Shown: positions 1 to 64,000 of the stretch, piece after piece
How the letters are laid out: every line of letters starts with the position of its first letter
How positions within the stretch are numbered: position 1 is the stretch's first letter
Assembly: GCF_006715225.1 (NCBI RefSeq)
Contig: NZ_VFMU01000001.1
Coordinates: 1,240,001-1,304,000, forward strand
DNA from: Arthrobacter sp. SLBN-112
Lineage (GTDB): Bacteria; Actinomycetota; Actinomycetes; Actinomycetales; Micrococcaceae
Reading direction: 5' to 3'
DNA length: 64,000 nt
Made by a program: the position numbers and the translations under genes
The notes under the pieces: generated by a model
What the model saw: the letters and a program-made list of their open reading frames with translations, nothing else
Databases searched by the model: none
What the model was told of the DNA's origin: nothing

Positions 1-42
1 CAGCGCGGCGGCGAACACTTTAGCGGGCCGCGCTGACCCGCG

Positions 43-1113
43 TCAGGAAGGCTTTTTGCCGTGGCGGCCGTGGGACTCTGCCGGGCCCGCAGGTCCGGCT
101 AAATGACGCTCCAGGCCGTCCACGTCCAGGCGCGTGTTCCAGTTGGCCCAGTCCTGCGGCCGGACCGACGGGCGCCCCAGCAGGTACCCCTGGCCGGCGC
201 TGATCCCAAGTTCGGTGAGGACCGTGAGTTCGCCCACCGTTTCGATGCCCTCGGCCACCAGGGTGGTGCCGATCTGGTCGGTGAAGTCCACCAGGCACGC
301 AGCCAGGGCCCGCTGGAGGCCGTCCTTGTCGACGTCGCCGATCACGTTGCGGCCCACCTTGAGGAAATCGGGCCGCAGGTGAATCATGCGGCTAAGCGCG
401 CCGGCACCGGTGTGGGCATCATCGACGGCGATCCGCAGGCCTTGCTCCCGGAGCGGATTGATCGCGGAAATGAACTGCAGATATTCCTCTTCGGGAATGT
501 CCTCGGTCATTTCGAGCACCACGCGGTGGATGGGGAGTTCAATGTGGTCGAACAATTCCGGCAGGCGCGGGTCCATGCAGGACGTCGGCGAAATGTTGAG
601 GGACACATAAATGTTTTCCGGCAGGTCGCGGGCCGCGGCTGCCGCGGAACCCAAAGCTGAGAATTCAAGGTTTGCGCCGAGGCCGACGGCCGCTGCCTCG
701 GCGAACCACAACTCCGCGGCAGCGCCGTCGTCGCTGACGAAGCGGGAGAGGGCTTCCGCGCCCACCACGGTTTTTCCTTCCAAGCCGTAGATGGGCTGGA
801 AGGCGGTCATCAGCATCTGGTTTTCAAGCAGGGCGCTGATCCTCGAGATGCTGCGGATGGCGTCGAGCTGCTCGGCGAAGTGCGGCGGCAGCGTGGGCGG
901 CGTGAGGCGCATTTCCCGAGCAGTTTCCAGTGTTTCCACAGTGTTGGCGTCGCTGCGCCGGGTCTCGAGGAGATACTCCAGCAAAGCGCGTTCGGGCACG
1001 CCGGGATTCTCATCGAGGCTGTTGCTCAGCCGTTGCCGGACGGCGGCTCCCGCAGGATCCGTATCCGCCAGCACGCCGGCGATAATTCCCCATGCCTGTA
1101 CCCGAACCGACAT
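43..1113 (-). CDS. EAL-domain cyclic-di-GMP phosphodiesterase
   Basis: A stand-alone EAL domain, predicted to hydrolyse c-di-GMP to pGpG in the cytoplasm. About 100 N-terminal residues of unassigned helical sequence precede it. The key residues are visible: E of EAL (about residue 120), N of LNIS, E of EMTED, the paired D of DDAHTG, K of LKVGR, AEGIE, and Q of GQGYLLGRP. The loop after DD reads DDAHTG rather than the usual DDFGTG, so loop 6 is altered, but the metal ligands remain and activity is plausible. I chose the internal ATG at 1113 because GGGGGCG lies just upstream; an in-frame ATG at 1149 would add 12 residues. It follows the GGDEF-EAL gene by about 170 bp and is probably part of the same leftward signalling cluster. 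Confidence 0.85.
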   Translation of the reverse strand: MSVRVQAWGIIAGVLADTDPAGAAVRQRLSNSLDENPGVPERALLEYLLETRRSDANTVETLETAREMRLTPPTLPPHFAEQLDAIRSISRISALLENQMLMTAFQPIYGLEGKTVVGAEALSRFVSDDGAAAELWFAEAAAVGLGANLEFSALGSAAAAARDLPENIYVSLNISPTSCMDPRLPELFDHIELPIHRVVLEMTEDIPEEEYLQFISAINPLREQGLRIAVDDAHTGAGALSRMIHLRPDFLKVGRNVIGDVDKDGLQRALAACLVDFTDQIGTTLVAEGIETVGELTVLTELGISAGQGYLLGRPSVRPQDWANWNTRLDVDGLERHLAGPAGPAESHGRHGKKPS

Positions 1114-1284
1114 TAGCGACGCCCCCAGTTGACGAAGTAATGACCCCATGGCCCATTAATGTTCAAATTTTCCAAACGCCTTATAAAAGTACGGTGTTGC
1201 CAGACCTGAATTCCGCGGCGGCGAAAAACGTGACACCGCACGCTGATCGTATAACGGCGGCCACAAAAGCGCAGTAGTTTTCCG

Positions 1285-2835
1285 TTACTGGTTAGCGCTT
1301 TCCTGCTGGTCAGCCAGCAGTTGGGGAATCCGGTCCGGGGGAACAGGGCGGCAAAAGTAGTAGCCTTGGGCGCTGCGGCAGCCCAGACCGCGCAGGATCT
1401 CCGCCTGCTCTGCCGTTTCCACGCCTTCCCACACGGCTTCCAGCCCGCACGCCCGCACCAGCTGCAGCACCGCAGCCACCAGGGCAGGCTGGCTGGGGTC
1501 GGTCTCCAGCCCGGCAATCAGTGATTTGTCCACCTTGACCCGGTCCACCGGAAGGCGGCGGAGGTAGCTGATGGAGGAATAGCCGGTACCAAAATCATCA
1601 ATTTCGATGCCGACGCCCAATCCCCGGAGCCCGCCCAGCGAATACCGGTCCAGCTCATTGCCTTTGACGATGGCCACTTCCGTCAATTCCAGGACCACCT
1701 GCTCGGGCCTGACCCCGGTCTCCATGAGCACCTTCCGCACGTCCTCGATGAACTGCAGGCTCTGCAGGTCGGTGGCGGAGATGTTGATCCGAACGGAAAA
1801 CGTGGTGTCCAGCAGGGATGCGTCACTCCAGGCCCGCAACTGCCTTACCGCCGTCCTGAGCACCCACAGGCCCAGTTCCGAGATCAGTCCTGCCTCCTCG
1901 GCAAGGGGAATGAACTCGTCAGGCATGATGAAGCCGCGGGTGGGGTGGTTCCAGCGGACCAGTGCCTCCACGCCTTCGATCCGTCCCGTGGCGAGCTCCA
2001 CCACCGGCTGGTAGTAGAGCGTCAGCGCGTCGTCCTTGATGGCTGCACGCAGGTCATCCACCAGCTGGCTGCGGAGCCGCCGCACCAGCAGCATTGCCGG
2101 CTCGAAACGGTGCAGCTTGTTCTGCCCCTCGGCCTTGGAGGCATACATGGCGACGTCGGCCTCCATCAGCATGTCCTCCGGGCTTTGGCCTTCGCTGCCC
2201 ACGCTGAGTCCGATGCTGGCACCGCAGCGCACACTGCGGCCGGGCAGCTCAACGGGCTCGCTGAGGTCCGCCAGGATTCGGCGGGCCACGATGGCCGCCT
2301 GGTCCGCCGACGCCGACGGCATGACGATCGCGAATTCGTCACCGCCCAGCCGGGCCACGACGTCGGACGTGCGGACAGCGGTCCGGAGCCGTTCACCTAC
2401 GGTCACCAGGACCTGGTCGCCAGCGGTGTGCCCCAGGCTGTCATTGATGGCCTTGAACGCATCCAGGTCCAACAGCAATATGGCCGGGCCTTCCTCCGCC
2501 GGCTCGCCGTCAGCATCATCGCGGGCCTGCAGGGAGCTGCGAAGCGCCTCGATCAGGGCCGAGCGGTTGGCCAGCCCGGTGAGCGGGTCCTGCATGGCCA
2601 TCTTCTGCATCTCGAGGTGTGCCTCGTGCAGCAACTGGGTCCGGACCTGGACCCGCTGCTCAAGCTCCTCGTAAATGACCTGCAGGTCCTCGGCCAGGAG
2701 GTTGGTGCCCATGATGATCGCGTCCAGTTCATCCCGGGCAGGTGAGACCTCAATCCGCGAGCTGAGGTCCCCGGAAGCCAACCGGACAATGCCTTCCAGC
2801 AATTGGGAAAGCCGGGGGTCGTCGTCGGCAAACAT
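1285..2835 (-). CDS. GGDEF-EAL diguanylate cyclase/phosphodiesterase
   Basis: A bifunctional c-di-GMP enzyme of 516 residues. A HAMP-like stretch and coiled helix (about 15-80) lead into the GGDEF domain. The active-site GGDEF is intact at 164-168, and an RTSD inhibitory I-site sits five residues before it, so both synthesis and product inhibition are possible. The EAL domain starts near 255, with EAL at 290-292, DDFGTGYSS, a KVDKS lysine and EGVET, so hydrolysis is also possible. No transmembrane segment is visible, so the protein is probably cytosolic despite the HAMP-like helix. It starts 20 bp after the histidine kinase stop, which implies co-transcription and suggests the kinase controls it. 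Which activity dominates cannot be read from sequence. Confidence 0.9.
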   Translation of the reverse strand: MFADDDPRLSQLLEGIVRLASGDLSSRIEVSPARDELDAIIMGTNLLAEDLQVIYEELEQRVQVRTQLLHEAHLEMQKMAMQDPLTGLANRSALIEALRSSLQARDDADGEPAEEGPAILLLDLDAFKAINDSLGHTAGDQVLVTVGERLRTAVRTSDVVARLGGDEFAIVMPSASADQAAIVARRILADLSEPVELPGRSVRCGASIGLSVGSEGQSPEDMLMEADVAMYASKAEGQNKLHRFEPAMLLVRRLRSQLVDDLRAAIKDDALTLYYQPVVELATGRIEGVEALVRWNHPTRGFIMPDEFIPLAEEAGLISELGLWVLRTAVRQLRAWSDASLLDTTFSVRINISATDLQSLQFIEDVRKVLMETGVRPEQVVLELTEVAIVKGNELDRYSLGGLRGLGVGIEIDDFGTGYSSISYLRRLPVDRVKVDKSLIAGLETDPSQPALVAAVLQLVRACGLEAVWEGVETAEQAEILRGLGCRSAQGYYFCRPVPPDRIPQLLADQQESANQ

Positions 2836-2855
2836 GGCAGGTCCTCCTCCGGCGC

Positions 2856-4517
2856 CTAGTTGGCCTGGACGTTGTCTGCGCCGAGGGGAAGGCTGACGGT
2901 GACGGTGGTCCCGGCGCCCAGGGTGGAGGCGACGTCGATCCGGCCGCCGTGGCGGTCCACGATGTCCTTGGAGATGGCAAGGCCCAGGCCTGTCCCCGGG
3001 ATTGCGCCGTTCATGGCGTTGGAGGCCCGGTAGAACCGGGTGAAGACGTGGTTGATTTCATCACTCGAAATGCCGATCCCGGTATCGGCGATGCGCACGG
3101 TGGCCCACTTGGAGCCGTCCGCGGCGGCGTGGGATTCGCTGCCCACCTCGATCCGTCCGCCGCTGGGCGTGAACTTGATGGCGTTGGACACGAGATTGGT
3201 GAAGACCTGCTGGAGCTGTACTTCATCAGCGAGGATCTCCGGGTCCTCCGGAACCGGGTCCACGTCGATGGTGACGTTCTGCAGTGTGGCCAAGGGGCGG
3301 AGCGCAGCGGCCACCAGGTCCAGGGTCTGCCCCAGCCGCACCGGTGCCAGCTGCATGGCCATGTTGTCCAGCCCGCCGCGGGAGACGCTGAGCATGTCCT
3401 CGATGAGCGTTCGGAGGCGTTCGGTGTTGCGGACCACGATGTCCAGCATCTGGTGGACTTCCCTGGACACCGGATGATCAGTACTTTCCTGGATCATGTC
3501 CAGGTACGCCATGATCGAGGTCAGCGGGGTCCGCAGCTCGTGGTTCACCGTCGCCAGGAAGTCCGTCTTGGCCTTGTCGAGCTCCCGCAGCTGCTTCACC
3601 ACCTGCTGCTGGCTGTTGATCAGGTGGCTCTGGATGAGGCCGTAGGCGACGTTGCCGGCCACGTGCTGGATCAGCCCCAGTTCAGCGCTGGACCAGGTCC
3701 GGGGCCGGTCCATCATGGCGATCCAGATGATGCCCAGGGAGGAATTTCCCTCGCCGATAGGGACCGCCAGTGTTGAGGCGGCTCCCGCGATGTCGGGGCC
3801 GGGACCCGGCTTCGCCTCGCTGCGGGCGACTTGTTCGTTTCCGTCGGCGGAGAGCGTCTCCGTCCCTGCCCAGAGGGCGTCTGCCCTAGCCCGGGCCTCA
3901 TCCTCGTGCGGAAAGGCCTCGGCGGGCAGCCCCATCAGGCCCCGCCTGTGCCAACTGGCCGTGATGTGGGGAACCCGGTGGTCCTCGAAGGTTGCCAAAA
4001 CAACGTGGTCGGCCTTGAAGGTGCGGCCGAATCCCGCGACAACGTGGTTCGCAATCTCCTGCGGATCGTTGGTGGCGCGCACTGCGGCCGAAACACCGCG
4101 CAGCTGCTCCCGAAGCCCTTCGGCTTCCTGCCGGGAGGCACGGCGCCGGGATACCTGGTCGATGAGGACGGATGCGCGGTGCACCAGCTCCTGCGGTGCA
4201 GGCGGCTTGGTGATGCAGTCGTGGATGCCGGGAGGATTGGCGGCTTCGATCTCAGCGGGGTTGTCCAGGTCCACCATTACCAGGACTGGTGCCGTGGACG
4301 TGGCAGTGGACAGGACACCGGACAGGAAGGCGTCGACGACGACGACGGACGGTTCAGCGGCGTCCAGCACCGAGGCCAGGCTCTGGGCGTCGGGGGCTTC
4401 GAGGACGGTGTACCCGGCGTCGCGCAATGCCTGCGCATTAAGGGCCAGCCGGCCGGCGTCGGGATCGGCGACGACGGCGGTGCGGGGCAGGCGCACGTCA
4501 CTCGGGACAGCCGTCAC
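2856..4517 (-). CDS. Receiver-GAF-histidine kinase sensor
   Basis: A soluble sensor kinase of 553 residues. The order is a receiver-like domain (about 10-130, candidate phospho-acceptor D62 in VVVVD), a GAF domain (about 150-290), HisKA with H326 in NHELRTP, and HATPase with the N-box (SNAIKF), DTGIG and GTGLGL. There is no membrane segment, so it probably senses an intracellular ligand through GAF or receives phosphate through its receiver. I chose the GTG at 4517 because GGGAGGGAAGGGAG precedes it at good spacing; the frame stays open further upstream without a comparable site. It is the first gene of the leftward c-di-GMP cluster. No separate response regulator lies nearby, so its output partner is unknown. 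Confidence 0.85.
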   Translation of the reverse strand: MTAVPSDVRLPRTAVVADPDAGRLALNAQALRDAGYTVLEAPDAQSLASVLDAAEPSVVVVDAFLSGVLSTATSTAPVLVMVDLDNPAEIEAANPPGIHDCITKPPAPQELVHRASVLIDQVSRRRASRQEAEGLREQLRGVSAAVRATNDPQEIANHVVAGFGRTFKADHVVLATFEDHRVPHITASWHRRGLMGLPAEAFPHEDEARARADALWAGTETLSADGNEQVARSEAKPGPGPDIAGAASTLAVPIGEGNSSLGIIWIAMMDRPRTWSSAELGLIQHVAGNVAYGLIQSHLINSQQQVVKQLRELDKAKTDFLATVNHELRTPLTSIMAYLDMIQESTDHPVSREVHQMLDIVVRNTERLRTLIEDMLSVSRGGLDNMAMQLAPVRLGQTLDLVAAALRPLATLQNVTIDVDPVPEDPEILADEVQLQQVFTNLVSNAIKFTPSGGRIEVGSESHAAADGSKWATVRIADTGIGISSDEINHVFTRFYRASNAMNGAIPGTGLGLAISKDIVDRHGGRIDVASTLGAGTTVTVSLPLGADNVQAN

Positions 4518-4674
4518 AGTGCTCCCTTCCCTCCCAGTTGAGTACATTCTAGGGGGATGCGGGCGCGGCGGGTCCACGGGGTGCGGACCCTTACGTCCAC
4601 TTTGTGCCGCTGCCGCCAGGGCTGGGGCACGCCGTAATGTTGCCGGAGGTCCGCCGCTGCGGCGGCCGGGACCA

Positions 4675-4686
4675 TATATTTGAGCC
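4675..4686 (+). promoter_or_regulatory. Candidate -10 of a leaderless mRNA
   Basis: TATATT at 4675-4680 is followed by six bases and then the GTG start of the methyltransferase. This spacing would put the transcription start at or next to the start codon. No Shine-Dalgarno sequence lies upstream of the GTG. No good -35 is visible. Confidence 0.4.
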
Positions 4687-5508
4687 GTGTCTCCAACAAA
4701 GCCGCCACGGTCCGCCTGGCAGAAGTACCTGATGATCCCCAAGCTTGTCAGGCTGTCGCGGAGCGCCCCGAAGGACCGGCACAAGGCGTGGGACCGGTAT
4801 TGGGCCGGCATTACCGCCACCGGCCCCGGCGGCGAGGTCCTGTGGGACTCGGGCAGCAACCACGAGTTCCAGGGCTACCAGGACAGCCTCCTGCGCTACC
4901 TGGACCCCGCCCTTCCCGTGGTGGATACCGGCTGCGGGCACGGCAGCTTTACCCGTGCGCTCGCAGGAATCTTTCCCCGCGTCATCGGCGTGGATGTCTC
5001 GCCGCATGCTGTTGCCCGGGCACGGGCGGAGTCCGCAGGAATCGGAAATGCCGCCTTCGACGCCCGGGACATGACGGCGGAGGGCGCTGCGGGGGACCTG
5101 GCGGAGTCCTTCAACCTGGACGCGGACGGCGCCAATGTCTTCATCCGCGGCGTGCTGCACGTCCTCGATCCCGCCCACCAGACAGCGATGGTCGGAAACC
5201 TGCGGACCCTGGTGGGCCGCCGCGGCACGGTTTTCATGGCGGAAACCAACTTCCAGGGCAACCCGGTGGAGTACGTCACCCACCTTGGCGCAACCACCCG
5301 CGGCATTCCTGCACCATTGGAGCTGGCCATCCGCGGACTTCCCATGCCGGGGCACTTCGGGCCCGAAGAGCGCGAACGTGCGTTCCCGGCGTCGGCCTGG
5401 GAACTCCTTGAAGATGGCCATGTGGCCATCGAAACCAATCCGGTGACCGGCGTGCCGGGCCAGGACCGGGTTCCCGGGTATTACGCAGTGGTCCGCCCAC
5501 GCCGGTAA
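4687..5508 (+). CDS. Class I SAM-dependent methyltransferase
   Basis: A 273-residue Rossmann-fold methyltransferase. Motif I is VVDTGCGHGSF (GCGHG at 82-86), followed by an acidic residue at the end of strand 2 (VIGVD) and a DARD motif that would contact the adenine. The roughly 75 residues before motif I probably form a substrate lid. The substrate cannot be inferred. It is read away from the sensor-kinase operon and stands alone. The GTG start at 4687 has no ribosome-binding site but has a -10-like TATATT immediately upstream, so the message is probably leaderless. Confidence 0.75.
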   Translation: MSPTKPPRSAWQKYLMIPKLVRLSRSAPKDRHKAWDRYWAGITATGPGGEVLWDSGSNHEFQGYQDSLLRYLDPALPVVDTGCGHGSFTRALAGIFPRVIGVDVSPHAVARARAESAGIGNAAFDARDMTAEGAAGDLAESFNLDADGANVFIRGVLHVLDPAHQTAMVGNLRTLVGRRGTVFMAETNFQGNPVEYVTHLGATTRGIPAPLELAIRGLPMPGHFGPEERERAFPASAWELLEDGHVAIETNPVTGVPGQDRVPGYYAVVRPRR

Positions 5509-5617
5509 CCACGGCCGGCAGACGTTCCAGCCGTTCCGCAAACTTCGCGCAGATCCCCGCACCCTGCCCACAGGTTGTCTTCCATCCCCTTGACAGGGGA
5601 CGGATCCGGAGGCTCCA

Positions 5618-5635
5618 TAGTAAGTAGACTTACTA
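5618..5635. promoter_or_regulatory. TAAG-N4-CTTA inverted repeat, putative operator
   Basis: TAGTAAGTAGACTTACTA is an 8-2-8 inverted repeat (TAGTAAGT/ACTTACTA) ending 28 bp before the ATG of the 5664 gene. A consensus -35 TTGACA lies at 5590-5595. The core TAAG-N4-CTTA recurs upstream of katE (56027) and of the LapA-like gene (43316), so it is probably a shared regulator site or promoter element. Confidence 0.5.
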
Positions 5636-5663
5636 GTTAGCCAGAGGTGAAAGGAAGAGCGCC

Positions 5664-6113
5664 ATGGCACAGGACAAAGGCAACAAGACCCGCGAAGCGG
5701 ATGGCAGCAGGGGCGGGGACGACCTGGGCGCAGGCCCCGAGGGCGGGAAGATCCGCCACGGCCCGGACTCCTCCAAGTCCCTGACGTACTCGCAGGAAGT
5801 CACCTCACCGGACGACGAGCCGGAACGCGAAGGCCGCAGCCTCGCCACCACCCACCACGAAGTCATCAGGCGGTGGGCGGAGGAGCGCGACGGCGTGCCC
5901 GCCACAGTGGAGGGCACGGAACACGGCGACCACCTTGGAGTGCTGCGGATCGACTTCGGCGGCAAGGACGACAAACTCCGCCACGTCAGCTGGGACGAAT
6001 GGTTCGACACCTTCGATTCCCGAAAACTGAATTTCATCTACCAGGAACAGCGCAGCGACGGCACCCAATCCAATTTCTTCCGGTTGGAAAATCCCAACCG
6101 CGAAGACGCCTAA
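5664..6113 (+). CDS. Small acidic protein, unknown function
   Basis: A 149-residue hydrophilic protein. The first 60 residues are charged and probably disordered. The remainder is a compact domain containing TTHHEVIRRWAEER and a repeated pattern of acidic and aromatic residues (SWDEWFDTF). The HHEVIRRWAEER segment recalls small actinobacterial proteins found near stress and glycogen genes, but I cannot assign a function. The ribosome-binding site is good (GGTGAAAGGAAGAG). It is the first gene of a run with the 6203 gene and the SDR at 6695. The inverted repeat at 5618-5635 suggests regulated, perhaps stress-linked, expression. Confidence 0.7.
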   Translation: MAQDKGNKTREADGSRGGDDLGAGPEGGKIRHGPDSSKSLTYSQEVTSPDDEPEREGRSLATTHHEVIRRWAEERDGVPATVEGTEHGDHLGVLRIDFGGKDDKLRHVSWDEWFDTFDSRKLNFIYQEQRSDGTQSNFFRLENPNREDA

Positions 6114-6202
6114 GCCGCACCGCGCCCCAGCGTTCGGGCCGGCACCGGATCACCCTCCGGCGCCACGCACCGGCCACGGGCGCAAGACCTACAGGAACCA
6201 AC

Positions 6203-6646
6203 ATGAGCAACCTCATTCCATCCGGCGCACTGCGCCGGATGCTCCTTCCCCCCACCTATGGGCGGCACGTTACCTCCGCAACTGAGTTCACCATCCTGTC
6301 CGTGGAGGTATGGGCATCCGGGCTGGTGGTCAACATCCACCTTCCCTCCGACGATGCCGCCGAACCCCGCCTCACGGTTGAGGACCACTTCGGGACCGAA
6401 TACACCCTGAAGGAATCGGCCACCGTGGGTTCCCGCAACCTGCAGGTGTTCACCCCGTCAGTGCCGCCCGGCACCAGGAGCCTGACCATAAGGTCAGCGG
6501 ACGACGGCGACGGCCGGCCCGTGGTGACCTTCGCGGTCCCGTTGATGGCCGTGCCGGAAGCGCAGCCGGACTTCGAGGCAGCCGGCCGCAGGGTCGCGGC
6601 CGCCCACGACGAGTCCTACGAGGACGACCTCCGCCGCCCCGCCTGA
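6203..6646 (+). CDS. Hypothetical beta-rich protein
   Basis: A 147-residue protein with no signal peptide and no membrane segment. Alternating hydrophobic residues and short turns over residues 20-115 (TILSVEVWASGLVVNIHL and following) suggest an immunoglobulin-like or jelly-roll beta sandwich, with a charged tail. I recognise no family. The start at 6203 has AGGAACC six bases upstream; the frame is open further upstream, but that part overlaps the preceding gene and lacks a site. It lies between the 5664 gene and the SDR at 6695 with short gaps, so all three are likely one transcript. Confidence 0.6.
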   Translation: MSNLIPSGALRRMLLPPTYGRHVTSATEFTILSVEVWASGLVVNIHLPSDDAAEPRLTVEDHFGTEYTLKESATVGSRNLQVFTPSVPPGTRSLTIRSADDGDGRPVVTFAVPLMAVPEAQPDFEAAGRRVAAAHDESYEDDLRRPA

Positions 6647-6694
6647 CCAGACCGAACCAGAAACCACACTCCTGACCCGAAGAAAGGCTCCGCC

Positions 6695-7504
6695 ATGCCG
6701 GACACCAGCATCTTCACGCCCACCACCGCCATCGTGACCGCCTCGGACTCGGGGATCGGCAAGGCCACCGCCGTGGCCCTTGCCCGCGCCGGAATGGATG
6801 TCGGCGTGACATGGCATTCTGACAAGGCAGGTGCCGAGGAGACTGCCGAAGAGATCCGCGGCCTGGGGCGCAAAGCCGTGGTCCGGCAGCTGGACACTAC
6901 CGAACTCGGTGCCGCTCCGGGCGTGATCGATGAACTCGCCGAGGAACTGGGCGGGCTGGACGTCTTCGTGAATAACGCCGGCACCGGTGCAAGCACGAAG
7001 TTCCTGGACATGGGCATCGATGACTGGATGCAGATCCTGGACACCAACCTCAACGGCGCGTTTGTCTGCCTGCAGGCGGCAGCACGCCGCATGGTCAAGG
7101 CCGGCAGGGGAGGCCGGCTGGTGGCGGTGTCCAGCGTCCATGAGTTCCAGCCGCGCGTGGGCTCGTCCGCCTATGATGCGTCGAAGCACGGGCTGGGCGG
7201 CCTCATGAAGACTCTCGCCTTGGAGCTGGGCCAATACGGCATCACCGCCAACACTGTGGCGCCGGGCGAAATCGCCACCCCGATGACGGGGCAGGAGGAC
7301 CAGGATCCCAGGACGACGGAGCGGCCTGGGGTGCCGCTGGGCCGGCCAGGGGACGCGCGGGAGATCGCCGACGTCATTGCCTTCCTCGCCTCGCCGGCCT
7401 CAAGCTACGTGACGGGTGCGGCTTGGGTGGTCGACGGTGGCATGCTCCAGATGGGTCCGCAGGCGGGATCGCACATCACCAGCAACGACTGGCGCGAGGC
7501 GTAA
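6695..7504 (+). CDS. SDR-family oxidoreductase
   Basis: A 269-residue classical short-chain dehydrogenase. The cofactor motif reads TASDSGIG (residues 15-22; the usual first G is A, a common variant). NNAG is at 93-96 and the catalytic triad is S147, Y160 and K164 (YDASK). The C-terminal WVVDGG is typical of the family. It resembles 3-oxoacyl-ACP reductase-like or glucose-dehydrogenase-like SDRs, but the substrate is unknown. It closes a likely three-gene transcript starting at 5664. AGAAAGG precedes the ATG. Confidence 0.85.
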   Translation: MPDTSIFTPTTAIVTASDSGIGKATAVALARAGMDVGVTWHSDKAGAEETAEEIRGLGRKAVVRQLDTTELGAAPGVIDELAEELGGLDVFVNNAGTGASTKFLDMGIDDWMQILDTNLNGAFVCLQAAARRMVKAGRGGRLVAVSSVHEFQPRVGSSAYDASKHGLGGLMKTLALELGQYGITANTVAPGEIATPMTGQEDQDPRTTERPGVPLGRPGDAREIADVIAFLASPASSYVTGAAWVVDGGMLQMGPQAGSHITSNDWREA

Positions 7505-7605
7505 CCCCGGCGGGGCCCGCCTGGGACTCCATGTGGGCGGTCACAGAAGCCCGCCCAACGCATGTGGCAAGCGCATTCCCAAGACTTGCTGGCATGATGG
7601 AGCCC

Positions 7606-8730
7606 ATGCGCATTCTTATCGCTCCGGACAAGTTCAAGGGGTCCCTGACCGCAGCCGAAGCTGCCGCCGCCATCGCGGAAGGCGCCTTGCGGGTGTACCC
7701 GGAAGCCGTCGCCACCCAATTTCCCATTGCCGACGGCGGCGAGGGCACCCTTGAGGCGGCCGTGGCCGCGGGCTACGAAGAGCGGCTGAATGCCGTGGTT
7801 GGTCCCATCCTCACCCCGCTCGGCGCCGCCTGGGCAATCCACAAGGCCGGCGACGGCAAGGTGACGGCAGTGATCGAAACGGCGCAGGCTTCCGGCCTGG
7901 CCGACATGGAACCAACTCCTGCCAACGCCTTGCGTGCCCACAGCTACGGCTGCGGCCAGCTCATCGCAGCCGCCCTGGACGCGGGGGCCACCGAGGTTGT
8001 CCTGGGCCTCGGCGGTTCGGCCATGACCGACGGCGGCAGCGGCGCACTGCGCGCTTTGGGCCTGAAGCCCCTGGACTCCGCCGGGAACGTGGTGCCCCTG
8101 GGCGGTGGTTCGCTGGCCGACGTGGTGGCCCTGGACACGACCGGGTTGGATCCGCGGCTGACCGCGACAACGTTCCGCATCGCCGTCGACGTCCGTAACC
8201 CCCTGTACGGACCTTCGGGCGCCGCGCATGTCTTCGGCCCCCAAAAGGGCGCGGACCAGGACGCTGTGGAAATGCTCGACGCCGGGCTGCGCAACTGGGC
8301 GTCCGTGCTGCGGGAAGCAACGGGCCGGGACGTGAACGTCCCCGGCGCCGGCGCCGCCGGCGGCTTCCCGGCGTCGTTCCTTGCCTTTACCGACGCCACG
8401 CTGGAAGGCGGCTTCGCGCTGGTGGCCGGGCTGACCGGCCTCGCCGCGCAACTGGAGCAGGCAGACCTGGTGATCACCGGTGAGGGATCCATGGATTCGC
8501 AGTCGCTCACCGGCAAGGCGCCCATTGCGCTCGCGGACGCGGCCCGGGAACGCGGGATCCCCGTCATCGTGGTGGCCGGCAGGATCCTGGTGACCCTTGA
8601 GGACCTCGCCGGGCATGGCGTGGTTGCCGCGGCGCAGCTGCTGGACGTCGCGTCGAGCCCTGAAGACGCCGTGGCGAACGCCGGCAAGTACCTGGCCTGG
8701 GCAACAAGCCAGGTACTTGAGGGCGCCTAG
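7606..8730 (+). CDS. glxK: Glycerate kinase
   Basis: A 374-residue type 2 glycerate kinase, which phosphorylates D-glycerate (family members make 2- or 3-phosphoglycerate) to feed lower glycolysis. The N-terminus MRILIAPDKFKGSLTA is diagnostic. IADGGEGT, GLGGSAMTDGG and ITGEGSMDSQ are further family signatures. Length is normal. The ATG at 7606 is preceded by GGAG; ATGs at 7594 and 7597 are in frame but lack a site. It stands alone. No glyoxylate carboligase or tartronate reductase is nearby, so the route feeding it is unclear. Confidence 0.92.
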   Translation: MRILIAPDKFKGSLTAAEAAAAIAEGALRVYPEAVATQFPIADGGEGTLEAAVAAGYEERLNAVVGPILTPLGAAWAIHKAGDGKVTAVIETAQASGLADMEPTPANALRAHSYGCGQLIAAALDAGATEVVLGLGGSAMTDGGSGALRALGLKPLDSAGNVVPLGGGSLADVVALDTTGLDPRLTATTFRIAVDVRNPLYGPSGAAHVFGPQKGADQDAVEMLDAGLRNWASVLREATGRDVNVPGAGAAGGFPASFLAFTDATLEGGFALVAGLTGLAAQLEQADLVITGEGSMDSQSLTGKAPIALADAARERGIPVIVVAGRILVTLEDLAGHGVVAAAQLLDVASSPEDAVANAGKYLAWATSQVLEGA

Positions 8731-8735
8731 TTTTA

Positions 8736-9101
8736 CTAGCCCACGATGGTGGTGTTGCGGCGGCGCCGGAGGATCAGGACGGCAATCACGACCAGGACGG
8801 CTACTCCCGCGATGACCCACGGGAAGTAGTTCAGGCGGGTGGACTCGTTCTGGGCCGATTCACCCGTGCCGGGATTGGCGGGTCCGGTGGACGCGGTATC
8901 ACCGGGAGAAGGTGTGGGAGACGTGCCTGCGGCCCATGCCGCGCCTGTTGATCCCGAGGCCACCTGTGCCGTGTCTGCCTGTACTGGGCTCGCCTGGCTG
9001 ATGGCAGATGCGGGCGCCGCTGCAACGGCGGCGCTGGCCGGAAGGGCCGGGGCGGCCAGGAGCAGCAGGGCCAGCAGGATGGTTCGCAGGGAAGTTCTCA
9101 T
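8736..9101 (-). CDS. Small secreted, membrane-anchored protein
   Basis: A 121-residue protein with a Sec signal peptide (MRTSLRT, a leucine/alanine core, cleavage near ASA at about 25). An A/S/T/P/G-rich extracellular linker follows. One C-terminal transmembrane helix (about 93-112) ends in LILRRRR. The layout resembles a sortase substrate, but no LPXTG motif is present (the nearest is NPGTGES), so it is probably simply membrane-anchored. AGGAGAG precedes the ATG. It is convergent with the glycerate kinase and follows the DUF6766-like gene by 80 bp. Function unknown. Confidence 0.65.
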   Translation of the reverse strand: MRTSLRTILLALLLLAAPALPASAAVAAAPASAISQASPVQADTAQVASGSTGAAWAAGTSPTPSPGDTASTGPANPGTGESAQNESTRLNYFPWVIAGVAVLVVIAVLILRRRRNTTIVG

Positions 9102-9181
9102 ACAGTCTCTCCTCTTGGATGGGGCTGGGTGATTGGACGGCCTAGGACTGGATAACTGGCCCGGGGAACTGGGCCGGGATT

Positions 9182-9844
9182 TCAGGCTCCGGTTTCGTAG
9201 TGGGGTTCGGCAACAGGCTTTGACTCCGGGGAGCCCTTCTCCCGCAGGTAGACGGAGGCGCCCACCAGGACCGCGACGGCCAGGAACTCGCTTTGCCAGT
9301 TCTGGAAAGACTCGAACCAGAAGCGGCTGGTGCCCAGGTACTGCAGGAAGGTGATGGTGGACTGGCCATGGCTTTGCTGGTCCTGGTTGTACTCGTCCAC
9401 GCCCCCGGCGGCGTGCAGGAAGAACGATCCGAGGAACAGCGCGAACAGCAGGATCGACAGGGAATGCTCGTAGACCTTGAGCACCACTCCGCCCCGCCGT
9501 ACGGGCCATGGCGTGGCTTTCCTGAGAGTCGCCTGGCGCGGGTCTTCATCCTGGGGCGCATCCTTGCCCACGGGCTTGGATTCGGATGAGCCTTTTTGGA
9601 ACAGGAACACGGTGAGGACCACGTACATGGCCATCTGCAGGAACTCCGACTCCCAGTTCTCGAACGTGGCCTCGACGAAGGCGCCCGTGCCCAGGAACTG
9701 CAGGACCGAGACGGCGGGTTCCCCATGGGCCTGCTGATCCTCACTGTAAGAGGCGGCCCCGGAGAGGATCATGCCCACGAAGAACGCAAGAAAGCACCCC
9801 AGGTTGGCCAGCAGCAGGCCATGTTCTTTTGCCCATTTGCGCAT
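9182..9844 (-). CDS. Internally duplicated four-helix membrane protein (DUF6766-like)
   Basis: A 220-residue membrane protein made of two homologous halves. Each half has a first helix ending before a polar DQQ(A/S)HG stretch, then VLQFLGT or FLQYLGT, then (E/Q)NWxSEFL and a second helix, closing with KGSxESKPV. The duplication is plain at about 10-93 and 125-212. I associate the pattern with the DUF6766 family, function unknown. It begins 3 bp after the 9848 gene, whose end supplies its ribosome-binding site (AAAAGGAG), so the two are translationally coupled. The pair probably belongs to the envelope or stress response. Confidence 0.75.
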   Translation of the reverse strand: MRKWAKEHGLLLANLGCFLAFFVGMILSGAASYSEDQQAHGEPAVSVLQFLGTGAFVEATFENWESEFLQMAMYVVLTVFLFQKGSSESKPVGKDAPQDEDPRQATLRKATPWPVRRGGVVLKVYEHSLSILLFALFLGSFFLHAAGGVDEYNQDQQSHGQSTITFLQYLGTSRFWFESFQNWQSEFLAVAVLVGASVYLREKGSPESKPVAEPHYETGA

Positions 9845-9847
9845 GTC

Positions 9848-10369
9848 TTACTCCTTTTCTGATGCGGGCGGGATGATCCTTCCCGTGGCCCGCTTGTTCA
9901 GTCGAAGCGGTACGAATACCAGCATGACCACCATGACGCCCAGCAGTGCGGCCCCGGCGGTGATCCCGGCAGACCGCCCGGCGGCAACATCGAACACCAG
10001 GGCGGCAGTTCCGGCGCTCAGCAGGGCAATGCCGCTAAGGGCGATCTTGGTGATGGTGTCAGCGCTGGAGACCAGTGTTTCCTTGAGCCGCTTGCGGAAG
10101 AGCCGCCGGTGCACGCTGACCGGGAGGAGGATGAAAGCGGTGGTCAGCGCGGCGATCACAACGTTGGTCAGGTAGAGATTGACCTCCCAGTCGTCCAGCT
10201 TTTCGAACCGCTGCTGGAATGGCAGCGTCAGCAGGAAACCGGCCAGGATCTGTACCCCGGTCTGAAGCACGCGCAGCTCCTGCAGGAGTTCCGCCCAGTT
10301 GCGGTCAAGCTGCTCCTCGCGGGTCTCATTGCGTCCCGTCCGGCCCGTGTAATCCTCAACTTCGGACAT
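9848..10369 (-). CDS. DUF6328-like membrane protein
   Basis: A 173-residue protein with an acidic cytosolic N-terminus containing the family-like stretch NWAELLQELRVLQTGVQIL. Four predicted transmembrane helices follow (about 42-60, 70-95, 115-135 and 140-160). I assign it to DUF6328 from memory of that stretch; the function is unknown. The ATG at 10369 is preceded by GAAGGAGAG; an in-frame ATG at 10399 is less well placed. It is coupled to the DUF6766-like gene and divergent from the SDR at 10590, with a TAAG-type repeat in the shared intergenic region. Confidence 0.75.
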   Translation of the reverse strand: MSEVEDYTGRTGRNETREEQLDRNWAELLQELRVLQTGVQILAGFLLTLPFQQRFEKLDDWEVNLYLTNVVIAALTTAFILLPVSVHRRLFRKRLKETLVSSADTITKIALSGIALLSAGTAALVFDVAAGRSAGITAGAALLGVMVVMLVFVPLRLNKRATGRIIPPASEKE

Positions 10370-10465
10370 CGGCTCTCCTTCCTCTCCGGCCGCGGCCATG
10401 GCCTTCTTTCTACTCCTCCCCTACCCAGAAACAAGGCCGGCCGTTGCGCGAGCTACAACATTTGA

Positions 10466-10477
10466 TAAGTTTACTGA
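10466..10477. promoter_or_regulatory. Near-match to the TAAG-N4-CTTA repeat
   Basis: TAAGTTTACTGA matches the shared repeat core at 11 of 12 positions (CTGA in place of CTTA). It lies in an AT-rich patch within the intergenic region shared by the DUF6328-like gene and the SDR at 10590. This is the weakest of the four sites. Confidence 0.3.
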
Positions 10478-10589
10478 TTATTACCGCTGAGTGGTGGACT
10501 TGGTCCTCCGCCCGGGATAGCTTCGAAGGGCCAGAGCACGACGGTGCCCTTCCCACCGACCCAGGTCAACCGATACAGGCAGGCGGACT

Positions 10590-11489
10590 ATGAGCGAGAC
10601 GGACAAGCAAACAGACCAGCCGAAGGATCCCCGCGGCGGTTACCACTCGGGCCCCTTTCCGGAACAGGAACAAAAGCAGCCCGGACTGACCGCGCCCATG
10701 GACCCCAAGCCCGACCACGGGGAGCTGAGCTACGAGGGGCACGGCAAGCTCGAAGGCAAGGCCGCGCTCATCACCGGAGGGGACTCCGGCATCGGCAAGG
10801 CTGCCGCCATCGCCTTCGCCCGTGAGGGGGCCGACGTCGCCATCTCCTACCTGCCCGAGGAGGAAGACGACGCGCAGGACACCGCGGAGTGGATCCGGAA
10901 AGCCGGACGCCGCGTGCTGCTGTTGCCCGGCGACGGACGCGAGGAGGAGTTCAGCACCCGCATCGTGGAGGAAACGGTCTCCGAATTCGGCCGCCTCGAT
11001 GTGCTGGTCCTGAACGCCGCGTACCAGAAGAACCGCGAGAGCCTGGAGACCCTTCCCACCGAGGAGTTTGACCGGGTCTTCCGGACCAACCTTTACTCGC
11101 TGCTGTGGTCCGCGCGGGCGGCCGTGCCGCACCTGAAGGCCGGGGCCTCCATCATCACCACCGCCTCCATCCAGGCCTTCAACCCCTCGCCGGGGCTGAT
11201 CGACTACGCCATGACCAAAGCGGCGCAAGTGGCCTTCACCAAGGCCCTGGCCCAGGAACTGGGGCCCAAGGGGATCCGTGTCAACGCCGTGGCCCCCGGC
11301 CCCATCTGGACTCCGTTGATCCCGGCCACCGAGTGGCCGGACAAGCTCCCCTCCTTCGGGCAGGACACGCCACTGGAGCGCGCGGGGCAGCCGGCGGAGC
11401 TCGCCGCGGCGTATGTACTGCTCGCCTCTGAGGACGGTTCCTACATTTCCGGTGCAGTCCTGCCCGTCACGGGCGGCAAGGGGCTTTAA
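10590..11489 (+). CDS. SDR-family oxidoreductase, general-stress type
   Basis: A 299-residue SDR with a 50-residue hydrophilic extension rich in Q, D and P. This is the layout of the Bacillus GSP39/YhdF and E. coli YghA group, whose members are general-stress or aldehyde reductases. The cofactor motif is TGGDSGIG (62-69), LNAA is at 141-144, and the triad is S193, Y206 and K210. The end SGAVLPVTGGKGL is typical. Substrate unknown. It is followed after 48 bp by the 11538 gene, with a terminator after that, so the two form a short operon. Confidence 0.88.
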   Translation: MSETDKQTDQPKDPRGGYHSGPFPEQEQKQPGLTAPMDPKPDHGELSYEGHGKLEGKAALITGGDSGIGKAAAIAFAREGADVAISYLPEEEDDAQDTAEWIRKAGRRVLLLPGDGREEEFSTRIVEETVSEFGRLDVLVLNAAYQKNRESLETLPTEEFDRVFRTNLYSLLWSARAAVPHLKAGASIITTASIQAFNPSPGLIDYAMTKAAQVAFTKALAQELGPKGIRVNAVAPGPIWTPLIPATEWPDKLPSFGQDTPLERAGQPAELAAAYVLLASEDGSYISGAVLPVTGGKGL

Positions 11490-11537
11490 TCAGGATCACC
11501 AGACCAGCAATATCGGCAATGAACAACAGGAGGAAGC

Positions 11538-11903
11538 ATGACGCAGGAAAACCAGCAGGCTGAACCCGAGACGGCTCCGGGCGGCTACGGCACCCCAACC
11601 GCCGAGCAGGAGGCCGCCGGGACGCAGGGCGGCCAGGGCCAGCAGTCCGGTGGCGGTGCATCCTCGGGCGGCGCGGACACCAACGAACCGCAGTCCGGCA
11701 CGGGCCAGGAGCCCGTTCCGCACGACATGGATCTTCCGTCCAGCGCGGCCGAGATCGACGAGTCCAATGACGATTCACAGGGGTCGGCGCCGGTGTCCTC
11801 GGAGTCCGGGCAGGAAGCCACGGGCATTCCGGATGGCAGCGGAAACGACCTTCCCAAGGAGAAATCGCCCAACGACAACGACGAAAGCTTCGACGCCGGA
11901 TAA
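11538..11903 (+). CDS. Acidic, intrinsically disordered small protein
   Basis: A 121-residue protein composed almost entirely of Q, E, G, S, P, D and T, with no hydrophobic core, so it is predicted to be disordered. Start MTQENQQAEP has a strong site (AACAGGAGGAAG). The acidic, glycine-rich composition resembles hydrophilin-like desiccation or osmotic protectants, which fits the adjacent general-stress SDR, but that is inference. A terminator follows at 11924. Confidence 0.6.
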   Translation: MTQENQQAEPETAPGGYGTPTAEQEAAGTQGGQGQQSGGGASSGGADTNEPQSGTGQEPVPHDMDLPSSAAEIDESNDDSQGSAPVSSESGQEATGIPDGSGNDLPKEKSPNDNDESFDAG

Positions 11904-11923
11904 AGCCTTCTGATCCATCCAGG

Positions 11924-11968
11924 CCCCCGTTTCTGCTGCCCCCCAAAGGTAGCGGAACGGGGGTTTTT
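11924..11968 (+). terminator. Rho-independent terminator
   Basis: CCCCCGTTTCTGCT pairs with AGCGGAACGGGGG (one bulge) around a short loop, followed by TTTTT. It lies 20 bp after the stop of the 11538 gene and closes the SDR operon. Confidence 0.8.
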
Positions 11969-12134
11969 GGCGTCCGGCGCGCCCCGGTCTCATCGACCCC
12001 TTGGCGGGGGCGGCACTGACGAATACATCCCTCCCGGCTGGGTACGGAACACGCAGAACCCAAATCGCCGGCAGGCAGCAGAGAGCAACCTGTGCAGCCG
12101 TCGGCGGCAAATTTCAACGCCGGGAAGGTGGACT

Positions 12135-13004
12135 GTGGGCAGGAGATCTTCGGAGCAGTGGGCGAGGCCGCAGGACCGGCCTGTCAACGTGGCGGTGGAC
12201 GTCCTGGTGCCCACCTGCAACCGGCCGGCCGAGCTCGCCGTCACCCTCGCGGGACTGGCCGGACAGACCGAGCCCGCGTTCGCCGTCGTCATCAGCGACC
12301 AGTCAGCCGGGCAGCCGGCCTGGGACCATCCCGCTGCCGCAGCAATGGTGCGCGTGCTGGAGGCGCAGGGCCGGCCCGTCACCCTTCTGCGGCACCTGCC
12401 GCGGCGCGGTCTGGCCGAACACCGCCAGTTCCTGCTGGACCAGGCCACGGCGGATCAGTGCCTCTTCCTTGACGACGACGTCTGGCTGGAGCCGGGCGCC
12501 CTCGAGCGGCTGAGCACGGCGCTGGATGAGCTTCAGTGCGGTTTTGTAGGAATGGCGCCGCAGGGCCTGTCCTTCCTGGCCGACCGCAGGCCGGAACAGA
12601 CGGCCGCGTTCCAGGCCTGGGAAGGCCCGGTGACTCCGGAGCGCATTCGGCCAGGTGCCCCGGGCTTTGAACGCTGGCCACTGCACAGCGCTGCCAACCT
12701 CAGCCACCTCAGCGCGGAACTGTCGCTGCAGCCGGGCGAATGGGTGCCGTACCACGTGGCGTGGCTGGGCGGCTGCGTACTGTACCGCAGGGAGGCGCTG
12801 AACGACGCCGGCGGGTTCCTTTTCTGGACCAGCCTCCCCGCCGACCACGCCGGAGAAGATGTCGTGGCGCAGTGGCAGGTGATGGAACGGTACGGCGGGG
12901 CGGGCATCCTGCCGTCCGGCGCGGTCCACCTGGAGTCGCCCACCACCGTGACGGACCGGCGGGTGGAGGCGTACGACGTGGTCCTGAAGGAGGATGCTGT
13001 CTGA
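12135..13004 (+). CDS. Family 2-type glycosyltransferase
   Basis: A 289-residue GT-A fold glycosyltransferase. The N-terminal strand VAVDVLVPTCNRPAEL and the metal/nucleotide-sugar motif LFLDDDVWLEPG are clear. AGEDVVAQWQV near the C-terminus supplies the acidic ED typical of the catalytic base. No membrane helix is present. I chose the GTG at 12135 because GGGAAGGTGG precedes it. Donor and acceptor are unknown. It is a single gene converging on the sugar locus. Confidence 0.75.
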   Translation: MGRRSSEQWARPQDRPVNVAVDVLVPTCNRPAELAVTLAGLAGQTEPAFAVVISDQSAGQPAWDHPAAAAMVRVLEAQGRPVTLLRHLPRRGLAEHRQFLLDQATADQCLFLDDDVWLEPGALERLSTALDELQCGFVGMAPQGLSFLADRRPEQTAAFQAWEGPVTPERIRPGAPGFERWPLHSAANLSHLSAELSLQPGEWVPYHVAWLGGCVLYRREALNDAGGFLFWTSLPADHAGEDVVAQWQVMERYGGAGILPSGAVHLESPTTVTDRRVEAYDVVLKEDAV

Positions 13005-13011
13005 TCAGGTC

Positions 13012-13893
13012 CTAACCGCGCCCGGCGCCCGGCGGATATGCCACGTATGCGAACTGTCCCGAATCCGGGAACCAGCTGTTGACGTTCAGGGTGCCCTGGC
13101 CACCGAATACCGGCCAGGTGTGCAGTGGTGTGGTCCAGTCACTGGTGGACACCAGGACGACCTCCACCGGAAGGTCTGCGGGGTGGCCCAGGGTTCCAGC
13201 GGGAAAGCGGAGATAGCTGGCCAGGCGGCCGTCGGGGGAGAGGTGCGGGAACCAGTCGACCGTTCCGCTGTCCACCAGGCGCTCGAACTGGCTGCCGTCA
13301 GGGCGGACCCGGGCAAGCTGGGCGTGGCCTGGTGCCGCGGTGAACGACTCCGTGTTCAGGTACAGCCATATTCCGTCCGGAGAATATTCAGGCCCGTCGC
13401 AGTGCCGCTGGCCCACCTCCACGCTCTCCGGTGGGCCACCCGCGGACGCGATGGTCCGCAGCCGGCCAGGGCGCGCGAAGTCACCCGCCCCAATGTCCAC
13501 GTAGGCCAGCCGGCCGCCGTCGGGACTGACGCCGTGGAGGAAATGGAAGGAACCGTCGTCGTCTGTGATCCTCGTGGCGTGCCCGCCTGCCAGCGGTGCG
13601 CGGTAGATATGGCCGTCCTCTCCTGAGAGGAAGATGCCGGTGCCGTCCGGGTCCAGGACGTGGTCATTATTGAGGTCCGGGACGCCGGTGAGCGGAACTT
13701 CGGTGAGGGAGCAGGCCGCCAGGTCGAGCCGCCACAGCCTGCCGTCTCCGTTGAGGATCAGCGCCCGGCCGTCGAGGGTCCAGTTGGGCGCCTCGAGCAG
13801 CATGTCCTCCGTGCGGAAGACGAGCGAAGATTCCCCGGTGACTGACGCCGTCCACACCTCGCAGCATTGGCCTGGTTGAAGGGTGCGGACCAC
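13012..13893 (-). CDS. TolB/WD40-like beta-propeller protein
   Basis: A 293-residue protein with repeated SPDG/DPDG turn motifs (HGVSPDGGRLAYV, YSPDGIWLYL, LSPDGRLASYL, WFPDSGQFAYV), the sign of a six- or seven-bladed propeller. There is no signal peptide, so it is cytosolic. Such proteins include oligogalacturonate-lyase-like enzymes and sugar-processing propellers. GTG at 13893 has AGGGAGAA upstream and lies 11 bp after the preceding stop. As the last gene of the sugar locus it may act on the imported sugar, but I cannot name a reaction. Confidence 0.7.
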   Translation of the reverse strand: MVRTLQPGQCCEVWTASVTGESSLVFRTEDMLLEAPNWTLDGRALILNGDGRLWRLDLAACSLTEVPLTGVPDLNNDHVLDPDGTGIFLSGEDGHIYRAPLAGGHATRITDDDGSFHFLHGVSPDGGRLAYVDIGAGDFARPGRLRTIASAGGPPESVEVGQRHCDGPEYSPDGIWLYLNTESFTAAPGHAQLARVRPDGSQFERLVDSGTVDWFPHLSPDGRLASYLRFPAGTLGHPADLPVEVVLVSTSDWTTPLHTWPVFGGQGTLNVNSWFPDSGQFAYVAYPPGAGRG

Positions 13894-13904
13894 GCCGGTT
13901 CTCC

Positions 13905-14906
13905 CTAGTCCTTGCTGCTGAAGGCGGCGTCGAAGCTGGTCTGGGAGGGTGGAAAGTCGTACTTCTTCAGGGCGGCGAGGGCTTCGGGGGCGCCGTGGAG
14001 GCGGTCCATGCCTGCGTCTTCCCATTCCACGGAGATGGGGCCGTCGTAGCCGATGGCGGCGAGGGCGCGGAAGGAGGCTTCCCAGGGGACGTCGCCGCGG
14101 CCTGCGGAGACGAAGTCCCAGCCGCGGCGGGGGTCGCCCCAGGCCAGGTGGGAGCCCAGGACGGTGTTCCGGCCGGTCTGCCGGACCTTGGTGTCCTTGC
14201 AGTCCACGTGGTAGATCCGGTCCTTGAAGTCCCAGATGAAGGAGACGGGATCAACGCCCTGCCACATCATGTGGGACGGGTCCCAGTTCAGGCCGAACGC
14301 TTCGCGGTGGCCGATCGCTTCGAGGGTGCGGACCGTGGTCCAGTAGTCGTAGGCGATCTCGGAGGGGTGGACTTCGTGGGCGAAGCGGACGCCGCATTCG
14401 TCGAAGACGTCCAGGATGGGGTTCCAGCGGTCGGCGAAGTCCTGGTAGCCGGCGTCGATCACCTTTTCGGGGACGGGCGGGAACATCGCGACATACTGCC
14501 AGATGGAGGAGCCGGTGAACCCGACCACGGTGTCCACGCCGAGCGCCTTGGCCAGCCGTGCGGTGTGTTTCATTTCCTCGGCGGCGCGTTGGCGGACACC
14601 TTCCGGGTCGCCGTCGCCCCAGACCTTGGAGCCGACGATGGCCTGGTGCCGGAAGTCGATGGGGTCATCGCACACGGCCTGGCCCTTGAGGTGGTTGGAG
14701 ATGGCCCAGACCTTGAGGTTGTACTTGTCCAGGATCTCGAGCTTGGCGTCGACGTAGCCCGGTTCATCCCAGCGCCAGGCGTCCAGGTGGTCACCGGAGA
14801 CGGCGATTTCCAGTCCGTCGTAGCCCCAGCCGGAGGCCAGACGGGCGACTTCTTCGAAGGGCAGATCGGCCCACTGGCCGGTGAACAGGGTGAACGGGCG
14901 GGGCAT
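13905..14906 (-). CDS. Sugar-phosphate isomerase/epimerase-family TIM barrel (LgdB/IolE-like)
   Basis: A 333-residue AP-endonuclease-2-type TIM barrel. Candidate metal ligands lie in AHEVHPSEIAYD, GLNWDPSHMMWQG, HVDCKD and VEWEDAG (E, D, H and E at strand ends). Relatives include inosose dehydratase, xylose-isomerase-like enzymes, and the LgdB proteins that perform elimination or hydration on 3-keto-sugars. Neighbouring Gfo/Idh/MocA dehydrogenases make a 3-keto-sugar lyase or hydratase role the best guess. AAGGAGCC precedes the ATG. It is co-directional with the dehydrogenase at 14932, 25 bp upstream. Confidence 0.8.
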   Translation of the reverse strand: MPRPFTLFTGQWADLPFEEVARLASGWGYDGLEIAVSGDHLDAWRWDEPGYVDAKLEILDKYNLKVWAISNHLKGQAVCDDPIDFRHQAIVGSKVWGDGDPEGVRQRAAEEMKHTARLAKALGVDTVVGFTGSSIWQYVAMFPPVPEKVIDAGYQDFADRWNPILDVFDECGVRFAHEVHPSEIAYDYWTTVRTLEAIGHREAFGLNWDPSHMMWQGVDPVSFIWDFKDRIYHVDCKDTKVRQTGRNTVLGSHLAWGDPRRGWDFVSAGRGDVPWEASFRALAAIGYDGPISVEWEDAGMDRLHGAPEALAALKKYDFPPSQTSFDAAFSSKD

Positions 14907-14931
14907 TCAGGGCTCCTTGAAGATAAGGGTG

Positions 14932-16122
14932 CTAGTGGCGGACGACGGTGAGGGTGCTTTTGTTGGCGGCGGACTGCTCCACCGCGTCCAGGACGTACTG
15001 GACGTTCAGTCCTTCTTCGAACGACGGCGAGGGCTGGCTTCCGTCCCGGATGGCCAGCAGGAAGTCGCGGACCTGGTGGGTGAAGGTGTGTTCCCAGCCG
15101 ATGATGTGGCCCTGCGGCCACCACGCCTCCAGGTAGGGGTGCTCTGGTTCGTTGACCAAAATCCTGCGGAAGCCCTGCTCGCGGACCGGGGCCGTAGCGT
15201 CCAGGAAGCCGAGTTCGTTAAGGTTTTCCAGGTCGAACAGGAGGCTGCCCTTGTCGCCGTAGACCTCGATCTGGAGGGAGTTCTTCCTGCCGGTGGCCAC
15301 GCGGGAGACCTCCACGGAGGCCACCGCCCCGGAGGTGAGGGACAGCGTGGCCCAGGCGGCGTCGTCGACCGTTACGTCCTCAAGCCCGCTTGCGGGACCA
15401 TTTGCACCGGGGCGGCGGTCCACGAAGGTGTTGAGTCGGCCGCTGACCTCGGTGACCTGGTCGCCCAGGAGGAAAAGCACCTGGTCGATGGCGTGGGAGG
15501 CGATGTCCCCGAGCGCCCCGGACCCGGCGGTCTCCTTCCGCAGCCGCCAGGTCATGGGGGCCTGGGCGTCCGCGAGCCAGTCCTGGAGGTAGGCGGCGCG
15601 GACGTGCCGGACGGTGCCCAGCCGGCCCTCGGCGATCAGTTCCCTGGCCAGGGCCAGGGCCGGGACGCGCCGGTAGTTGAAGCCGATCATCGACTGCACC
15701 CCGTTGGCCCGGGCCTTGGCCGCGGCGGCCGTCATCAGCTCGGCTTCCGCGAGGGTGTTGGCCAGCGGCTTTTCCACCAGGACGTGCTTGCCTGCCTCGA
15801 GCGCGGCGATGGCGATCTCGGCATGCATCCACCCCGGGGCGCAGATGTCCACGACGTCAATGTCATCGCGGGTGATCACCGTGCGCCAGTCGGTGGCTGA
15901 TTCGGCCCAGCCGTACTTTGCCGCGGCCTCTGCCACGGCACCGGCGTCCCGGCCCACGAGGACCTTTTGTTCGAAGGCCGGGACGTCGAAGAAGCTGGCC
16001 ACGTTCCGCCACGCGTTGGAGTGGGCCTTGCCCATGAAGGCGTAACCGATGGCGGCCACACCCAGCGGGCGGGAAACCCGGCGGGAGGCCGGCGGTTCGG
16101 ACGGGTGTGCGGGTGTGGTCAT
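14932..16122 (-). CDS. Gfo/Idh/MocA dehydrogenase, levoglucosan-dehydrogenase-like
   Basis: A 396-residue NAD(P)-dependent oxidoreductase. The Rossmann motif AIGYAFMGKAHS (24-35), CAPGWMH, the catalytic EKP lysine (EKP at 117-119), FNYRRVPALALA, YLQDW and AGSGALGDIASHAID are all present. From memory these segments resemble Arthrobacter/Pseudarthrobacter levoglucosan dehydrogenase (FMGKAHS, NYRR, YLQDW, GSGALGDI). That enzyme oxidises C3 of the sugar. I therefore favour a glycoside 3-dehydrogenase, although an inositol dehydrogenase role is also possible. It lies between the TIM barrel at 13905 and a second dehydrogenase at 16179. Confidence 0.85.
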   Translation of the reverse strand: MTTPAHPSEPPASRRVSRPLGVAAIGYAFMGKAHSNAWRNVASFFDVPAFEQKVLVGRDAGAVAEAAAKYGWAESATDWRTVITRDDIDVVDICAPGWMHAEIAIAALEAGKHVLVEKPLANTLAEAELMTAAAAKARANGVQSMIGFNYRRVPALALARELIAEGRLGTVRHVRAAYLQDWLADAQAPMTWRLRKETAGSGALGDIASHAIDQVLFLLGDQVTEVSGRLNTFVDRRPGANGPASGLEDVTVDDAAWATLSLTSGAVASVEVSRVATGRKNSLQIEVYGDKGSLLFDLENLNELGFLDATAPVREQGFRRILVNEPEHPYLEAWWPQGHIIGWEHTFTHQVRDFLLAIRDGSQPSPSFEEGLNVQYVLDAVEQSAANKSTLTVVRH

Positions 16123-16178
16123 GATGCGTTCCTGCGTGCTTCCTGCTGGCTGGACTACGTGCTGGATTACTTGCTGGA

Positions 16179-17297
16179 TCAGAGGGTGGCGGTCTCCGGC
16201 GCCCAGTCCTCGGGGAGGGCGGGCGACGCCGGGGCAGAGCTTTCCACATCCACGAACGTGCCGGACTCGACGGACTCGGAGATGGAGACCATGGTGTCCA
16301 GGACGTGGTAGGCCAGCTCACCCGTAGCGCGGTGCAGGACGCCGGCACGGATGGAGCGCGCCATGTCCAGCACGCCCATGCCGCGGCCGTTGGCGGGCCC
16401 GGTGGCCGGAACGGTGGTCCAGTCCTCGTCACCGGCGCGCCAGAGCTTGATGTCGCCGGTGAAGTAGTTGGGATCCGGCAGCGAGATGGTGGCTTCGGTG
16501 CCGGTGATTTCCACGAATCCCATGCGGGTGCGGGGGGACTCGAAGGAGAAAACGCTGTGCGAGGAGGCGCCAGACTCGAACTGCGCCATCGCGGAGACGT
16601 GGGTGGGCACCTCGACGGTGAATTCCTCGCCCGCCTTGGGGCCCGAGCCGATGACCCGCACGTCCTTGGCCTTGGACCCGACGGCGGCCACCTTGCGGAT
16701 GGAGCCGAAGGCCTGGACCAGGGTGGTGAGGTAGTACGGCCCCATGTCGAACAGCGGGCCCGCGCCGTGCTGGAAGAGGAAAGCGGGGTTCGGGTGCCAG
16801 GATTCCGGGCCGGGGGTCTGGAACGTCGTCATGGCTGTCAGCGGGGTGCCGATGTCGCCGCGCTGGATCAACCGCAGGGCGGTTTGGATCCCGGCGCCCA
16901 GGAAGGTGTCCGGGGCGCAGCCCAGGCGGATTCCGGCGGCGTCTGCGGTCTTGAGCAGGCCTAGCCCGGATTCCCGGTCCAGGCTGAACGGCTTTTCCGT
17001 CCAGACATGCTTGCCGGCGTTGACGGCGGCGGTGGCCACCTCCACGTGCGCGGCGGGAATGGTGAGGTTGACGATGATTTCGACGTCCGGGTGGTTCAGT
17101 GCCTTGTCCACCCCGCCCCACTCGGGGATGCCGTACTCCTTGGCGCGGGCCTCAGCCGCGTCCTCGAAAAGATCCGCGATGACGAGGACCTTAAGGTCCG
17201 GGAATGCGGTGAGGTTGTCCAGGTACTGCTTGCTGATCACGCCGGCGCCGATGACGCCGACGCCCACCGGGCCCTTGCGGGAAGCTGTGGTGCTCAT
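16179..17297 (-). CDS. Gfo/Idh/MocA-family oxidoreductase
   Basis: A 372-residue NAD(P)-dependent oxidoreductase with GVGVIGAGVIS (12-22), an NLTIPAAH motif and EKPF (101-104). The C-terminal domain carries DMGPYYLTTLV, the GxYxL variant of the catalytic region seen in one branch of the family. In a levoglucosan-type pathway this could be the LgdC-like reductase that returns 3-keto-glucose to glucose; that is inference from context. Its ATG overlaps the preceding TIM-barrel stop by four bases (ATGA), so the two are translationally coupled. Confidence 0.82.
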   Translation of the reverse strand: MSTTASRKGPVGVGVIGAGVISKQYLDNLTAFPDLKVLVIADLFEDAAEARAKEYGIPEWGGVDKALNHPDVEIIVNLTIPAAHVEVATAAVNAGKHVWTEKPFSLDRESGLGLLKTADAAGIRLGCAPDTFLGAGIQTALRLIQRGDIGTPLTAMTTFQTPGPESWHPNPAFLFQHGAGPLFDMGPYYLTTLVQAFGSIRKVAAVGSKAKDVRVIGSGPKAGEEFTVEVPTHVSAMAQFESGASSHSVFSFESPRTRMGFVEITGTEATISLPDPNYFTGDIKLWRAGDEDWTTVPATGPANGRGMGVLDMARSIRAGVLHRATGELAYHVLDTMVSISESVESGTFVDVESSAPASPALPEDWAPETATL

Positions 17298-18040
17298 GCT
17301 TTTACTCCTTCGCCTGCAGCGTTGAGGAAGGAAAGGCTCTCGTTGATGCCTTCGAAGATGTCGCCGGCGTAGTCGTCGAACTCCACCACGCCCACCTCCA
17401 GCGACTTGGCCGCGGCGATGACGTCCATGACCGGCACCTTGCCCTGGCCTGCGGGCTGCTGGGCCTTGTTGTCCTTGTTCAGGGGGCCGTCCTTGATGTG
17501 GATGAACCTCACGCGGTCGCCAAGCTTGGTGAGGATGTCCACCGGGTCCTGGCCTCCGACGGCCACCCAGTACGTGTCCACTTCCAGGACAAGTTCCGGG
17601 TCCAGCAGGGACTCGAAGTACTCCAGGGCCGTGCGGCCCTCGACGATGGACTCCAATTCCCAGGCGTGGTTGTGGTAGCCAACGCGGATGCCGTATTCGG
17701 CGCCCTTCTTGGCAGCAGCGTTGAGCTTTGCAGCCGTTGCCTGGATGTCTTCGGCCTTCTGCCAGTGCTCGGCGGGCAGGAACGGATCGATGACGGTGGT
17801 GATGCCCAGTTCCTTGGCCGCTGCGAAGATCTCGTCCTGGTCCTGGCTCATGAGGGGTGCGTGGCCGGATGGTGCGGTAAGCCCGTTCTCCTTCAGGGCC
17901 GCGCCGAGTTCCTTGGCCGTGGCAACGAAGTTGTACGGCTCGACCTGCGTGAAGCCGATCTCCGCCACCTTCCTGATGGTCCCCGGAAGATCCTCCGAGA
18001 TTGCGTTGCGGAGGGTGTAAAGCTGCAGTGAGTAGGACAT
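17294..18040 (-). CDS. Sugar-phosphate isomerase/epimerase-family TIM barrel
   Basis: A compact 248-residue AP-endonuclease-2-type TIM barrel. It starts SLQLYTLRNAISEDL, with metal-ligand candidates in GYHNHAWELE, LEVDTYWVAVGG, HIKDGP and VEFDDYAG. The length matches the short branch of the family (inosose dehydratase-like, hydroxypyruvate isomerase-like, LgdB-like). It is paired by a four-base overlap with the oxidoreductase at 16179, so they probably act in sequence. GGAAACCC precedes the ATG. Confidence 0.8.
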   Translation of the reverse strand: MSYSLQLYTLRNAISEDLPGTIRKVAEIGFTQVEPYNFVATAKELGAALKENGLTAPSGHAPLMSQDQDEIFAAAKELGITTVIDPFLPAEHWQKAEDIQATAAKLNAAAKKGAEYGIRVGYHNHAWELESIVEGRTALEYFESLLDPELVLEVDTYWVAVGGQDPVDILTKLGDRVRFIHIKDGPLNKDNKAQQPAGQGKVPVMDVIAAAKSLEVGVVEFDDYAGDIFEGINESLSFLNAAGEGVKA

Positions 18041-18076
18041 GGGTTTCCTTAGGTGTTCTGTAGGTGTGGGCTGGGG

Positions 18077-18967
18077 TCAGCGGCCGGCGAGCGAGCCGCC
18101 GATGCCGCCGACGCTGAAGTACTTGTTCAGGGTGGCGAAGACGATGACGGGCGGGAGCATCATGACCACGGCCAGGGCCATGACGGAGGTCCAGTCCGTT
18201 GCATTCTGCTGGAAGAAGGACTGCACGCCCATGGGCAGGGTGAAGATTTCATTCGAGCGCAGGAACACGATGGCCACCAGGTAGTCGTTCCAGGCGAGGA
18301 GGAAGGCGAAGATCGCTGTCGAAAGGACACCGGGAAGGGAGTTCCGGAGCACCACCTTGGTGAAGGAACCGAAAACCGAGCAGCCATCGATCCAGGAAGC
18401 CTCCTCCAGGCTGATGGGGATGGAGTCAAAGTAGGCGGCCATCATCCAGGTGGCAACCGTCATGGTGGAGCCGACGTAGATGATGGTCAGGCCCAGGAGG
18501 TTGTCCACCAGGCCCATGCCGGCGAACAGGATGAACAAGGGCACCACCGAGGTGATGATGGGCAGGGACTGCATGACGAACAGCAGCAGCGAATATCCGG
18601 AAACTGCCTTGCTGCGGCCCCGGGAGAGGACGTACCCCGCTGGTGCGGCGACGGCCACCGAGACCACCACGGTGGAGAGGGTGGTGATCAGGCTGTTCTT
18701 AAGCCACGTGGCGGCGAGCGTTTTGGAGAACACGTTGCCGAGGTTTTCGAAGGTCAGGCCCGTGGCGGTGCTGTTGGGCCCGGGAGTGAACGCCAGCAGC
18801 ACTGTGACCATGATGGGCACCAGCACGATCCCGGTGATGATGAGGATCGCGGCGAAGCGCCACCAGCGGCCGCGCTGGCCGGCCTCGGAGAGGACCTTGC
18901 GGCGTTTGCCGGCGTCGACGCCGAGTGCGGGGCCGGATTCGGGATGGGCGTGGAGTACTGCACTCAT
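18077..18967 (-). CDS. Sugar ABC transporter permease (MalG type)
   Basis: A 296-residue inner-membrane permease with six predicted helices. The EAA loop, which contacts the ATPase, is visible as LEEASWIDGCSVFGSFTKVVL (E-A-S-x-D-G). This is the CUT1 subfamily, normally used for oligosaccharides and glycosides. Its ATG overlaps the stop of the partner permease by one base. No ATPase gene lies in the locus, so a shared MsiK/UgpC-type ATPase encoded elsewhere must energise it, as is common in actinobacteria. Confidence 0.9.
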   Translation of the reverse strand: MSAVLHAHPESGPALGVDAGKRRKVLSEAGQRGRWWRFAAILIITGIVLVPIMVTVLLAFTPGPNSTATGLTFENLGNVFSKTLAATWLKNSLITTLSTVVVSVAVAAPAGYVLSRGRSKAVSGYSLLLFVMQSLPIITSVVPLFILFAGMGLVDNLLGLTIIYVGSTMTVATWMMAAYFDSIPISLEEASWIDGCSVFGSFTKVVLRNSLPGVLSTAIFAFLLAWNDYLVAIVFLRSNEIFTLPMGVQSFFQQNATDWTSVMALAVVMMLPPVIVFATLNKYFSVGGIGGSLAGR

Positions 18968-19929
18968 TATTCGACGCTCGACTTTCGGATCTGGCGGTAC
19001 AGGATGACCGAGATGACCACCAAGGTCATGGTCATGAGGAAGGCGATGGCCACGCCGGGGCCGGTGGCGAAGTCCTGGAACACGGTGCGGTAGGCCAGGA
19101 CCACCAGGGAGGTGGTGGCGTTGACCGGGCCGCCGCCGGTGAGCAGGTAGATGGTGGGGAAGTCGTTGACGCAGAAGATGGTCATCAGGATCCAGCTGAT
19201 GTAGGTGGAGCGGGCAATCAGCGGCAGGGTGATCTGGGTGAACTGCTGCCAGCGGCTGGCCCCGTCCATGCTGGCTGCCTCATAGACGGTGGTGTCAACG
19301 GATGCCAGGGCGGCCGAGATCATCATCATCATGAAGGGGAAGCTGACCCAGACCTTGAACACCATCACCGTGATGGAAGCCAGCGAGGGGTCTGCCAGGA
19401 AGAGCGGGGTGCCCATGCCCAGGTTCCGGAACAGCGACGGGATAAGGCTGTCCGGGGTGGCCACCAGCCAGTTCCATGCGGTGGAGGACACCACGATGGG
19501 CACCACCCAGGGCAGGAGCAGCAGGACCTTGAAGGTGCCTCCTGCCGGGATCCTGGTGCGCAGGAGCAGGGCCAGGCCCAGGCCCACGAGCCAGGACCCG
19601 AAGACGCCCACGATGGTGAACCACAGGGTGAACTGGGCGGCTTTCCAGAATGCCGGCGAGGTCAGGACGGTGGCAAAGTTCTGCCCGCCCACGAAGTTGC
19701 CGGTCTGGAGCAGGTCTCCGTCGTGCGTCGCCTGGATGGCCGCATAGATCAGCGGGTAGCCGTGGATCAGGACAAGGAGGACCACGGAGGGAAGCAGGAG
19801 CCAAAAGAAGGTCCTGGTTGCCTGGGCGGACAGCTTGCTCCGGCGTTTGCCGGGGACCGTCCCGGACCCGCCGGGGGCAATCCCGCGGCGGGCCCGGGCC
19901 AGGCCGGACTGGGTGGTGGTGCTGGACAT
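18967..19929 (-). CDS. Sugar ABC transporter permease (MalF type)
   Basis: A 320-residue CUT1 permease. The charged N-terminus is followed by a first helix (FFWLLLPSVVLLVLIHGYP) and five further helices. The EAA loop is present as YEAASMDGASRWQQFTQITL. It forms the membrane channel with the MalG-type protein encoded immediately downstream, with a one-base overlap, and lies 12 bp after the binding-protein gene. Confidence 0.9.
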   Translation of the reverse strand: MSSTTTQSGLARARRGIAPGGSGTVPGKRRSKLSAQATRTFFWLLLPSVVLLVLIHGYPLIYAAIQATHDGDLLQTGNFVGGQNFATVLTSPAFWKAAQFTLWFTIVGVFGSWLVGLGLALLLRTRIPAGGTFKVLLLLPWVVPIVVSSTAWNWLVATPDSLIPSLFRNLGMGTPLFLADPSLASITVMVFKVWVSFPFMMMMISAALASVDTTVYEAASMDGASRWQQFTQITLPLIARSTYISWILMTIFCVNDFPTIYLLTGGGPVNATTSLVVLAYRTVFQDFATGPGVAIAFLMTMTLVVISVILYRQIRKSSVE

Positions 19930-19941
19930 GGGCGGCCCGTC

Positions 19942-21270
19942 CTACTTCTTCAGGACGGATTCGAGGCCGGACTGGAAGGTCTGCAGGGCAGTCTTGGCGT
20001 CGGCCTTTCCGGTGATGATGGTCTGGCTGAACTGGTTCAGTGCCTGCCCGCCGTCCAGTGCGGCGAGGTTGGCGTTGAGTTTGCTGCCCTGGGCCGCGAA
20101 GGTCTTGGCGATGGGCTGCCAGTCCTTGACGATCTTGACGTTGTTGGGGTCGTTGGCGAACTCGGGAATCTCAGTGATGGACTTGAAGACCGGCAAGGCG
20201 GACATCAGCTTCTTCTGCCACAGCTGCTTGAGCTGGCCCAGATAGTACACCAGGAACTCTTCCGACGCCTCCTGGGACGGGGTGTTGGTGTACATCATGA
20301 TGTTGTTGGGGAAGACGATCGTTGCCTTGTCCCCGTGCGGACCCTTGATGGGGTCAGCCACCAGCAGGTCGCCCGAGGTATCGCCCACGCGCTGCGGGAC
20401 GTTCACCTGGAACAGGCCGTAGCCTGCCTTGCCGTCCTTCCACTGCGCGGACATGTTGTCCGTGGTGTAGCTGACCGCGGCGGGATCCACGATGCCGTTG
20501 GACACGAGTTCCAGGACGAACTCCATGGCCTCGACGTTACGGTCGTTCATCAGGTCCAGCTCGCCATCCTTGTTCCAGACACCGCCGCCGTTGTTGACCA
20601 TCATCATGATCATGGAGTGGTTGGCGTAGTTGTTGCCCGCGCCTGCGCCGGTGGTGAAGCCGAACGCGCCCACCTTCTTCAGGGCCTTGCCCGCTTCCAG
20701 CAGCGACGGCCAGTCCGTGGGGAGCGCAACGTTGGCCTTTTCGAACAGCGACTTGCGGTACCAGAAAACGCGCATGTCCAGCTGCCACGGGACCGCCACA
20801 TAGCCCTTGTCCGACTTGAACGGGTCCAGCACGCCGGGCAGGAAGTCGTCGAACTGGCCGCTGGCCTTCAGCTTCTCGATCACCTTGTCCGCGTATGCGA
20901 TCTGGCCCTGCTGTTCGAACTGGAAGGCCTGGAATCCGCCGCCCGTGGACACGGCCGGGCCCGTCTTTGAAGCGATCGCGGAGGAGAAGGTCTGGTAGAA
21001 GTTGTTCCACTGGATGATCTGGTAGCTCGCCTTGGCGCCGTTGGCACCGGAGAAACCCTCCGCGATGCCCTTGGCGGCGTCGTTGTAGGCGGGCGTGGCC
21101 CAGGGCATATCCCAGAACTTGACGGTGCCGCCGGCACCACCGCCGCCGCCTTGGCTGGCGGAGCCGCCACCGCAGGCTGCCAGCAGCGGCACGGAAGCAG
21201 CCGCCGCCGTCAGGCCCAGGAAACCGCGCCGGGAGAAGGAGCGGCGCTGTTCGGATGTTGCGTTCATCAT
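19942..21270 (-). CDS. Extracellular sugar-binding lipoprotein
   Basis: A 442-residue CUT1 family solute-binding protein. The N-terminus has a twin-arginine motif (SRRGFLGL, about 13-20) followed by a lipobox (LLAAC, lipid-carrying C33), so it is probably exported folded by Tat and lipid-anchored. A short G/S-rich linker precedes the binding domain. Tryptophan and aromatic residues in the mature part fit a sugar site. It captures the substrate for the two permeases that follow. AAAGGACAC precedes ATG-ATG. A 110-bp gap separates it from the upstream genes, so it may have its own promoter. Confidence 0.9.
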   Translation of the reverse strand: MMNATSEQRRSFSRRGFLGLTAAAASVPLLAACGGGSASQGGGGGAGGTVKFWDMPWATPAYNDAAKGIAEGFSGANGAKASYQIIQWNNFYQTFSSAIASKTGPAVSTGGGFQAFQFEQQGQIAYADKVIEKLKASGQFDDFLPGVLDPFKSDKGYVAVPWQLDMRVFWYRKSLFEKANVALPTDWPSLLEAGKALKKVGAFGFTTGAGAGNNYANHSMIMMMVNNGGGVWNKDGELDLMNDRNVEAMEFVLELVSNGIVDPAAVSYTTDNMSAQWKDGKAGYGLFQVNVPQRVGDTSGDLLVADPIKGPHGDKATIVFPNNIMMYTNTPSQEASEEFLVYYLGQLKQLWQKKLMSALPVFKSITEIPEFANDPNNVKIVKDWQPIAKTFAAQGSKLNANLAALDGGQALNQFSQTIITGKADAKTALQTFQSGLESVLKK

Positions 21271-21380
21271 GTGTCCTTTCGGGACCGGCAGGCGTGATGC
21301 GCCGTTGATGCGGTCCTGCTCATCGTTGAGAGTGGAGGTGGGACTGGACTGCTGTTCAGGTTGCGTATCGGTGGGTCTGG

Positions 21381-22211
21381 TTACGTGTCAGCGAGGGTTG
21401 CGTAGAGGTCGGTCAGCCGGGCGAACCCGGCCAGATCGTCCGGCCGGGTGCCGGCGCCAAGATGGTCCTTCAGGCGCCGCCACGCCGACCGGTGGGCGGA
21501 TTCGTAAAGCGTGGGAAGCAGGAGTTCGCCGTGGGCTCCGGTGACCCGGACTTCGGCCGGCCAAGCCGCGTTCGGATCCGGAAGCTGGACGGCCACCCCG
21601 CCGTCGGCAGTGTAAAGGCGGATATCGACGCCGGCCGGGCAGGCCGTGGTCAGCACGCCCTGGGCGGTGAACGGTGCGCCGTTGGCCAACCTGCCAGCCA
21701 CGGCGTACCCCATGGCGTCGCTGCGGAGGAGGCTGACGCCGTCGAGCGTTCCGGTGACGGCCAGCAGCGCGGCCAGGTGCTCGCCAAGGAGCCGCCGCGG
21801 GTCCGTGCCGGGAGCCGTCGCGGCAACACTGTCCAGCAGTGACGCGGTGCCCAGGGCGCTGCGCACTGCGTCACGGGCGTCGGGGCCGTCGCCTTCTGCC
21901 ACCAGCGCGGGGTTGGAGGCCCAGCGGAGGTCCAGGACGACGGCGGTTCCTGCGGCGTCTGCCGCGGCGGCCAGTTCGCGGGTGTCCTCGGGGACCGGGT
22001 TGGCCACCACGATGCCGCGGGCACCTGCGGCGACGGCGCGGCGGGCTTCGTCCGTCCAGCCGGGTTCGCCCGCAACCACCAGCACGTCCGCCGTGCTGTG
22101 CAGGTTCTTCGCGGCGGGTGCGAAGGTTGCCGGCAGTGAAGCCACCGTCTGGGTTACCGACCCGGCTTCCCGGGCGGTGGGGGATGCCGAGACCGTGTAC
22201 TGGCCGCTCAT
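21381..22211 (-). CDS. Degenerate Gfo/Idh/MocA-like protein lacking the cofactor motif
   Basis: A 276-residue protein I cannot place in a named family. Residues 40-110 follow the second half of a Gfo/Idh/MocA Rossmann domain (ADVLVVAGEPGW, an AGARGIVVANPV turn where the family has AGKHVxxEKP, then AGTAVVLDLRWASNP). However, the N-terminal GxGxxG segment is missing and the EKP lysine is replaced. A C-terminal beta-rich part resembles the family's substrate domain. It should therefore bind neither NAD nor act as a dehydrogenase by itself. Its ATG overlaps the stop of the dehydrogenase at 22208 by four bases, suggesting a partner subunit. Confidence 0.6.
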   Translation of the reverse strand: MSGQYTVSASPTAREAGSVTQTVASLPATFAPAAKNLHSTADVLVVAGEPGWTDEARRAVAAGARGIVVANPVPEDTRELAAAADAAGTAVVLDLRWASNPALVAEGDGPDARDAVRSALGTASLLDSVAATAPGTDPRRLLGEHLAALLAVTGTLDGVSLLRSDAMGYAVAGRLANGAPFTAQGVLTTACPAGVDIRLYTADGGVAVQLPDPNAAWPAEVRVTGAHGELLLPTLYESAHRSAWRRLKDHLGAGTRPDDLAGFARLTDLYATLADT

Positions 22212-23302
22212 GCCGAAACTCCTGCTTTTTCTGCCGCGCCGGACTGTCCTGGGGCACTATGCACGGTTGCGTCCGCGATGGCGAGGGCAAAGGTGAGGTC
22301 GTCGATCAGTGCCTGGGCGGAGGGCGCCTGGCGGGTTCCCCTGGCCAGCTCCGCCAGTTCACGCCATTCGCCCTCGTAGCCGTTATGCCCATAGGGGCCG
22401 AACGTGCGCGTTTCGCTGCCGCTGCGGCTGGTCAGGGTGGCGACGGCGGAGCCGGCCTGGACGTAGGACGGCGTGAAGTCGATGTGCAATGCCGCATCAT
22501 CGGCGATCGCCTCGAAGGTCCATTCGGGTTTCCAGGTGCTGTTCATGACGGCACGCAGTTCGATGACGCGGGTTGGGGTGCGGAGCGAGACGGCGTAGCC
22601 GAACGGGCGGACGTGGAACACCTGGAGGACCTCGATGTCCGCGAAGTCCGGGGTAAACCGGCGGACCAGGGGCAGGTCGTGGATGGCCAGGCCCATGATC
22701 CCGCCCCGAAGCGCGTTCTTGATGACGTCGATGTCCGAGTAGTCGGGCTCGCCGGCGGCGGGGCGCGTGAGAATTTCGGTGGCGAAGTCCTCGAAGCGGG
22801 CATTGGGCGGCAGGATGATGGAGGAACGGATGGTGTGGACCTGCTCCGGGAGGTCGCCCCAGTTCTGTTCGGCCGCGAGCCAGCCCGGATCAAAGGTGTG
22901 CATGGCCCCCACGACGATGGGTACGCCCGTTTCGCTGCTGACCGCCGAGATGCGCGCAGCTTCCCCGGCGTTCATTGCGAAGGGCTTTTCGCAGAGGACG
23001 GCTTTCTTTCCGGCCCTGCAGGCGGCGATGACCTGGTCGGCATGGAACTGGTGGGGGCTGCAGATTGCCACGACGTCCACGGCCGGATCGTTCATCAGCG
23101 CATCCATGCTGGTGCCGGCGGTTGCTCCGACGCGGGCCGCCACCGAGGAGGCAACGGCCGGGTCCACATCCATGATGTGCCGGACTTCCAGGATGTCCTG
23201 GAGGCGTGCCAGGGCCGGGAGGTGGATGGCTTGGGTGACGGGCCCGGCGCCGAGGATGCCGACGCCGAGGGGGCTGTCTGCGGGCGCTGTGTCATGGGAC
23301 AA
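22208..23302 (-). CDS. Gfo/Idh/MocA-family oxidoreductase
   Basis: A 364-residue oxidoreductase with GVGILGAGPVTQ (13-24), CSPHQFH, CEKPFAM (EKP at 105-107) and a GGIMGLAIHDLPL segment holding the catalytic-region histidine. The true start appears to be TTG at 23302, with AGAGGTAA eight bases upstream; the nearby ATG at 23295 is out of frame. It is the first gene of the leftward sugar locus and is divergent from the ROK regulator. A palindrome lies in the shared promoter region. Confidence 0.82.
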   Translation of the reverse strand: MSHDTAPADSPLGVGILGAGPVTQAIHLPALARLQDILEVRHIMDVDPAVASSVAARVGATAGTSMDALMNDPAVDVVAICSPHQFHADQVIAACRAGKKAVLCEKPFAMNAGEAARISAVSSETGVPIVVGAMHTFDPGWLAAEQNWGDLPEQVHTIRSSIILPPNARFEDFATEILTRPAAGEPDYSDIDVIKNALRGGIMGLAIHDLPLVRRFTPDFADIEVLQVFHVRPFGYAVSLRTPTRVIELRAVMNSTWKPEWTFEAIADDAALHIDFTPSYVQAGSAVATLTSRSGSETRTFGPYGHNGYEGEWRELAELARGTRQAPSAQALIDDLTFALAIADATVHSAPGQSGAAEKAGVSA

Positions 23303-23446
23303 GTTCAGTTACCTCTTTGTAAGCGGACTCTGGGATATGAGCGGACTCTTGTGCTGCCTGTGGACACGCTGCGGGCCGGGATCACTGCGGCTGATGTCCG
23401 CCATCGGATCCGCGAATGTGCCTTGAATCACAACGTAGAACTACTT

Positions 23447-23460
23447 TTGACGCACGTCAA
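23447..23460. promoter_or_regulatory. Candidate ROK operator palindrome
   Basis: TTGACGCACGTCAA is a perfect 6-2-6 palindrome inside a wider imperfect repeat (CTTTTGACG...CGTCAAGCAAAAG). It lies midway between the divergent sugar locus and the ROK regulator, the expected place for an operator serving both. Confidence 0.5.
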
Positions 23461-23532
23461 GCAAAAGTTGTTTGTTGCGCGTCATTCTTCTGCCGTGATG
23501 ACAGCCGTAAGTAAGAGTGTTATGACTTAGGC

Positions 23533-24750
23533 ATGACTTCAGTGACGGGCAGGCAGGCCGCAAAAGACGCCGACGTCGGCAGCCTGTCGCGCGCCGGCGA
23601 CCTCTTCCAGCTGCTGCGTGACGGCCAGGCCCGCACCCGCGCCGAGCTTGCCCTTAGTACGGGGCTGGCCCGGTCAACCGTGGCCTCGCGGATCGACGCG
23701 CTGATGCTGTCAGGCCTCGTCGGCCCCGCCGGCGAGGCGCTCTCCAGCGGCGGCAGGCCGCCGTCGCGCTTTGCCTTCAACCCGGCCGCCCGCCTGGTGC
23801 TGGCCGTGGACGTGGGCGCCACCCATATCATCGTTGCGGTCACGGACCTCGGCGGCAACATCCTGGCCGAACACCGGCTGGCTCAGCAGGTGGCCGACGG
23901 GCCGGAAGCGGTCCTGGACCAGGTGGTGGCGCAGGGCAAGGAGCTGCTGGCGTCCACCGGACGAAGCGTGGCGGAACTCGCCGGGATCGGAATCGGCCTG
24001 CCCGGACCCGTGGAACACGACACCGGCAAGCCCGTTAAGCCGCCCATCATGCCGGGCTGGGATGGGTTCGATGTGGTCAGCTACGTCCAGCGGTCGCTGC
24101 CCGTGCACGTGCTGGTGGACAACGACGTGAACATCATGGCGTTGGGGGAGCAGTCCGCCCACTGGCCCGAACACAACAACTTCTTCTTCGTGAAGGTGGC
24201 TACCGGTATCGGCTCCGGCATCATCAGCAACGGGGAACTGCAGCGCGGCGCCAACGGCACGGCAGGCGACCTGGGGCACGTCCAGGTGGCGCGCGGCGCG
24301 GATGTCCTGTGTGCCTGTGGAAACTACGGGTGCCTGGAAGCGCTGGCGTCAGGTCCCGCCGTCGTGCGTTCCCTCCGGGACCAGGGGCTGGACGTGGCGA
24401 AGGGCGCGGACGTGCTCCGGCTCGCCGCTGACGGCAACCTGCAGGCCATCCAGGCACTGCGCCAGGCCGGCCGGGACATCGGCGAGGTACTGGCCACCGT
24501 GGTCAACCTGCTCAACCCGTCCGTCATTGTGGTGGGCGGCAGCGTCGGCGAGACGGGGGAGCACCTCGTCGCCGGCATCCGCGAGGTGGTGTACCGGCGC
24601 TCGCCGCCGCTGGCCACCTCGCACCTGCGCATCAACGGCTCGCGCGCCGGCAGCCAGGCGGCAGTCCTGGGCGCCAGCAAACTCGTCACCCAGTATGTCC
24701 TCTCGCCGGCTGTCATCGAAGCAACGCTGGCAGGCGCCATCGCGGGGTAG
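23533..24750 (+). CDS. ROK-family transcriptional regulator
   Basis: A 405-residue repressor. The N-terminal winged helix (about 20-75: RTRAELALSTGLARSTVASRID) is followed by a sugar-kinase fold with VDVGATH (92-98), GLPGP (155-159), DNDVN and the zinc motif (H249, C260, C262, C267 in CACGNYGCLEA). Such proteins sense sugars or sugar phosphates and release DNA. It is divergent from the sugar locus with a palindrome between them, so it most likely represses that locus. The stop codon lies inside a strong terminator hairpin. Confidence 0.9.
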   Translation: MTSVTGRQAAKDADVGSLSRAGDLFQLLRDGQARTRAELALSTGLARSTVASRIDALMLSGLVGPAGEALSSGGRPPSRFAFNPAARLVLAVDVGATHIIVAVTDLGGNILAEHRLAQQVADGPEAVLDQVVAQGKELLASTGRSVAELAGIGIGLPGPVEHDTGKPVKPPIMPGWDGFDVVSYVQRSLPVHVLVDNDVNIMALGEQSAHWPEHNNFFFVKVATGIGSGIISNGELQRGANGTAGDLGHVQVARGADVLCACGNYGCLEALASGPAVVRSLRDQGLDVAKGADVLRLAADGNLQAIQALRQAGRDIGEVLATVVNLLNPSVIVVGGSVGETGEHLVAGIREVVYRRSPPLATSHLRINGSRAGSQAAVLGASKLVTQYVLSPAVIEATLAGAIAG

Positions 24751-24777
24751 GGCCTGCGATTACAGGCCCTACCCCGC
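24742..24777. terminator. Bidirectional terminator overlapping the ROK stop codon
   Basis: A perfect 15-bp stem, GCGGGGTAGGGCCTG against its complement, closes a six-base loop (CGATTA). The ROK stop codon TAG (24748-24750) is part of the left arm. It separates the ROK gene from the convergent GH13 gene. There is no long T-tract. Confidence 0.7.
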
Positions 24778-24787
24778 CTGCGCGGCT

Positions 24788-27064
24788 TTAGGCTTCCGCC
24801 TCCGGTTCAGGTGCTTCGGTCAAGATCAGCGCAGTCCCGCCGTAGGCGGGCAGCTCCAGGAAGAAGCTGTGCAGGTCATCCACCTGCCCCACGGTCTCGC
24901 CGCTGAACAGGTCCTTGACGTTGGCACCTGAGGGGAGCTCGTTGGACTGGATGCTGCCGGCGATGTCCTGCCCGGAGAAGTTGAGCGCGGTGACCTGCAG
25001 TGTCCCGTCCGTCAGCCTGTTGACCAGCACCAGCGCGCTGCGGTTCGAAACGTCCGGGACATCGAGCAAGGTCCCGGTGGCAATGCCGTTCTCTTCACGC
25101 ACGGTGAGGATCCGCTGCAACCGCCGGGCGAAAGACTCGGGGTCCTTCAGCTGGTCCGGCAGCGGGCCATAGAGGCTGCGGGCCCGCGGCATCCCGGAAG
25201 AGGAGGTGATTGCGTCCGGGCTGGTCCCCATGAGGTCATGGGCGCCGCGGTTTATCCAGCGGGTGTCACCCTGCGAGGTCAATTCCCGGACGCTGCTCCG
25301 GTCCAGGGCCAGGATTCCCGTGAGGTCCCAGCCGGACAGGGCAAAGACGCCGGGCTGCAGGGCGTTGTACATGGCCAGGAGCAGGTGGACGTCCCGGATC
25401 TGTGCTTCCTGTTCCGCGGTGGTGGCGGACGGGTCCTTGATGCCCAGCGCAGCCATGATGAAGCTGACCGAGGTGCAGGCAATGCCGTTGGTGGTGAAGA
25501 CGGCGTTGTATGGCCCGTTCTCGCCGGTCAGCCGCTCGCGCATGGTCTGCTGGATCTGTTCGGCCAGCTGGGCGCCGGTGAGTTCCTCGCCGTTGAGCTC
25601 GAACATCTCGTCCCGGTGCCCGGCGGCGAAGTGCAGGAGCTCGTAGGTGAGTTCGTCATGGTTCTGCAGTGCATGCACCAGCGAGGCCTGGTCCACGCCG
25701 ATCTCCAGGGACAGGCGGAGGGTCAGCCGCAGGAACTCGGTATCGGCCGTGATCAGGGCGTAATGGTACGCCGGCCGGGTAATGAAGTCGTAGGACAGGT
25801 CCGGGCCTGCTTCGGAGGTTGCCTTGATGTCATCAATGGTCAGGTTCAGCTCCTGGAAGGAGAACCCGCCAACTTTGCGGATCATGGACCCGATGAGCTG
25901 GTTGGCGGCCTCGGACAGCGGGTGTCCTTCGGACCAGCCGGGCTGCTCCTCGGCGCTCTTCTCCACGCCCAGGAAGCCGTTGGCATCAAGGCGCAGCGCC
26001 CCGGTGCCCAGGTCCACCAGCGAATGCAGGGCATCGCCCACTACCAGGCGCATTCCCGCGAAGGTGGGATCCAGCCAGTTGATGGAGGGCTGGCCTGCCT
26101 TGAAGTAGTGCAGGTAGACCCAGCGGCGGGTCTTCCCGGCCGTGTCCACGATCGGCCTGGTAGCGCTCCAGTTGGTTTCCTTCACCCCGGGTTCGTAGAA
26201 GATGACCCGCTGCAGCCGGCCGATGATGTAGCCGGCCTTCTGCAGTGCCTGCTCCGAGTCGGGGCTGAGGTTGACCGAGTCGGCCCCCTCGGGGACGTCC
26301 GGAAGCAGGTGCCAGTCCTCTTCCGGAATGTCCACCATGTGGTAGATGCCGGGGTAGTCCCGGAAATTCATCTCGGCCAGGCGGAAGTCCGCGCCCTTGC
26401 CGGTATGGCCCGGGACGATGTCGTCGATGACCGTGCCGTCATGCTCAGCAGCCACCTCGCACATCCGGCGGAACTCCTCCTCCGTGCCGAAGACCGGGTC
26501 GATCGCCATGCTGATGCGGTCGAAGTGCCCGTCCACGCTGGGCGTGTGGGACCAGCCGCTGATGCCGCCGGCGAGCTTTACGGGTCCGGTGTGGATCCCG
26601 CGGATGCCGATCTCACGGAACGCTTTCCACATGGTCGGATCACCCAGGGCGGAAAGGAATGACTGGCCGGTGGGGGTGATGAAGGACAGCGGGTAGGCGG
26701 TGAACCATACGGAGGCACGGTCGACGGCGGCCCGCGGGTTGGGATGGGCGTACGAGTTTTGCCACATGCTGGCCTGGCCGGACAGCTGCCGTGCCAAAGT
26801 ATTGGCGTCGCCGAGCATGGCCTGGTTGCGGAGCCAGTCCACGTAGGCCGCGTTCCGCCCGTCGAACTCGAAGGACGGCCTGCTGCCTACGAACTGGCGC
26901 CGGCGTGCGATGGGCCGCAGCGCCTTTGGCCTGGCTGCGAAGAACTGCTCGTCGAAATTGACGTCCAGTTCCGCTGACGGCTCCGCAGCGCCCGCTTCCA
27001 CTTCCCCGTTGCCTGCGGCTGCATCCGCTTCCGAAGTGTTCCCGCTGGTGCCCGGCTCCCGCAT
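24788..27064 (-). CDS. GH13 alpha-amylase-superfamily enzyme, trehalose-synthase-like
   Basis: A 758-residue glycoside hydrolase or transferase. A disordered acidic N-terminus (1-45) precedes the barrel. Family regions are visible: region I variant DDIVPGH (214-220, with G where NH is usual), region [11 protein letters not shown] (nucleophile D360), region III FQELNL (acid/base E405) and region IV QNHDEL (D470). Catalytic residues are therefore intact. The order and length recall maltose alpha-glucosyltransferase/TreS-like proteins, but substrate loops differ, so sucrose- or maltose-acting relatives are possible. ATG at 27064 has AGAGGAGC upstream. It stands alone. Confidence 0.75.
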
Positions 27065-27428
27065 AAGCTCCTCTTTCCATTGCTCGTTTCCGTGCTGGCA
27101 TGGATGCTCAAAAGACCCCTTGCCCAAGGAAAGGTACCCAGGGCAACAGGGAGTATTCGGCGTTCCCTCTCCCGATGCTACTGCGCAGCGGGGGCGGTGG
27201 GAGGGACAAACGTGCCCGGGCTAATGGATGCTTTGCCCGATCTCCCGGCCAATCTGCTGGAGGAGGGCGGCGGAGAGCCGGGGGTCCTTGCCTACCTATG
27301 CCCGCCCCGTACCGCGAATCCCCCTGTCCCCCTTGTTTCGCCGAGTTTGCCCACTAAGGCCGCCGCCGGTCGTATTCTTAGAACAAAGGTTTTGCAGTGG
27401 GCCGAAGTGCTGATAGCAGGGCTGAAGC
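27065..27428. other. Intergenic region without a supported gene
   Basis: This 364-bp divergent region must carry the promoters of the GH13 gene and the GAF-ANTAR gene. A -10-like TATTCT lies at 27373-27378 on the plus strand, without a convincing -35. I see no strong inverted repeat and no coding frame with a ribosome-binding site. Confidence 0.4.
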
Positions 27429-28313
27429 ATGGCCGCTGAACCCATGGGGCAGGTTGGCTGGGGACCGCTTCCAGTTACCCCGGAGCCGGTTTTCGACAGC
27501 AAGGACGTTGAAGACTACCTCCGGGATGTGACCCGCGATTTCATGGCGGGCATCAAAGGTGAGCGCCGCAGCATCAGCTGGGCGGCCACCCTCTTCCGCC
27601 TGGGCAAGGCTCACACCCTCGCGGCCAGCACTGAGCAGGCACTTGAGGCGGACCGCGAACAATGCTCGTTCGCCGATGGGCCGGTCATGGAAGCCATGCG
27701 GACCGGGGAGTTCGTCCTGGTGTCGGACCTGAGCCGGGACCGCCGCTGGCCCGGGTATTCCAGCGCCGCCGCCGGCCACGGCGTGCAGTCCCTGCTCTCT
27801 GTCCCCATCCTCACCGAAGGCGGGAGCAGTGCCGGCATCAACCTTTACGCGCCGTCCCCCCATACCTTCACCAGCGATGACCTGGTACTCAGCCAAAGCT
27901 ATGCCCGTGAGGTGGCGCGTGCCCTGCGTGTTGTGGTCCGGGTGGCCGAGCGCGCGGAAGCGACGGCGGGCCTCGCCGTCGTCCAAAGCTCCCTGGTCCT
28001 GGTGGACCTCGCTGTGCGCAGCCTGATGAACGAATACGGACTCACCCGGGAGGGCGCGCTGCGGTTCCTGCAGACGCAGGCGCTGCACCATGAACTGGAT
28101 CTCCGGGACGCGGCATTGAACGTTGTGGCCCCCACGGGGATGGGCCCAGGGGCCGGGCAGCCTTCGGGGCTGCGGCAGGAAACGTACGACGGCGTGGCGG
28201 AGCTGCCGCGGCCGTCGTCGGCGGGGCGGGACTTTCCAACCGGAACGTCGCCCCGCAAGGACGCTGCGGCGGGGAAGGAACCCCCGCCCGCTGCGGAAGG
28301 GAGGACGGCATGA
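27429..28313 (+). CDS. GAF-ANTAR regulator
   Basis: A 294-residue protein with a GAF sensory domain (about 25-165) and an ANTAR-like three-helix domain (about 180-230: LVVLVDL...LMNEYGLTREGALRFL type pattern). ANTAR domains bind paired RNA hairpins and cause antitermination; the signal here would be a small ligand or redox change sensed by GAF. A proline-rich tail of about 55 residues follows. The ATG has only a weak site (GCAGGG). Its last bases overlap the SGNH-hydrolase start (ATGA), so the two are coupled. Its RNA targets are not evident in this window. Confidence 0.75.
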   Translation: MAAEPMGQVGWGPLPVTPEPVFDSKDVEDYLRDVTRDFMAGIKGERRSISWAATLFRLGKAHTLAASTEQALEADREQCSFADGPVMEAMRTGEFVLVSDLSRDRRWPGYSSAAAGHGVQSLLSVPILTEGGSSAGINLYAPSPHTFTSDDLVLSQSYAREVARALRVVVRVAERAEATAGLAVVQSSLVLVDLAVRSLMNEYGLTREGALRFLQTQALHHELDLRDAALNVVAPTGMGPGAGQPSGLRQETYDGVAELPRPSSAGRDFPTGTSPRKDAAAGKEPPPAAEGRTA

Positions 28314-29236
28314 CCATCGAGAAACAGGAACTGCGCTCCATCGCGGACGGAGCGGACCGGCACCCCTGGCACCGGTTCGTTGCCCTGGGGGACTCCTACA
28401 CGGAGGGAATTGGCGACCCTGAACCGCACAGCCTGGGCGGGCTTCGGGGCTGGGCTGACCGGGTGGCGGAGGAACTGGCCGACAGCCAACCGGACTTCGC
28501 CTATGCCAACCTGGCCATCCGCGGCATGCTGCTGCGGCAGATCCTCGACGGGCAGCTGGAACAGGCCCTGGAGCTGAAGCCCGACCTGATTGCCATGTCC
28601 GGCGGTGGCAACGACATCGTGTTCCGCCACGGCGACCCGGACAAACTGGCGGAAAAGATTGACGAGGCCGTGGGGATCCTGGCTGCCACGGGCGCCACAG
28701 TGCTGCTGTATGCCGGTCCGGACTGGGGGAACACTCCGGTGTTCGGCAAGGTCCGCGGCCGTGTGGCGATCTACAACGAGCATCTCCACAGGATCGGGGC
28801 CCGGCACCACGCCATCATGGTTGACCTCTGGTGCCTCCCGGAGCTGCAGCATGCGCTGATGTGGGATCCGGACCGGCTGCACCTGTCCCCGCTGGGCCAC
28901 CACTCGGTGGCCGTGGCCACCCTCACCGCCCTGGGCGTACCGCACACGCTCAAGCCGTCCCAGCCCCGGCCACTTCCCGTCCACGGGTGGACGCAGGCCC
29001 GGGCCGAAGACCTGGTCTGGGCGAAGCAGTACTTCGTACCGTGGGTGCTGAAACAGATGCGGCCCCACCAGATGAATGGACTGGCAGCGAAGCGGCCGCT
29101 GCCGGGCCCGGTGTTCGGCCTGGGCCGTCCCGGGCCCTTCCCGCCCGGCCATCCGGCCGTCGGGACGTCCGTGCCCGGCGCCACCTATGTGGTGCCTGGA
29201 ACGGACCCGGAATTGGGAACCGGCAGCGCGGCTTAG
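28310..29236 (+). CDS. SGNH/GDSL-family hydrolase
   Basis: A 308-residue esterase or lipase of the SGNH fold. Block I is FVALGDSYTEGIG (nucleophile S29), block III is GGGNDI, and block V is DPDRLHLSPLG (D-x-x-H). The oxyanion glycine lies in AIRG. No signal peptide is seen, so it is cytosolic. A 100-residue C-terminal extension is rich in proline and glycine. The substrate is unknown. It is coupled to the GAF-ANTAR gene and ends convergently against the uracil permease with a four-base overlap. Confidence 0.85.
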   Translation: MTIEKQELRSIADGADRHPWHRFVALGDSYTEGIGDPEPHSLGGLRGWADRVAEELADSQPDFAYANLAIRGMLLRQILDGQLEQALELKPDLIAMSGGGNDIVFRHGDPDKLAEKIDEAVGILAATGATVLLYAGPDWGNTPVFGKVRGRVAIYNEHLHRIGARHHAIMVDLWCLPELQHALMWDPDRLHLSPLGHHSVAVATLTALGVPHTLKPSQPRPLPVHGWTQARAEDLVWAKQYFVPWVLKQMRPHQMNGLAAKRPLPGPVFGLGRPGPFPPGHPAVGTSVPGATYVVPGTDPELGTGSAA

Positions 29237-30585
29237 CGCTTCCTGGGGGAACGCTTCGCCGCGGCCTTCATGGCGGCCTTGGCCGCGGGCGGCAGTACGC
29301 CCTGCTCCGTTTCGGGTTCGGCCACCGTTCCGCGTGCCTTCGCGATGGCCTTCATGCCGTGGTAGATCACCAGGGCGGCAGCCGAACCCAGGGCAATGCC
29401 CGTGAACTTCAGGTCGCCGATGGTCCAGGTGTAGTCCGCGATGCCGATGATCAGGGCCACCGCGGCAGTGGTCAGGTTGACCGGGTTGGAGAAGTTCACC
29501 TTGTTCTGTACCCAGATCTTCACGCCCAGGATGCCGATCATGCCGTACAGCATGGTGGCTGCACCGCCCAGCACGCCTGCCGGGACGGTGGCGATCAGCT
29601 CGCCGAACTTCGGCGAGAAGCTGAGCAGGATGGCGAACATGCCCGCCACCCAGTAGGCCGCCGTCGAATACACCTTGGTGGCTGCCATGACGCCGATGTT
29701 CTCCGCATACGTGGTGGTGCCGGACCCGCCGCCCAGGCCGGCCAGGACCGTGGCGGCGCCGTCGGCCATCAGAGCGCGCCCGGAGACGCCGTCGAGGTTC
29801 TGCCCGGTCATGGCGGCAACGGACTTCACGTGGCCGATGTTCTCTGCCACGAGCACCAGGACCACCGGGACAAACAGGCCCAGGACGCCGATGTGGAACT
29901 CCGGGGTCTGGAAATGTGGCAGGCCTACCCAGGCTGCGGCGTCCATCTTGTCGTACTTCACTTCGCCGCGGAGCATGGCCACCAGGTAGCCCACCACCAC
30001 GCCCACCAGGATGCTGAGCCGGCCCAGGATCCCGCGGAACAGGACGCTGACCAGGATGATGGTGACCAGTGTGATGAGGGCGGTGATCGGGGCGGCGTCG
30101 AAATTCTGCTTGGCGGCGGGGGCCAGGTTCAGGCCGATCAGGGCCACGATCGCCCCGGTGACGATGGGCGGCATCAGCCGGTTGATCCAGCCCGCGCCGA
30201 ACTTCTGCACCACCGCACCCACCAGGGCCAGGGTGGCGCCGGCCAGCACTACGCCGCCCAGGGCGCCGGGGATGCCGAACTGCGCCTGCGATGCGGTGAT
30301 GGGGGCGATGAACGCAAAGCTCGAGCCCAGGTAGCTGGGCACCCGGCCCTTGGTGATTACCAGGAACAGCAGCGTCCCGATCCCCGAGAAAAACAGCGTG
30401 GTGGCCGGCGGCATCCCGGTAATGATGGGCACCAGGAAGGTGGCGCCGAACATGGCCACCACGTGCTGCATGCCCACGCCAATAGTCAGGGGCCACGCCA
30501 ACCGCTCATCCGGGGCCACCACCTGCCCGGGCTTGATTGTTTTGCCGGTGCCGTGCAGCTTCCATTTGATTCCGAGCATGCTCAT
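29233..30585 (-). CDS. uraA: Uracil permease (NCS2 family)
   Basis: A 450-residue nucleobase:cation symporter-2 with about 14 membrane helices. Signatures include LAWPLTIGVGMQHVVAMFGATFLVP near the N-terminus, LVAENIGHVKS with the substrate-binding glutamate, and the TTTYAENIGVM motif. These favour uracil over xanthine. The tail is lysine/arginine-rich. It is divergent from a RutE-like nitroreductase, which supports a role in pyrimidine uptake. Confidence 0.88.
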   Translation of the reverse strand: MSMLGIKWKLHGTGKTIKPGQVVAPDERLAWPLTIGVGMQHVVAMFGATFLVPIITGMPPATTLFFSGIGTLLFLVITKGRVPSYLGSSFAFIAPITASQAQFGIPGALGGVVLAGATLALVGAVVQKFGAGWINRLMPPIVTGAIVALIGLNLAPAAKQNFDAAPITALITLVTIILVSVLFRGILGRLSILVGVVVGYLVAMLRGEVKYDKMDAAAWVGLPHFQTPEFHIGVLGLFVPVVLVLVAENIGHVKSVAAMTGQNLDGVSGRALMADGAATVLAGLGGGSGTTTYAENIGVMAATKVYSTAAYWVAGMFAILLSFSPKFGELIATVPAGVLGGAATMLYGMIGILGVKIWVQNKVNFSNPVNLTTAAVALIIGIADYTWTIGDLKFTGIALGSAAALVIYHGMKAIAKARGTVAEPETEQGVLPPAAKAAMKAAAKRSPRKR

Positions 30586-30712
30586 GGGAAGGAATGCCTT
30601 TCAGGGGGTGCCGCGAGGGGGCAAAGAATAACTCGCTCCAGAATACCGCCAAGTATTTGCGCCGGGCGGCTGTGGCCAAGGTCACCCGGCGTCACGGGAA
30701 GAGGGGGAAAGC

Positions 30713-30728
30713 AGTTGAAGTTGCAACT
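30713..30728. promoter_or_regulatory. Palindrome in the permease/nitroreductase intergenic region
   Basis: AGTTGAAGTTGCAACT contains the perfect 10-bp palindrome AGTTGCAACT (30719-30728) preceded by a direct copy of AGTTGA. It lies 57 bp before the nitroreductase ATG. It is a possible operator; no regulator gene is adjacent. Confidence 0.3.
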
Positions 30729-30784
30729 ATGGAAAGCATCAGAGGCCACCCCGGCAGGCGGGCGGCGCAGCGAAAGGTAAGCCA

Positions 30785-31390
30785 ATGACCATTGCCCACG
30801 AAGAAGCGGTTATCGATTCGGCAGCCGTGGACGCCGTCTTCGCCCAGGCCCGCACCGCCAACTCCTTTACCGGCGAGGTGACTGAGGAACAGGCCCAGGC
30901 CATCTACGAACTCACCAAGTTCGGTCCCACCGCGTTCAACTCCCAGCCGCTGCGCGTCACCTACGTCCGCTCGCCCGAGGCCCGCGCCACCCTGGTGGAC
31001 GCACTGTCCCGCGGCAACCAGGCCAAGACGGCCTCGGCTCCGCTCGTGGCCATCCTCAGCTACGACACCGACTGGGCCGGAAAGTGGGACGAATTCCTTC
31101 CCGGCTACAACGCCCCCAAGGCCATGTACGACGCCGACCCGTCACTCGCCGCCGCCACGGGCAACAACAACGCCCACCTGCAGGCCGGCTACTTCATCCT
31201 GGCCGTCCGCTCGCTCGGTTTCGCCGCCGGCCCCATGACCGGCGCTGACTTCGCCGCGATCGATGCCGCCTTCTTCCCGGCCGGCGACCAGAAGAGCTTC
31301 CTGGTAGTCAACATCGGCCAGCCGGCCGAGGGCGCCTGGGGCGAGGCAAAGCCCAAGTTCTCCTACGATGAGGCTGTCCGCACCGTCTAA
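30785..31390 (+). CDS. RutE-like nitroreductase (malonic semialdehyde reductase family)
   Basis: A 201-residue FMN-dependent nitroreductase-fold protein. The segments FGPTAFNSQPLRVTYVRS, the NNAHLQAGYFILAVRSLGFAAGPMTG core and FLVVNIGQP match the RutE/HadB branch. RutE reduces malonic semialdehyde to 3-hydroxypropionate at the end of uracil degradation. The rest of a rut operon is absent, but the divergent uracil permease supports the assignment. CGAAAGGTAA precedes the ATG. A palindromic repeat follows the stop. Confidence 0.78.
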   Translation: MTIAHEEAVIDSAAVDAVFAQARTANSFTGEVTEEQAQAIYELTKFGPTAFNSQPLRVTYVRSPEARATLVDALSRGNQAKTASAPLVAILSYDTDWAGKWDEFLPGYNAPKAMYDADPSLAAATGNNNAHLQAGYFILAVRSLGFAAGPMTGADFAAIDAAFFPAGDQKSFLVVNIGQPAEGAWGEAKPKFSYDEAVRTV

Positions 31391-31400
31391 CGCTTCCCCT

Positions 31401-31460
31401 GATGCTCCATCACTTACGGTCCCTATTCGCCTGAATGGGAACCATAAGTGATGGAGCATC
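31401..31460. repeat. GCTCCATCA hairpin repeat, copy 1
   Basis: A 60-bp inverted repeat. The left arm at 31401-31423 begins GATGCTCCATCACTTACGGT; the right arm at 31437-31460 is its near-perfect complement (one mismatch, one bulge). A 13-base loop separates them. A second copy with the same arm core lies at 52273-52331. Here it sits between two rightward genes and may terminate or process the nitroreductase mRNA. Confidence 0.8.
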
Positions 31461-31494
31461 TGTGCTTAAAGCCGGCGGGTGGGAGACTGGGCGT

Positions 31495-32004
31495 ATGCCC
31501 GTGCGGAACCTCATCTTTGTGGCCTTCGTGGAACCGGCTGCTGCCGGCCAGGTTTTTCCGCGGACGGAGTGGCCGCTGCACATCACCCTGGTGAGGTTCG
31601 ACGCCGCCACCACAGATGGTGCCGATGCCGCCGACAGCATCGCCGGGCTCGCTGCGCCGCATGCCGAAGCAGCCCTTGGGACCCCGCTGGTGGTGGGGGA
31701 GGAAGCGGGGTTCGGGCGCAACGGCTCCGTCCCGGTCAACCTCATCAAGCCGCAACCGGACCTCCAAAGGCTGCACGAGCACCTCGTCGAGGCAGTCGGC
31801 GCCCTCGGCGGCAGGATTCTGACACCGGCGCACACGCGCGCGGGCTACCGGGCCCATGTTTCACACCACGGCAGCAAGCGCCTCCACCCAGGGGACGCCG
31901 TCGTGCTTGACCGCGTCGCCCTGGTGGACATGGCTCCCGGCGGGGACCACACCACCAGGCGTGTCCTCCGGCTGTGGAGCCAAGATCTCCGGGAGCGGGG
32001 CTAG
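31495..32004 (+). CDS. 2'-5' RNA ligase/cyclic phosphodiesterase-family (2H) protein
   Basis: A 169-residue protein of the 2H phosphoesterase superfamily. Two HxT/S motifs are present: HIT at 29-31 ([10 protein letters not shown]) and HVS at 121-123 (YRAHVSHH). They form the active site that acts on cyclic or 2'-5' nucleotide phosphates. The ATG at 31495 follows GGTGGGAG. It is convergent with pgm (four-base overlap) and starts 34 bp after the hairpin repeat. Confidence 0.8.
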
Positions 32005-33665
32005 GCGATGACGCTGTCCACCAGTGCCTTGGCCTCCGCCTGCACCTGCTTCAGGTGCTCTTCGCCCTTGAAGGACTCGGCGTAAATCTTGTACACATCC
32101 TCGGTTCCGGAGGGGCGGGCCGCGAACCAGGCGTTCTCGGTGACCACCTTCAGGCCGCCGATGGCCGCGCCGTTGCCGGGTGCCTCGGTGAGCTTGGCGG
32201 TGATCGTCTCGCCGGCCAGTTCCGTTGCCGTGACATCCGACGGCGACAGCTTGCCAAGTGCGGCCTTCTGCTCCCGGGTGGCGGCGGCGTCGATCCGGGC
32301 GTAGACGGGGGCGCCGAACTGGTCCGTCAGTCCCTTGTACAGCTGGGACGGGGAGTTGCCGGTGACCGCCGTGATCTCCGAGGCCAGCAGTGCCAGCAGG
32401 ATGCCGTCCTTGTCCGTGGTCCAGACGCTGCCGTCCAGCTTATTGAAGGAGGCACCCGCGGATTCCTCGCCGCCGAACGCGCCTTCACCGGAGAGCAGGC
32501 CGGGCACGAACCACTTGAAGCCAACAGGAACCTCAACAAGCTTGCGGCCCAGGCTCTCGGCCACACGGTCGATGATTGAGGAGGACACCAGGGTCTTGCC
32601 GATCACCGAGGCAGGGTTCCAGCCGCTGCGGTTGCGGTAGAGGTAGTCGATGGCGACGGCAAGGTAGTGGTTGGGGTTCATCAGCCCGCCGTCCGGGGTG
32701 ACAATGCCGTGGCGGTCAGCGTCGGCGTCGTTGCCGGTGGCCACATCGAAGGCGGGCTGGCCGGAGGCTGCGGCGTCGGACATCCGCTGGATCAGCGAGG
32801 CCATGGCCGACGGCGAGGAGCAGTCCATGCGGATCTTCTCGTCCCAGTCCAGGGTCATGAAGGCCCACTGCGGGTCCACGGTCGGATTCACCACGGTGAG
32901 GTCCAGGTGGTGGCGCTCACCGATTTCGCCCCAGTAGTCCACGGACGCGCCGCCCATGGGGTCGGCTCCGATCCGGACACCGGCGTTGCGGATGGCGTCC
33001 AGGTTCAGGACGGACGGAAGGTCGTCCACATAGCTGCTCAGGAAGTCGAACTTGCCGGTGGTGTCCGCGGCCTGGGCGTCAGCCAGCGGGATCCGCTTCA
33101 CGCCGCGCAGGCCGTTTTCCAGGAGTTCGTTGGCCCGGTTGGCGATCCACCCGGTGGCGTCCGAGTCCGCCGGGCCGCCGTGTGGGGGGTTGTACTTGAA
33201 GCCGCCGTCGCCGGGCGGGTTGTGGCTGGGGGTCACCACGATGCCGTCGGCCTGCGGGGCTCCGGGCGCCGCCTTCCGGTTGTAGGTCAGGATGGCGTGG
33301 CTCAAAGCCGGGGTGGGGGTGTAGCCGTGCCTCGCGTCAACGAGGACCTGGACGCCGTTGGCGGCGAGCACCTCCAGGGCGGAATTCTGTGCGGGCTCGC
33401 TCAGTGCGTGGGTGTCCTTGGCCAGGAACAGGGGGCCGGTGACGCCCTGCGCGGCCCGGTATTCCACGATTGCCTGGGTGATGGCCACGATGTGCTGTTC
33501 GTTAAACGACGCCTTGAGGCTGGATCCCCGGTGCCCCGAGGTGCCAAACACCACGCGCTGGCCGGGATCACCCAGGTCCGGCGCAATGTCGTAATACGCG
33601 TCAAGGAGCGCAGTGATGTCAACAAGGTCCTGGGGTTGGGCAACTGTGCCCGCGCGGCTAGCCAT
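32001..33665 (-). CDS. pgm: Phosphoglucomutase
   Basis: A 554-residue alpha-D-phosphohexomutase that interconverts glucose-1-phosphate and glucose-6-phosphate. The signatures are [14 protein letters not shown] (39-51), the phosphoserine loop [15 protein letters not shown] (active S147), the metal loop [11 protein letters not shown], and the C-terminal phosphate loop [14 protein letters not shown]. Length matches the Pgm branch of about 546 residues. ATG at 33665 is preceded by GGAG. It links glycogen and trehalose metabolism, and the GH13 gene 5 kb away, with glycolysis. Confidence 0.95.
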
Positions 33666-33903
33666 GGCTCCAGCATGCCAGAAGCTGGCAGGAGTCCAAA
33701 CGACCCGCCCAAAATCCGGACCCTGTGACACGCCATGACGCCATCAACCAAGTAGTCCACCTGAGTACCCGGCCGGAAAGTACCTATATACCGGGCCTTC
33801 GGCGCCCTGCTACCTTTCAAAAAATTCCAGGAAAACAACCGAATGAAACGGACGACGGCGGGCCGCCGCCGTGGTCCGTCCGGCAAGGAAACGGGGACGT
33901 CCA

Positions 33904-34848
33904 ATGGGGGCAGGAGACGGGGCAGCGGAGCAGTCCAGGCTGGCTGCCGAGCGCGTTGCGAGGCTGAAGCACCAGCTCGACCAGGCGGAGCGTTCCACGA
34001 AGGCGTGGGACGCCGGCGCGGTAGGCGAGCGGGTGGTGGCCGAGAAGCTCAGTGAACTGGTCCCGCGTGGTTGGTACGTGCTCCACGACGTCCACTGGCC
34101 GGGGCGGCCCAAAGCGAACCTCGACCACGTCCTGGTGGGCCCCGGCGGTGTGGTGGTGGTCGATTCAAAGAACTGGACCGGCGAAGTGCGGGTGGCGTCC
34201 GGGGTGCTGTGGCAGGGTCGGTTTGCGCGCACCCAGGCCGTGGAAGGCGCCCTGGCCCAGTGTGCTGCCGTGGCCTCGGTCCTGGCTCCGCCGCACCGCC
34301 GGTTGGTGCGGCCACTCATCTGCATGTCCGCGCAGCCTGATCTTTTCGGGGTGACGGACTCTGATGTTGCCGTTGCGGGTTCGCAGCGGGTAGTCGGCGC
34401 CATCGAGTCGCTGCCGGCCGTGCTCGACCAGCAAACTGTCGTGGGCCTGTACGCGCATCTGGGCCAGCAGCTCACCCATGAGCAGGAGCCTGGCATCACG
34501 GCCCTGCGCAGCGTGCGGCCGGGTACCGTGGTGCGTCCCGCAGGAGCATTGCCGCCCGCCGGCCCTGCGGCACGTCCGCGGGAGGATTCCGGATCCGGGG
34601 AGGGGGCGGGCCGGAGCCAAAGCGCGGCGCGGCACCCCGCGGGCCGTGCCCTTCCTCCGGGAGGAACGAAGCCAGGGCAACCCACACGGCAGAGGGCGGG
34701 AACGCGGGCAGGGGCGTCGGCAGGATCGGCACACCGCGGACGGAACGGCAAGGCCCAGCAGCATGGCGGTACCAGCGGAGGGAAGCTTGCCCTGCTGGCA
34801 GCCTTCGTCATTTTTGCCGTCTATATCCTGCCCTACTTGGGCCGTTAG
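33904..34848 (+). CDS. NERD-domain protein with C-terminal membrane helix
   Basis: A 314-residue protein with a nuclease-related NERD domain (about 35-170). PD-(D/E)xK-like residues are visible: GE at 41-42, D74 in NLDHVLVGPGG and D87-S-K89. A proline/glycine/arginine-rich linker (225-290) leads to one C-terminal transmembrane helix (about 291-310), so the nuclease-like domain probably faces the cytosol from the membrane. Function is unknown for the family. Start ATG 33904 follows GGAAACGGGGA; a GTG at 33871 is possible. Its 3' end overlaps lysG by 41 bp on the opposite strand. Confidence 0.75.
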   Translation: MGAGDGAAEQSRLAAERVARLKHQLDQAERSTKAWDAGAVGERVVAEKLSELVPRGWYVLHDVHWPGRPKANLDHVLVGPGGVVVVDSKNWTGEVRVASGVLWQGRFARTQAVEGALAQCAAVASVLAPPHRRLVRPLICMSAQPDLFGVTDSDVAVAGSQRVVGAIESLPAVLDQQTVVGLYAHLGQQLTHEQEPGITALRSVRPGTVVRPAGALPPAGPAARPREDSGSGEGAGRSQSAARHPAGRALPPGGTKPGQPTRQRAGTRAGASAGSAHRGRNGKAQQHGGTSGGKLALLAAFVIFAVYILPYLGR

Positions 34849-35734
34849 CCTCGGCAGCATCGCCCGGCAGCAGCCGCCCTTTGGCTGCCGTGCGGACTGC
34901 AGCGGTCATCCGGTTGAGCCGGTCTGAATCGAGGGTCCAGGCCTGCCAATAGAGTGCCACATCCTGGTGTTCGGCATCCTCGAGCCGGACCAAGGCGCCG
35001 GATTCCAGCTCATCCGTCAGCTGGAGTTCCGGAATCATTCCCCAGCCCAGGCCGGCTTTGACCGCCGCGAGGAACCCCTGGGACGAAGGGACGGTGTGCG
35101 TGGGAGGGGGCTTCCGCAGGGGCTTTCCGGTGAGCAGCTGCTGCTGCAGGTTGTCCTTCGTGTTGAATTTCAGGACGGGCATTGCGGCCCAGTCCACGCC
35201 CCCGGAGGCGGAGAACCGGCGGCGAAGCGCCGGAGTGGCTACCGGGACGTACCGCATGGAGCCCAACAGTTCCACCCTGCATCCGCTGACCGGGACGGGA
35301 TCCGACGTCACCGCGCCCATGACCTCGCCCTCGCGCAGCAGTTGGCTGCTGTAGCCCTGGTCCTCAACATGGAGATCGAGGGCAGAGTCCTCCCATCCGG
35401 CGGCCTGGTGCAGGACGGGGACAAACCAGGTGGCCAGCGAGTCCGCGTTGACGGCCACCGGCAGGTGCGCCCGGGCGGCGCTGCCGGAGCCCAGCGCCGC
35501 CGACGTCTCCGCCTCCAGCACCTGGACCTGGCGGGCCATCCGCAGCAGCAGCGCGCCGGCATCGGTGGCAGTGCAGGGCAACCTCCTGCGCACCAGCACC
35601 TGGCCTACCGAAGCTTCGAGGGCCTTGATCCGCTGGCTTACCGCGGAGGGCGTGATCCGAAGCAGGTCCGCGGCTGCCTCAAACGTTCCTTCGTCAATAA
35701 CAGCCACCAAGGCTTTCAGATGCTCCAGGTTCAT
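34808..35734 (-). CDS. lysG: LysG/ArgP-type LysR regulator
   Basis: A 308-residue LysR-type activator. The N-terminal helix-turn-helix (MNLEHLKALVAVIDEGTFEAAADLL...SAVSQRIKALE) is followed by a substrate-binding domain with RRRLPCTATDAG typical of the LysG/IciA branch. It senses excess lysine, arginine or histidine and activates the exporter gene. It is divergent from lysE with 70 bp between starts, the classic LysG/LysE arrangement. Confidence 0.92.
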   Translation of the reverse strand: MNLEHLKALVAVIDEGTFEAAADLLRITPSAVSQRIKALEASVGQVLVRRRLPCTATDAGALLLRMARQVQVLEAETSAALGSGSAARAHLPVAVNADSLATWFVPVLHQAAGWEDSALDLHVEDQGYSSQLLREGEVMGAVTSDPVPVSGCRVELLGSMRYVPVATPALRRRFSASGGVDWAAMPVLKFNTKDNLQQQLLTGKPLRKPPPTHTVPSSQGFLAAVKAGLGWGMIPELQLTDELESGALVRLEDAEHQDVALYWQAWTLDSDRLNRMTAAVRTAAKGRLLPGDAAEANGPSRAGYRRQK

Positions 35735-35804
35735 GAAGATATTCTAATGACTCCACACAATCCTTTATTTGCCTACAGTAAGAGGAAAACCTACCGTCAT
35801 AGCT

Positions 35805-36401
35805 ATGTGGACTGCAGGGATAACGGGAATGCTCACCGGGATGGCGCTGATCGTGGCGATTGGGGCCCAGAATGCCTTCGTGCTCCGCCAGGGCATCCGG
35901 CGGGAGCACGTCGGGGCGGTGGTTGCTGTCTGCATGGCCGGCGACGCCGTGCTGATCGTGGGCGGCACGGCGGGCATCGGGGCCCTGGTCACCCGGTTCC
36001 CCGAGGCCCTGGAAGTGCTGCGCTGGGCCGGAGCGGCCTACCTTCTGTGGTTCGCGGTACGGTCCTTCATGGCAGCGGCGAAACCCTCGGCCCTGGCTGA
36101 ACAGGCGCCCAGGTCGAAGAATTCGGTGATTGCCACCACGGCGGCCCTGACCTTCCTGAACCCGCATGTCTACCTGGACACCGTGGTGCTGGTGGGCAGC
36201 CTTGCCAACCAGCAGGGCCCCGACCTGCGGTGGATCTTTGCAGCAGGCGCGGTCACCGGAAGTGTGGTGTGGTTCTCCGCCTTGGGGTATGGGGCAAGGG
36301 CGCTGGCGGGGGTGCTGAGCAGCACCCGCACCTGGCGCTGGATTGATGCCGCCATCGGCGTGCTGATGCTGATCCTGGCGGTCCGCCTGGTCCTGCACTG
36401 A
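35805..36401 (+). CDS. lysE: LysE-family basic amino acid exporter
   Basis: A 198-residue exporter with about six hydrophobic segments. LIVAIGAQNAFVLRQGIRREHV near the N-terminus and TFLNPHVYLDTVVLVGS are LysE signatures; the latter is the N-P-x-x-Y motif conserved in the family. It exports lysine or arginine under LysG control. I chose ATG 35805 by family length; a TTG at 35769 is in frame. AGAGGAAAA lies rather far upstream. Confidence 0.9.
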   Translation: MWTAGITGMLTGMALIVAIGAQNAFVLRQGIRREHVGAVVAVCMAGDAVLIVGGTAGIGALVTRFPEALEVLRWAGAAYLLWFAVRSFMAAAKPSALAEQAPRSKNSVIATTAALTFLNPHVYLDTVVLVGSLANQQGPDLRWIFAAGAVTGSVVWFSALGYGARALAGVLSSTRTWRWIDAAIGVLMLILAVRLVLH

Positions 36402-36435
36402 AGTAGGCTGGAGCCAGATTCACAGGGGAGAAACC

Positions 36436-36885
36436 ATGAGTAACCAGCCATCCCAGGGACCTGACTACCAGCGTGACGGTTCGCCGTGGCCCAGCTACCA
36501 GCCCCCGCCCCAATATGGGCAGTCCCAGCCTGGGCCGGGGTCCAGCTATGGCCAGCCGCAGCACAACCAAGGCCAGTACAGCCAGCCTCAGTACTTTGGC
36601 CAGCAGTCCTACTACGGCCGGCCGGTGGAAGCGAAGACCCTGAGCATCGCGAGCATGGTCTGCGGCATTGCGTCGGTCCTCATGGGCTGGCTGCTGCTTC
36701 CGCAGTTTGCCGCCATCATCACCGGCCATCTGGCCCTCCGGCGCGAACCCTCCGGCAGAGGAATGTCCATCACCGGCCTGGTGCTGGGCTACCTGTGCCT
36801 GCTGGGCTACGGAGCCATCTGGCTCCTGCTCATCATCGGCCTGGCCGTCGCCGGCACCGTCGGTTCGAATACCGGCACTTTCTAG
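36436..36885 (+). CDS. DUF4190-type membrane protein
   Basis: A 149-residue protein. The N-terminal 60 residues are a cytosolic Q/P/Y/S-rich low-complexity tract with repeated QYxQ/YGQ units. Two transmembrane helices follow (about 72-100 and 113-143), with AIITGHLALR and GRGMSITGLVLGYL between them, the DUF4190 signature. Function unknown. ACAGGGGAG precedes the ATG. It follows lysE by 34 bp and may be co-transcribed. Confidence 0.8.
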   Translation: MSNQPSQGPDYQRDGSPWPSYQPPPQYGQSQPGPGSSYGQPQHNQGQYSQPQYFGQQSYYGRPVEAKTLSIASMVCGIASVLMGWLLLPQFAAIITGHLALRREPSGRGMSITGLVLGYLCLLGYGAIWLLLIIGLAVAGTVGSNTGTF

Positions 36886-37053
36886 CCTGCCCGCCCAAGG
36901 AAGCGGCGACGGCGGCCCGGGCACCTCTGCGACACGGGCACCCAGGCGCGGACCGCCGTCGTGCCTTATCCCTTCACGGCCGCCACGGCCGGCACGTGGA
37001 TGACGACGTCGAATCGATAGCCAGAGCGTCAGGCCTGGACCCGTGCACAAAAG

Positions 37054-37113
37054 TCCCCTCCGGATGGACTATTCCCCTGCGTATTACAGGGGGACTGGTC
37101 CATAAGGCGGGGA
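37054..37113. terminator. Nested inverted repeat, probable bidirectional terminator
   Basis: Three nested pairs surround a CGTATTA loop: CCCCTG (37074-37079)/CAGGGG (37087-37092), ATGGAC (37064-37069)/GTCCAT (37098-37103), and TCCCC/GGGGA at the ends. It lies just downstream of the leftward GntR gene and 170 bp after the DUF4190 gene. Confidence 0.5.
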
Positions 37114-37144
37114 GTTGCCTCCAGCGGGAGTGGTATGGGGGCGC

Positions 37145-37843
37145 CTAGCGGAGCAGTTCCACGTCCGAGACAAGCTCGATGTGCGCCAGCATGGCACTCG
37201 CGGCCGCCTCCGGATCCTGGACGCGGACGGCATCGGCGATTTTCCGGTGCGAAGCCAAGGACTGCTCCGGCCGGCCGGGCTGGCCCAGGGACTCCATCCG
37301 GGTTTCCAGGATCATCTCGGCAATGAAGGCCATCAACTGTGCCAGGACAGAGGAGTGTGCCGCCGCGGTGATGGCCTGGTGGAACAGTTCGTCGCCGTGG
37401 GTGCCGCGGTCGCCGTCGTTGATTTCCTTTGCCATGATGTCCAAGGCGTTATCGATGGCGGCGAGGTCCTGATCGGTCCGGCGTTCCGCGGCGAGGGCGG
37501 CAAGCTTTACTTCCAGGGTGCTGCGCGCTTCCACGATCTCCGGCAGCCGGCTCTGGTGCTCGCGCAGGCCCTTGATGACCGATGCGACGCTGGGCCGCCG
37601 GGCCAGGACCGCGCCGGTGCCGTGCTGGACGTCTATGACGCCAAGGACCTCCAAGGCCACCAGGGCCTGTGCGAGTGTTGCGCGGGAGACCCCCAGCCGT
37701 TCGGCAAGGTCGCGTTCCGCCGGCAGGAGATCCCCGGGGCGAAGCTGGGCCGACTCGATGTAGGTGAGGATCTGCTCCACCAGCTGCTCATACAGCCGTG
37801 GCCGTGTGACGCGTTCCAGGCCCAGCCGTGCTGTCTTCTCCAC
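37145..37843 (-). CDS. FadR/FCD-type GntR regulator
   Basis: A 232-residue regulator with an N-terminal winged helix (LLPAERDLAERLGVSRATLAQALVAL, about 35-62) and an FCD ligand domain (helical, with metal-ligand candidates in ELFHQAI and ASHRKI). FCD regulators usually sense carboxylic acids. The GTG at 37843 has AAGGGAGGGC upstream. It is divergent from the MatC-like carrier gene, so it probably controls that cassette, as MatR-type regulators do in malonate operons. Confidence 0.85.
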   Translation of the reverse strand: MEKTARLGLERVTRPRLYEQLVEQILTYIESAQLRPGDLLPAERDLAERLGVSRATLAQALVALEVLGVIDVQHGTGAVLARRPSVASVIKGLREHQSRLPEIVEARSTLEVKLAALAAERRTDQDLAAIDNALDIMAKEINDGDRGTHGDELFHQAITAAAHSSVLAQLMAFIAEMILETRMESLGQPGRPEQSLASHRKIADAVRVQDPEAAASAMLAHIELVSDVELLR

Positions 37844-37891
37844 AAAGCCCTCCCTTGGGTCGTACGGAACAGAATACCTCCTGGTTCTATT

Positions 37892-37910
37892 GACAGATAG
37901 ACTCACTGTC
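37892..37910. promoter_or_regulatory. Candidate GntR operator
   Basis: GACAGATAGACTCACTGTC carries GACAG/CTGTC arms and overlaps a consensus -35 (TTGACA, 37890-37895) on the plus strand. It lies between the divergent GntR gene and the carrier gene it is expected to regulate. Confidence 0.4.
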
Positions 37911-37977
37911 TAAGAGGCTAGTCCAGTGAGCCAGTAACTCACGTCACATTCTTCTTTCCCCCAACGGAGGACCAACG

Positions 37978-39345
37978 ATGTCCGCTCCTGTCTTATCGAT
38001 CATCATCCTCGCGGCGATGTTCCTGCTCGCTACCGTCCTGCCCCTCAACATGGGCGCGCTCGCCTTCGTGGGCGCGTTCCTGCTTGGCGCCGTGGTGCTG
38101 GGCATGTCCACCAACGAGATCCTGGCCAACTTCCCGGGCGGCCTCTTCCTCACGATTGTCGGTGTCACGTACCTGTTCGCCATCGCGCAGAACAACGGCA
38201 CCATTGACCTGCTGGTCCGCGGCGCCGTCCGTCTGGTGGGCAGCCGCGTTGCCCTCATCCCGTGGGTCATGTTCGCGATCACCGCCGTCATTACGGCCGT
38301 GGGTGCACTGTCTCCCGCCGCCGTCGCCATCATCGCCCCCATCGCACTGAGCTTCGCCGGTAAGTACAAGATCAGCCCGCTGCTGATGGGCATGATGGTG
38401 ATCCACGGGGCGCAGGCGGGCGGTTTTTCGCCCATTGCCGTCTACGGCGTCACCGTCAACGGCATCCTGGCCAAGACCGACCTTGCCTTCAGCCCCACCG
38501 CGCTCTTCCTCTCGAGCTTCATTTTCAACCTGGTCATTGCCCTGGTGCTCTTCGTGGTCCTGGGCGGGCGGAACCTCCTGTCCTCCAAGGTGGGCCACTT
38601 CGTGGAGCAGGCGGCTGAGGCCAGGATGGCCGTCAGCGTTGGTGCCAAGGCCGGCACGGATGTCCCCTTCAAGGGGTTCGGCTCCGGCATGTACGGTCCC
38701 CGGGACCCCGCGGGCGACGGCGTCGCAGCCACCAGGGAACGCAAGGAGCGGATTCCCCAGCTGGTCACTATCGCCGGCCTGATCGCCCTGGCCGTCGTGG
38801 CACTTGGCTTCAAGATGGACGTCGGCTTCGTGTCCATCACCATCGCCATCGTGCTGGCCCTGGTGTCACCCGCGGCCCAGAAGGGCGCCATCAACAAGAT
38901 CAGCTGGTCCACTGTGCTGCTGATCTGCGGCATGCTGACCTTCGTAGGCGTGCTGGAGGAAGCCGGCACCATCGAATTCGTCTCCAATGGCGTGGCCGGC
39001 ATGGGCATGCCGCTGCTGGCAGCCCTCCTCATCTGCTTCATCGGCGCCGTCGTATCCGCTTTTGCCTCCTCCACCGCCATCCTGGCCGCCCTCATCCCCT
39101 TGGCCGTTCCGTTCCTCTCCACCGGCGAGATCGGTGCCGTCGGCGTCATCTGCGCACTGGCGGTGTCCGCCACCATCGTGGACGTCTCACCGTTCTCCAC
39201 CAACGGTGCCCTGGTCCTGGCCAACGCCCCGGAAAGCGTGGACAAGGACCAGTTCTACAAGCGGATCCTGGGCTACAGCGGCATCGTCATCGTGGCCGGC
39301 CCCGTCCTGGCATGGCTGGCGCTGGTAGTGCCCGGCTGGCTCTAG
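37978..39345 (+). CDS. MatC-like malonate/dicarboxylate carrier
   Basis: A 455-residue integral membrane protein with about 11-12 helices. The N-terminal half (GALAFVGAFLLGAVVLGM...FPGGLFLTIVGVTYLFAIAQNNGT) matches the MatC N-terminal domain, and the C-terminal half is a typical SLC13/ion-transporter repeat (DVSPFSTNGALVLANA). Family members import malonate or other dicarboxylates. CAACGGAGGACC precedes the ATG. It is the first gene of a three-gene unit with a CoA-transferase and a carboxyltransferase, which supports a malonate-type substrate. Confidence 0.82.
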   Translation: MSAPVLSIIILAAMFLLATVLPLNMGALAFVGAFLLGAVVLGMSTNEILANFPGGLFLTIVGVTYLFAIAQNNGTIDLLVRGAVRLVGSRVALIPWVMFAITAVITAVGALSPAAVAIIAPIALSFAGKYKISPLLMGMMVIHGAQAGGFSPIAVYGVTVNGILAKTDLAFSPTALFLSSFIFNLVIALVLFVVLGGRNLLSSKVGHFVEQAAEARMAVSVGAKAGTDVPFKGFGSGMYGPRDPAGDGVAATRERKERIPQLVTIAGLIALAVVALGFKMDVGFVSITIAIVLALVSPAAQKGAINKISWSTVLLICGMLTFVGVLEEAGTIEFVSNGVAGMGMPLLAALLICFIGAVVSAFASSTAILAALIPLAVPFLSTGEIGAVGVICALAVSATIVDVSPFSTNGALVLANAPESVDKDQFYKRILGYSGIVIVAGPVLAWLALVVPGWL

Positions 39346-39400
39346 CCACAGCTGCACCCGCCGGCGTTCCGCCACCCGTTCCAGAAAGGTAACCCAGACC

Positions 39401-40609
39401 ATGAGCACCGAAAACCGCCAAGGCCCGCTGGCCGGGCACACCGTCGTCGACCTCAGCCGCGCACTGGCCGGACCCCACGCAGGCATGATGCTGGCGGACC
39501 TCGGCGCCCGCGTCATCAAGGTGGAAAACCCGGGGACCGGTGACGACACCCGCGGGTGGGGGCCGCCCTTCGTCGGCCCCGAAGACGACCTCCAGTCCAC
39601 CTACTTCATGTCCTGCAACCGCAACAAGGAGTCCATCAGCCTGGACCTGAAGAGCGGCGACGGCCAGGCGGTGCTCCGCGGGCTGCTGGAGCGGGCGGAC
39701 GTGGTGGTCGAGAACTTCCGCCCCGGGGTCATGGACCGGCTGGGCTTCTCCACCGCAGCCATGCATGAGCTCAACCCCCGGCTGGTGATCCTGTCCATCA
39801 CGGGCTTTGGCCACGACGGGCCCGAGTCCCAGCGCAGCGGCTACGACCAGATCCTGCAGGGCGAGGCGGGCCTCATGTCCCTCACTGGGTCCGGCCCTGA
39901 CGATCCCCAACGCGTCGGTGTCCCGATTGCCGACCTGCTCTCCGGCATGAACGGCGCCTTCGGTGTGCTGGCCGCGCTGGTTGAACGTGAGCGGACCGGC
40001 CAGGGCAAGGTGGTGCGCACCTCGCTGCTGGCGTCGCTGATCGGAGTCCATGCGTTCCAGGGCACCAGGACAACGGTTGCCGGCGAGGTTCCGCAGGCCC
40101 AGGGCAACCACCACCCTTCGATCGCACCCTACGGCCTGTTCAACTGCAAGGACGGGAGCGTGCAGATCAGCGTGGGCAGCGAGAAGCTGTGGCAGTCATT
40201 TGCATCGGCCTTCGGCCTGGACCCGGCCGCCCCCGGCTTTGCCAGCAACGCCGAAAGGGTGCGGAACCGCGCAGGGGTGATTGCCGCCGTCGAACGCGCC
40301 TTCGCCAGCTACGGTGCGGTGGAACTGCTGGAAAAACTGAACGACGCCGGGATCCCGGCAGGGAAGGTCCGCTCGCTTGATGAGGTGTACGCCTGGGAAC
40401 AGGTGGCGTCCCAGGGGCTCGTGGTGGATGTGGATCACCCGCTGCTCGGAAAGGTGAGCCTGCCGGGTCCGCCGCTGCGGTTTTTCGCCCCCGGGGATGC
40501 GGCTGAGACCACCCTGACGGAGCACGATGCACCGCCGCTGCTGGACGAGGACGGGCCGGCGATCCGCGAGTGGCTGGGCCTGGCTTCTGCAACGGCCGGG
40601 GCGAAATAG
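39401..40609 (+). CDS. CaiB/BaiF-family (class III) CoA-transferase
   Basis: A 402-residue class III CoA-transferase. VVDLSRALAGPHAGMMLADLGARVIKVENP is diagnostic, and the catalytic aspartate is D149 in SGYDQILQGEAG. The enzyme moves CoA between carboxylic acids through an aspartyl-CoA thioester. Between a MatC-like carrier and an AccD/AccA-like protein, the likely acceptor is malonate or a related dicarboxylate, giving malonyl-CoA; the donor is unknown. The stop is one base before the next start, so they are tightly coupled. Confidence 0.85.
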   Translation: MSTENRQGPLAGHTVVDLSRALAGPHAGMMLADLGARVIKVENPGTGDDTRGWGPPFVGPEDDLQSTYFMSCNRNKESISLDLKSGDGQAVLRGLLERADVVVENFRPGVMDRLGFSTAAMHELNPRLVILSITGFGHDGPESQRSGYDQILQGEAGLMSLTGSGPDDPQRVGVPIADLLSGMNGAFGVLAALVERERTGQGKVVRTSLLASLIGVHAFQGTRTTVAGEVPQAQGNHHPSIAPYGLFNCKDGSVQISVGSEKLWQSFASAFGLDPAAPGFASNAERVRNRAGVIAAVERAFASYGAVELLEKLNDAGIPAGKVRSLDEVYAWEQVASQGLVVDVDHPLLGKVSLPGPPLRFFAPGDAAETTLTEHDAPPLLDEDGPAIREWLGLASATAGAK

Positions 40610-40610
40610 C

Positions 40611-42137
40611 ATGCCGGTGAAGGAAAAGGTGCGGCACCTGAACGCAACCGAACTCCTGGAGGCCGTGGTGGATGCGGGGTCGTTCGTCTCCTGGGACGCG
40701 GAACCGGAACAGCCGGAAGTGTCCGAGGAGTACGCCCAGGACCTGGCCAAGGCGCGCGAACGCAGCGGCGCCGATGAGTCGGTGATCACCGGTGCCGGCC
40801 TTATCCGCGGCCGCCGCGTGGCCCTGATCGTCAGCGAATTCTCCTTCCTGGCCGGTTCCATCGGCCACGCCGCGGCACAACGGATCGTCGCCGCCGTCGA
40901 ACGTGCCACCGCCGAGGGGCTGCCCCTGCTGGCCGGACCCGCCTCCGGGGGAACCCGGATGCAGGAAGGGACGCTCGCTTTCCTGTCCATGGTGAAGATC
41001 ACCGGCGCCGTCCGGGCGCACCGCCAGGCCGGCCTGCCGTACCTCGTCTACCTGCGGCATCCCACCACAGGCGGTGTCATGGCATCCTGGGGTTCGTTGG
41101 GGCATATCAACGTTGCGGAGCCGGGAGCACTGCTGGGATTCCTTGGTCCCCGGGTTTATGAGGCGCTGTACGGGGAGGCGTTCCCGGAGAATGTGCAGGT
41201 AGCGGAAAACCTCTTCAACAAGGGGCTCATCGACGGCGTGGTGGAACCGGGCGACCTGGCCGACCTGGTGGGGCGGGCGCTGGACATCCTGAAGCCCGCG
41301 GCAGCAGCAGCCGCCGGCTCTGTAGCATCGGTGCCCTTGCCGTCCACGCTGTCGGTGCGGCCGGCCGACGTGGATGCCTGGACGTCCATCGGGATTTCCC
41401 GCCGGCCGCGGCGGCCGGACCTGCGCCAGCTGCTGAAGTTCGGCGCCACGGACGCCCTTCCCCTGAACGGGACCGGGCAGGGGGAGAAGGACCCCGGGTT
41501 GCTCCTGGCGCTGGCGCGCTTTGGCACCCAGTCGTGCATCGTGCTGGGCCACGCCCGCCCGCTGCGGAAGGACGCCGCCGGAATGGGGCCGGGTTCACTG
41601 CGTGAGGCGCGCCGCGGCATGAAGCTGGCGGAGGAACTGCGGCTGCCGCTGCTCACCGTCATTGACACCGCCGGGGCCGCGTTGTCGCAGGAGGCGGAGG
41701 AGGGCGGACTTGCCGGGGAAATTGCCCGCTCCCTGCATGAGCTGATCGGCCTGGAATCGCCGTCGGTTTCCGTGCTGCTTGGCCAGGGCGCCGGCGGGGG
41801 AGCGCTTGCGCTGCTGCCCGCGGACAGGACTATTGCTGCCCAGCACAGCTGGCTCTCGCCGCTGCCTCCCGAGGGTGCCAGTGCCATTGTGCACCGGACC
41901 ACCGGGTTCGCCCCGGCCATGGCCCAGGCGCAGGGAGTAAACGTCGCCGCGCTGTATGGGCACGGCCTGGTGGACCACATAGTGGATGAGCGTGATGATG
42001 CTTCGCTGGAGCCGCGCGAATTCTGCACCCGGATGGCCCGGGCCATTGAGTATGAACTCGGCTCGGTGGCGGGCATTCCGGTGCCGGAACTCGTGGTTGC
42101 CAGGGCCCGGAAGTTCGCAAGCCTCGGCGGCAGCTGA
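40611..42137 (+). CDS. Fused AccD-AccA-type carboxyltransferase
   Basis: A 508-residue fusion. The N-terminal half is AccD-like (GPASGGTRMQEG, PTTGGVMASWGSLGH) and the C-terminal half is AccA-like (LRLPLLTVIDTAGAAL, GQGAGGGALALLPADRT), each with its glycine-rich oxyanion loop. The AccD C4 zinc ribbon is absent. It could be a biotin-dependent acetyl-CoA carboxylase carboxyltransferase, but no biotin carboxylase or biotin carrier gene is nearby. Together with the carrier and CoA-transferase, a decarboxylase role like MdcD-MdcE, acting on malonyl-CoA, is an alternative. A terminator follows. Confidence 0.8.
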   Translation: MPVKEKVRHLNATELLEAVVDAGSFVSWDAEPEQPEVSEEYAQDLAKARERSGADESVITGAGLIRGRRVALIVSEFSFLAGSIGHAAAQRIVAAVERATAEGLPLLAGPASGGTRMQEGTLAFLSMVKITGAVRAHRQAGLPYLVYLRHPTTGGVMASWGSLGHINVAEPGALLGFLGPRVYEALYGEAFPENVQVAENLFNKGLIDGVVEPGDLADLVGRALDILKPAAAAAAGSVASVPLPSTLSVRPADVDAWTSIGISRRPRRPDLRQLLKFGATDALPLNGTGQGEKDPGLLLALARFGTQSCIVLGHARPLRKDAAGMGPGSLREARRGMKLAEELRLPLLTVIDTAGAALSQEAEEGGLAGEIARSLHELIGLESPSVSVLLGQGAGGGALALLPADRTIAAQHSWLSPLPPEGASAIVHRTTGFAPAMAQAQGVNVAALYGHGLVDHIVDERDDASLEPREFCTRMARAIEYELGSVAGIPVPELVVARARKFASLGGS

Positions 42138-42164
42138 CGGTGGGCGCTTATTAGTGCCAAGCCC

Positions 42165-42196
42165 GGAGACGCCGGAGCTGTGTTCCCGGCGTCTCC
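42165..42196. terminator. Bidirectional terminator
   Basis: GGAGACGCCGG (42165-42175) pairs perfectly with CCGGCGTCTCC (42186-42196) around a 10-base loop, between the convergent carboxyltransferase and dihydrofolate-reductase-like genes. The right arm touches the stop codon of the latter. Confidence 0.75.
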
Positions 42197-42774
42197 TACA
42201 GCCGGTCCGGTATGTACACGGCCATGAGGACGCCAGTGGCAGTGGAGTTGGCTTCGAGGAGCCTCAGCGGTGTTTTGATGCCGCCGGCGAAGAGCTGTTG
42301 GCCGCTGCCCAGTACCAGGGGATGGATCATGAGCAGGTACTCGTCGATTTGATCGGCTGCCATGAGCGCGCGGATCAGCACTCCGCTGCCCATGATCACG
42401 AGGTTCGCCGGGGAGGTTTCACGGAGTTCCTTCACCGCCGCGGGAACATCACCGTGAAGGAGGGTTGAATTCGGCCATTCAAGCTTCAGGTCGGGGTCCC
42501 CGGAGGCGACATATTTGGGCGTGCTGTTCAAGGCTTCCTTGAAGGGGCCTCCCTGGGCGTTCCAGGACTCCAGGAGCTGCATGTATGTGCGCCGCCCGAA
42601 GAGGAAGGCATGGTGGGCACCCATCCGTTCGCCCATCTTCTGGACTATTGCCTCGTCGGCATACGGAACCGCCCACCCGCCGGTGAATCCACCCCGTGGA
42701 TCTTCGTCAGGCCGGCCTGGTCCCTGCATGACGCCGTCGAGCGTCACGTGGTTCATCACGATGACCTTGCCCAT
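42196..42774 (-). CDS. Dihydrofolate-reductase-family (RibD C-terminal-like) protein
   Basis: A 192-residue protein with the DHFR/RibD fold: MGKVIVMNHVTLDGVMQGPG at the start, FGRRTYMQLLESW, then LVIMGSGVLIRALMAADQIDEYLLMIHPLVLGSG. This is the common stand-alone 'dihydrofolate reductase family' of actinobacteria, which probably binds NADPH. The substrate is unknown and it is unlikely to be the essential folate enzyme. It is a single gene, convergent with the carboxyltransferase. Confidence 0.82.
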   Translation of the reverse strand: MGKVIVMNHVTLDGVMQGPGRPDEDPRGGFTGGWAVPYADEAIVQKMGERMGAHHAFLFGRRTYMQLLESWNAQGGPFKEALNSTPKYVASGDPDLKLEWPNSTLLHGDVPAAVKELRETSPANLVIMGSGVLIRALMAADQIDEYLLMIHPLVLGSGQQLFAGGIKTPLRLLEANSTATGVLMAVYIPDRL

Positions 42775-42818
42775 CGTGGTCAGCCTTTCCTAAGGGGCCC
42801 TGGCGCGAGCCGGCTAAC

Positions 42819-43292
42819 CTACTTCCGCTGCCGGGCCCTTGCCCTGTGGGCGTTGGAACGGAGCTGCAGGATTCGCGCGCCGCCCGCTACGGCTACCAGC
42901 ACCCCGCCTGTCACGGCTGCGATGAACAGTGCCATGCCCAGCGGGACTGCGCCCTCGAAGCCCAGGAATTTCACCAAGGCCTGTTCCTGGTTCTGCAGGA
43001 TGAAGACGATCAGCAGGATGAGCAGCACTAAGGCAGCAACCACCGCTGCCCAGATGACTCCGGCGCGGGTGACCTTGCGATCGGCAGTGCCGCCGGCAGC
43101 GGGCCCGGGGGCCGTTGCGGTGCCGGATGTTCCCGTTGTTCCTCCAGTTCCCGGCACATCCGGTGCGTAGGACGGGGCGCCGCTGTAGCTTGCTGCCCGG
43201 TCTCCTGCCGGCTGGGCAGCGTTCGATGGCGTGGTGTTGACGTCCGGTTCAGGCCGGCGGTCCGGTCCTGGCGTGTACTGTCCTGCGCTCAT
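42819..43292 (-). CDS. LapA-domain membrane protein
   Basis: A 157-residue protein with a disordered P/G/T/A-rich N-terminus (1-70). Two transmembrane helices follow (about 78-98 and 112-135), separated by FILQNQEQALVKFLGFEGAVPLGMALFIAAVTGG, the LapA/DUF1049 signature. A basic tail ends RARARQRK. Family members are small inner-membrane proteins linked to LPS assembly in Gram-negatives; the role in actinobacteria is unknown. ATG at 43292 follows GAAAGGGGAC. A TAAGCATGCTTA palindrome 23 bp upstream overlaps a -10-like TAGCAT. Confidence 0.75.
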   Translation of the reverse strand: MSAGQYTPGPDRRPEPDVNTTPSNAAQPAGDRAASYSGAPSYAPDVPGTGGTTGTSGTATAPGPAAGGTADRKVTRAGVIWAAVVAALVLLILLIVFILQNQEQALVKFLGFEGAVPLGMALFIAAVTGGVLVAVAGGARILQLRSNAHRARARQRK

Positions 43293-43315
43293 GTTCGTCC
43301 CCTTTCGCAGAATGC

Positions 43316-43327
43316 TAAGCATGCTTA
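43316..43327. promoter_or_regulatory. TAAG-N4-CTTA palindrome before the LapA-like gene
   Basis: TAAGCATGCTTA is a perfect 12-bp palindrome 23 bp before the ATG at 43292. On the coding strand its right half runs into TAGCAT, a plausible -10. It matches the sites at 5621 and 56027. Confidence 0.5.
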
Positions 43328-43521
43328 TTGTGCAACCATAGCCGTCCGCGTTGCTGTGGCACAACGAACGGTACAGCGGCCTGCCGTCAATTGGCCGTCC
43401 GGGATTGGACAGCCAGGGCCGCTTTCATGACGAAGGGGTCCTCACATGAGAACCCCTCCTTTGGCACCTGCCCGGGCCGGTTGTGCGGGTCAATTTTGCC
43501 CGTGTCATTCGGGCCCCGGTA

Positions 43522-43725
43522 TCAGACCCTCTCCCTGCTCCGTTCGCCGGAGGGGGTGCTGGACGCAGATGTCCTGTGCCAGCTGGGGAAGGCCCAGAAC
43601 GTAAATTCCTGTTCCTTGGCCGGCTTCTCCGGAGTTTCCGCAGGGGTTTCCGTTTCCGCTTCGGGCCGGCGCTTGGTTTCTTTCCTGGCGCCCCACCCGA
43701 AGTCCTTGCTCGATGCGTAGCACAT
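43522..43725 (-). CDS. Small conserved-type protein (MCYASSKDFGW)
   Basis: A 67-residue protein starting MCYASSKDFGWGARKE, with a charged middle (K, E, P, T) and an aromatic patch EFTFWAFPSW. A consensus AGGAGG lies seven bases before the ATG at 43725, strong evidence for translation. I recall short actinobacterial proteins with the same MCY...KDFGW start and FWAF patch, all of unknown function. A cysteine at position 2 and the fixed aromatic patch suggest a binding motif. Confidence 0.6.
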   Translation of the reverse strand: MCYASSKDFGWGARKETKRRPEAETETPAETPEKPAKEQEFTFWAFPSWHRTSASSTPSGERSRERV

Positions 43726-43887
43726 CACAGACCTCCTCATGGTGACTGCCCTTTAATCGTCCTCCTGAATGGCGGCGGAGTCGATACGCAAGCGAAGTCC
43801 GGAAGGGCGCCGCGGCATGCAGGGCACTGCAGCAGGCAGGGCGCCACGGCCTCCCCAAAACGTCAGCCGGGGATCCTTTCCGGTCTG

Positions 43888-44112
43888 TCAGCCGCCGTCC
43901 ACCATGTCCTGGGCCTCCTGCGGGCGGTGGAACTCGCAGGGCCCGGGATGCCGCAGGGGGAGGAGGCAGGTCCGGCCCGTAGGGAGGTGGACCAGTGCGC
44001 ACCGGCCTGTCATTGCCAGGTCTTCCCTGACGTTCGAGTTGCTCATGTCCGGACGTCCGTCGTCTGCCGTCATGGTGGTTTCGATGCTTGGGGCAGGGTG
44101 TTCAACGTTCAT
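43888..44112 (-). CDS. Small two-cysteine protein, unknown
   Basis: A 74-residue protein. The first 35 residues are polar. The C-terminal part CALVHLPTGRTCLLPLRHPGPCEFHR has three cysteines and two histidines spaced like a small zinc-binding knuckle. AGGAG lies nine bases before the ATG at 44112. No family is recognised. It lies near another small protein gene (43522) but is separate from it. Confidence 0.55.
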   Translation of the reverse strand: MNVEHPAPSIETTMTADDGRPDMSNSNVREDLAMTGRCALVHLPTGRTCLLPLRHPGPCEFHRPQEAQDMVDGG

Positions 44113-44266
44113 GGTGGGGCAACTCCTCATCGGGTGGAGGGCGAATGGAGGGCGCTGAAAGGTGCTTTTCCAGTGTGCTCCACCGGGGTTACCAGTGGAT
44201 TAAGCAGACGTTAGGAACAGGTCAACAACGTCTTGGGACCAACAAGTGCACCGGGCCCCCGTCCCT

Positions 44267-45676
44267 CTAGCAGCCCAACTGGTGCGCAACCTGCAGGAGG
44301 AGGGCTTCGGAGCCCATGCGGCCCACGAGTTGGATTCCCATGGGTAGTCCGCTGCCGGGGGCGCCGCCGGTCCAGTGCACGGGAAGGGTGATGGCCGGCA
44401 GGCCGCACACATTCACCATCGAGGACCACGGGGCGAATTCGCACTGTTTCCGGTAGTCGCCGTCGGCATCCCCGGGCCACTGGGCCGACGGCCAGCGCTC
44501 ACTGCCGTGCGCAGTGCCGGTGAACCACCCCACCGGCCGTGGCGTCTGCGCCAGGGCGGGCATCAGCATCAGGTCCCACTGCCCATACTGCACCAGGGTG
44601 TCGTGCTGGAACTGCCGCAGGAATGCCAGGGCCTCGGCGAGTTTGGCGGGGCTGCGCTGCTGGGCGCGGCGCCTAAAGGTCCGGGTCAGGGGTGCCAGCA
44701 ACGCTTCACGCGACGGGGTGATCCGGGCCGCGCCGACGCCGGCGGTCCAGGCTGTGGTGAAGGCATCCGGGTAGCGGTTGTCGTAGCGGATGGCAGCGTC
44801 ACCCAGGCTGTGGCCCGCGTGTTCCAGGAGGGCTTCGCCGGCTTGGAGCGCGTCCAGGGCCTCCTGTTCCGGCGTAAAGGGGAACGTGGCGGACCACGGG
44901 CTGTCCAGCGTGACGCCGATCCGCAGCCGTGGCGGCTTCCCTTCTTGCACTGCCCGAAGGTACTGGTTTCCCGGTGCCAGGACGTCCATCATCAGTGCTG
45001 CGTCCTCGGCGTTGCGGGCGAGAGGGCCCGGCACCACCAGCCGCGCAGGATCGCCGGCACTTTCCCCGGCTGCCACCAGTCCCCGGCCCGGCTTGAGGCC
45101 CACCAGACCGCAGGCGGCTGCCGGGATGCGCACTGAGCCGCCGCCGTCGGTCCCCGGGGCGAAAGGCAGCAGGCCCGCCGCCACGGCGGCGGCACTGCCG
45201 CCGGAGGAACCTCCCGAACTCCGGCTGGGTGCATGCGGATTGCGCGACGGCGGCGCCACGCGGTTTTCGCTGTACGCCGTCAGCCCGAATTCAGGCACCT
45301 GCGTCTTGCCCAGCGAAACCACGCCGGCCTCCTTGAAGAGGGAGACCAGCGGAGCGTCCGTGGGGGCAGGTTTGTGGTCGAGGGCGGCGCTGCCGTGCGT
45401 GGTCACCACACCGGCCACATCGGTCAGGTCCTTGAAGGCAAGCGGCATGCCGTGGAGCGGAGGAAGGTCGCCGCTGTCGGCGCGGGCATGCAGGGCATCG
45501 GCCACCCGCGCCTGCTCCATGGCCTGTTCCGCAGTCACGGTGATGAAGGCGCCGAGAAGGGGATTCTGCCGATCGATCCGGGCCAGGAAATGGGCGGCGG
45601 CATCCGTGGCGGACACTGTTCCATTCCTTAGGAGGTCCCGCAGGGCCAGCGCGGAGAGCTCATGGAGTTCAGCCAC
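44267..45676 (-). CDS. Amidase (amidase-signature family)
   Basis: A 469-residue amidase. The Ser-cisSer-Lys triad is visible: K82 in PLAFKDLTDV, cis-serine S157 in SSGGSSGGS, and nucleophile S181 in GTDGGGSVRIPAA. Length is normal. It hydrolyses an amide bond, but the substrate is unknown. It is not GatA, because the other Gat subunits are not nearby. I chose GTG 45676 by alignment to the family start (ELHELSALALRDLL); an ATG at 45745 is in frame. No signal peptide. Confidence 0.88.
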   Translation of the reverse strand: MAELHELSALALRDLLRNGTVSATDAAAHFLARIDRQNPLLGAFITVTAEQAMEQARVADALHARADSGDLPPLHGMPLAFKDLTDVAGVVTTHGSAALDHKPAPTDAPLVSLFKEAGVVSLGKTQVPEFGLTAYSENRVAPPSRNPHAPSRSSGGSSGGSAAAVAAGLLPFAPGTDGGGSVRIPAAACGLVGLKPGRGLVAAGESAGDPARLVVPGPLARNAEDAALMMDVLAPGNQYLRAVQEGKPPRLRIGVTLDSPWSATFPFTPEQEALDALQAGEALLEHAGHSLGDAAIRYDNRYPDAFTTAWTAGVGAARITPSREALLAPLTRTFRRRAQQRSPAKLAEALAFLRQFQHDTLVQYGQWDLMLMPALAQTPRPVGWFTGTAHGSERWPSAQWPGDADGDYRKQCEFAPWSSMVNVCGLPAITLPVHWTGGAPGSGLPMGIQLVGRMGSEALLLQVAHQLGC

Positions 45677-45899
45677 GGAACCGGGATTCCATGTGGGCTC
45701 CGGCGTACCGATCCGTGTCCGGATGCGGAAAGACCGGGCATGCATGGACGGCGGCGGGCTGCTGGGACATGGAAACCTCCTTGGGCTTCACCAGCCTAAC
45801 CCGCAGCTTTTGACGCAGCTGTTCCTGGCGTAAGGAGGCGGAAGGGGGCGAAAGGGCTAGGCTTAAACCTGACTCTGATCCCGCCGAGACAGGACTCCG

Positions 45900-46226
45900 A
45901 TGAGTGACTTCGATACCGTCCCCGTGCATGATATTCCCGCTGATGCGGTGATCCTGGATGTCCGGGAGGACTACGAGTGGGTGGCCGGACATGCTGACGG
46001 CGCACTCCACATCCCCATGGACCAGATCCCGGCACGGCTGGACGAGCTCGATCCGGACGAGGACATCTACGTCATCTGCCGCACAGGCGGGCGGTCCTTC
46101 CGCGCTGCCCAATGGCTCACTGGCCAGGGGTATACCGCCATCAACGTCTCCGGCGGGATGGATCAGTGGCTGGAAGCCGGCAAGCCTTTGGTCTCGGACA
46201 ACGGACTAAAGCCGTTGGTGCTTTAG
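45900..46226 (+). CDS. Rhodanese-domain protein
   Basis: A 108-residue single rhodanese domain. The active-site loop CRTGGRS carries the catalytic C60, and the CH2-type end GGMDQWLEAG is present. It probably carries sulfane sulfur in the cytosol. It overlaps the pheA start by one base (TAGTG), so the two are translationally coupled, an arrangement I associate with this group. Confidence 0.88.
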   Translation: MSDFDTVPVHDIPADAVILDVREDYEWVAGHADGALHIPMDQIPARLDELDPDEDIYVICRTGGRSFRAAQWLTGQGYTAINVSGGMDQWLEAGKPLVSDNGLKPLVL

Positions 46227-47206
46227 TGCCCGGTACTTCCCGCACCTACACCTTCCTGGGGCCGGAAGGTACCTTTACGGAGGCTGCCCTCCTGCAGGTG
46301 CCTGGCGCCCTTCAGGCAGCCAGGATCCCGGCACCCAACGTCAACGCTGCCCTTGGGAAAGTACGTGACGGGGCGGCCGATGCGGCAATGGTCCCCATCG
46401 AGAACTCGGTGGAGGGTGGTGTCACTGCCACCCTGGACGCCATTGCCACGGGCCAGGAACTGCGGATCATCCGCGAGGTCCTGGTTCCCATCAGCTTTGT
46501 CCTGGTGGCCCGGCCCGGGATGCGGGTTGAGGACGTCCGGCGGGTGTCCACGCACGGCCACGCCTGGGCCCAGTGCAGGTTGTGGATGGACCAGAACATG
46601 CCACATGCAGAATACGTTCCCGGCTCGTCAACCGCTGCTGCGGCCCTGGGGCTGCTGGAGGAGGACTGCCATTACGACGCAGCCATCTGCGCGCCACTGG
46701 TGCCCAGTACGCATGCGGGGCTGTCGGTGCTGGCGGAGGACATCGGAGACAACCCGGGTGCGGTGACCCGCTTCATCCTGGTCAGCCGGCCCGCCGCCCT
46801 TCCGCTCCGCACAGGTGCGGACAAAACCACCGTGGTTGTCCCGCTTCCGGAGGACCGTCCAGGGGCCCTGATGGAGATCCTGGACCAGTTCGCCAGCCGC
46901 GGGGTCAACCTCAGCCGGATCGAATCCCGGCCCACCGGGCAGTACCTGGGCCACTACTTCTTCAGCATCGACGCCGACGGCCACGCCGGTGAAGCGAGGG
47001 TGGCCGACGCATTGGCGGGCCTGCACCGCATCAGCCCGGGAACCCGCTTCCTGGGCTCATATGCCAGGGCTGACAAGCAGGAGACGCCGGTGCCGGCGCA
47101 CACCTCGGATGCAGCATTCGCGGCCGCCCAATCGTGGGTTGAGTCCATCCTTGCCGCGGAATCTTTCGCAGGTGAAAGCGGTTCCGGAGCTTCGCCCACA
47201 GCGTAG
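46226..47206 (+). CDS. pheA: Prephenate dehydratase
   Basis: A 326-residue enzyme converting prephenate to phenylpyruvate in phenylalanine synthesis. The N-terminal catalytic domain (FLGPEGTFTEAAL, PIENSVEGGV, VTRFILV with the catalytic threonine) is followed by an ACT regulatory domain (about 205-285, SRIESRPTG) that binds phenylalanine for feedback inhibition. The GTG start overlaps the rhodanese stop. A 40-residue alanine/serine-rich tail is unusual but probably harmless. Confidence 0.95.
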   Translation: MPGTSRTYTFLGPEGTFTEAALLQVPGALQAARIPAPNVNAALGKVRDGAADAAMVPIENSVEGGVTATLDAIATGQELRIIREVLVPISFVLVARPGMRVEDVRRVSTHGHAWAQCRLWMDQNMPHAEYVPGSSTAAAALGLLEEDCHYDAAICAPLVPSTHAGLSVLAEDIGDNPGAVTRFILVSRPAALPLRTGADKTTVVVPLPEDRPGALMEILDQFASRGVNLSRIESRPTGQYLGHYFFSIDADGHAGEARVADALAGLHRISPGTRFLGSYARADKQETPVPAHTSDAAFAAAQSWVESILAAESFAGESGSGASPTA

Positions 47207-47300
47207 GCAAATGCCTTTCGAAGTACTTCCGCGGGGTGTGGACAATGCGTATGCTTGCTTGATCCACACGGGGTATGGCCCCTGACGAAAGGAGAGGGTC

Positions 47301-47504
47301 ATGACCAGCAGCACTGACAACGACGGCCAGGGGATGATCGTCAACCCCAAGCCGACGGCCGACAACCAGGACTGGGACGGGGATGACGCGGACCGTGCCG
47401 ACCGCCTGCGCTTCGAAGAGGAGCAGGCGATGATCCGCGAGCAGTCTGAAGCCCACGCTGCTGCCAAGGCCGCCGCTGACGCAAAGAAACAAGCCAGCGC
47501 CTGA
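47301..47504 (+). CDS. Small acidic alpha-helical protein
   Basis: A 67-residue protein with a strong ribosome-binding site (GAAAGGAGAGG). The N-terminal half is acidic and polar. The C-terminal half (RLRFEEEQAMIREQSEAHAAAKAAADAKKQ) is a single charged, alanine-rich helix that could form a coiled coil. No family recognised. It lies between pheA and the DagK-like gene. Confidence 0.6.
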   Translation: MTSSTDNDGQGMIVNPKPTADNQDWDGDDADRADRLRFEEEQAMIREQSEAHAAAKAAADAKKQASA

Positions 47505-47542
47505 CCACGCCGCACTCACCGCTTTGTTGCCCCACAGCCTTA

Positions 47543-48625
47543 TCAGCGCACTGCTTTGGCGCTGCTGCCGTGGACCTCTCGCCTGACCCGGACCAGGAGT
47601 GACCGCGGCAAAACCTGGACGGTGAGCTGCGTAGCCTCACCCGATGTGTCGCCGTCGAGCTGCGTGGGCATGGGTTCGGGGCACTTGATGACCACCCTGC
47701 CTGACCGGTAGACGGTCATAATGGGCAGTTTGCCGCTGTGCTTGAACATGATTTTCACGTACATCAGCAGCCAGCCCAGTGCGCTGCGGGGGCTCATCAC
47801 CACCACATCGAGCATGCCGTCGTCAATCATGGCCTGCGGGATGAAGTCGATGCCACCGGGAACAAGGCCGCAGTTGGCGAAAAGCACGCTGCGGATGTTC
47901 CTTATCTGCTCCGGGCTGCCGTCCAACGCAATGGAAACCTTCTTGCGCCGGCCCGGAAGATGGCGCACGCCCGCCTCCGTGTACGCAAGCCAGCCCACCG
48001 CTCTCTTCAGCCCGGCGTTGGTGTCGGCCAGGACCTCCGCATCCATGCCGATTCCGGCGATCACCAGGAAGACATGCTCCGAATAGTGGCCGGTCCGGGA
48101 GTTCTCGATGGCCATCCGTGCGGTGTCGATGTACCGCTGACGTCCAAACAGGGCTGTCTGGACGTTGCCGTGAAGGTCGTTCACATCCAGGTCCACGTTC
48201 CGCGCCAGCAGATTGCCCGTGCCCAACGGAATCAAACCTATGGCAACGTCTGTGTGCGCCAGGGCCTCCGCCACCACGCGGACCGTGCCGTCGCCGCCGC
48301 CCACAAGGACGACGTCAGGCTTGCCGGCCAGGGCGGCCTGCATTTGGGAAAAGCCGGGATCCTCCGCCGTCGTCTCGAAAAAGACGGGCTCCTCCCAGCC
48401 GGCTGCCAGGCAGGCGCGCTGGATGATTGCCTTCGCTTCCCCGGCCCGTGCCTTGATCGGGTTGAGGACCACGGCCACCCGCTGCCGGGTCAGCCCCGAG
48501 TCGTAGGCTTCCCCTGCCATGGCGCTGCGCACATGCAGGGCTTTGAGGCGCCGTACCCCCCACCAGCTGGAGATGGCGAAGGCAAGCGCCACCGCAATCA
48601 GCAGGTAGAGAATCCAGTCGCTCAT
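47543..48625 (-). CDS. Diacylglycerol/sphingosine-kinase-like lipid kinase
   Basis: A 360-residue kinase of the DagK/YegS family with an N-terminal membrane helix (about 3-22). The nucleotide motif GGGDGT (109-114) and PLGTGN (133-138) are intact, and GIGMDAEV and QLDGD further mark the family. It phosphorylates a lipid such as diacylglycerol at the inner membrane. It is divergent from serS across 88 bp. Confidence 0.9.
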   Translation of the reverse strand: MSDWILYLLIAVALAFAISSWWGVRRLKALHVRSAMAGEAYDSGLTRQRVAVVLNPIKARAGEAKAIIQRACLAAGWEEPVFFETTAEDPGFSQMQAALAGKPDVVLVGGGDGTVRVVAEALAHTDVAIGLIPLGTGNLLARNVDLDVNDLHGNVQTALFGRQRYIDTARMAIENSRTGHYSEHVFLVIAGIGMDAEVLADTNAGLKRAVGWLAYTEAGVRHLPGRRKKVSIALDGSPEQIRNIRSVLFANCGLVPGGIDFIPQAMIDDGMLDVVVMSPRSALGWLLMYVKIMFKHSGKLPIMTVYRSGRVVIKCPEPMPTQLDGDTSGEATQLTVQVLPRSLLVRVRREVHGSSAKAVR

Positions 48626-48701
48626 GGTGGTTCAACAGTAGCCCGGCGCATGGCGGGCGGGTGCACGGAGCCCGCCGCCCGCCGTCGCGCGCGGTATTGG
48701 A

Positions 48702-48713
48702 TACCCTTGTCTG
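48702..48713 (+). promoter_or_regulatory. Candidate -10 for a leaderless serS mRNA
   Basis: TACCCT at 48702-48707 is followed by six bases and then the serS GTG. This places the transcription start at the start codon. No Shine-Dalgarno sequence is present upstream of the GTG. Confidence 0.4.
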
Positions 48714-49994
48714 GTGATCGACGTAAAAGACCTCAGCGAAAACCCGGATAAATACCGTGCCAGCCAGCGTGCCCGTGGCGCGGACGAATCAGTGGTGGAC
48801 GCGATCATCTCCGCGGATTCCGCCCGCCGTGCTGCCCTGATCCGCTTCGAAAACCTCCGCGCCGAGCAGAACGTGTTCGGCAAGAAGGTGGCGCAGGCCA
48901 AGGGTGAGGAGAAGCAGGCCCTGCTGGCAGAGGTCAAAGAGCTGGCCAACTCCGTCAAGGCCGCGTCTGCAGAGGCCGATGCGGCGCAGACCAAGCAGGA
49001 AGAGCTCCTGCGCACCATCCCCAACCTCATCGAGGACGGCGTTCCCGAGGGCGGCGAGGATGACTACGTGGTGGTCAAGACCGTTGGCGCCCCGCGCGAA
49101 TTCCCGGACTTCGAGCCCCGCGACCACCTGGAGATCGGTGAGCTGATCGGCGCGATCGACATGGAACGCGGCGCCAAGGTTTCCGGTGCCCGTTTCTACT
49201 TCCTCCGTGGCGTCGGGGCACGCCTCGAGATGGCGCTGCTGCAGATGGCCATGGACCAGGCAATCGAAGCCGGCTTCGTCCCGATGATCACCCCCACGCT
49301 GGTGCGCCCGGAGACCATGCAGGGCACCGGCTTCGATGTAAAGCACGACGCCGAGATCTACCGTCTCGCCGAGGACGACCTTTACCTTGTGGGCACCTCC
49401 GAGGTGGCGCTTGCCGGGTACCACGCGGACGAAATCCTGGACTTCTCCAACGGTCCGGTCCGGTACGCCGGCCAGAGCTCCTGCTACCGCCGTGAGGCCG
49501 GTTCGCACGGCAAGGACACCCGCGGCATCATCCGCGTCCACCAGTTCAACAAGGTGGAGATGTTCATCTACACCACTGTGGAAGAGGCTGCCGCCGAGCA
49601 CCAGCGCCTGCTGGCCTGGGAAGAGGAGATGCTGGCCAAGTGCGAGCTGCCGTACCGGGTGATCGATACCGCTGCCGGTGACCTTGGCACCTCCGCGGCC
49701 CGCAAGTACGACTGCGAAGCCTGGGTTCCCACCCAGGGCGCCTACCGCGAGCTGACTTCCACCTCCAACTGCACCACGTTCCAGGCACGCCGCCTGAACA
49801 TCCGTGAGCGCGTGGTGAACTCCGAGGGCGTCGCCAAGGGTACCAGGGCTGTGGCCACCCTGAACGGCACCCTGGCCACCACCCGCTGGATCGTGGCGCT
49901 GCTGGAGCACCACCAGAACCCGGACGGCTCGGTCAACGTGCCCAAGGCGCTGCAAAAGTACCTGGGCGGCCTCGAAGTCCTGCCGGTCCTCTAG
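48714..49994 (+). CDS. serS: Serine--tRNA ligase
   Basis: A 426-residue class II aminoacyl-tRNA synthetase that charges tRNA-Ser. The N-terminal long antiparallel coiled coil (about 30-110) clamps the tRNA arm. The catalytic core has [26 protein letters not shown], the motif 2 segment [28 protein letters not shown] and motif 3 near [15 protein letters not shown]. Length is normal. The GTG start lacks a ribosome-binding site and may be leaderless. A long hairpin follows the stop. Confidence 0.97.
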
Positions 49995-50006
49995 TTTCCT
50001 GCCGGT

Positions 50007-50063
50007 CCTAAGCCTGTTCGCGGATCAGAACCTTCTTGGCTCTGATCCGCGAACAAGCTTAGG
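50007..50063. repeat. CGCGAACAAG hairpin repeat, copy 1
   Basis: A 23-bp stem (50007-50029 against 50041-50063, one mismatch) closes an 11-base loop. The arms contain CTGTTCGCGGATCAGA and its complement. It starts 13 bp after the serS stop and could act as a terminator. The right-arm core CGCGAACAAGCTTAGG recurs, slightly changed, at 51203 beyond the AbiEi-like gene. Confidence 0.75.
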
Positions 50064-50135
50064 TCGGGCTGGGGCTTATCCACATAGAGGCAGTGCACTG
50101 GCGACCCTGGTGCCTGGGTCCAGCATCCTGCTGGG

Positions 50136-51191
50136 ATGGACATTCCTCCCGGACTGATTGATACTGCTGCCATTCTCCGTACGGGTGCCGGCACCGACGG
50201 CGTGCACCGTGCCTTCAAGGCAGGGCAGCTGGTACGGATTCGGCGCGGCTTCTACGTTTCCACAGGGGACTGGCTGCATGCACTGCCATCCCAGCGCTTC
50301 GCGTGGACGACGACGGCAGCCGCCAGATCGGTCAAAGGTGCAGTTTTGTGCGGGCAAACGGCAGCGGTGGCAAGTGCCCTGCCCACGCTGGGGACGCCAC
50401 CGTGCGTAGAGCTCGCCACGACTCTTGGCGGGCGCAGTGGCGTCCGGAAGTCACCGCTGTTAGTACTGGGCGGGGACGGAACCGCCCAGGAGGTACGCCG
50501 CACGCGTTCGTACCCGCTGCGCTACCGCCTCACTGCGGGGTTCGAGGCTGTGCGCTTCGGCGAGTTCCTGTGTTCAGGGCTCATCCGGACCACCGTGGAC
50601 GTCCTGGGCTCTGCAGAGCTGAGCCAGGCTTTGGTACTCGCAGACGGGGCCGCCCGCAGACTCTTAACTGACGGCATCGGAGATCAGCGTGACAGCCTTC
50701 TGTCCGTGCCGGGTGTTGCCGCCGGCATAGCCGCCCTTCCGTCTGCCGCTGCCCGCCGCCGTGCGGAACGGGTGGCTGCCCTTGCCAGCCCACTGCCGGA
50801 GTCCGTTGGGGAGTCCTACAGCCGGGCCGTCTTTGAATTCCTTGGTTTCGAGCAGCCCGTCCTTCAGCAGGTTTTCTGGGACGGCGCCGGCTTCATTGGC
50901 CGGAGTGACTTCTGGTGGCCTTCCCAAGGTGTAGTGGGTGAGTTCGACGGCAAGGGGAAGTACGTGCAGGCCGCCTTGCGTGGCGGGAGCACCGCCGAGG
51001 AAGCCGTATATCGGGAGAAGCTCCGCGAGGACCGGATCCGCGCGCTGGGCCACCGCTTCGTCCGGTGGCGGTGGGCCGACCTGACGGAACCTGGCCGCCT
51101 GCGCCAGAAGCTTCTTGAGGCCGGACTTCGCCCGGGTTGCACGACCCCTTGGCCCCTGAATCAGAGGCTTGTTCGCGAGTCCAAACGGTGA
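50136..51191 (+). CDS. AbiEi-type winged-helix protein with DUF559-like nuclease fold
   Basis: A 351-residue protein. The N-terminal 45 residues form a short winged helix like that of AbiEi-family antitoxins (GLIDTAAILRTG...RRGFYV). The C-terminal 130 residues carry a DUF559/Vsr-like PD-(D/E)xK pattern: E225, D258 (RSDFWW), E269, D271 and K273 (GEFDGKGKY). Such proteins are widespread in actinobacteria and called 'type IV TA AbiEi antitoxin-like', but no AbiEii toxin gene is next to it. It may be a solitary restriction-like or regulatory element. The gene is flanked by related hairpin repeats. Confidence 0.7.
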   Translation: MDIPPGLIDTAAILRTGAGTDGVHRAFKAGQLVRIRRGFYVSTGDWLHALPSQRFAWTTTAAARSVKGAVLCGQTAAVASALPTLGTPPCVELATTLGGRSGVRKSPLLVLGGDGTAQEVRRTRSYPLRYRLTAGFEAVRFGEFLCSGLIRTTVDVLGSAELSQALVLADGAARRLLTDGIGDQRDSLLSVPGVAAGIAALPSAAARRRAERVAALASPLPESVGESYSRAVFEFLGFEQPVLQQVFWDGAGFIGRSDFWWPSQGVVGEFDGKGKYVQAALRGGSTAEEAVYREKLREDRIRALGHRFVRWRWADLTEPGRLRQKLLEAGLRPGCTTPWPLNQRLVRESKR

Positions 51192-51212
51192 AGGTGCGGA
51201 TGCGCGAACAAG
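51168..51212. repeat. CGCGAACAAG hairpin repeat, copy 2
   Basis: CTTGTTCGCG (51168-51177, within the last codons of the AbiEi-like gene) pairs with CGCGAACAAG (51203-51212) across 25 bases. The right arm continues GTTAGGAC, echoing CTTAGGTC of the copy beside serS. The two copies therefore bracket the AbiEi-like gene. Confidence 0.6.
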
Positions 51213-51365
51213 GTTAGGACTGACGCGGAGTGGTGAGTTGCCCCGGGGCGCGCGGCGGCAACGGGGCGCAAGGCACCCCCGGATGTGGGAACCCGCCGTG
51301 TTAACCAACAGTTCAATAAACCTGTGGCCCGCGTCCTAGCGCCTGTCAGTTAGGTCTGGTTCACT

Positions 51366-52259
51366 ATGTGGATGACAACGCTGACTGAAACCTCAGTCGC
51401 CGGCAACGATGACCGGCGAGACAACAACCGAGACAACAACAAGAACGCCCTGGGCTTCGCCGGTGTGGACCGGAAGTTCATGGTCGCGCTGGACGTGGAC
51501 GGCACCCTGGTGAACCACGACGGCCACATGTCCCCGGGCGTGCGGGAGGCGGCGCAGGCCGTGGTGGCCGCCGGACACGAAGTGATGATCGCCACCGGCC
51601 GCTCCCTGAATGCCACGCTTCCGATCATTGAAAAGATCGGAATGGACCGCGGGTACGCCGTCTGCTGCAACGGCGGCGTGACCCTCCGGCTGCACCCGGA
51701 ACTGGAAAACGGCTACGAGGTGATCCACAAGGCCACCTTCGATCCCGCTCCCGCCCTGCGTGCGCTGCGCGAGCGGCTCCCTTCCGCCAAGTATGCCCTT
51801 GAGGACGCCGACGGCAACTTCCTCTCCACCGAGCGGTTCCAGGATGCCAGCTTCGGCGTCGAGGCCGTGGGTGTGGACTTCCACACCATGCTGGAAGCCA
51901 CCGCCGTGCGCGTGGTGGTCTTCAGTACCGAAAACACGCCGGAGGAGTTCACCGAGGCCATCAACCACGTGGGACTCGCGGGAGTGACGTACTCGGTGGG
52001 GTGGACTGCGTGGCTGGATATCGCTGCGGCAGGGGTGACCAAGGCCAGCGCCCTGGAAAACATTCGCGTGCGCCTTGGTTTCGAAGAGCACCTCACCGTT
52101 GCTGTCGGCGATGGCCGGAATGACATCGAGATGCTCACCTGGGCCGGCCGCGGGGTGGCCATGGGGCAGGCCCCGGCGGAGGTGGTCGCCGCGGCGGATG
52201 AGGTCACCCACTCAGTGCATGACGACGGCGCCGCCCACGTGCTGCGCAGCCTCCTCTAG
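51366..52259 (+). CDS. Cof-type HAD phosphatase
   Basis: A 297-residue haloacid-dehalogenase phosphatase of the Cof/IIB type. Motif I is DVDGTLVN (D43, D45), motif II lies in MIATGRS, the motif III lysine is in GVTKASAL, and motif IV is GDGRNDIEML. The large C2B cap gives sugar-phosphate or FMN-like specificity in relatives. The first 36 residues are a polar extension with no motif. The start ATG 51366 lacks a clear site; 51372 is also possible. It follows serS as in related genomes. Confidence 0.9.
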   Translation: MWMTTLTETSVAGNDDRRDNNRDNNKNALGFAGVDRKFMVALDVDGTLVNHDGHMSPGVREAAQAVVAAGHEVMIATGRSLNATLPIIEKIGMDRGYAVCCNGGVTLRLHPELENGYEVIHKATFDPAPALRALRERLPSAKYALEDADGNFLSTERFQDASFGVEAVGVDFHTMLEATAVRVVVFSTENTPEEFTEAINHVGLAGVTYSVGWTAWLDIAAAGVTKASALENIRVRLGFEEHLTVAVGDGRNDIEMLTWAGRGVAMGQAPAEVVAAADEVTHSVHDDGAAHVLRSLL

Positions 52260-52272
52260 ACAACCCTGCGCG

Positions 52273-52331
52273 TTGCTCCATCAGATATGGCACCTAAACC
52301 CCGGTTTTGCCGACCATTACTGATGGAGCAA
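52273..52331. repeat. GCTCCATCA hairpin repeat, copy 2
   Basis: A 59-bp inverted repeat. The arms TTGCTCCATCAG and CTGATGGAGCAA are perfect complements and TATGG/CCATT extend the stem imperfectly. The loop is unrelated to copy 1 at 31401-31460. It lies between two rightward genes, 14 bp after the HAD stop. Confidence 0.75.
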
Positions 52332-52374
52332 GCGGGAGTTCAGGGCCACCGGTCAGCCAAGGCAGAATAGGGGC

Positions 52375-52959
52375 ATGACCCTTACGACGTTTGCCCTCGT
52401 CCGCCATGGCCAGACCGACTGGAATGCCGAGCGGCGGCTGCAGGGAGCAACGGACATCCCCCTGAACGACGTCGGCCGCGGCCAGGCGAGGGACGCCGTC
52501 GCCGTCCTTGCCCCGTACGAATGGGACGCCATCGTCTCCTCGCCCCTGAGCCGGGCCGCGGAAACCGCGGACCTGATTGCCGAGGGGCTGGGGCTGTCAG
52601 TGTCCCGGCGCGTCCCGGAACTCACGGAGCGCAGCTTCGGACCGGCAGAAGGAATGCAGGCCGGCCCGGAGCTGGACGCACTGCGTATTCCCGGCGGTTT
52701 CGAAGGCGCGGAGAGCGAAGAAGAGGCCGCCGACAGGGGCCTTGCCGCGCTGGAGGCGCTGGCGGAGGAGTTCCGCGGCCGGCGGCTCCTGGTGGTCACC
52801 CACGGCACCCTGCTGCGCGTGAGCCTCAGCCGGGCCATCGGCCAGACCCTGTCCAGCGTGGACAACGCTGTGCTGAACCTGGCACACCATCACGCAATCG
52901 ACGGCTGGAAGTTGGAGTACTTCAACGGCGAAGCCGTCATGGCGGCTACCGGCAGCTAG
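52375..52959 (+). CDS. Histidine phosphatase (phosphoglycerate-mutase-like)
   Basis: A 194-residue enzyme of histidine phosphatase branch 1. The phospho-accepting RHG is at 10-12 (H11), with E85 (LTERSFG) as the acid and H143 (VTHGTLLR) closing the site. QGATDIPLNDVGR is a typical second motif. It is more likely a broad phosphatase than the glycolytic mutase, because the length is short and the mutase-specific insert is absent. AGGGG precedes the ATG. Confidence 0.88.
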   Translation: MTLTTFALVRHGQTDWNAERRLQGATDIPLNDVGRGQARDAVAVLAPYEWDAIVSSPLSRAAETADLIAEGLGLSVSRRVPELTERSFGPAEGMQAGPELDALRIPGGFEGAESEEEAADRGLAALEALAEEFRGRRLLVVTHGTLLRVSLSRAIGQTLSSVDNAVLNLAHHHAIDGWKLEYFNGEAVMAATGS

Positions 52960-53004
52960 GCGGTCAGCCAAACAAGCCCCACCCGAAGGCCGGGGGACCG
53001 CAGG

Positions 53005-53604
53005 CTACCGGGCCGCCAGGATCAGCGCCAGCAGCCTGGCAGCTGCCGGCCGCGCAGCGTGTTCCTCGTTCCACTGCGCCCGTGCCACCGCCTTGCTGAC
53101 GGCCTGGGTGGTGATGCCCAGCTCCTGCGCCACCGCCTTCTGCTGCCCCCGGACGCCGGGGGTCAGCAGGTCCAGCACCCGCCATTCCGCGTCCGAGCGG
53201 TCCCGCACAATGTGACCCAGCAGCCGGAGGACGGCCTCCGCATCATGAGCAACCTCCGCCAGCGGCCCCTCCACCGCAAGCGGGATCCGCTCCTTGCTGC
53301 TGCGGAGCCGGTCCACCGCCCGGCGGGCATAGACCAAACCGTGGCCGGAGGCGTCCTTGATCTGGTTGGGCAACGGCTCGTTCACCGGCCCCGCGCCGAT
53401 TCCCACGTACCAGTGCCCGCTGCGCAGCGCGATCAGGGCAGCATCCACGGCCTGGTGCGGGCACTCAACGATTCCCTGGACTTCGTCCTCCACAGACCGG
53501 TCAAAGTCCAGGCGCGCAGGGATGTGCCGCAGTGCCTTGAGCAGTTGCGGGACCTGGTCGCCGTCGCGCCGGCTGTCCGTCTGGTTAATGGTCAATGTGA
53601 ACAT
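53005..53604 (-). CDS. SatD-like protein with C-terminal helix-turn-helix
   Basis: A 199-residue protein. Residues 10-140 follow the SatD pattern (DFDRSVEDEVQGIV where SatD has a GDEFQ-type motif, GHWYVGIGAGPV, ASGHGLVYARRAVDRL). The C-terminal 50 residues carry a helix-turn-helix (QQKAVAQELGITTQAVSKAVARA). It is probably a DNA-binding regulator with a nucleotide-cyclase-like sensory fold. The function of SatD is poorly known. It is a single leftward gene. Confidence 0.6.
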   Translation of the reverse strand: MFTLTINQTDSRRDGDQVPQLLKALRHIPARLDFDRSVEDEVQGIVECPHQAVDAALIALRSGHWYVGIGAGPVNEPLPNQIKDASGHGLVYARRAVDRLRSSKERIPLAVEGPLAEVAHDAEAVLRLLGHIVRDRSDAEWRVLDLLTPGVRGQQKAVAQELGITTQAVSKAVARAQWNEEHAARPAAARLLALILAAR

Positions 53605-53685
53605 TCTGGATCCACACTACCCGGAAGTAGGAATTGCGAAACGGCCGGTAATGCAGGGCCGCGCTGCCCCATTCCTGAAACGGGA

Positions 53686-53716
53686 GAGGGCCCGCGTCAC
53701 CTGGACGCGGACCCTC
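53686..53716 (-). terminator. Probable katE terminator
   Basis: GAGGG-CCGCGT and ACGCGG-CCCTC pair around a CACCTGG loop. The hairpin lies 35 bp downstream of the katE stop on the minus strand. Only a short pyrimidine run follows, so its strength is uncertain. Confidence 0.5.
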
Positions 53717-53750
53717 AACCATGACCCGGCAAATGGATAGGGACCGGGCG

Positions 53751-55979
53751 TCAGTTCTCCTGCCCAGCTGCCCCGGTTGCCGGGAAACGCTCCCAGGCGC
53801 GGTGGGCGGCGAGCAGCCCGGAGACGGCGGAGGTCACCGAAGCTGCCGAGTCTCCTGCAGCAATGCCCGCCGCGTCCTGCGGGATGCCTGCCGCGTCCAG
53901 GACAGCCGAACCCGAACCCCAGAAGCCAATAGCCTTGGCGTGACGGTAAGCCTCAGACAACATCAGGGCGACGCGTGGGTCCGCCCCTTCACCCGGTTCC
54001 CCGGCCTTTGCGTCCCGCCCTGCGGTGGCGTCGGGTGCGGGCTGCCGTCCGCCGGCGACGAGCAGCGCGTCGAACTCCGTAGACCGCGCCGTGAGGAACG
54101 TGCGCTGCACTGTGAGCGAGAGCCCGTCTGCGGAAAGCGTGCCGCCCGCCGGCGCGATGACCAACGGGACCATGCCCTCGTCGTCGAGCGCTTTGCGGGC
54201 GGCTGCCACCTGGGACAGGTCGCTGGACGAATCGGCGATGATGCCCACCAGGCGGCCCGCAACCGGCCACGTTTCGCCAACCTGGGACACGGCCGGGCTG
54301 GGATCGTGGTCCGCCACCTGCTCTGTGGCCTCCGGCGCAGGCATTCCCAGGCCGGCAGCGACGGCGGCGCAAAGCCGGGCGTCAATGTTGGCCAGGGCCT
54401 GGAGCTGGCGTTCCCGGACGGGCGTCTCGAAGCATTTGCCGAGTTCGAACGTGTACGCCTGGATCACGTGGTCCTGTTCCACGGCGCTAAGGCTCCGGAA
54501 GAACAACCGGGCCTGGCTGTAGTGGTCATCAAAGGAGGCCGGGTTGCGCCGTTCCTTCACGCTTTCGGCGACTGCCTGTGGCACGTCCACAAAAGCCCCC
54601 ATGTCTTCTCCAGCCAGGAACGGGCACCCGCCGTCCAGGGAATTGGGCCGGTACGGGGCAACCCCCGCATGGACCGCCGTTTGATGCATGCCGTCGCGGA
54701 GCATGTCGTTGACCGGTGCGTGCGGCCGGTTGATCGGGATCTGGGCGAAGTTGGGCCCGCCCAGGCGCGAGATCTGCGTGTCGAGGTAGGAAAACAGCCG
54801 GACCTGCAGCAAGGGATCGTTGGTGACATCGATTCCCGGCACCAGGTGCCCCGGGTGGAAGGCCACCTGCTCGGTCTCGGCAAAGAAATTGGTTGGGTTG
54901 GCATTGAGGGTCATGAGCCCGATCGGCTGCACCGGCGCCAGTTCCTCAGGCACGAACTTGGTGGGGTCCAGGAGGTCGATGCCTTCGAACATCTGGTCTT
55001 CTGTGTCCGGAAAGGTCTGGATGCCCAGCTCCCATTCAGGGTAGGCGCCGGCCTCGATGGCGTCGGCAAGATCGCGCCGGTGGAAGTCCGGGTCCATGCC
55101 GTTGATGATTTGGGCTTCTTCCCAGACCAGGGAGTGCACACCCTGTTTGGGATTCCAGTGGAACTTCACCAGAGTGGTGTCGCCGGTGGCGTTGGTGAGC
55201 CGGAACGTGTGGACGCCGAAGCCTTCCATGGTCCGGTAGGACCGGGGGATGCCGCGGTCGGACATGTTCCACATGGTGTGGGCCTGCGCCTCCGTGTGCA
55301 GCGACACGAAGTCCCAGAAGGTGTCGTGGGCGCTTTGGGCCTGGGGAATTTCCCGGTCTGGATGGGGCTTGGCCGCGTGGACAATGTCCGGGAACTTGAT
55401 GCCGTCCTGGATGAAGAACACGGGAATGTTGTTTCCCACGAGGTCGTAGGTGCCCTCATCGGTGTAGAACTTGGTGGAGAACCCGCGGGTGTCCCTGACG
55501 GCGTCCGCGGATCCCCGGGAACCGAGCACGGTGGAGAACCGCACGAACACCGGAGTCTCAACGTCCGGGGCCAGGAAGCCGGCGCGCGTGACCTTCGAGG
55601 CGCTGCCGTAGGAACGGAAGACACCGTGCGCTCCGGCGCCCCGGGCATGGACAACGCGCTCCGGGATCCGCTCGTGGTCAAAGTGGGTGATCTTTTCGCG
55701 CAGGTGGTGGTCCTGCAGCAGGATGGGGCCGCGGGCGCCGGCCTTCAGGGAATGGTCCGTGTCCTGCAGCCGGAGCCCCTGGGCTGTGGTCAGGTACTGG
55801 CCGGACTGGGCGCGTGCCCCGGCCGGGGCCCCGGTGGGGCTTCCCGTGGGGGACACCGCCTCAGGACTGCGCTGGTCCGGTTTCGGCGGCAACGGCTCGC
55901 GCGGGGTGGTGGGCTCTTCACGTGCCGGAGGTTCACTGGACGGAACCCCGGGAATCACAACGCCGTCTTCGGCTGGCAT
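53751..55979 (-). CDS. katE: Large-subunit catalase (HPII type)
   Basis: A 742-residue clade 2 catalase degrading hydrogen peroxide. The basic and acidic disordered N-terminus (1-60) is followed by the heme domain: active-site H111 ([11 protein letters not shown]), asparagine of GNNIPVFF (about 183-184) and heme-ligand tyrosine in [11 protein letters not shown]-terminal flavodoxin/DJ-1-like domain (about 595-735) marks the large-subunit type. GGGGAGACC precedes the ATG at 55979. It is divergent from phosphoketolase and has a TAAG-N4-CTTA repeat 47 bp upstream. Confidence 0.95.
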
Positions 55980-56026
55980 ATCTGGTCTCCCCGCAGTAGA
56001 TTTTCCCAGCCCCGCCGAGCGGAAGC

Positions 56027-56038
56027 TAAGCTTACTTA
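56027..56038. promoter_or_regulatory. TAAG-N4-CTTA site between katE and xfp
   Basis: TAAGCTTACTTA, within GCTAAGCTTACTTACTA, lies 47 bp before katE. On the katE strand it runs into TAGCTT, a plausible -10. It is the same core as at 5621 and 43316. Confidence 0.5.
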
Positions 56039-56171
56039 CTACCCTACATGCCGCCCGCAGCGATGCGGCAAGAGCGGGAATGCGCGACGGCGGGGGTTGC
56101 CTGCCTGCCCCTCCATCTGTTGCGATGGGGGAACGGCCGCCTGCAGCGGCACACCCGACGTGAGGATGGTT

Positions 56172-58610
56172 ATGCCCGGCAGTGCTGGACAGAATGAACG
56201 GCGGCAGGAAGACATGCGGCAGGACGGGCTGGGACAGGATGAACTTCGCCTCGTCGACAAATGGTGGCGGGCCGCGAACTATCTCTCGGTGGGACAGATC
56301 TACCTGCGGTCCAACCCGCTGCTGCGCGAACCGCTGCAGGCTGAGGACACCAAGTCCCGCCTGCTGGGGCATTGGGGCACCACGCCCGGACTCAACTTCG
56401 TCTACGCCCACCTGAACCGCGTGATCCGCCGCGACTCCCTGGAGATGCTCTTTGTTGCCGGTCCCGGCCATGGCGGTCCCGCCGTCGTCGCCAATGCCTG
56501 GCTGGAAGGAACGTATTCCGAAATCTATGGCCATGTGGGCAACGACGAGGCCGGCCTGGCCGAACTGTTCCGGCAGTTCTCCTACCCCGGCGGCATCCCC
56601 AGCCATGCGGCCCCGGAAAGCCCCGGCTCCATCAGCGAAGGCGGCGAGCTGGGGTACTCCCTGGCCCACGCCTACGGCTCGGTGTTCGACAACCCGCAGC
56701 TGGTCACGGCTGTGGTGATCGGCGACGGGGAGGCCGAAACCGGTCCGCTGGCCGCCAGCTGGCACTCCCACAACTTCCTGGACCCGGCGGTGGACGGCGC
56801 CGTCCTGCCCATCCTGCACCTGAACGGCTACAAGATCGCCAACCCCACCGTCCTGGCCCGGATGCCGCAGGACCAGCTGGAGCAGCTGCTGCGCGGGTAT
56901 GGCCATGAGCCGTACTTCGTCACCGTGGCCGATCCGGACGACACCGAAAAGGCGCACCGCGATTTTGCCGGGGTCCTGGACCAGTGCCTGGCGGACATCA
57001 GGGCCATCCAGGACGCCCACCGGAAGGATGCATCCGGTGAAGAGTCCGGCGAGGACGCTGCGCACCGCTGGCCCCTGATCGTCCTGCGCTCGCCGAAAGG
57101 CTGGACCGGGCCACGCACGGTGGACGGGCTGCAGGTGGAAGGCACCTGGCGGGCCCACCAGGTTCCCTTGAACGAGGTCCGGACCAACGGTGAGCACCTG
57201 AAACAGCTGGAGGAGTGGCTGCAGTCCTACCGGCCGGAGGAATTGTTCGACGGAGACGGCCGGCTCCGTCCCGACGTCGCGCAAGGAGCGCCTACCGGCG
57301 ATTTCCGCATGAGCGCCACCCCGCATGCCAACGGCGGACTGCTGAGGCGCGCGCTGAAACTGCCCGCCTACCGGGACCACGCCGTCGAGGTCCCCAACGC
57401 CGGCATCGACCGGGTCAGCCCCATGATCGCACTCGGTTCCTGGATGCGGGACGTGATCGCGCAGAACATGGAGAACTTCCGGCTGTTCGGGCCGGACGAG
57501 ACGGCGTCCAACCGGCTGCAGAACGTCTACGAGGTCACCGACAAGGTGTGGCAGTACCGGATTGACGACGTCGATGAGCACCTGGCGCGCTCCGGCCGCG
57601 TCCTGGAGGTGCTGAGCGAGCACCTGTGCCAGGGCTGGCTCGAGGGGTACCTCCTCACCGGCCGGCACGGGGTCTTCAACTGTTATGAAGCCTTCGTCCA
57701 CATTGTCGACTCCATGTTCAACCAGCACGCGAAATGGCTGAAGGTTTCCCGGAAGCTGCACTGGCGCCAGCCGGTTCCCTCGCTGAACTACCTGCTGTCC
57801 TCGCACGTGTGGCAGCAGGACCACAACGGGTTCTCGCACCAGGACCCCGGCTTCATCGACCACGCCGTCAACAAGAAGGCCGAGGTCATCCGCGTGTACC
57901 TGCCGCCGGATGCCAACACGCTGCTGTCTGTCATGGAACACTGCCTGGCCTCCACGGATTACGTCAACATCGTGGTCAGCGGCAAGCAGCCCTCGCCCAC
58001 CTGGCTCGGTCCCGCCGACGCCGCCAACCATTGCCACCGCGGCCTGGGGATCTGGACGTTCGCCGGCTCGGAGGTGCCCGGCGAGGAGCCCGACGTCGTG
58101 CTGGCCTGCGCGGGTGACGTACCCACCGTGGAGACCGTGGCGGCCGCCGAACTGCTCCGTGAGGGCGCGCCCGGCCTCAAAATCCGCGTGGTCAACGTGG
58201 TGGACCTGATGCGGCTGCAGGACGAAAGCGAGCATCCGCACGGCCTTCCCGCCCATGACTTTGACGGCATCTTCACCCCGGACAAGCCCGTCATCTTTGC
58301 GTACCACGGCTATCCCGCACTGATCCATCGGCTTGCCTACCGGCGCACCAACCAGCAGGGCCTGCATGTGCACGGATACAAGGAGGAGGGGACCACCACC
58401 ACGCCGTTCGATATGGCCATGCTTAACGGCATCGACCGCTTTACCCTGGCAATCGACGCGATCGACCGCGTGCCCGGTCTGGCGGAAAAGCACTCGCTGC
58501 TGCGCCAGGAACTGCAGGACCGCCGCAACCGTGCCCGCGAGCACACGCGCACCCACGGCGAGGACCCGGAGGAGATCCGGAACTGGAAGCTGGGGAACCC
58601 TGCCGCTTAG
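56172..58610 (+). CDS. xfp: Phosphoketolase
   Basis: An 812-residue thiamine-diphosphate enzyme that splits xylulose-5-phosphate (and often fructose-6-phosphate) to acetyl phosphate. The length and motifs are typical: [37 protein letters not shown], the ThDP motif [17 protein letters not shown] ending at HLNGYKI, and [20 protein letters not shown] precedes ATG 56172. It would give an ATP-sparing route to acetate or acetyl-CoA. No acetate kinase or phosphotransacetylase gene is adjacent. It is divergent from katE. Confidence 0.95.
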
Positions 58611-59359
58611 GCCGGGAGCCCGTCCAGGGTGCAGGACGGGAGGTGGATCCAGCCTTCGCTGCGTGCCGCCTTGGCGTGGGACTCGTCCGGCAAAAGCGTA
58701 CGACGGCGGGCGGCGGCCCGGGCGGTGAGGGAGGCTATGACGGCGTCGAACAGGTCGTCCGAAGCGGCCAGGCTGTCCCGGTGTCCGGCCAGGTCCAGCC
58801 ATGGCGCCTGCTCTTCGAGGGCTGCCAGCAGGAGGCCAAGGCGCTCGGCTTCGGGGACGCCCCTGCCCTTGTAGCCGCGCCCGTTGAGGCCCCAGATTTT
58901 CAGGGAGGCCGCCGGGTACACCTCGGCCAGGCGGCCGGAGCCGTCCCGGGGCTGCGGACCGTGCAGCGCAGCGATCTTGGCCTGGATCACGGCGCAGCGC
59001 ATGGCCGGGTGGGCCAGCCGGTCGGCGGAGACGCTCAGCGGGATCAGCCCGGTCTGGCGCGTGACGAAGCGGTCGGTGTCGCGGTAGGCAAGGAGCCTGC
59101 GGCCGGCGATCCCGTCGTACTCGAGGACTGGCCCGGCGTCGGAGTCCAGGTGGCCGGTGAGGAACGGGATCAAGGCGTCGGGCCAGCCCACCGGACAGTC
59201 CACGCCGGTCATGTCGCAGGCGCTGAACAGCTCCACGATCTCCTGGTCAGTTACATCGAGTGCGAGGTGGACCAGCTGTGCGGAACCTTGGCCCCATTCG
59301 ATGACCGCCGCAGCCGTCTTCTTGGTGGCTGCCGCCAGGTCCACGCCGAGCGTTTTCAC
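58607..59359 (-). CDS. DUF429 predicted RNase H-like protein
   Basis: A 250-residue protein of the DUF429 family. The start [42 protein letters not shown] and the C-terminal [12 protein letters not shown] are typical, giving acidic residues (D7, D-C-P, D-D-x-x-D) like those of RNase H folds. Activity is unproven in the family. The GTG start is six bases after the esterase stop, so they are coupled. Its end overlaps the phosphoketolase end by four bases. Confidence 0.82.
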
Positions 59360-59365
59360 GGCCTG

Positions 59366-60691
59366 TCAGGCCCGCCTGTAACGCAGCGCGTCGTCAACTG
59401 CTCCCGCTTCGCCGAGATCATCGCCGCGGGCGAAGCCGGCCCACAGGCCCCGCACCGACCGGCCCGCCATGTCCACGTCCTCCCAGCGGGCACCGTCGAT
59501 CAGTCCCACGCCGTCCCATGTCTTCCTGGTCCCGAGCAGCAGGGGCAGGTCGACCGTGTGCGCTGCACCAAAGATGTTGCCTGGAGCGTGCCAGGTCAGG
59601 AGGTAGCGGTGGGCCTTTCCGCCCGCCTTGGCGTGGCGACGGGCGAACCGGCGGGTTGCCCGGCCGTACACGGTTTCGGTGACTACCCAGTCGATGGCGC
59701 GCACGGCGTGCGGTCCCACCACAGGGACACCCGCCAGGCGCATGAGGCGGGGGCTGCGGGGGAGGAACAGCCGGGCCTCCTCCGACGTGTGGCCGATCAG
59801 CACCTCAATGGCGGGCGCCGTCCGGTCCCACGCCGCTTCGATATCGGATTCCGGCGGAAGCGGGTGGTGCCCGTACTGGGTGCCAAAGGGCATGGCGGCC
59901 AGCATGCCGAACTTTTTGGCCACCAGGGTGACCTGCTCCTCGAGCGCCACCACGTCTATGGCCGGTGTCTGTTCGGTGACGGATTCGGCTGCGATGCCCA
60001 TGGCGTGGTTCATTTTGGCGCGCCCCCGGGTGATGCCGAGCGGTGCGCTCTGGATGATGGCGCGCTGGAAAAGGGTGGGAGCCTCGGGCGTCGCCATCAG
60101 GTGGGCAATGGCGTCGCCGCCGGCAGACTGGCCGAATGCAGTGACCCGGCCGGGGTCCCCGCCAAAGGCTGTGATGTTCCGCTGCACCCACCGGAACGCC
60201 TCGAGCTGGTCCAGGAGCCCCAGGTTGCCGGGCCGGCCGCCGGGTGTTGCCAGGAACCCGAACAGCCCCAGCCGGTAGGTCACGGAGACCACGATGACGC
60301 GGTTCTCGGCCACCAGCCGGACGGGGTCGAAGATGGCCAGGTCGCCGGATCCGGTGGTGTAGGAGCCGCCGTGGATCCAGACCATGACGGGCAGCTTTTC
60401 GTCCGGGATGAGGTCGCCCGGCATGGTGATGGAGAGGTTCTGGCAGTCCTCGCTGCCCGGAAGTTCCCCATATCGGGTGCCCAGGACGTCGTCGAGGAAG
60501 GGGACAGGCGCCTGCGGGCAGGCAGGTGAGGGAGAGGTGGCGGATAGTTCGGAGGTCCAGTCCGGGGCCGGTGAGGGAGGCTGGAACCGGGCAGCAGTGG
60601 CATAGGGGATGCCGGTGGCGCGGATAACGTCGCCGTCCCGCCAGCCGGTGACTGGACCGCAGGGAGGATTGAACGAAGGCTCGGAAGTCAC
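59366..60691 (-). CDS. Type-B carboxylesterase
   Basis: A 441-residue alpha/beta-hydrolase of the carboxylesterase/lipase family. The oxyanion motif is HGGSY (107-111), the nucleophile is S189 in FGQSAGGD, and the histidine is in AAHTVDLPLL. EDCQNLSI is the second family signature. No signal peptide, so it is cytosolic. The length is shorter than the usual 480-500. I chose GTG 60691 (TSEPSFNPPCGPVTG) because the family aligns there; a GTG at 60715 is possible. It is followed by DUF429. Confidence 0.85.
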   Translation of the reverse strand: MTSEPSFNPPCGPVTGWRDGDVIRATGIPYATAARFQPPSPAPDWTSELSATSPSPACPQAPVPFLDDVLGTRYGELPGSEDCQNLSITMPGDLIPDEKLPVMVWIHGGSYTTGSGDLAIFDPVRLVAENRVIVVSVTYRLGLFGFLATPGGRPGNLGLLDQLEAFRWVQRNITAFGGDPGRVTAFGQSAGGDAIAHLMATPEAPTLFQRAIIQSAPLGITRGRAKMNHAMGIAAESVTEQTPAIDVVALEEQVTLVAKKFGMLAAMPFGTQYGHHPLPPESDIEAAWDRTAPAIEVLIGHTSEEARLFLPRSPRLMRLAGVPVVGPHAVRAIDWVVTETVYGRATRRFARRHAKAGGKAHRYLLTWHAPGNIFGAAHTVDLPLLLGTRKTWDGVGLIDGARWEDVDMAGRSVRGLWAGFARGDDLGEAGAVDDALRYRRA

Positions 60692-60799
60692 AGGCCAACG
60701 ATTCCACAGATTCACGGTGGCCGGACAACAGAAATCCCCGCCTCCCGGACCTTTCCCCGGCGCATAACGCGGGGTTTGGTCCAGCAGGCGGGGATTCTC

Positions 60800-60914
60800 G
60801 GTGGGTGGGCCCACGCCGTCAGGGTTCCCTGACCGAGCGGAGCGAGGTTATGGGACGGTGGGTGGGCCCATGCCGTCAGGGTTCCCTGACCGAGCGGAGC
60901 GAGGTTAGGGGGAC
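60800..60914. repeat. Two tandem copies of a 57-bp repeat
   Basis: Two copies (60800-60856 and 60857-60914) differ at a few positions. Each holds the palindrome TCAGGGTTCCCTGA followed by CCGAGCGGAGCGAGGTTA. They lie just downstream of ppa and upstream of the esterase, and could act as a ppa terminator or as REP-like elements. Confidence 0.8.
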
Positions 60915-60925
60915 GGTGGGGAGTG

Positions 60926-61414
60926 TCAGTGGCCGGTGGGCACGTAGCGCTTGATGGAGGCTTCCAGTTCGGCCTCGGCGGCGGCGCGGTCGCCCCAACC
61001 CTCGGCCTTGACCCACTTGCCCGGCTCCAGGTCCTTGTAGCGGGTGAAGAAGTGCTCGATTTCCTTGATCAGGAATTCGTTGACGTCGCTGACTTCCTGG
61101 ATGTGGTCAAAGCGGGCATCCACCGGAACGCAGAGGATCTTGGCATCTCCGCCGCCGTCGTCGGTCATGTTGAAAACGCCGATGGGGCGGGACTCCACGA
61201 TGACGCCGGGGTGCAGGTCGAAGTCCTGCAGGAGCACCAGTGCGTCCAGCGGGTCGCCGTCCTCGCCGAGGGTGTTTTCGAAGTACCCGTAGTGCGTGGG
61301 GTACTGCATGGAGGTGAAGAGGACGCGGTCCAGGCGGACGCGGCCGGTCTCATGGTCAACTTCGTACTTGACGCGCGATCCCTTGGGGATCTCGATGGTC
61401 ACGTCGTGCTTCAT
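60926..61414 (-). CDS. ppa: Inorganic pyrophosphatase
   Basis: A 162-residue family I pyrophosphatase that drives biosynthesis by removing pyrophosphate. [40 protein letters not shown] (the D-G-D-P-L-D metal motif) and [11 protein letters not shown] are diagnostic. AGGAGC precedes the ATG at 61414. It is divergent from dacB, the order seen in related genomes. Confidence 0.97.
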
Positions 61415-61533
61415 GGAATGCTCCTCGGCAATTGCAGGGGGTGCGCGGCACACTTGACGGGCCCACAAAAAAGAGTGTCGGTGCCGCCGACTACTATTGA
61501 GGATATAGCGAGAGGCCCTGGAATCAGGAACTT

Positions 61534-63078
61534 GTGGGGAAATTTCAGGACTTGAGGACCAACACCAGCATGACCAAAACAACCGGGCAGGAACCTCTGC
61601 GCGCGCATCGCTCCGGGCGCCCCGGCGGCCTTGCCCAGGTCCCTGGAGAAGGGCCGCGCAGGCCCTGGCCGCTGGCTCTGGCGGCATTGCTCCTGCTCGT
61701 CCTGGCCGTCCCGGGAGCCCTGCTGGTGGCCCCCGGATTCATCGGCCCCGACGCCCCTCAACCCAAACCGGCGCCCCCTGCCTGGCAACAGGCCCCCGCC
61801 ACCCTCCCGGCCCCGCAGGTGCTTGCCCCGCTTCAGGCGTCCGCCCCCGTGCCCGTCCAGGCAGCCGTGACGGCCCAGGTGGAGCCGGTGTTGAAGGCCG
61901 ACGGCGGCGGTACTTTCACCGGCATGGTGCAGGACGCGCTCACGGGCCAGGTCCTCTTCGACCGGGGCGGGGCAGAAAGCCGGGTGCCGGCGTCGAACCT
62001 TAAGCTGCTCACTGCGGTGGCCGCGCTGCGCACCCTGGGGCCTGGCCACCGTTTCACTACCAAAGTGATTCCCGGCCCCGCCGCCGGCCAGGTGGTGCTG
62101 GTGGGCGGCGGCGACGTCCTCCTGGCCGCAGGGGAGTCGCAGCCGGAACAGGTTATGGGCCACGCCGGCCTTGCCACCCTTGCCGCCCTCACAGCGCAGG
62201 CCCTGCAGGCCGCCGGAACTGCTGGCGAGATCAAGGTCCTGGTGGATGAGTCCCTCTTCACGGGGCCCGCACTGAATCCCAACTGGCAGAGCGGCGACGT
62301 GGAAGCCGGCGAGATAGCCCCGCTGTACCCGCTGGCCCTCAACTCTGCGCGCTTTGATCCCGCCGTCACCACCGGCCCCCGGCCCCAGGATTCCGCCCGG
62401 GCCGCAGCGGAGGAGTTTGCATCCCGGCTGCGTGCGGCAGGTGCCGGGGCGGGGCTCACCGTGGCGGCCGGCGTCGAACGTTCACCCGGGGCTTCCCAAC
62501 CAGACACCGCAGTCCTGGCGGCCGTTGAATCGGCCACTGTCGCCGAGCAGGTGAACCTGATGCTGCAGGTATCGGACAACTACCTTGCTGAAACCATGGG
62601 GCGGATGGCTGCGGTGGCCAGCGGCCGGCCCGGGAGCAATGACGGCGCCACGGCTGTGGTCGCGGCCGAGCTCGGTGCAGCGGGCATACCGACCGACTCG
62701 GTGAAGCTGGTGGATGTGTGCGGGCTGGCCATGGGCAACCAGGTTTCAGCCCGCCAGTTCACGGAGGTGGTGCGGGCCATCACCACCGGGCCGGACACCA
62801 GGCTTCGGGCCGCCCTGGACGGCTTCCCGGTCGGGGGGCTATCCGGAACCTTGGACACCCGCTATGGGGACGCCACCACCTCCGGCGGCGCCGGCCTGGT
62901 CCGCGCCAAGACCGGGACATTGAACACCGTGCTGGCGCTCAGCGGATACGTCGTGGACGCTGACGGACGGCTCCTGGTCTTCTCCTTCACCGGCAACGGC
63001 CTGGCGCCCGGCGCTGCCGGCAACAAGGAATCCCTGGACCGGGCCGCCGCGGCGCTGGCAGGCTGCGGCTGCCGCTAG
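61534..63078 (+). CDS. dacB: D-alanyl-D-alanine carboxypeptidase (PBP4 type)
   Basis: A 514-residue penicillin-binding protein of class C type. A membrane helix (about 47-66) acts as anchor or signal, followed by a proline-rich linker. The motifs are SNLK (S154, K157), SDN in VSDNYLAE, and KTG at 459-461. It trims or cuts peptidoglycan stems outside the cell. The segment [11 protein letters not shown] differs from the usual DGSGLSRxN, so a normally conserved serine is cysteine here. GTG 61534 has AGGAACTT; the ATG at 61570 is an alternative start. Confidence 0.92.
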
Positions 63079-63117
63079 CCCGAATTCCTCCGGCGGCCGG
63101 TACTCCTGCTGTCGGCA

Positions 63118-63228
63118 CTACCGGGGCTGGATGCCCAGCAGCGCCGCCATGACGACGGCGGCAAGCACCGATGCCCAGCCCTTGCGAGGGCCTGCGGTCA
63201 GGGGAGGAATGGGACGGTAGGGGATCAT
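63118..63228 (-). CDS. 36-residue membrane peptide
   Basis: A short frame preceded by a consensus GAAGGAGG five bases before the ATG at 63228. The peptide has a basic, proline-rich start and one hydrophobic segment (WASVLAAVVMAALLGI), ending QPR. No homology recognised. The ribosome-binding site is the best argument that it is real. It is convergent with dacB. Confidence 0.45.
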   Translation of the reverse strand: MIPYRPIPPLTAGPRKGWASVLAAVVMAALLGIQPR

Positions 63229-63372
63229 GACGGCCTCCTTCTTAGCGGGATTCTTCCTGTCCTTCCACAGTGCCGGCCCGGACTGGGACAATGCTTTCGC
63301 CCTCCTGTGCGGCGGCTGTGGAAGTTCGCCGGTCAGCGAACTTAAGGACGATCGCCGGCCTGCTGTGTTCTG

Positions 63373-64000
63373 ATGGGAACCATGGAGTCCACTGCGCGCG
63401 AGTCCGCATCGACGTTGTCCCCAACAGCCCAGTCCCTGATCAACTGGGACCTCGCTGCTTCCACAGCAGCGCGGCTTGCTCCGGCCGGGCCTGTGCTCGG
63501 CGAAAAGGCCATCGGCGAGGCGGTGGACAGCCTTCGCGAGCTGGCGGATGCCTCTGTTCCGCACGTCCACGACATCACCGGGCTGGAGGCGGCGCGGGAC
63601 CTGCGCGATTCCTCGGTGCTGGTGGTGGACCGGGCGTCCTGGGCCAAGGCCAACACCCAGAGCTTCGCGGTGATGCTCAAGCCTGCCATGCAGAAGATGC
63701 TGGACAGCCGCCGCGGCAACCTCAGCCCCGCCGCCGCCCAGGTCAGCGGCGCCATCACCGGCAGCCAGTTGGGGGCCGTGCTTGCCTTCCTGTCCAGCAA
63801 GGTCCTTGGCCAGTACGATCCCTTTGCGGCGCTGGCGGAAAACTCGTCGGCTCCCGCTGCCGGCAGGCTCCTGCTGGTGGCCCCCAACATCGTCTCGGTG
63901 GAGCGCGAGCTCAACGTCACGCCGGAGGATTTCAGGCTCTGGGTCTGCCTGCACGAGCAAACCCACCGTGTCCAGTTCGCGGCAGCCCCCTGGCTGCGGC
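63373..64000 (+). CDS. Zinc-dependent metalloprotease, N-terminal part (DUF2342 type)
   Basis: The first 209 codons of a gene cut by the window end. The zinc motif HEQTH (H194, E195, H198) is visible in LWVCLHEQTHRVQF, and LLLVAPNIVSVER precedes it. This is the actinobacterial 'F420-biosynthesis-associated' zinc-metallohydrolase family, which commonly lies between dacB and tilS. The true substrate is unknown. Start ATG 63373 or 63382. Confidence 0.85.
   Translation, partial: MGTMESTARESASTLSPTAQSLINWDLAASTAARLAPAGPVLGEKAIGEAVDSLRELADASVPHVHDITGLEAARDLRDSSVLVVDRASWAKANTQSFAVMLKPAMQKMLDSRRGNLSPAAAQVSGAITGSQLGAVLAFLSSKVLGQYDPFAALAENSSAPAAGRLLLVAPNIVSVERELNVTPEDFRLWVCLHEQTHRVQFAAAPWLR

Follow-up and report, generated by a model that had tools for sequence, protein, structure and literature searches.

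A probable operon for non-hydrolytic 3-keto cleavage of an imported O-glycoside in Arthrobacter sp. SLBN-112

Introduction

What does an actinobacterium take apart with three dehydrogenases of the Gfo/Idh/MocA family, two TIM barrels and a sugar importer encoded side by side? The locus that raises this question occupies positions 13,012 to 24,750 of the window, by which we mean the whole analysed stretch of 64,000 nucleotides of Arthrobacter sp. SLBN-112 (contig NZ_VFMU01000001.1). The cleavage of glycosides without hydrolysis was described recently, and its natural substrates in soil bacteria seem to be largely open. Its logic of oxidation, elimination, hydration and reduction is published for Agrobacterium tumefaciens (PMC10628242) and for the levoglucosan pathway of Bacillus smithii (PMC7676230). 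In this study, we arrive at the view that the locus is probably a substrate-induced operon for the non-hydrolytic 3-keto cleavage of an O-glycoside that is taken up from outside and has the gluco or possibly the manno configuration. Gene content, family placement, conservation of the eliminase active site, genomic linkage and operator conservation were observed. The operator, the importer cassette and its enzyme-like partner are new here; a search of titles and abstract openings, with most subscription journals outside its reach, found no publication on this locus.

Gene content and layout of the locus

The features are, in window coordinates:

23533..24750, plus strand: ROK-family regulator, divergent (ORF list and homology)
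23444..23467, minus strand: putative ROK operator CTTTTGCTTGACGTGCGTCAAAAG (exact match and conservation across loci)
22208..23302, minus strand: GfoA, Gfo/Idh/MocA dehydrogenase encoded in the importer cassette (PF01408; EKP and the catalytic-column His retained)
21381..22211, minus strand: Gfo-fold protein (pseudo-oxidoreductase) lacking both the NAD loop and the EKP Lys (predicted structure, family alignment)
19942..21270, minus strand: sugar ABC importer, solute-binding protein (SBP_bac_1, PF01547)
18967..19929, minus strand: sugar ABC permease 1 (BPD_transp_1, PF00528)
18077..18967, minus strand: sugar ABC permease 2 (BPD_transp_1, PF00528)
17294..18040, minus strand: OGE-like 3-keto-glycoside beta-eliminase, putative, TIM barrel (PF01261; 8bvk, E 3.3e-20; active-site residues conserved)
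16179..17297, minus strand: GfoB, Gfo/Idh/MocA oxidoreductase, Tyr at the catalytic-His column, eliminase partner (PF01408; linkage)
14932..16122, minus strand: GfoC, Gfo/Idh/MocA oxidoreductase from the LgdA/4h3v clade, linked with the hydratase (PF01408; tree, linkage)
13905..14906, minus strand: HYD, 2-hydroxy-3-keto-glucal hydratase-like TIM barrel (PF01261; 2zds, 556.7 bits; 8ro4, E 3e-35)
13012..13893, minus strand: TolB-like beta-propeller, optional (2ojh, E 2.5e-45; start by eye)

The sequence-only reading had listed three Gfo/Idh/MocA dehydrogenases, two AP-endonuclease-2 barrels, a sugar ABC importer, a beta-propeller and a divergent ROK gene, and all were recovered by the matches given above, with the ORFs where it had placed them and the ROK gene oriented opposite to the operon. 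The Pfam scan of the locus ORFs gave no match for 13012 or 21381. In the ORF list the propeller frame extends to 14025 and overruns HYD; a GTG at 13893, just past the HYD stop and read by eye, is the likelier start. Overlapping frames, also claimed, are found at GfoA/21381 and 17294/16179 (4 bases each) and between the two permeases (1 base), but not at 16179/14932 or 14932/13905, where the ORF coordinates leave gaps of 56 and 25 bases. The importer was rightly said to lack its own ATPase, none being encoded among the locus genes; a MalK-type ATPase (PF17912) occurs at two places elsewhere in the genome.

The two TIM barrels

In its alignment with 8bvk, the structure of AtOGE, the barrel at 17294 keeps all seven aligned active-site residues (His132, His134, Asp163, His189, Glu39, His66 and Glu161), Glu233 of AtOGE lying outside the aligned stretch. 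Two other barrels, deposited just as isomerase-like proteins, outscore 8bvk slightly for 17294. O-glycoside specificity is reported for the 8bvk eliminase. We regard 17294, from its sequence, as a putative 3-keto O-glycoside beta-eliminase.

HYD aligns with 8ro4, deposited under the title "2-hydroxy-3-keto-glucal hydratase", near full-length (residues 17-327 of 333). At a probable metal-ligand His of 8ro4 it has an Asp (VDCKD versus FHVKD), and a HYD paralogue in the same genome retains that His; the Glu, Asp and Glu motifs are kept, as judged by eye against the metal ligands of the superfamily. By homology, HYD is probably a 2-hydroxy-3-keto-glucal hydratase-like protein.

The three dehydrogenases

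The motifs FMGKAHS, NYRR, YLQDW and GSGALGDI, which had suggested a link to levoglucosan dehydrogenase, are indeed identical in GfoC and in the levoglucosan dehydrogenase 6a3f, but they do not discriminate. Two of them, YLQDW and GSGALGDI, are present in 4h3v too, and GfoC scores 484 bits against 4h3v and 286 against 6a3f. Against the levoglucosan dehydrogenase model NF052479 it reaches 343.1 bits, below the cut-off of 650. The columns of the LgdA catalytic residues, Glu103 and His193 (PMC10066097), hold E and H in GfoC. Identity is 42-43% to LgdA, a 3-dehydrogenase, and 32-34% to LgdC, a reductase, and a tree places GfoC and LgdA in one clade of six rows with support 99/98. This kinship favours GfoC as the entry dehydrogenase, which it may be; its linkage is to the hydratase, not the eliminase.

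The Tyr of GfoB stands in a column where both LgdA and LgdC carry His. The 3-ketoreductase KijD10 has Tyr at this column as well, a Tyr186 mutant being among the listed structures. Since GfoC is closer to LgdA and GfoB has a KijD10-like Tyr, the roles of the two may be swapped.

Linkage across loci

Named loci are those found with GfoB, 79 in number or 80 with the window included; the linkage sample comprised 148 class genomes. OGE adjoins GfoB in 79 of 79 loci, and the 4-base overlap between them recurs in 71 of 80. Among the 148 class genomes, GfoB matches at E <=1e-100 start within 2 kb of an OGE match at 14 of 15 places, whereas GfoB paralogues with weaker matches do so at 1 of 21. HYD is present in 39 of the 40 genomes with GfoC (overall in 45 of 148), and the 1.5-kb flanks of the best 30 HYD loci hold a GfoC match in 14 and an OGE match in 10 (E <=1e-8, paralogues included). 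Two of the 12 class genomes with GfoB are without HYD, and 15 of the 79 OGE-GfoB loci have neither GfoC nor HYD, one of the 15 spanning just 4.9 kb. GfoA, 21381 and the importer are present or absent together across the 79 loci, and the propeller (at least 40% identity) occurs in 21 of them. The three genes earlier set apart as extras (propeller, third dehydrogenase, degenerate relative) do lie outside a core of 17294, 16179, 14932 and 13905, but two of them belong with the importer in one separable cassette (22208, 21381, importer) and the propeller is an optional part.

The description of 21381 as a degenerate relative drew nothing from sequence searches, but its predicted structure has the two-domain Gfo/Idh/MocA fold, with 259 of 276 residues aligned. 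In the family alignment of 74 rows there is no majority GxG at columns 5-12, where the NAD loop is expected, and position 71 has Lys in none and Asn in 64 of the rows, the EKP register being taken from weak alignments. The 4-base overlap with GfoA is kept in 19 of 20 pairs. 21381 seems to be an enzyme-shaped partner that lost its catalytic site.

Regulator and putative operator

The 24-base element before the operon is an exact match, with 0.01 expected in the window, and is the sole match with fewer than three mismatches in the 4.4 Mb genome. It occurs in 57 of 57 loci with a ROK gene versus 1 of 23 without, and a ROK orthologue (at least 50% identity) is found in 56 of the 79 named loci. In 11 of 13 loci that have a further, divergently oriented importer, a second copy is found close to the start of that importer. 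We propose the element as a putative ROK operator. No promoter turned up when the intergenic region was scanned for the sigma-70 consensus. By eye, the operator contains TTGAC, and a TANNNT element follows about 17-18 bases later.

Discussion

A 3-keto route for a glycoside other than levoglucosan, as the sequence-only reading proposed, is supported by homology and linkage. The individual reactions, the sequence in which the dehydrogenases act, the nature of the substrate and the repression are inferred. The importer would take up the glycoside, borrowing a MalK-type ATPase encoded elsewhere, and a Gfo dehydrogenase would oxidise C3 with NAD+; because OGE is linked with GfoB and HYD with GfoC, we provisionally assign this oxidation to GfoB. 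GfoA and 21381 may act as a further dehydrogenase suited to whatever glycoside this importer brings in. The OGE-like barrel would abstract H2 and expel the aglycone or second sugar to leave 2-hydroxy-3-keto-glucal, HYD would add water to yield 3-keto-glucose, and GfoC would reduce this to glucose and so restore NAD+. Until the sugar appears, the ROK protein would repress at the operator.

The same pathway could run with the roles reversed, GfoC oxidising the glycoside and GfoB reducing 3-keto-glucose, as the clade shared by GfoC and LgdA and the Tyr-type active site of GfoB would suggest. We consider this rather unlikely; OGE is linked to GfoB and HYD to GfoC, and OGE and GfoB occur without GfoC or HYD in the 15 loci mentioned above. 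A levoglucosan (1,6-anhydroglucose) operon, with 14932 as LgdA, 17294 as LgdB1, 13905 as LgdB2 and 16179 as LgdC, would draw on the same families, and GfoC has the four 6a3f motifs and groups with LgdA, while 17294 shares 27% identity with the LgdB1-type barrel of relatives. This is quite improbable, however, with GfoC below the model cut-off and true LgdA (about 750 bits) present in 8 of 29 genomes, in all eight of which the GfoC orthologue is at another place. LgdB1- and LgdC-type genes adjoin true LgdA in both loci inspected, GfoB is just 20-22% identical to those LgdC-type proteins, and the window genome is without any match above the LgdA cut-off.

The C-glycoside substrate that had been suggested has in its favour weak matches of all three dehydrogenases to DgpA (7xr9), but it is very improbable; 17294 resembles an eliminase reported as O-glycoside-specific, and the genome gave no match to the second CGE subunit, CGDB (PF19906), in a search that found 0 of 14 controls. 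We give hardly any credence to inositol or inosose catabolism of the IolG/IolE kind. All three Gfo proteins match the IolG model TIGR04380 and both barrels the IolE model, but only at 120 (GfoC), 67 (GfoB) and 87 bits (GfoA) against a cut-off of 355, and at 47 and 50 bits against 290. The genome's own IolG, above cut-off, sits elsewhere at 1411803, and its IolE-like protein shares 20-21% identity with the barrels. In the tree, GfoB and GfoC stand apart from IolG, and GfoA joins it just via long branches flagged by the program.

Within the favoured reading, an O-glycoside operon, neither the binding protein 19942, with its weak NgcE match, nor the neighbouring genes point to one substrate. A GH2 gene lies within 10 kb in six loci without GfoC and HYD; the one representative scanned (PF22666, PF00703) resembles a beta-mannosidase by its motifs, which keeps mannosides among the candidates.

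Rhizobial ThuA/ThuB-type loci for 3-keto disaccharides combine a Gfo 3-dehydrogenase with a sugar importer, as the window locus does; the OGE barrel here occupies the place that ThuA has in those loci, and ThuA proteins are encoded in two paralogous loci of the window genome. Like the A. tumefaciens glycoside operon (PMC10628242), the locus unites an eliminase of the OGE type, a hydratase of the HYD type and an oxidoreductase of the Gfo family. In A. tumefaciens the oxidation falls to GlycDH and the reduction to one further Gfo enzyme, beside AtOGE and AtHYD, whereas the window locus encodes three Gfo proteins together with a pseudoenzyme of the same fold and an ABC importer, and carries a putative ROK operator. 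The LgdA-LgdB1-LgdB2-LgdC system of B. smithii (PMC7676230) likewise accomplishes four steps with a pair of Gfo proteins and a pair of barrels, and an ABC importer is encoded close by. Unlike in that system, 14932 is not LgdA by the curated model, the dehydrogenase partners are others, an extra cassette is present, a ROK protein replaces the LacI-family regulator and the importer is without an ATPase.

We suggest tentatively, at less than even confidence, that GfoA and 21381 are the subunits of an obligate hetero-oligomeric glycoside 3-dehydrogenase. In it, 21381 would be a non-NAD-binding pseudoenzyme that completes the beta-sheet interface and provides a surface on the substrate side, including the near-invariant His145, fitted to this importer's substrate. 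If true, a dedicated pseudoenzyme subunit would explain the strict linkage of the cassette and the conserved 4-base overlap. No Gfo pseudoenzyme was found in the literature searched, where slashes in the family name make phrase matching uncertain. 21381 is a Gfo-fold protein without a cofactor site yet maintained under selection. The locus also suggests functions for the solved structures 2zds and 4h3v, for which the literature searched gave no assigned role. As an actinobacterial version of the route with its own importer and operator, it would allow the inducer to be searched for by a simple reporter assay.

Results

The window is a section of a 4.40-Mb single-contig genome, and the gene inventory proposed for this locus in the sequence-only reading was borne out by ORFs and domain matches. 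Number handles are the lower coordinates of the genes.

Genes of the operon in order, from 23302 down to 13012, with the divergent regulator
22208-23302, minus: GfoA, a Gfo/Idh/MocA protein
21381-22211, minus: 21381 protein, predicted Gfo fold without the NAD loop
Between the 21381 protein and the 17294 barrel, minus: binding protein and two permeases
17294-18040, minus: TIM barrel, O-glycoside beta-eliminase-like (OGE)
16179-17297, minus: GfoB
14932-16122, minus: GfoC
13905-14906, minus: second TIM barrel (HYD)
Down to 13012, minus: propeller, last gene of the operon
Begins 23533, divergent from the operon: ROK gene

PF01408 has 25 places in the genome, those in the window being the three known Gfo genes only. 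Past the ROK gene lies a maltose alpha-glucosyltransferase-type protein (24788-27127; TIGR02455, 882 bits); with an identity of at least 60% it occurs in 3 of the 79 named loci among the matches listed.

These loci derive from the best 80 matches of a genome-collection scan with a GfoB alignment, with orthologues judged by identity thresholds preset per gene; since the scan was made with GfoB, the counts describe GfoB loci only. Among the matches listed, the closest named loci are from Arthrobacter, Pseudarthrobacter and Paenarthrobacter, and OGE and GfoB occur together in 79/79 loci, GfoC in 64/79, HYD in 60/79, ROK in 56/79, GfoA in 20/79, and the 21381 family, the binding protein and each permease in 19/79. 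GfoA, 21381 and the importer co-occur in 18 of the 65 near-full-length loci listed, and nowhere in these 65 does the importer or 21381 stand unless GfoA is there too; one further near-full-length locus (L143) has a GfoA-like gene (48%) without either. A piece of permease 2 alone remains in L088, a relative outside the 79-locus sample. Because the three co-occur in some loci only, the core (17294, 16179, 14932 and 13905) and the cassette (22208, 21381 and importer) are separable.

In 16 of the 79 loci listed, including L133, L135, L139 and L152 (representative, L152:13327-14358), the operon is followed downstream by another Gfo/Idh/MocA gene. Neither GfoC nor HYD was found in six loci (L194, L201, L204, L205, L207 and L209) that carry a GH2 gene no more than 10 kb from OGE and GfoB; from motifs in the one representative scanned, we take it to be beta-mannosidase-like.

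A further set of 148 genomes from the class was sampled (E limits 1e-60 for HYD, 1e-110 for GfoC, 1e-100 for GfoB); raw counts that ignore genome kinship gave HYD in 45, GfoC in 40 and both in 39, with GfoB in 12, 10 of which also hold HYD. The start of GfoB is no more than 2 kb from an OGE match at 14/15 places and no more than 20 kb at 15/15 (weaker GfoB paralogues, within 2 kb at 1/21). GfoC has HYD within 2 kb at 24/48 of its places and within 20 kb at 38/48. The 1.5-kb flanks of the best 30 HYD loci, some shortened by contig ends, held a GfoC match in 14 and an OGE match in 10, counts that include paralogues because the limit was E 1e-8; both occur at L099, where the GfoC match is probably its own GfoB.

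The 17294 barrel matches 8bvk, the A. tumefaciens eliminase AtOGE (E 3.3e-20), and is matched slightly better by 8tcs and 8tcd, deposited only as isomerase-like. The cited passages of PMC10628242 give His132, Asp163 and His189 as AtOGE metal ligands, with Glu233 coordinating weakly; His134 is described as essential, and a second metal position involves His132, His66, Glu39 and Glu161. The alignment covers seven of the eight, and 17294 has the same residue at each of the seven. The LgdB1-type barrel of the levoglucosan loci L078 and L079 is 27-33% identical to 17294 in local alignments. The 13905 barrel has a full-length match in 2zds (556.7 bits) and also matches 8ro4 (E 3e-35), whose deposited name is 2-hydroxy-3-keto-glucal hydratase. 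Opposite a His of 8ro4 that is probably a metal ligand it carries Asp; its own-genome paralogue retains the His. Each barrel shares 20-21% identity with the IolE-like protein encoded in this genome.

A 10-base word common to 51/57 ROK-side intergenic regions was built into a putative operator, the inverted repeat CTTTTGCTTGAC-N6-CAAAAG, whose sole exact match in the window is at 23444-23467 (0.01 expected). Allowing 3 mismatches, the genome has one other match, with 3 mismatches, and 4 matches to a reversed control pattern. At up to 2 mismatches the pattern occurs in 57/57 listed loci with a ROK orthologue, window counted, which is not an independent test since it was derived from these loci. 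Independent tests come from the ROK-less loci, 1/23 of which has the pattern (3 mismatches) among the matches listed, and from second copies. A different importer is divergent beside the ROK gene in 13 loci among the matches listed; in 11 of these the opposite strand bears a second copy close to where this importer's binding-protein gene starts, and a second copy also occurs in L186, where no importer was recognised. The same regulator therefore appears, from these sites, to serve either importer. Regulators at L169:6755-7864 and L198:8124-9146 are LacI type by eye; the latter adjoins OGE in a locus where no ROK orthologue was found, which suggests a regulator swap in distant loci.

Discussion

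The locus would import a glycoside, oxidize it at C3 with NAD, cleave it by beta-elimination (17294), hydrate the product (13905) and reduce it to glucose, a route published in kind for levoglucosan and 3-keto-phlorizin (cited passages of PMC7676230 and PMC10628242, respectively). By chemical inference, manno-configured substrates would give the same glucal, because elimination erases the C2 configuration.

Which dehydrogenase takes which step depends on the evidence weighed. GfoC groups with LgdA and 4h3v (alignment, tree), and at the two true levoglucosan loci, L078 and L079, LgdA is 41-42% and LgdC 34% identical to it; family kinship thus favours GfoC feeding the eliminase and GfoB reducing after the hydratase. 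Linkage, however, speaks for GfoB with the eliminase and GfoC with the hydratase, and on that basis we consider it somewhat more likely than not, within the pathway, that GfoB is the dehydrogenase that supplies the eliminase, with GfoC as the reductase after the hydratase. GfoB forms a distinct clade with Tyr in the catalytic-His column; GfoA retains EKP and His and is <22% identical to every Gfo tested outside its own clade. GfoC scores 343 bits against the levoglucosan-dehydrogenase model (cut-off 650), and a search of its own genome gave no match above the cut-off. Such matches occur in 8/29 genomes searched, and 8/8 of these hold a GfoC orthologue at a separate place. None of the three reaches the pass score of the inositol-dehydrogenase model; the genome's own IolG is at 1411803.

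Two paralogous loci lie in the same genome, one at ~1141-1151 kb with GfoB-like, ThuA, HYD and GfoC-like genes, an importer and a regulator of LacI type by eye, the other at ~3522 kb with a GfoC paralogue (76%), another Gfo, ThuA and an importer.

ThuA-family (PF06283) genes of the paralogous loci
L031:7663-8361, minus: own genome ~1.143 Mb
L080:8065-8922, minus: own genome ~3.523 Mb

Both have ThuA in place of the OGE barrel of the window locus. That it occupies the eliminase's place suggests that ThuA may be a second kind of enzyme that cleaves 3-keto-glycosides, doing the cleavage step in both paralogous loci.
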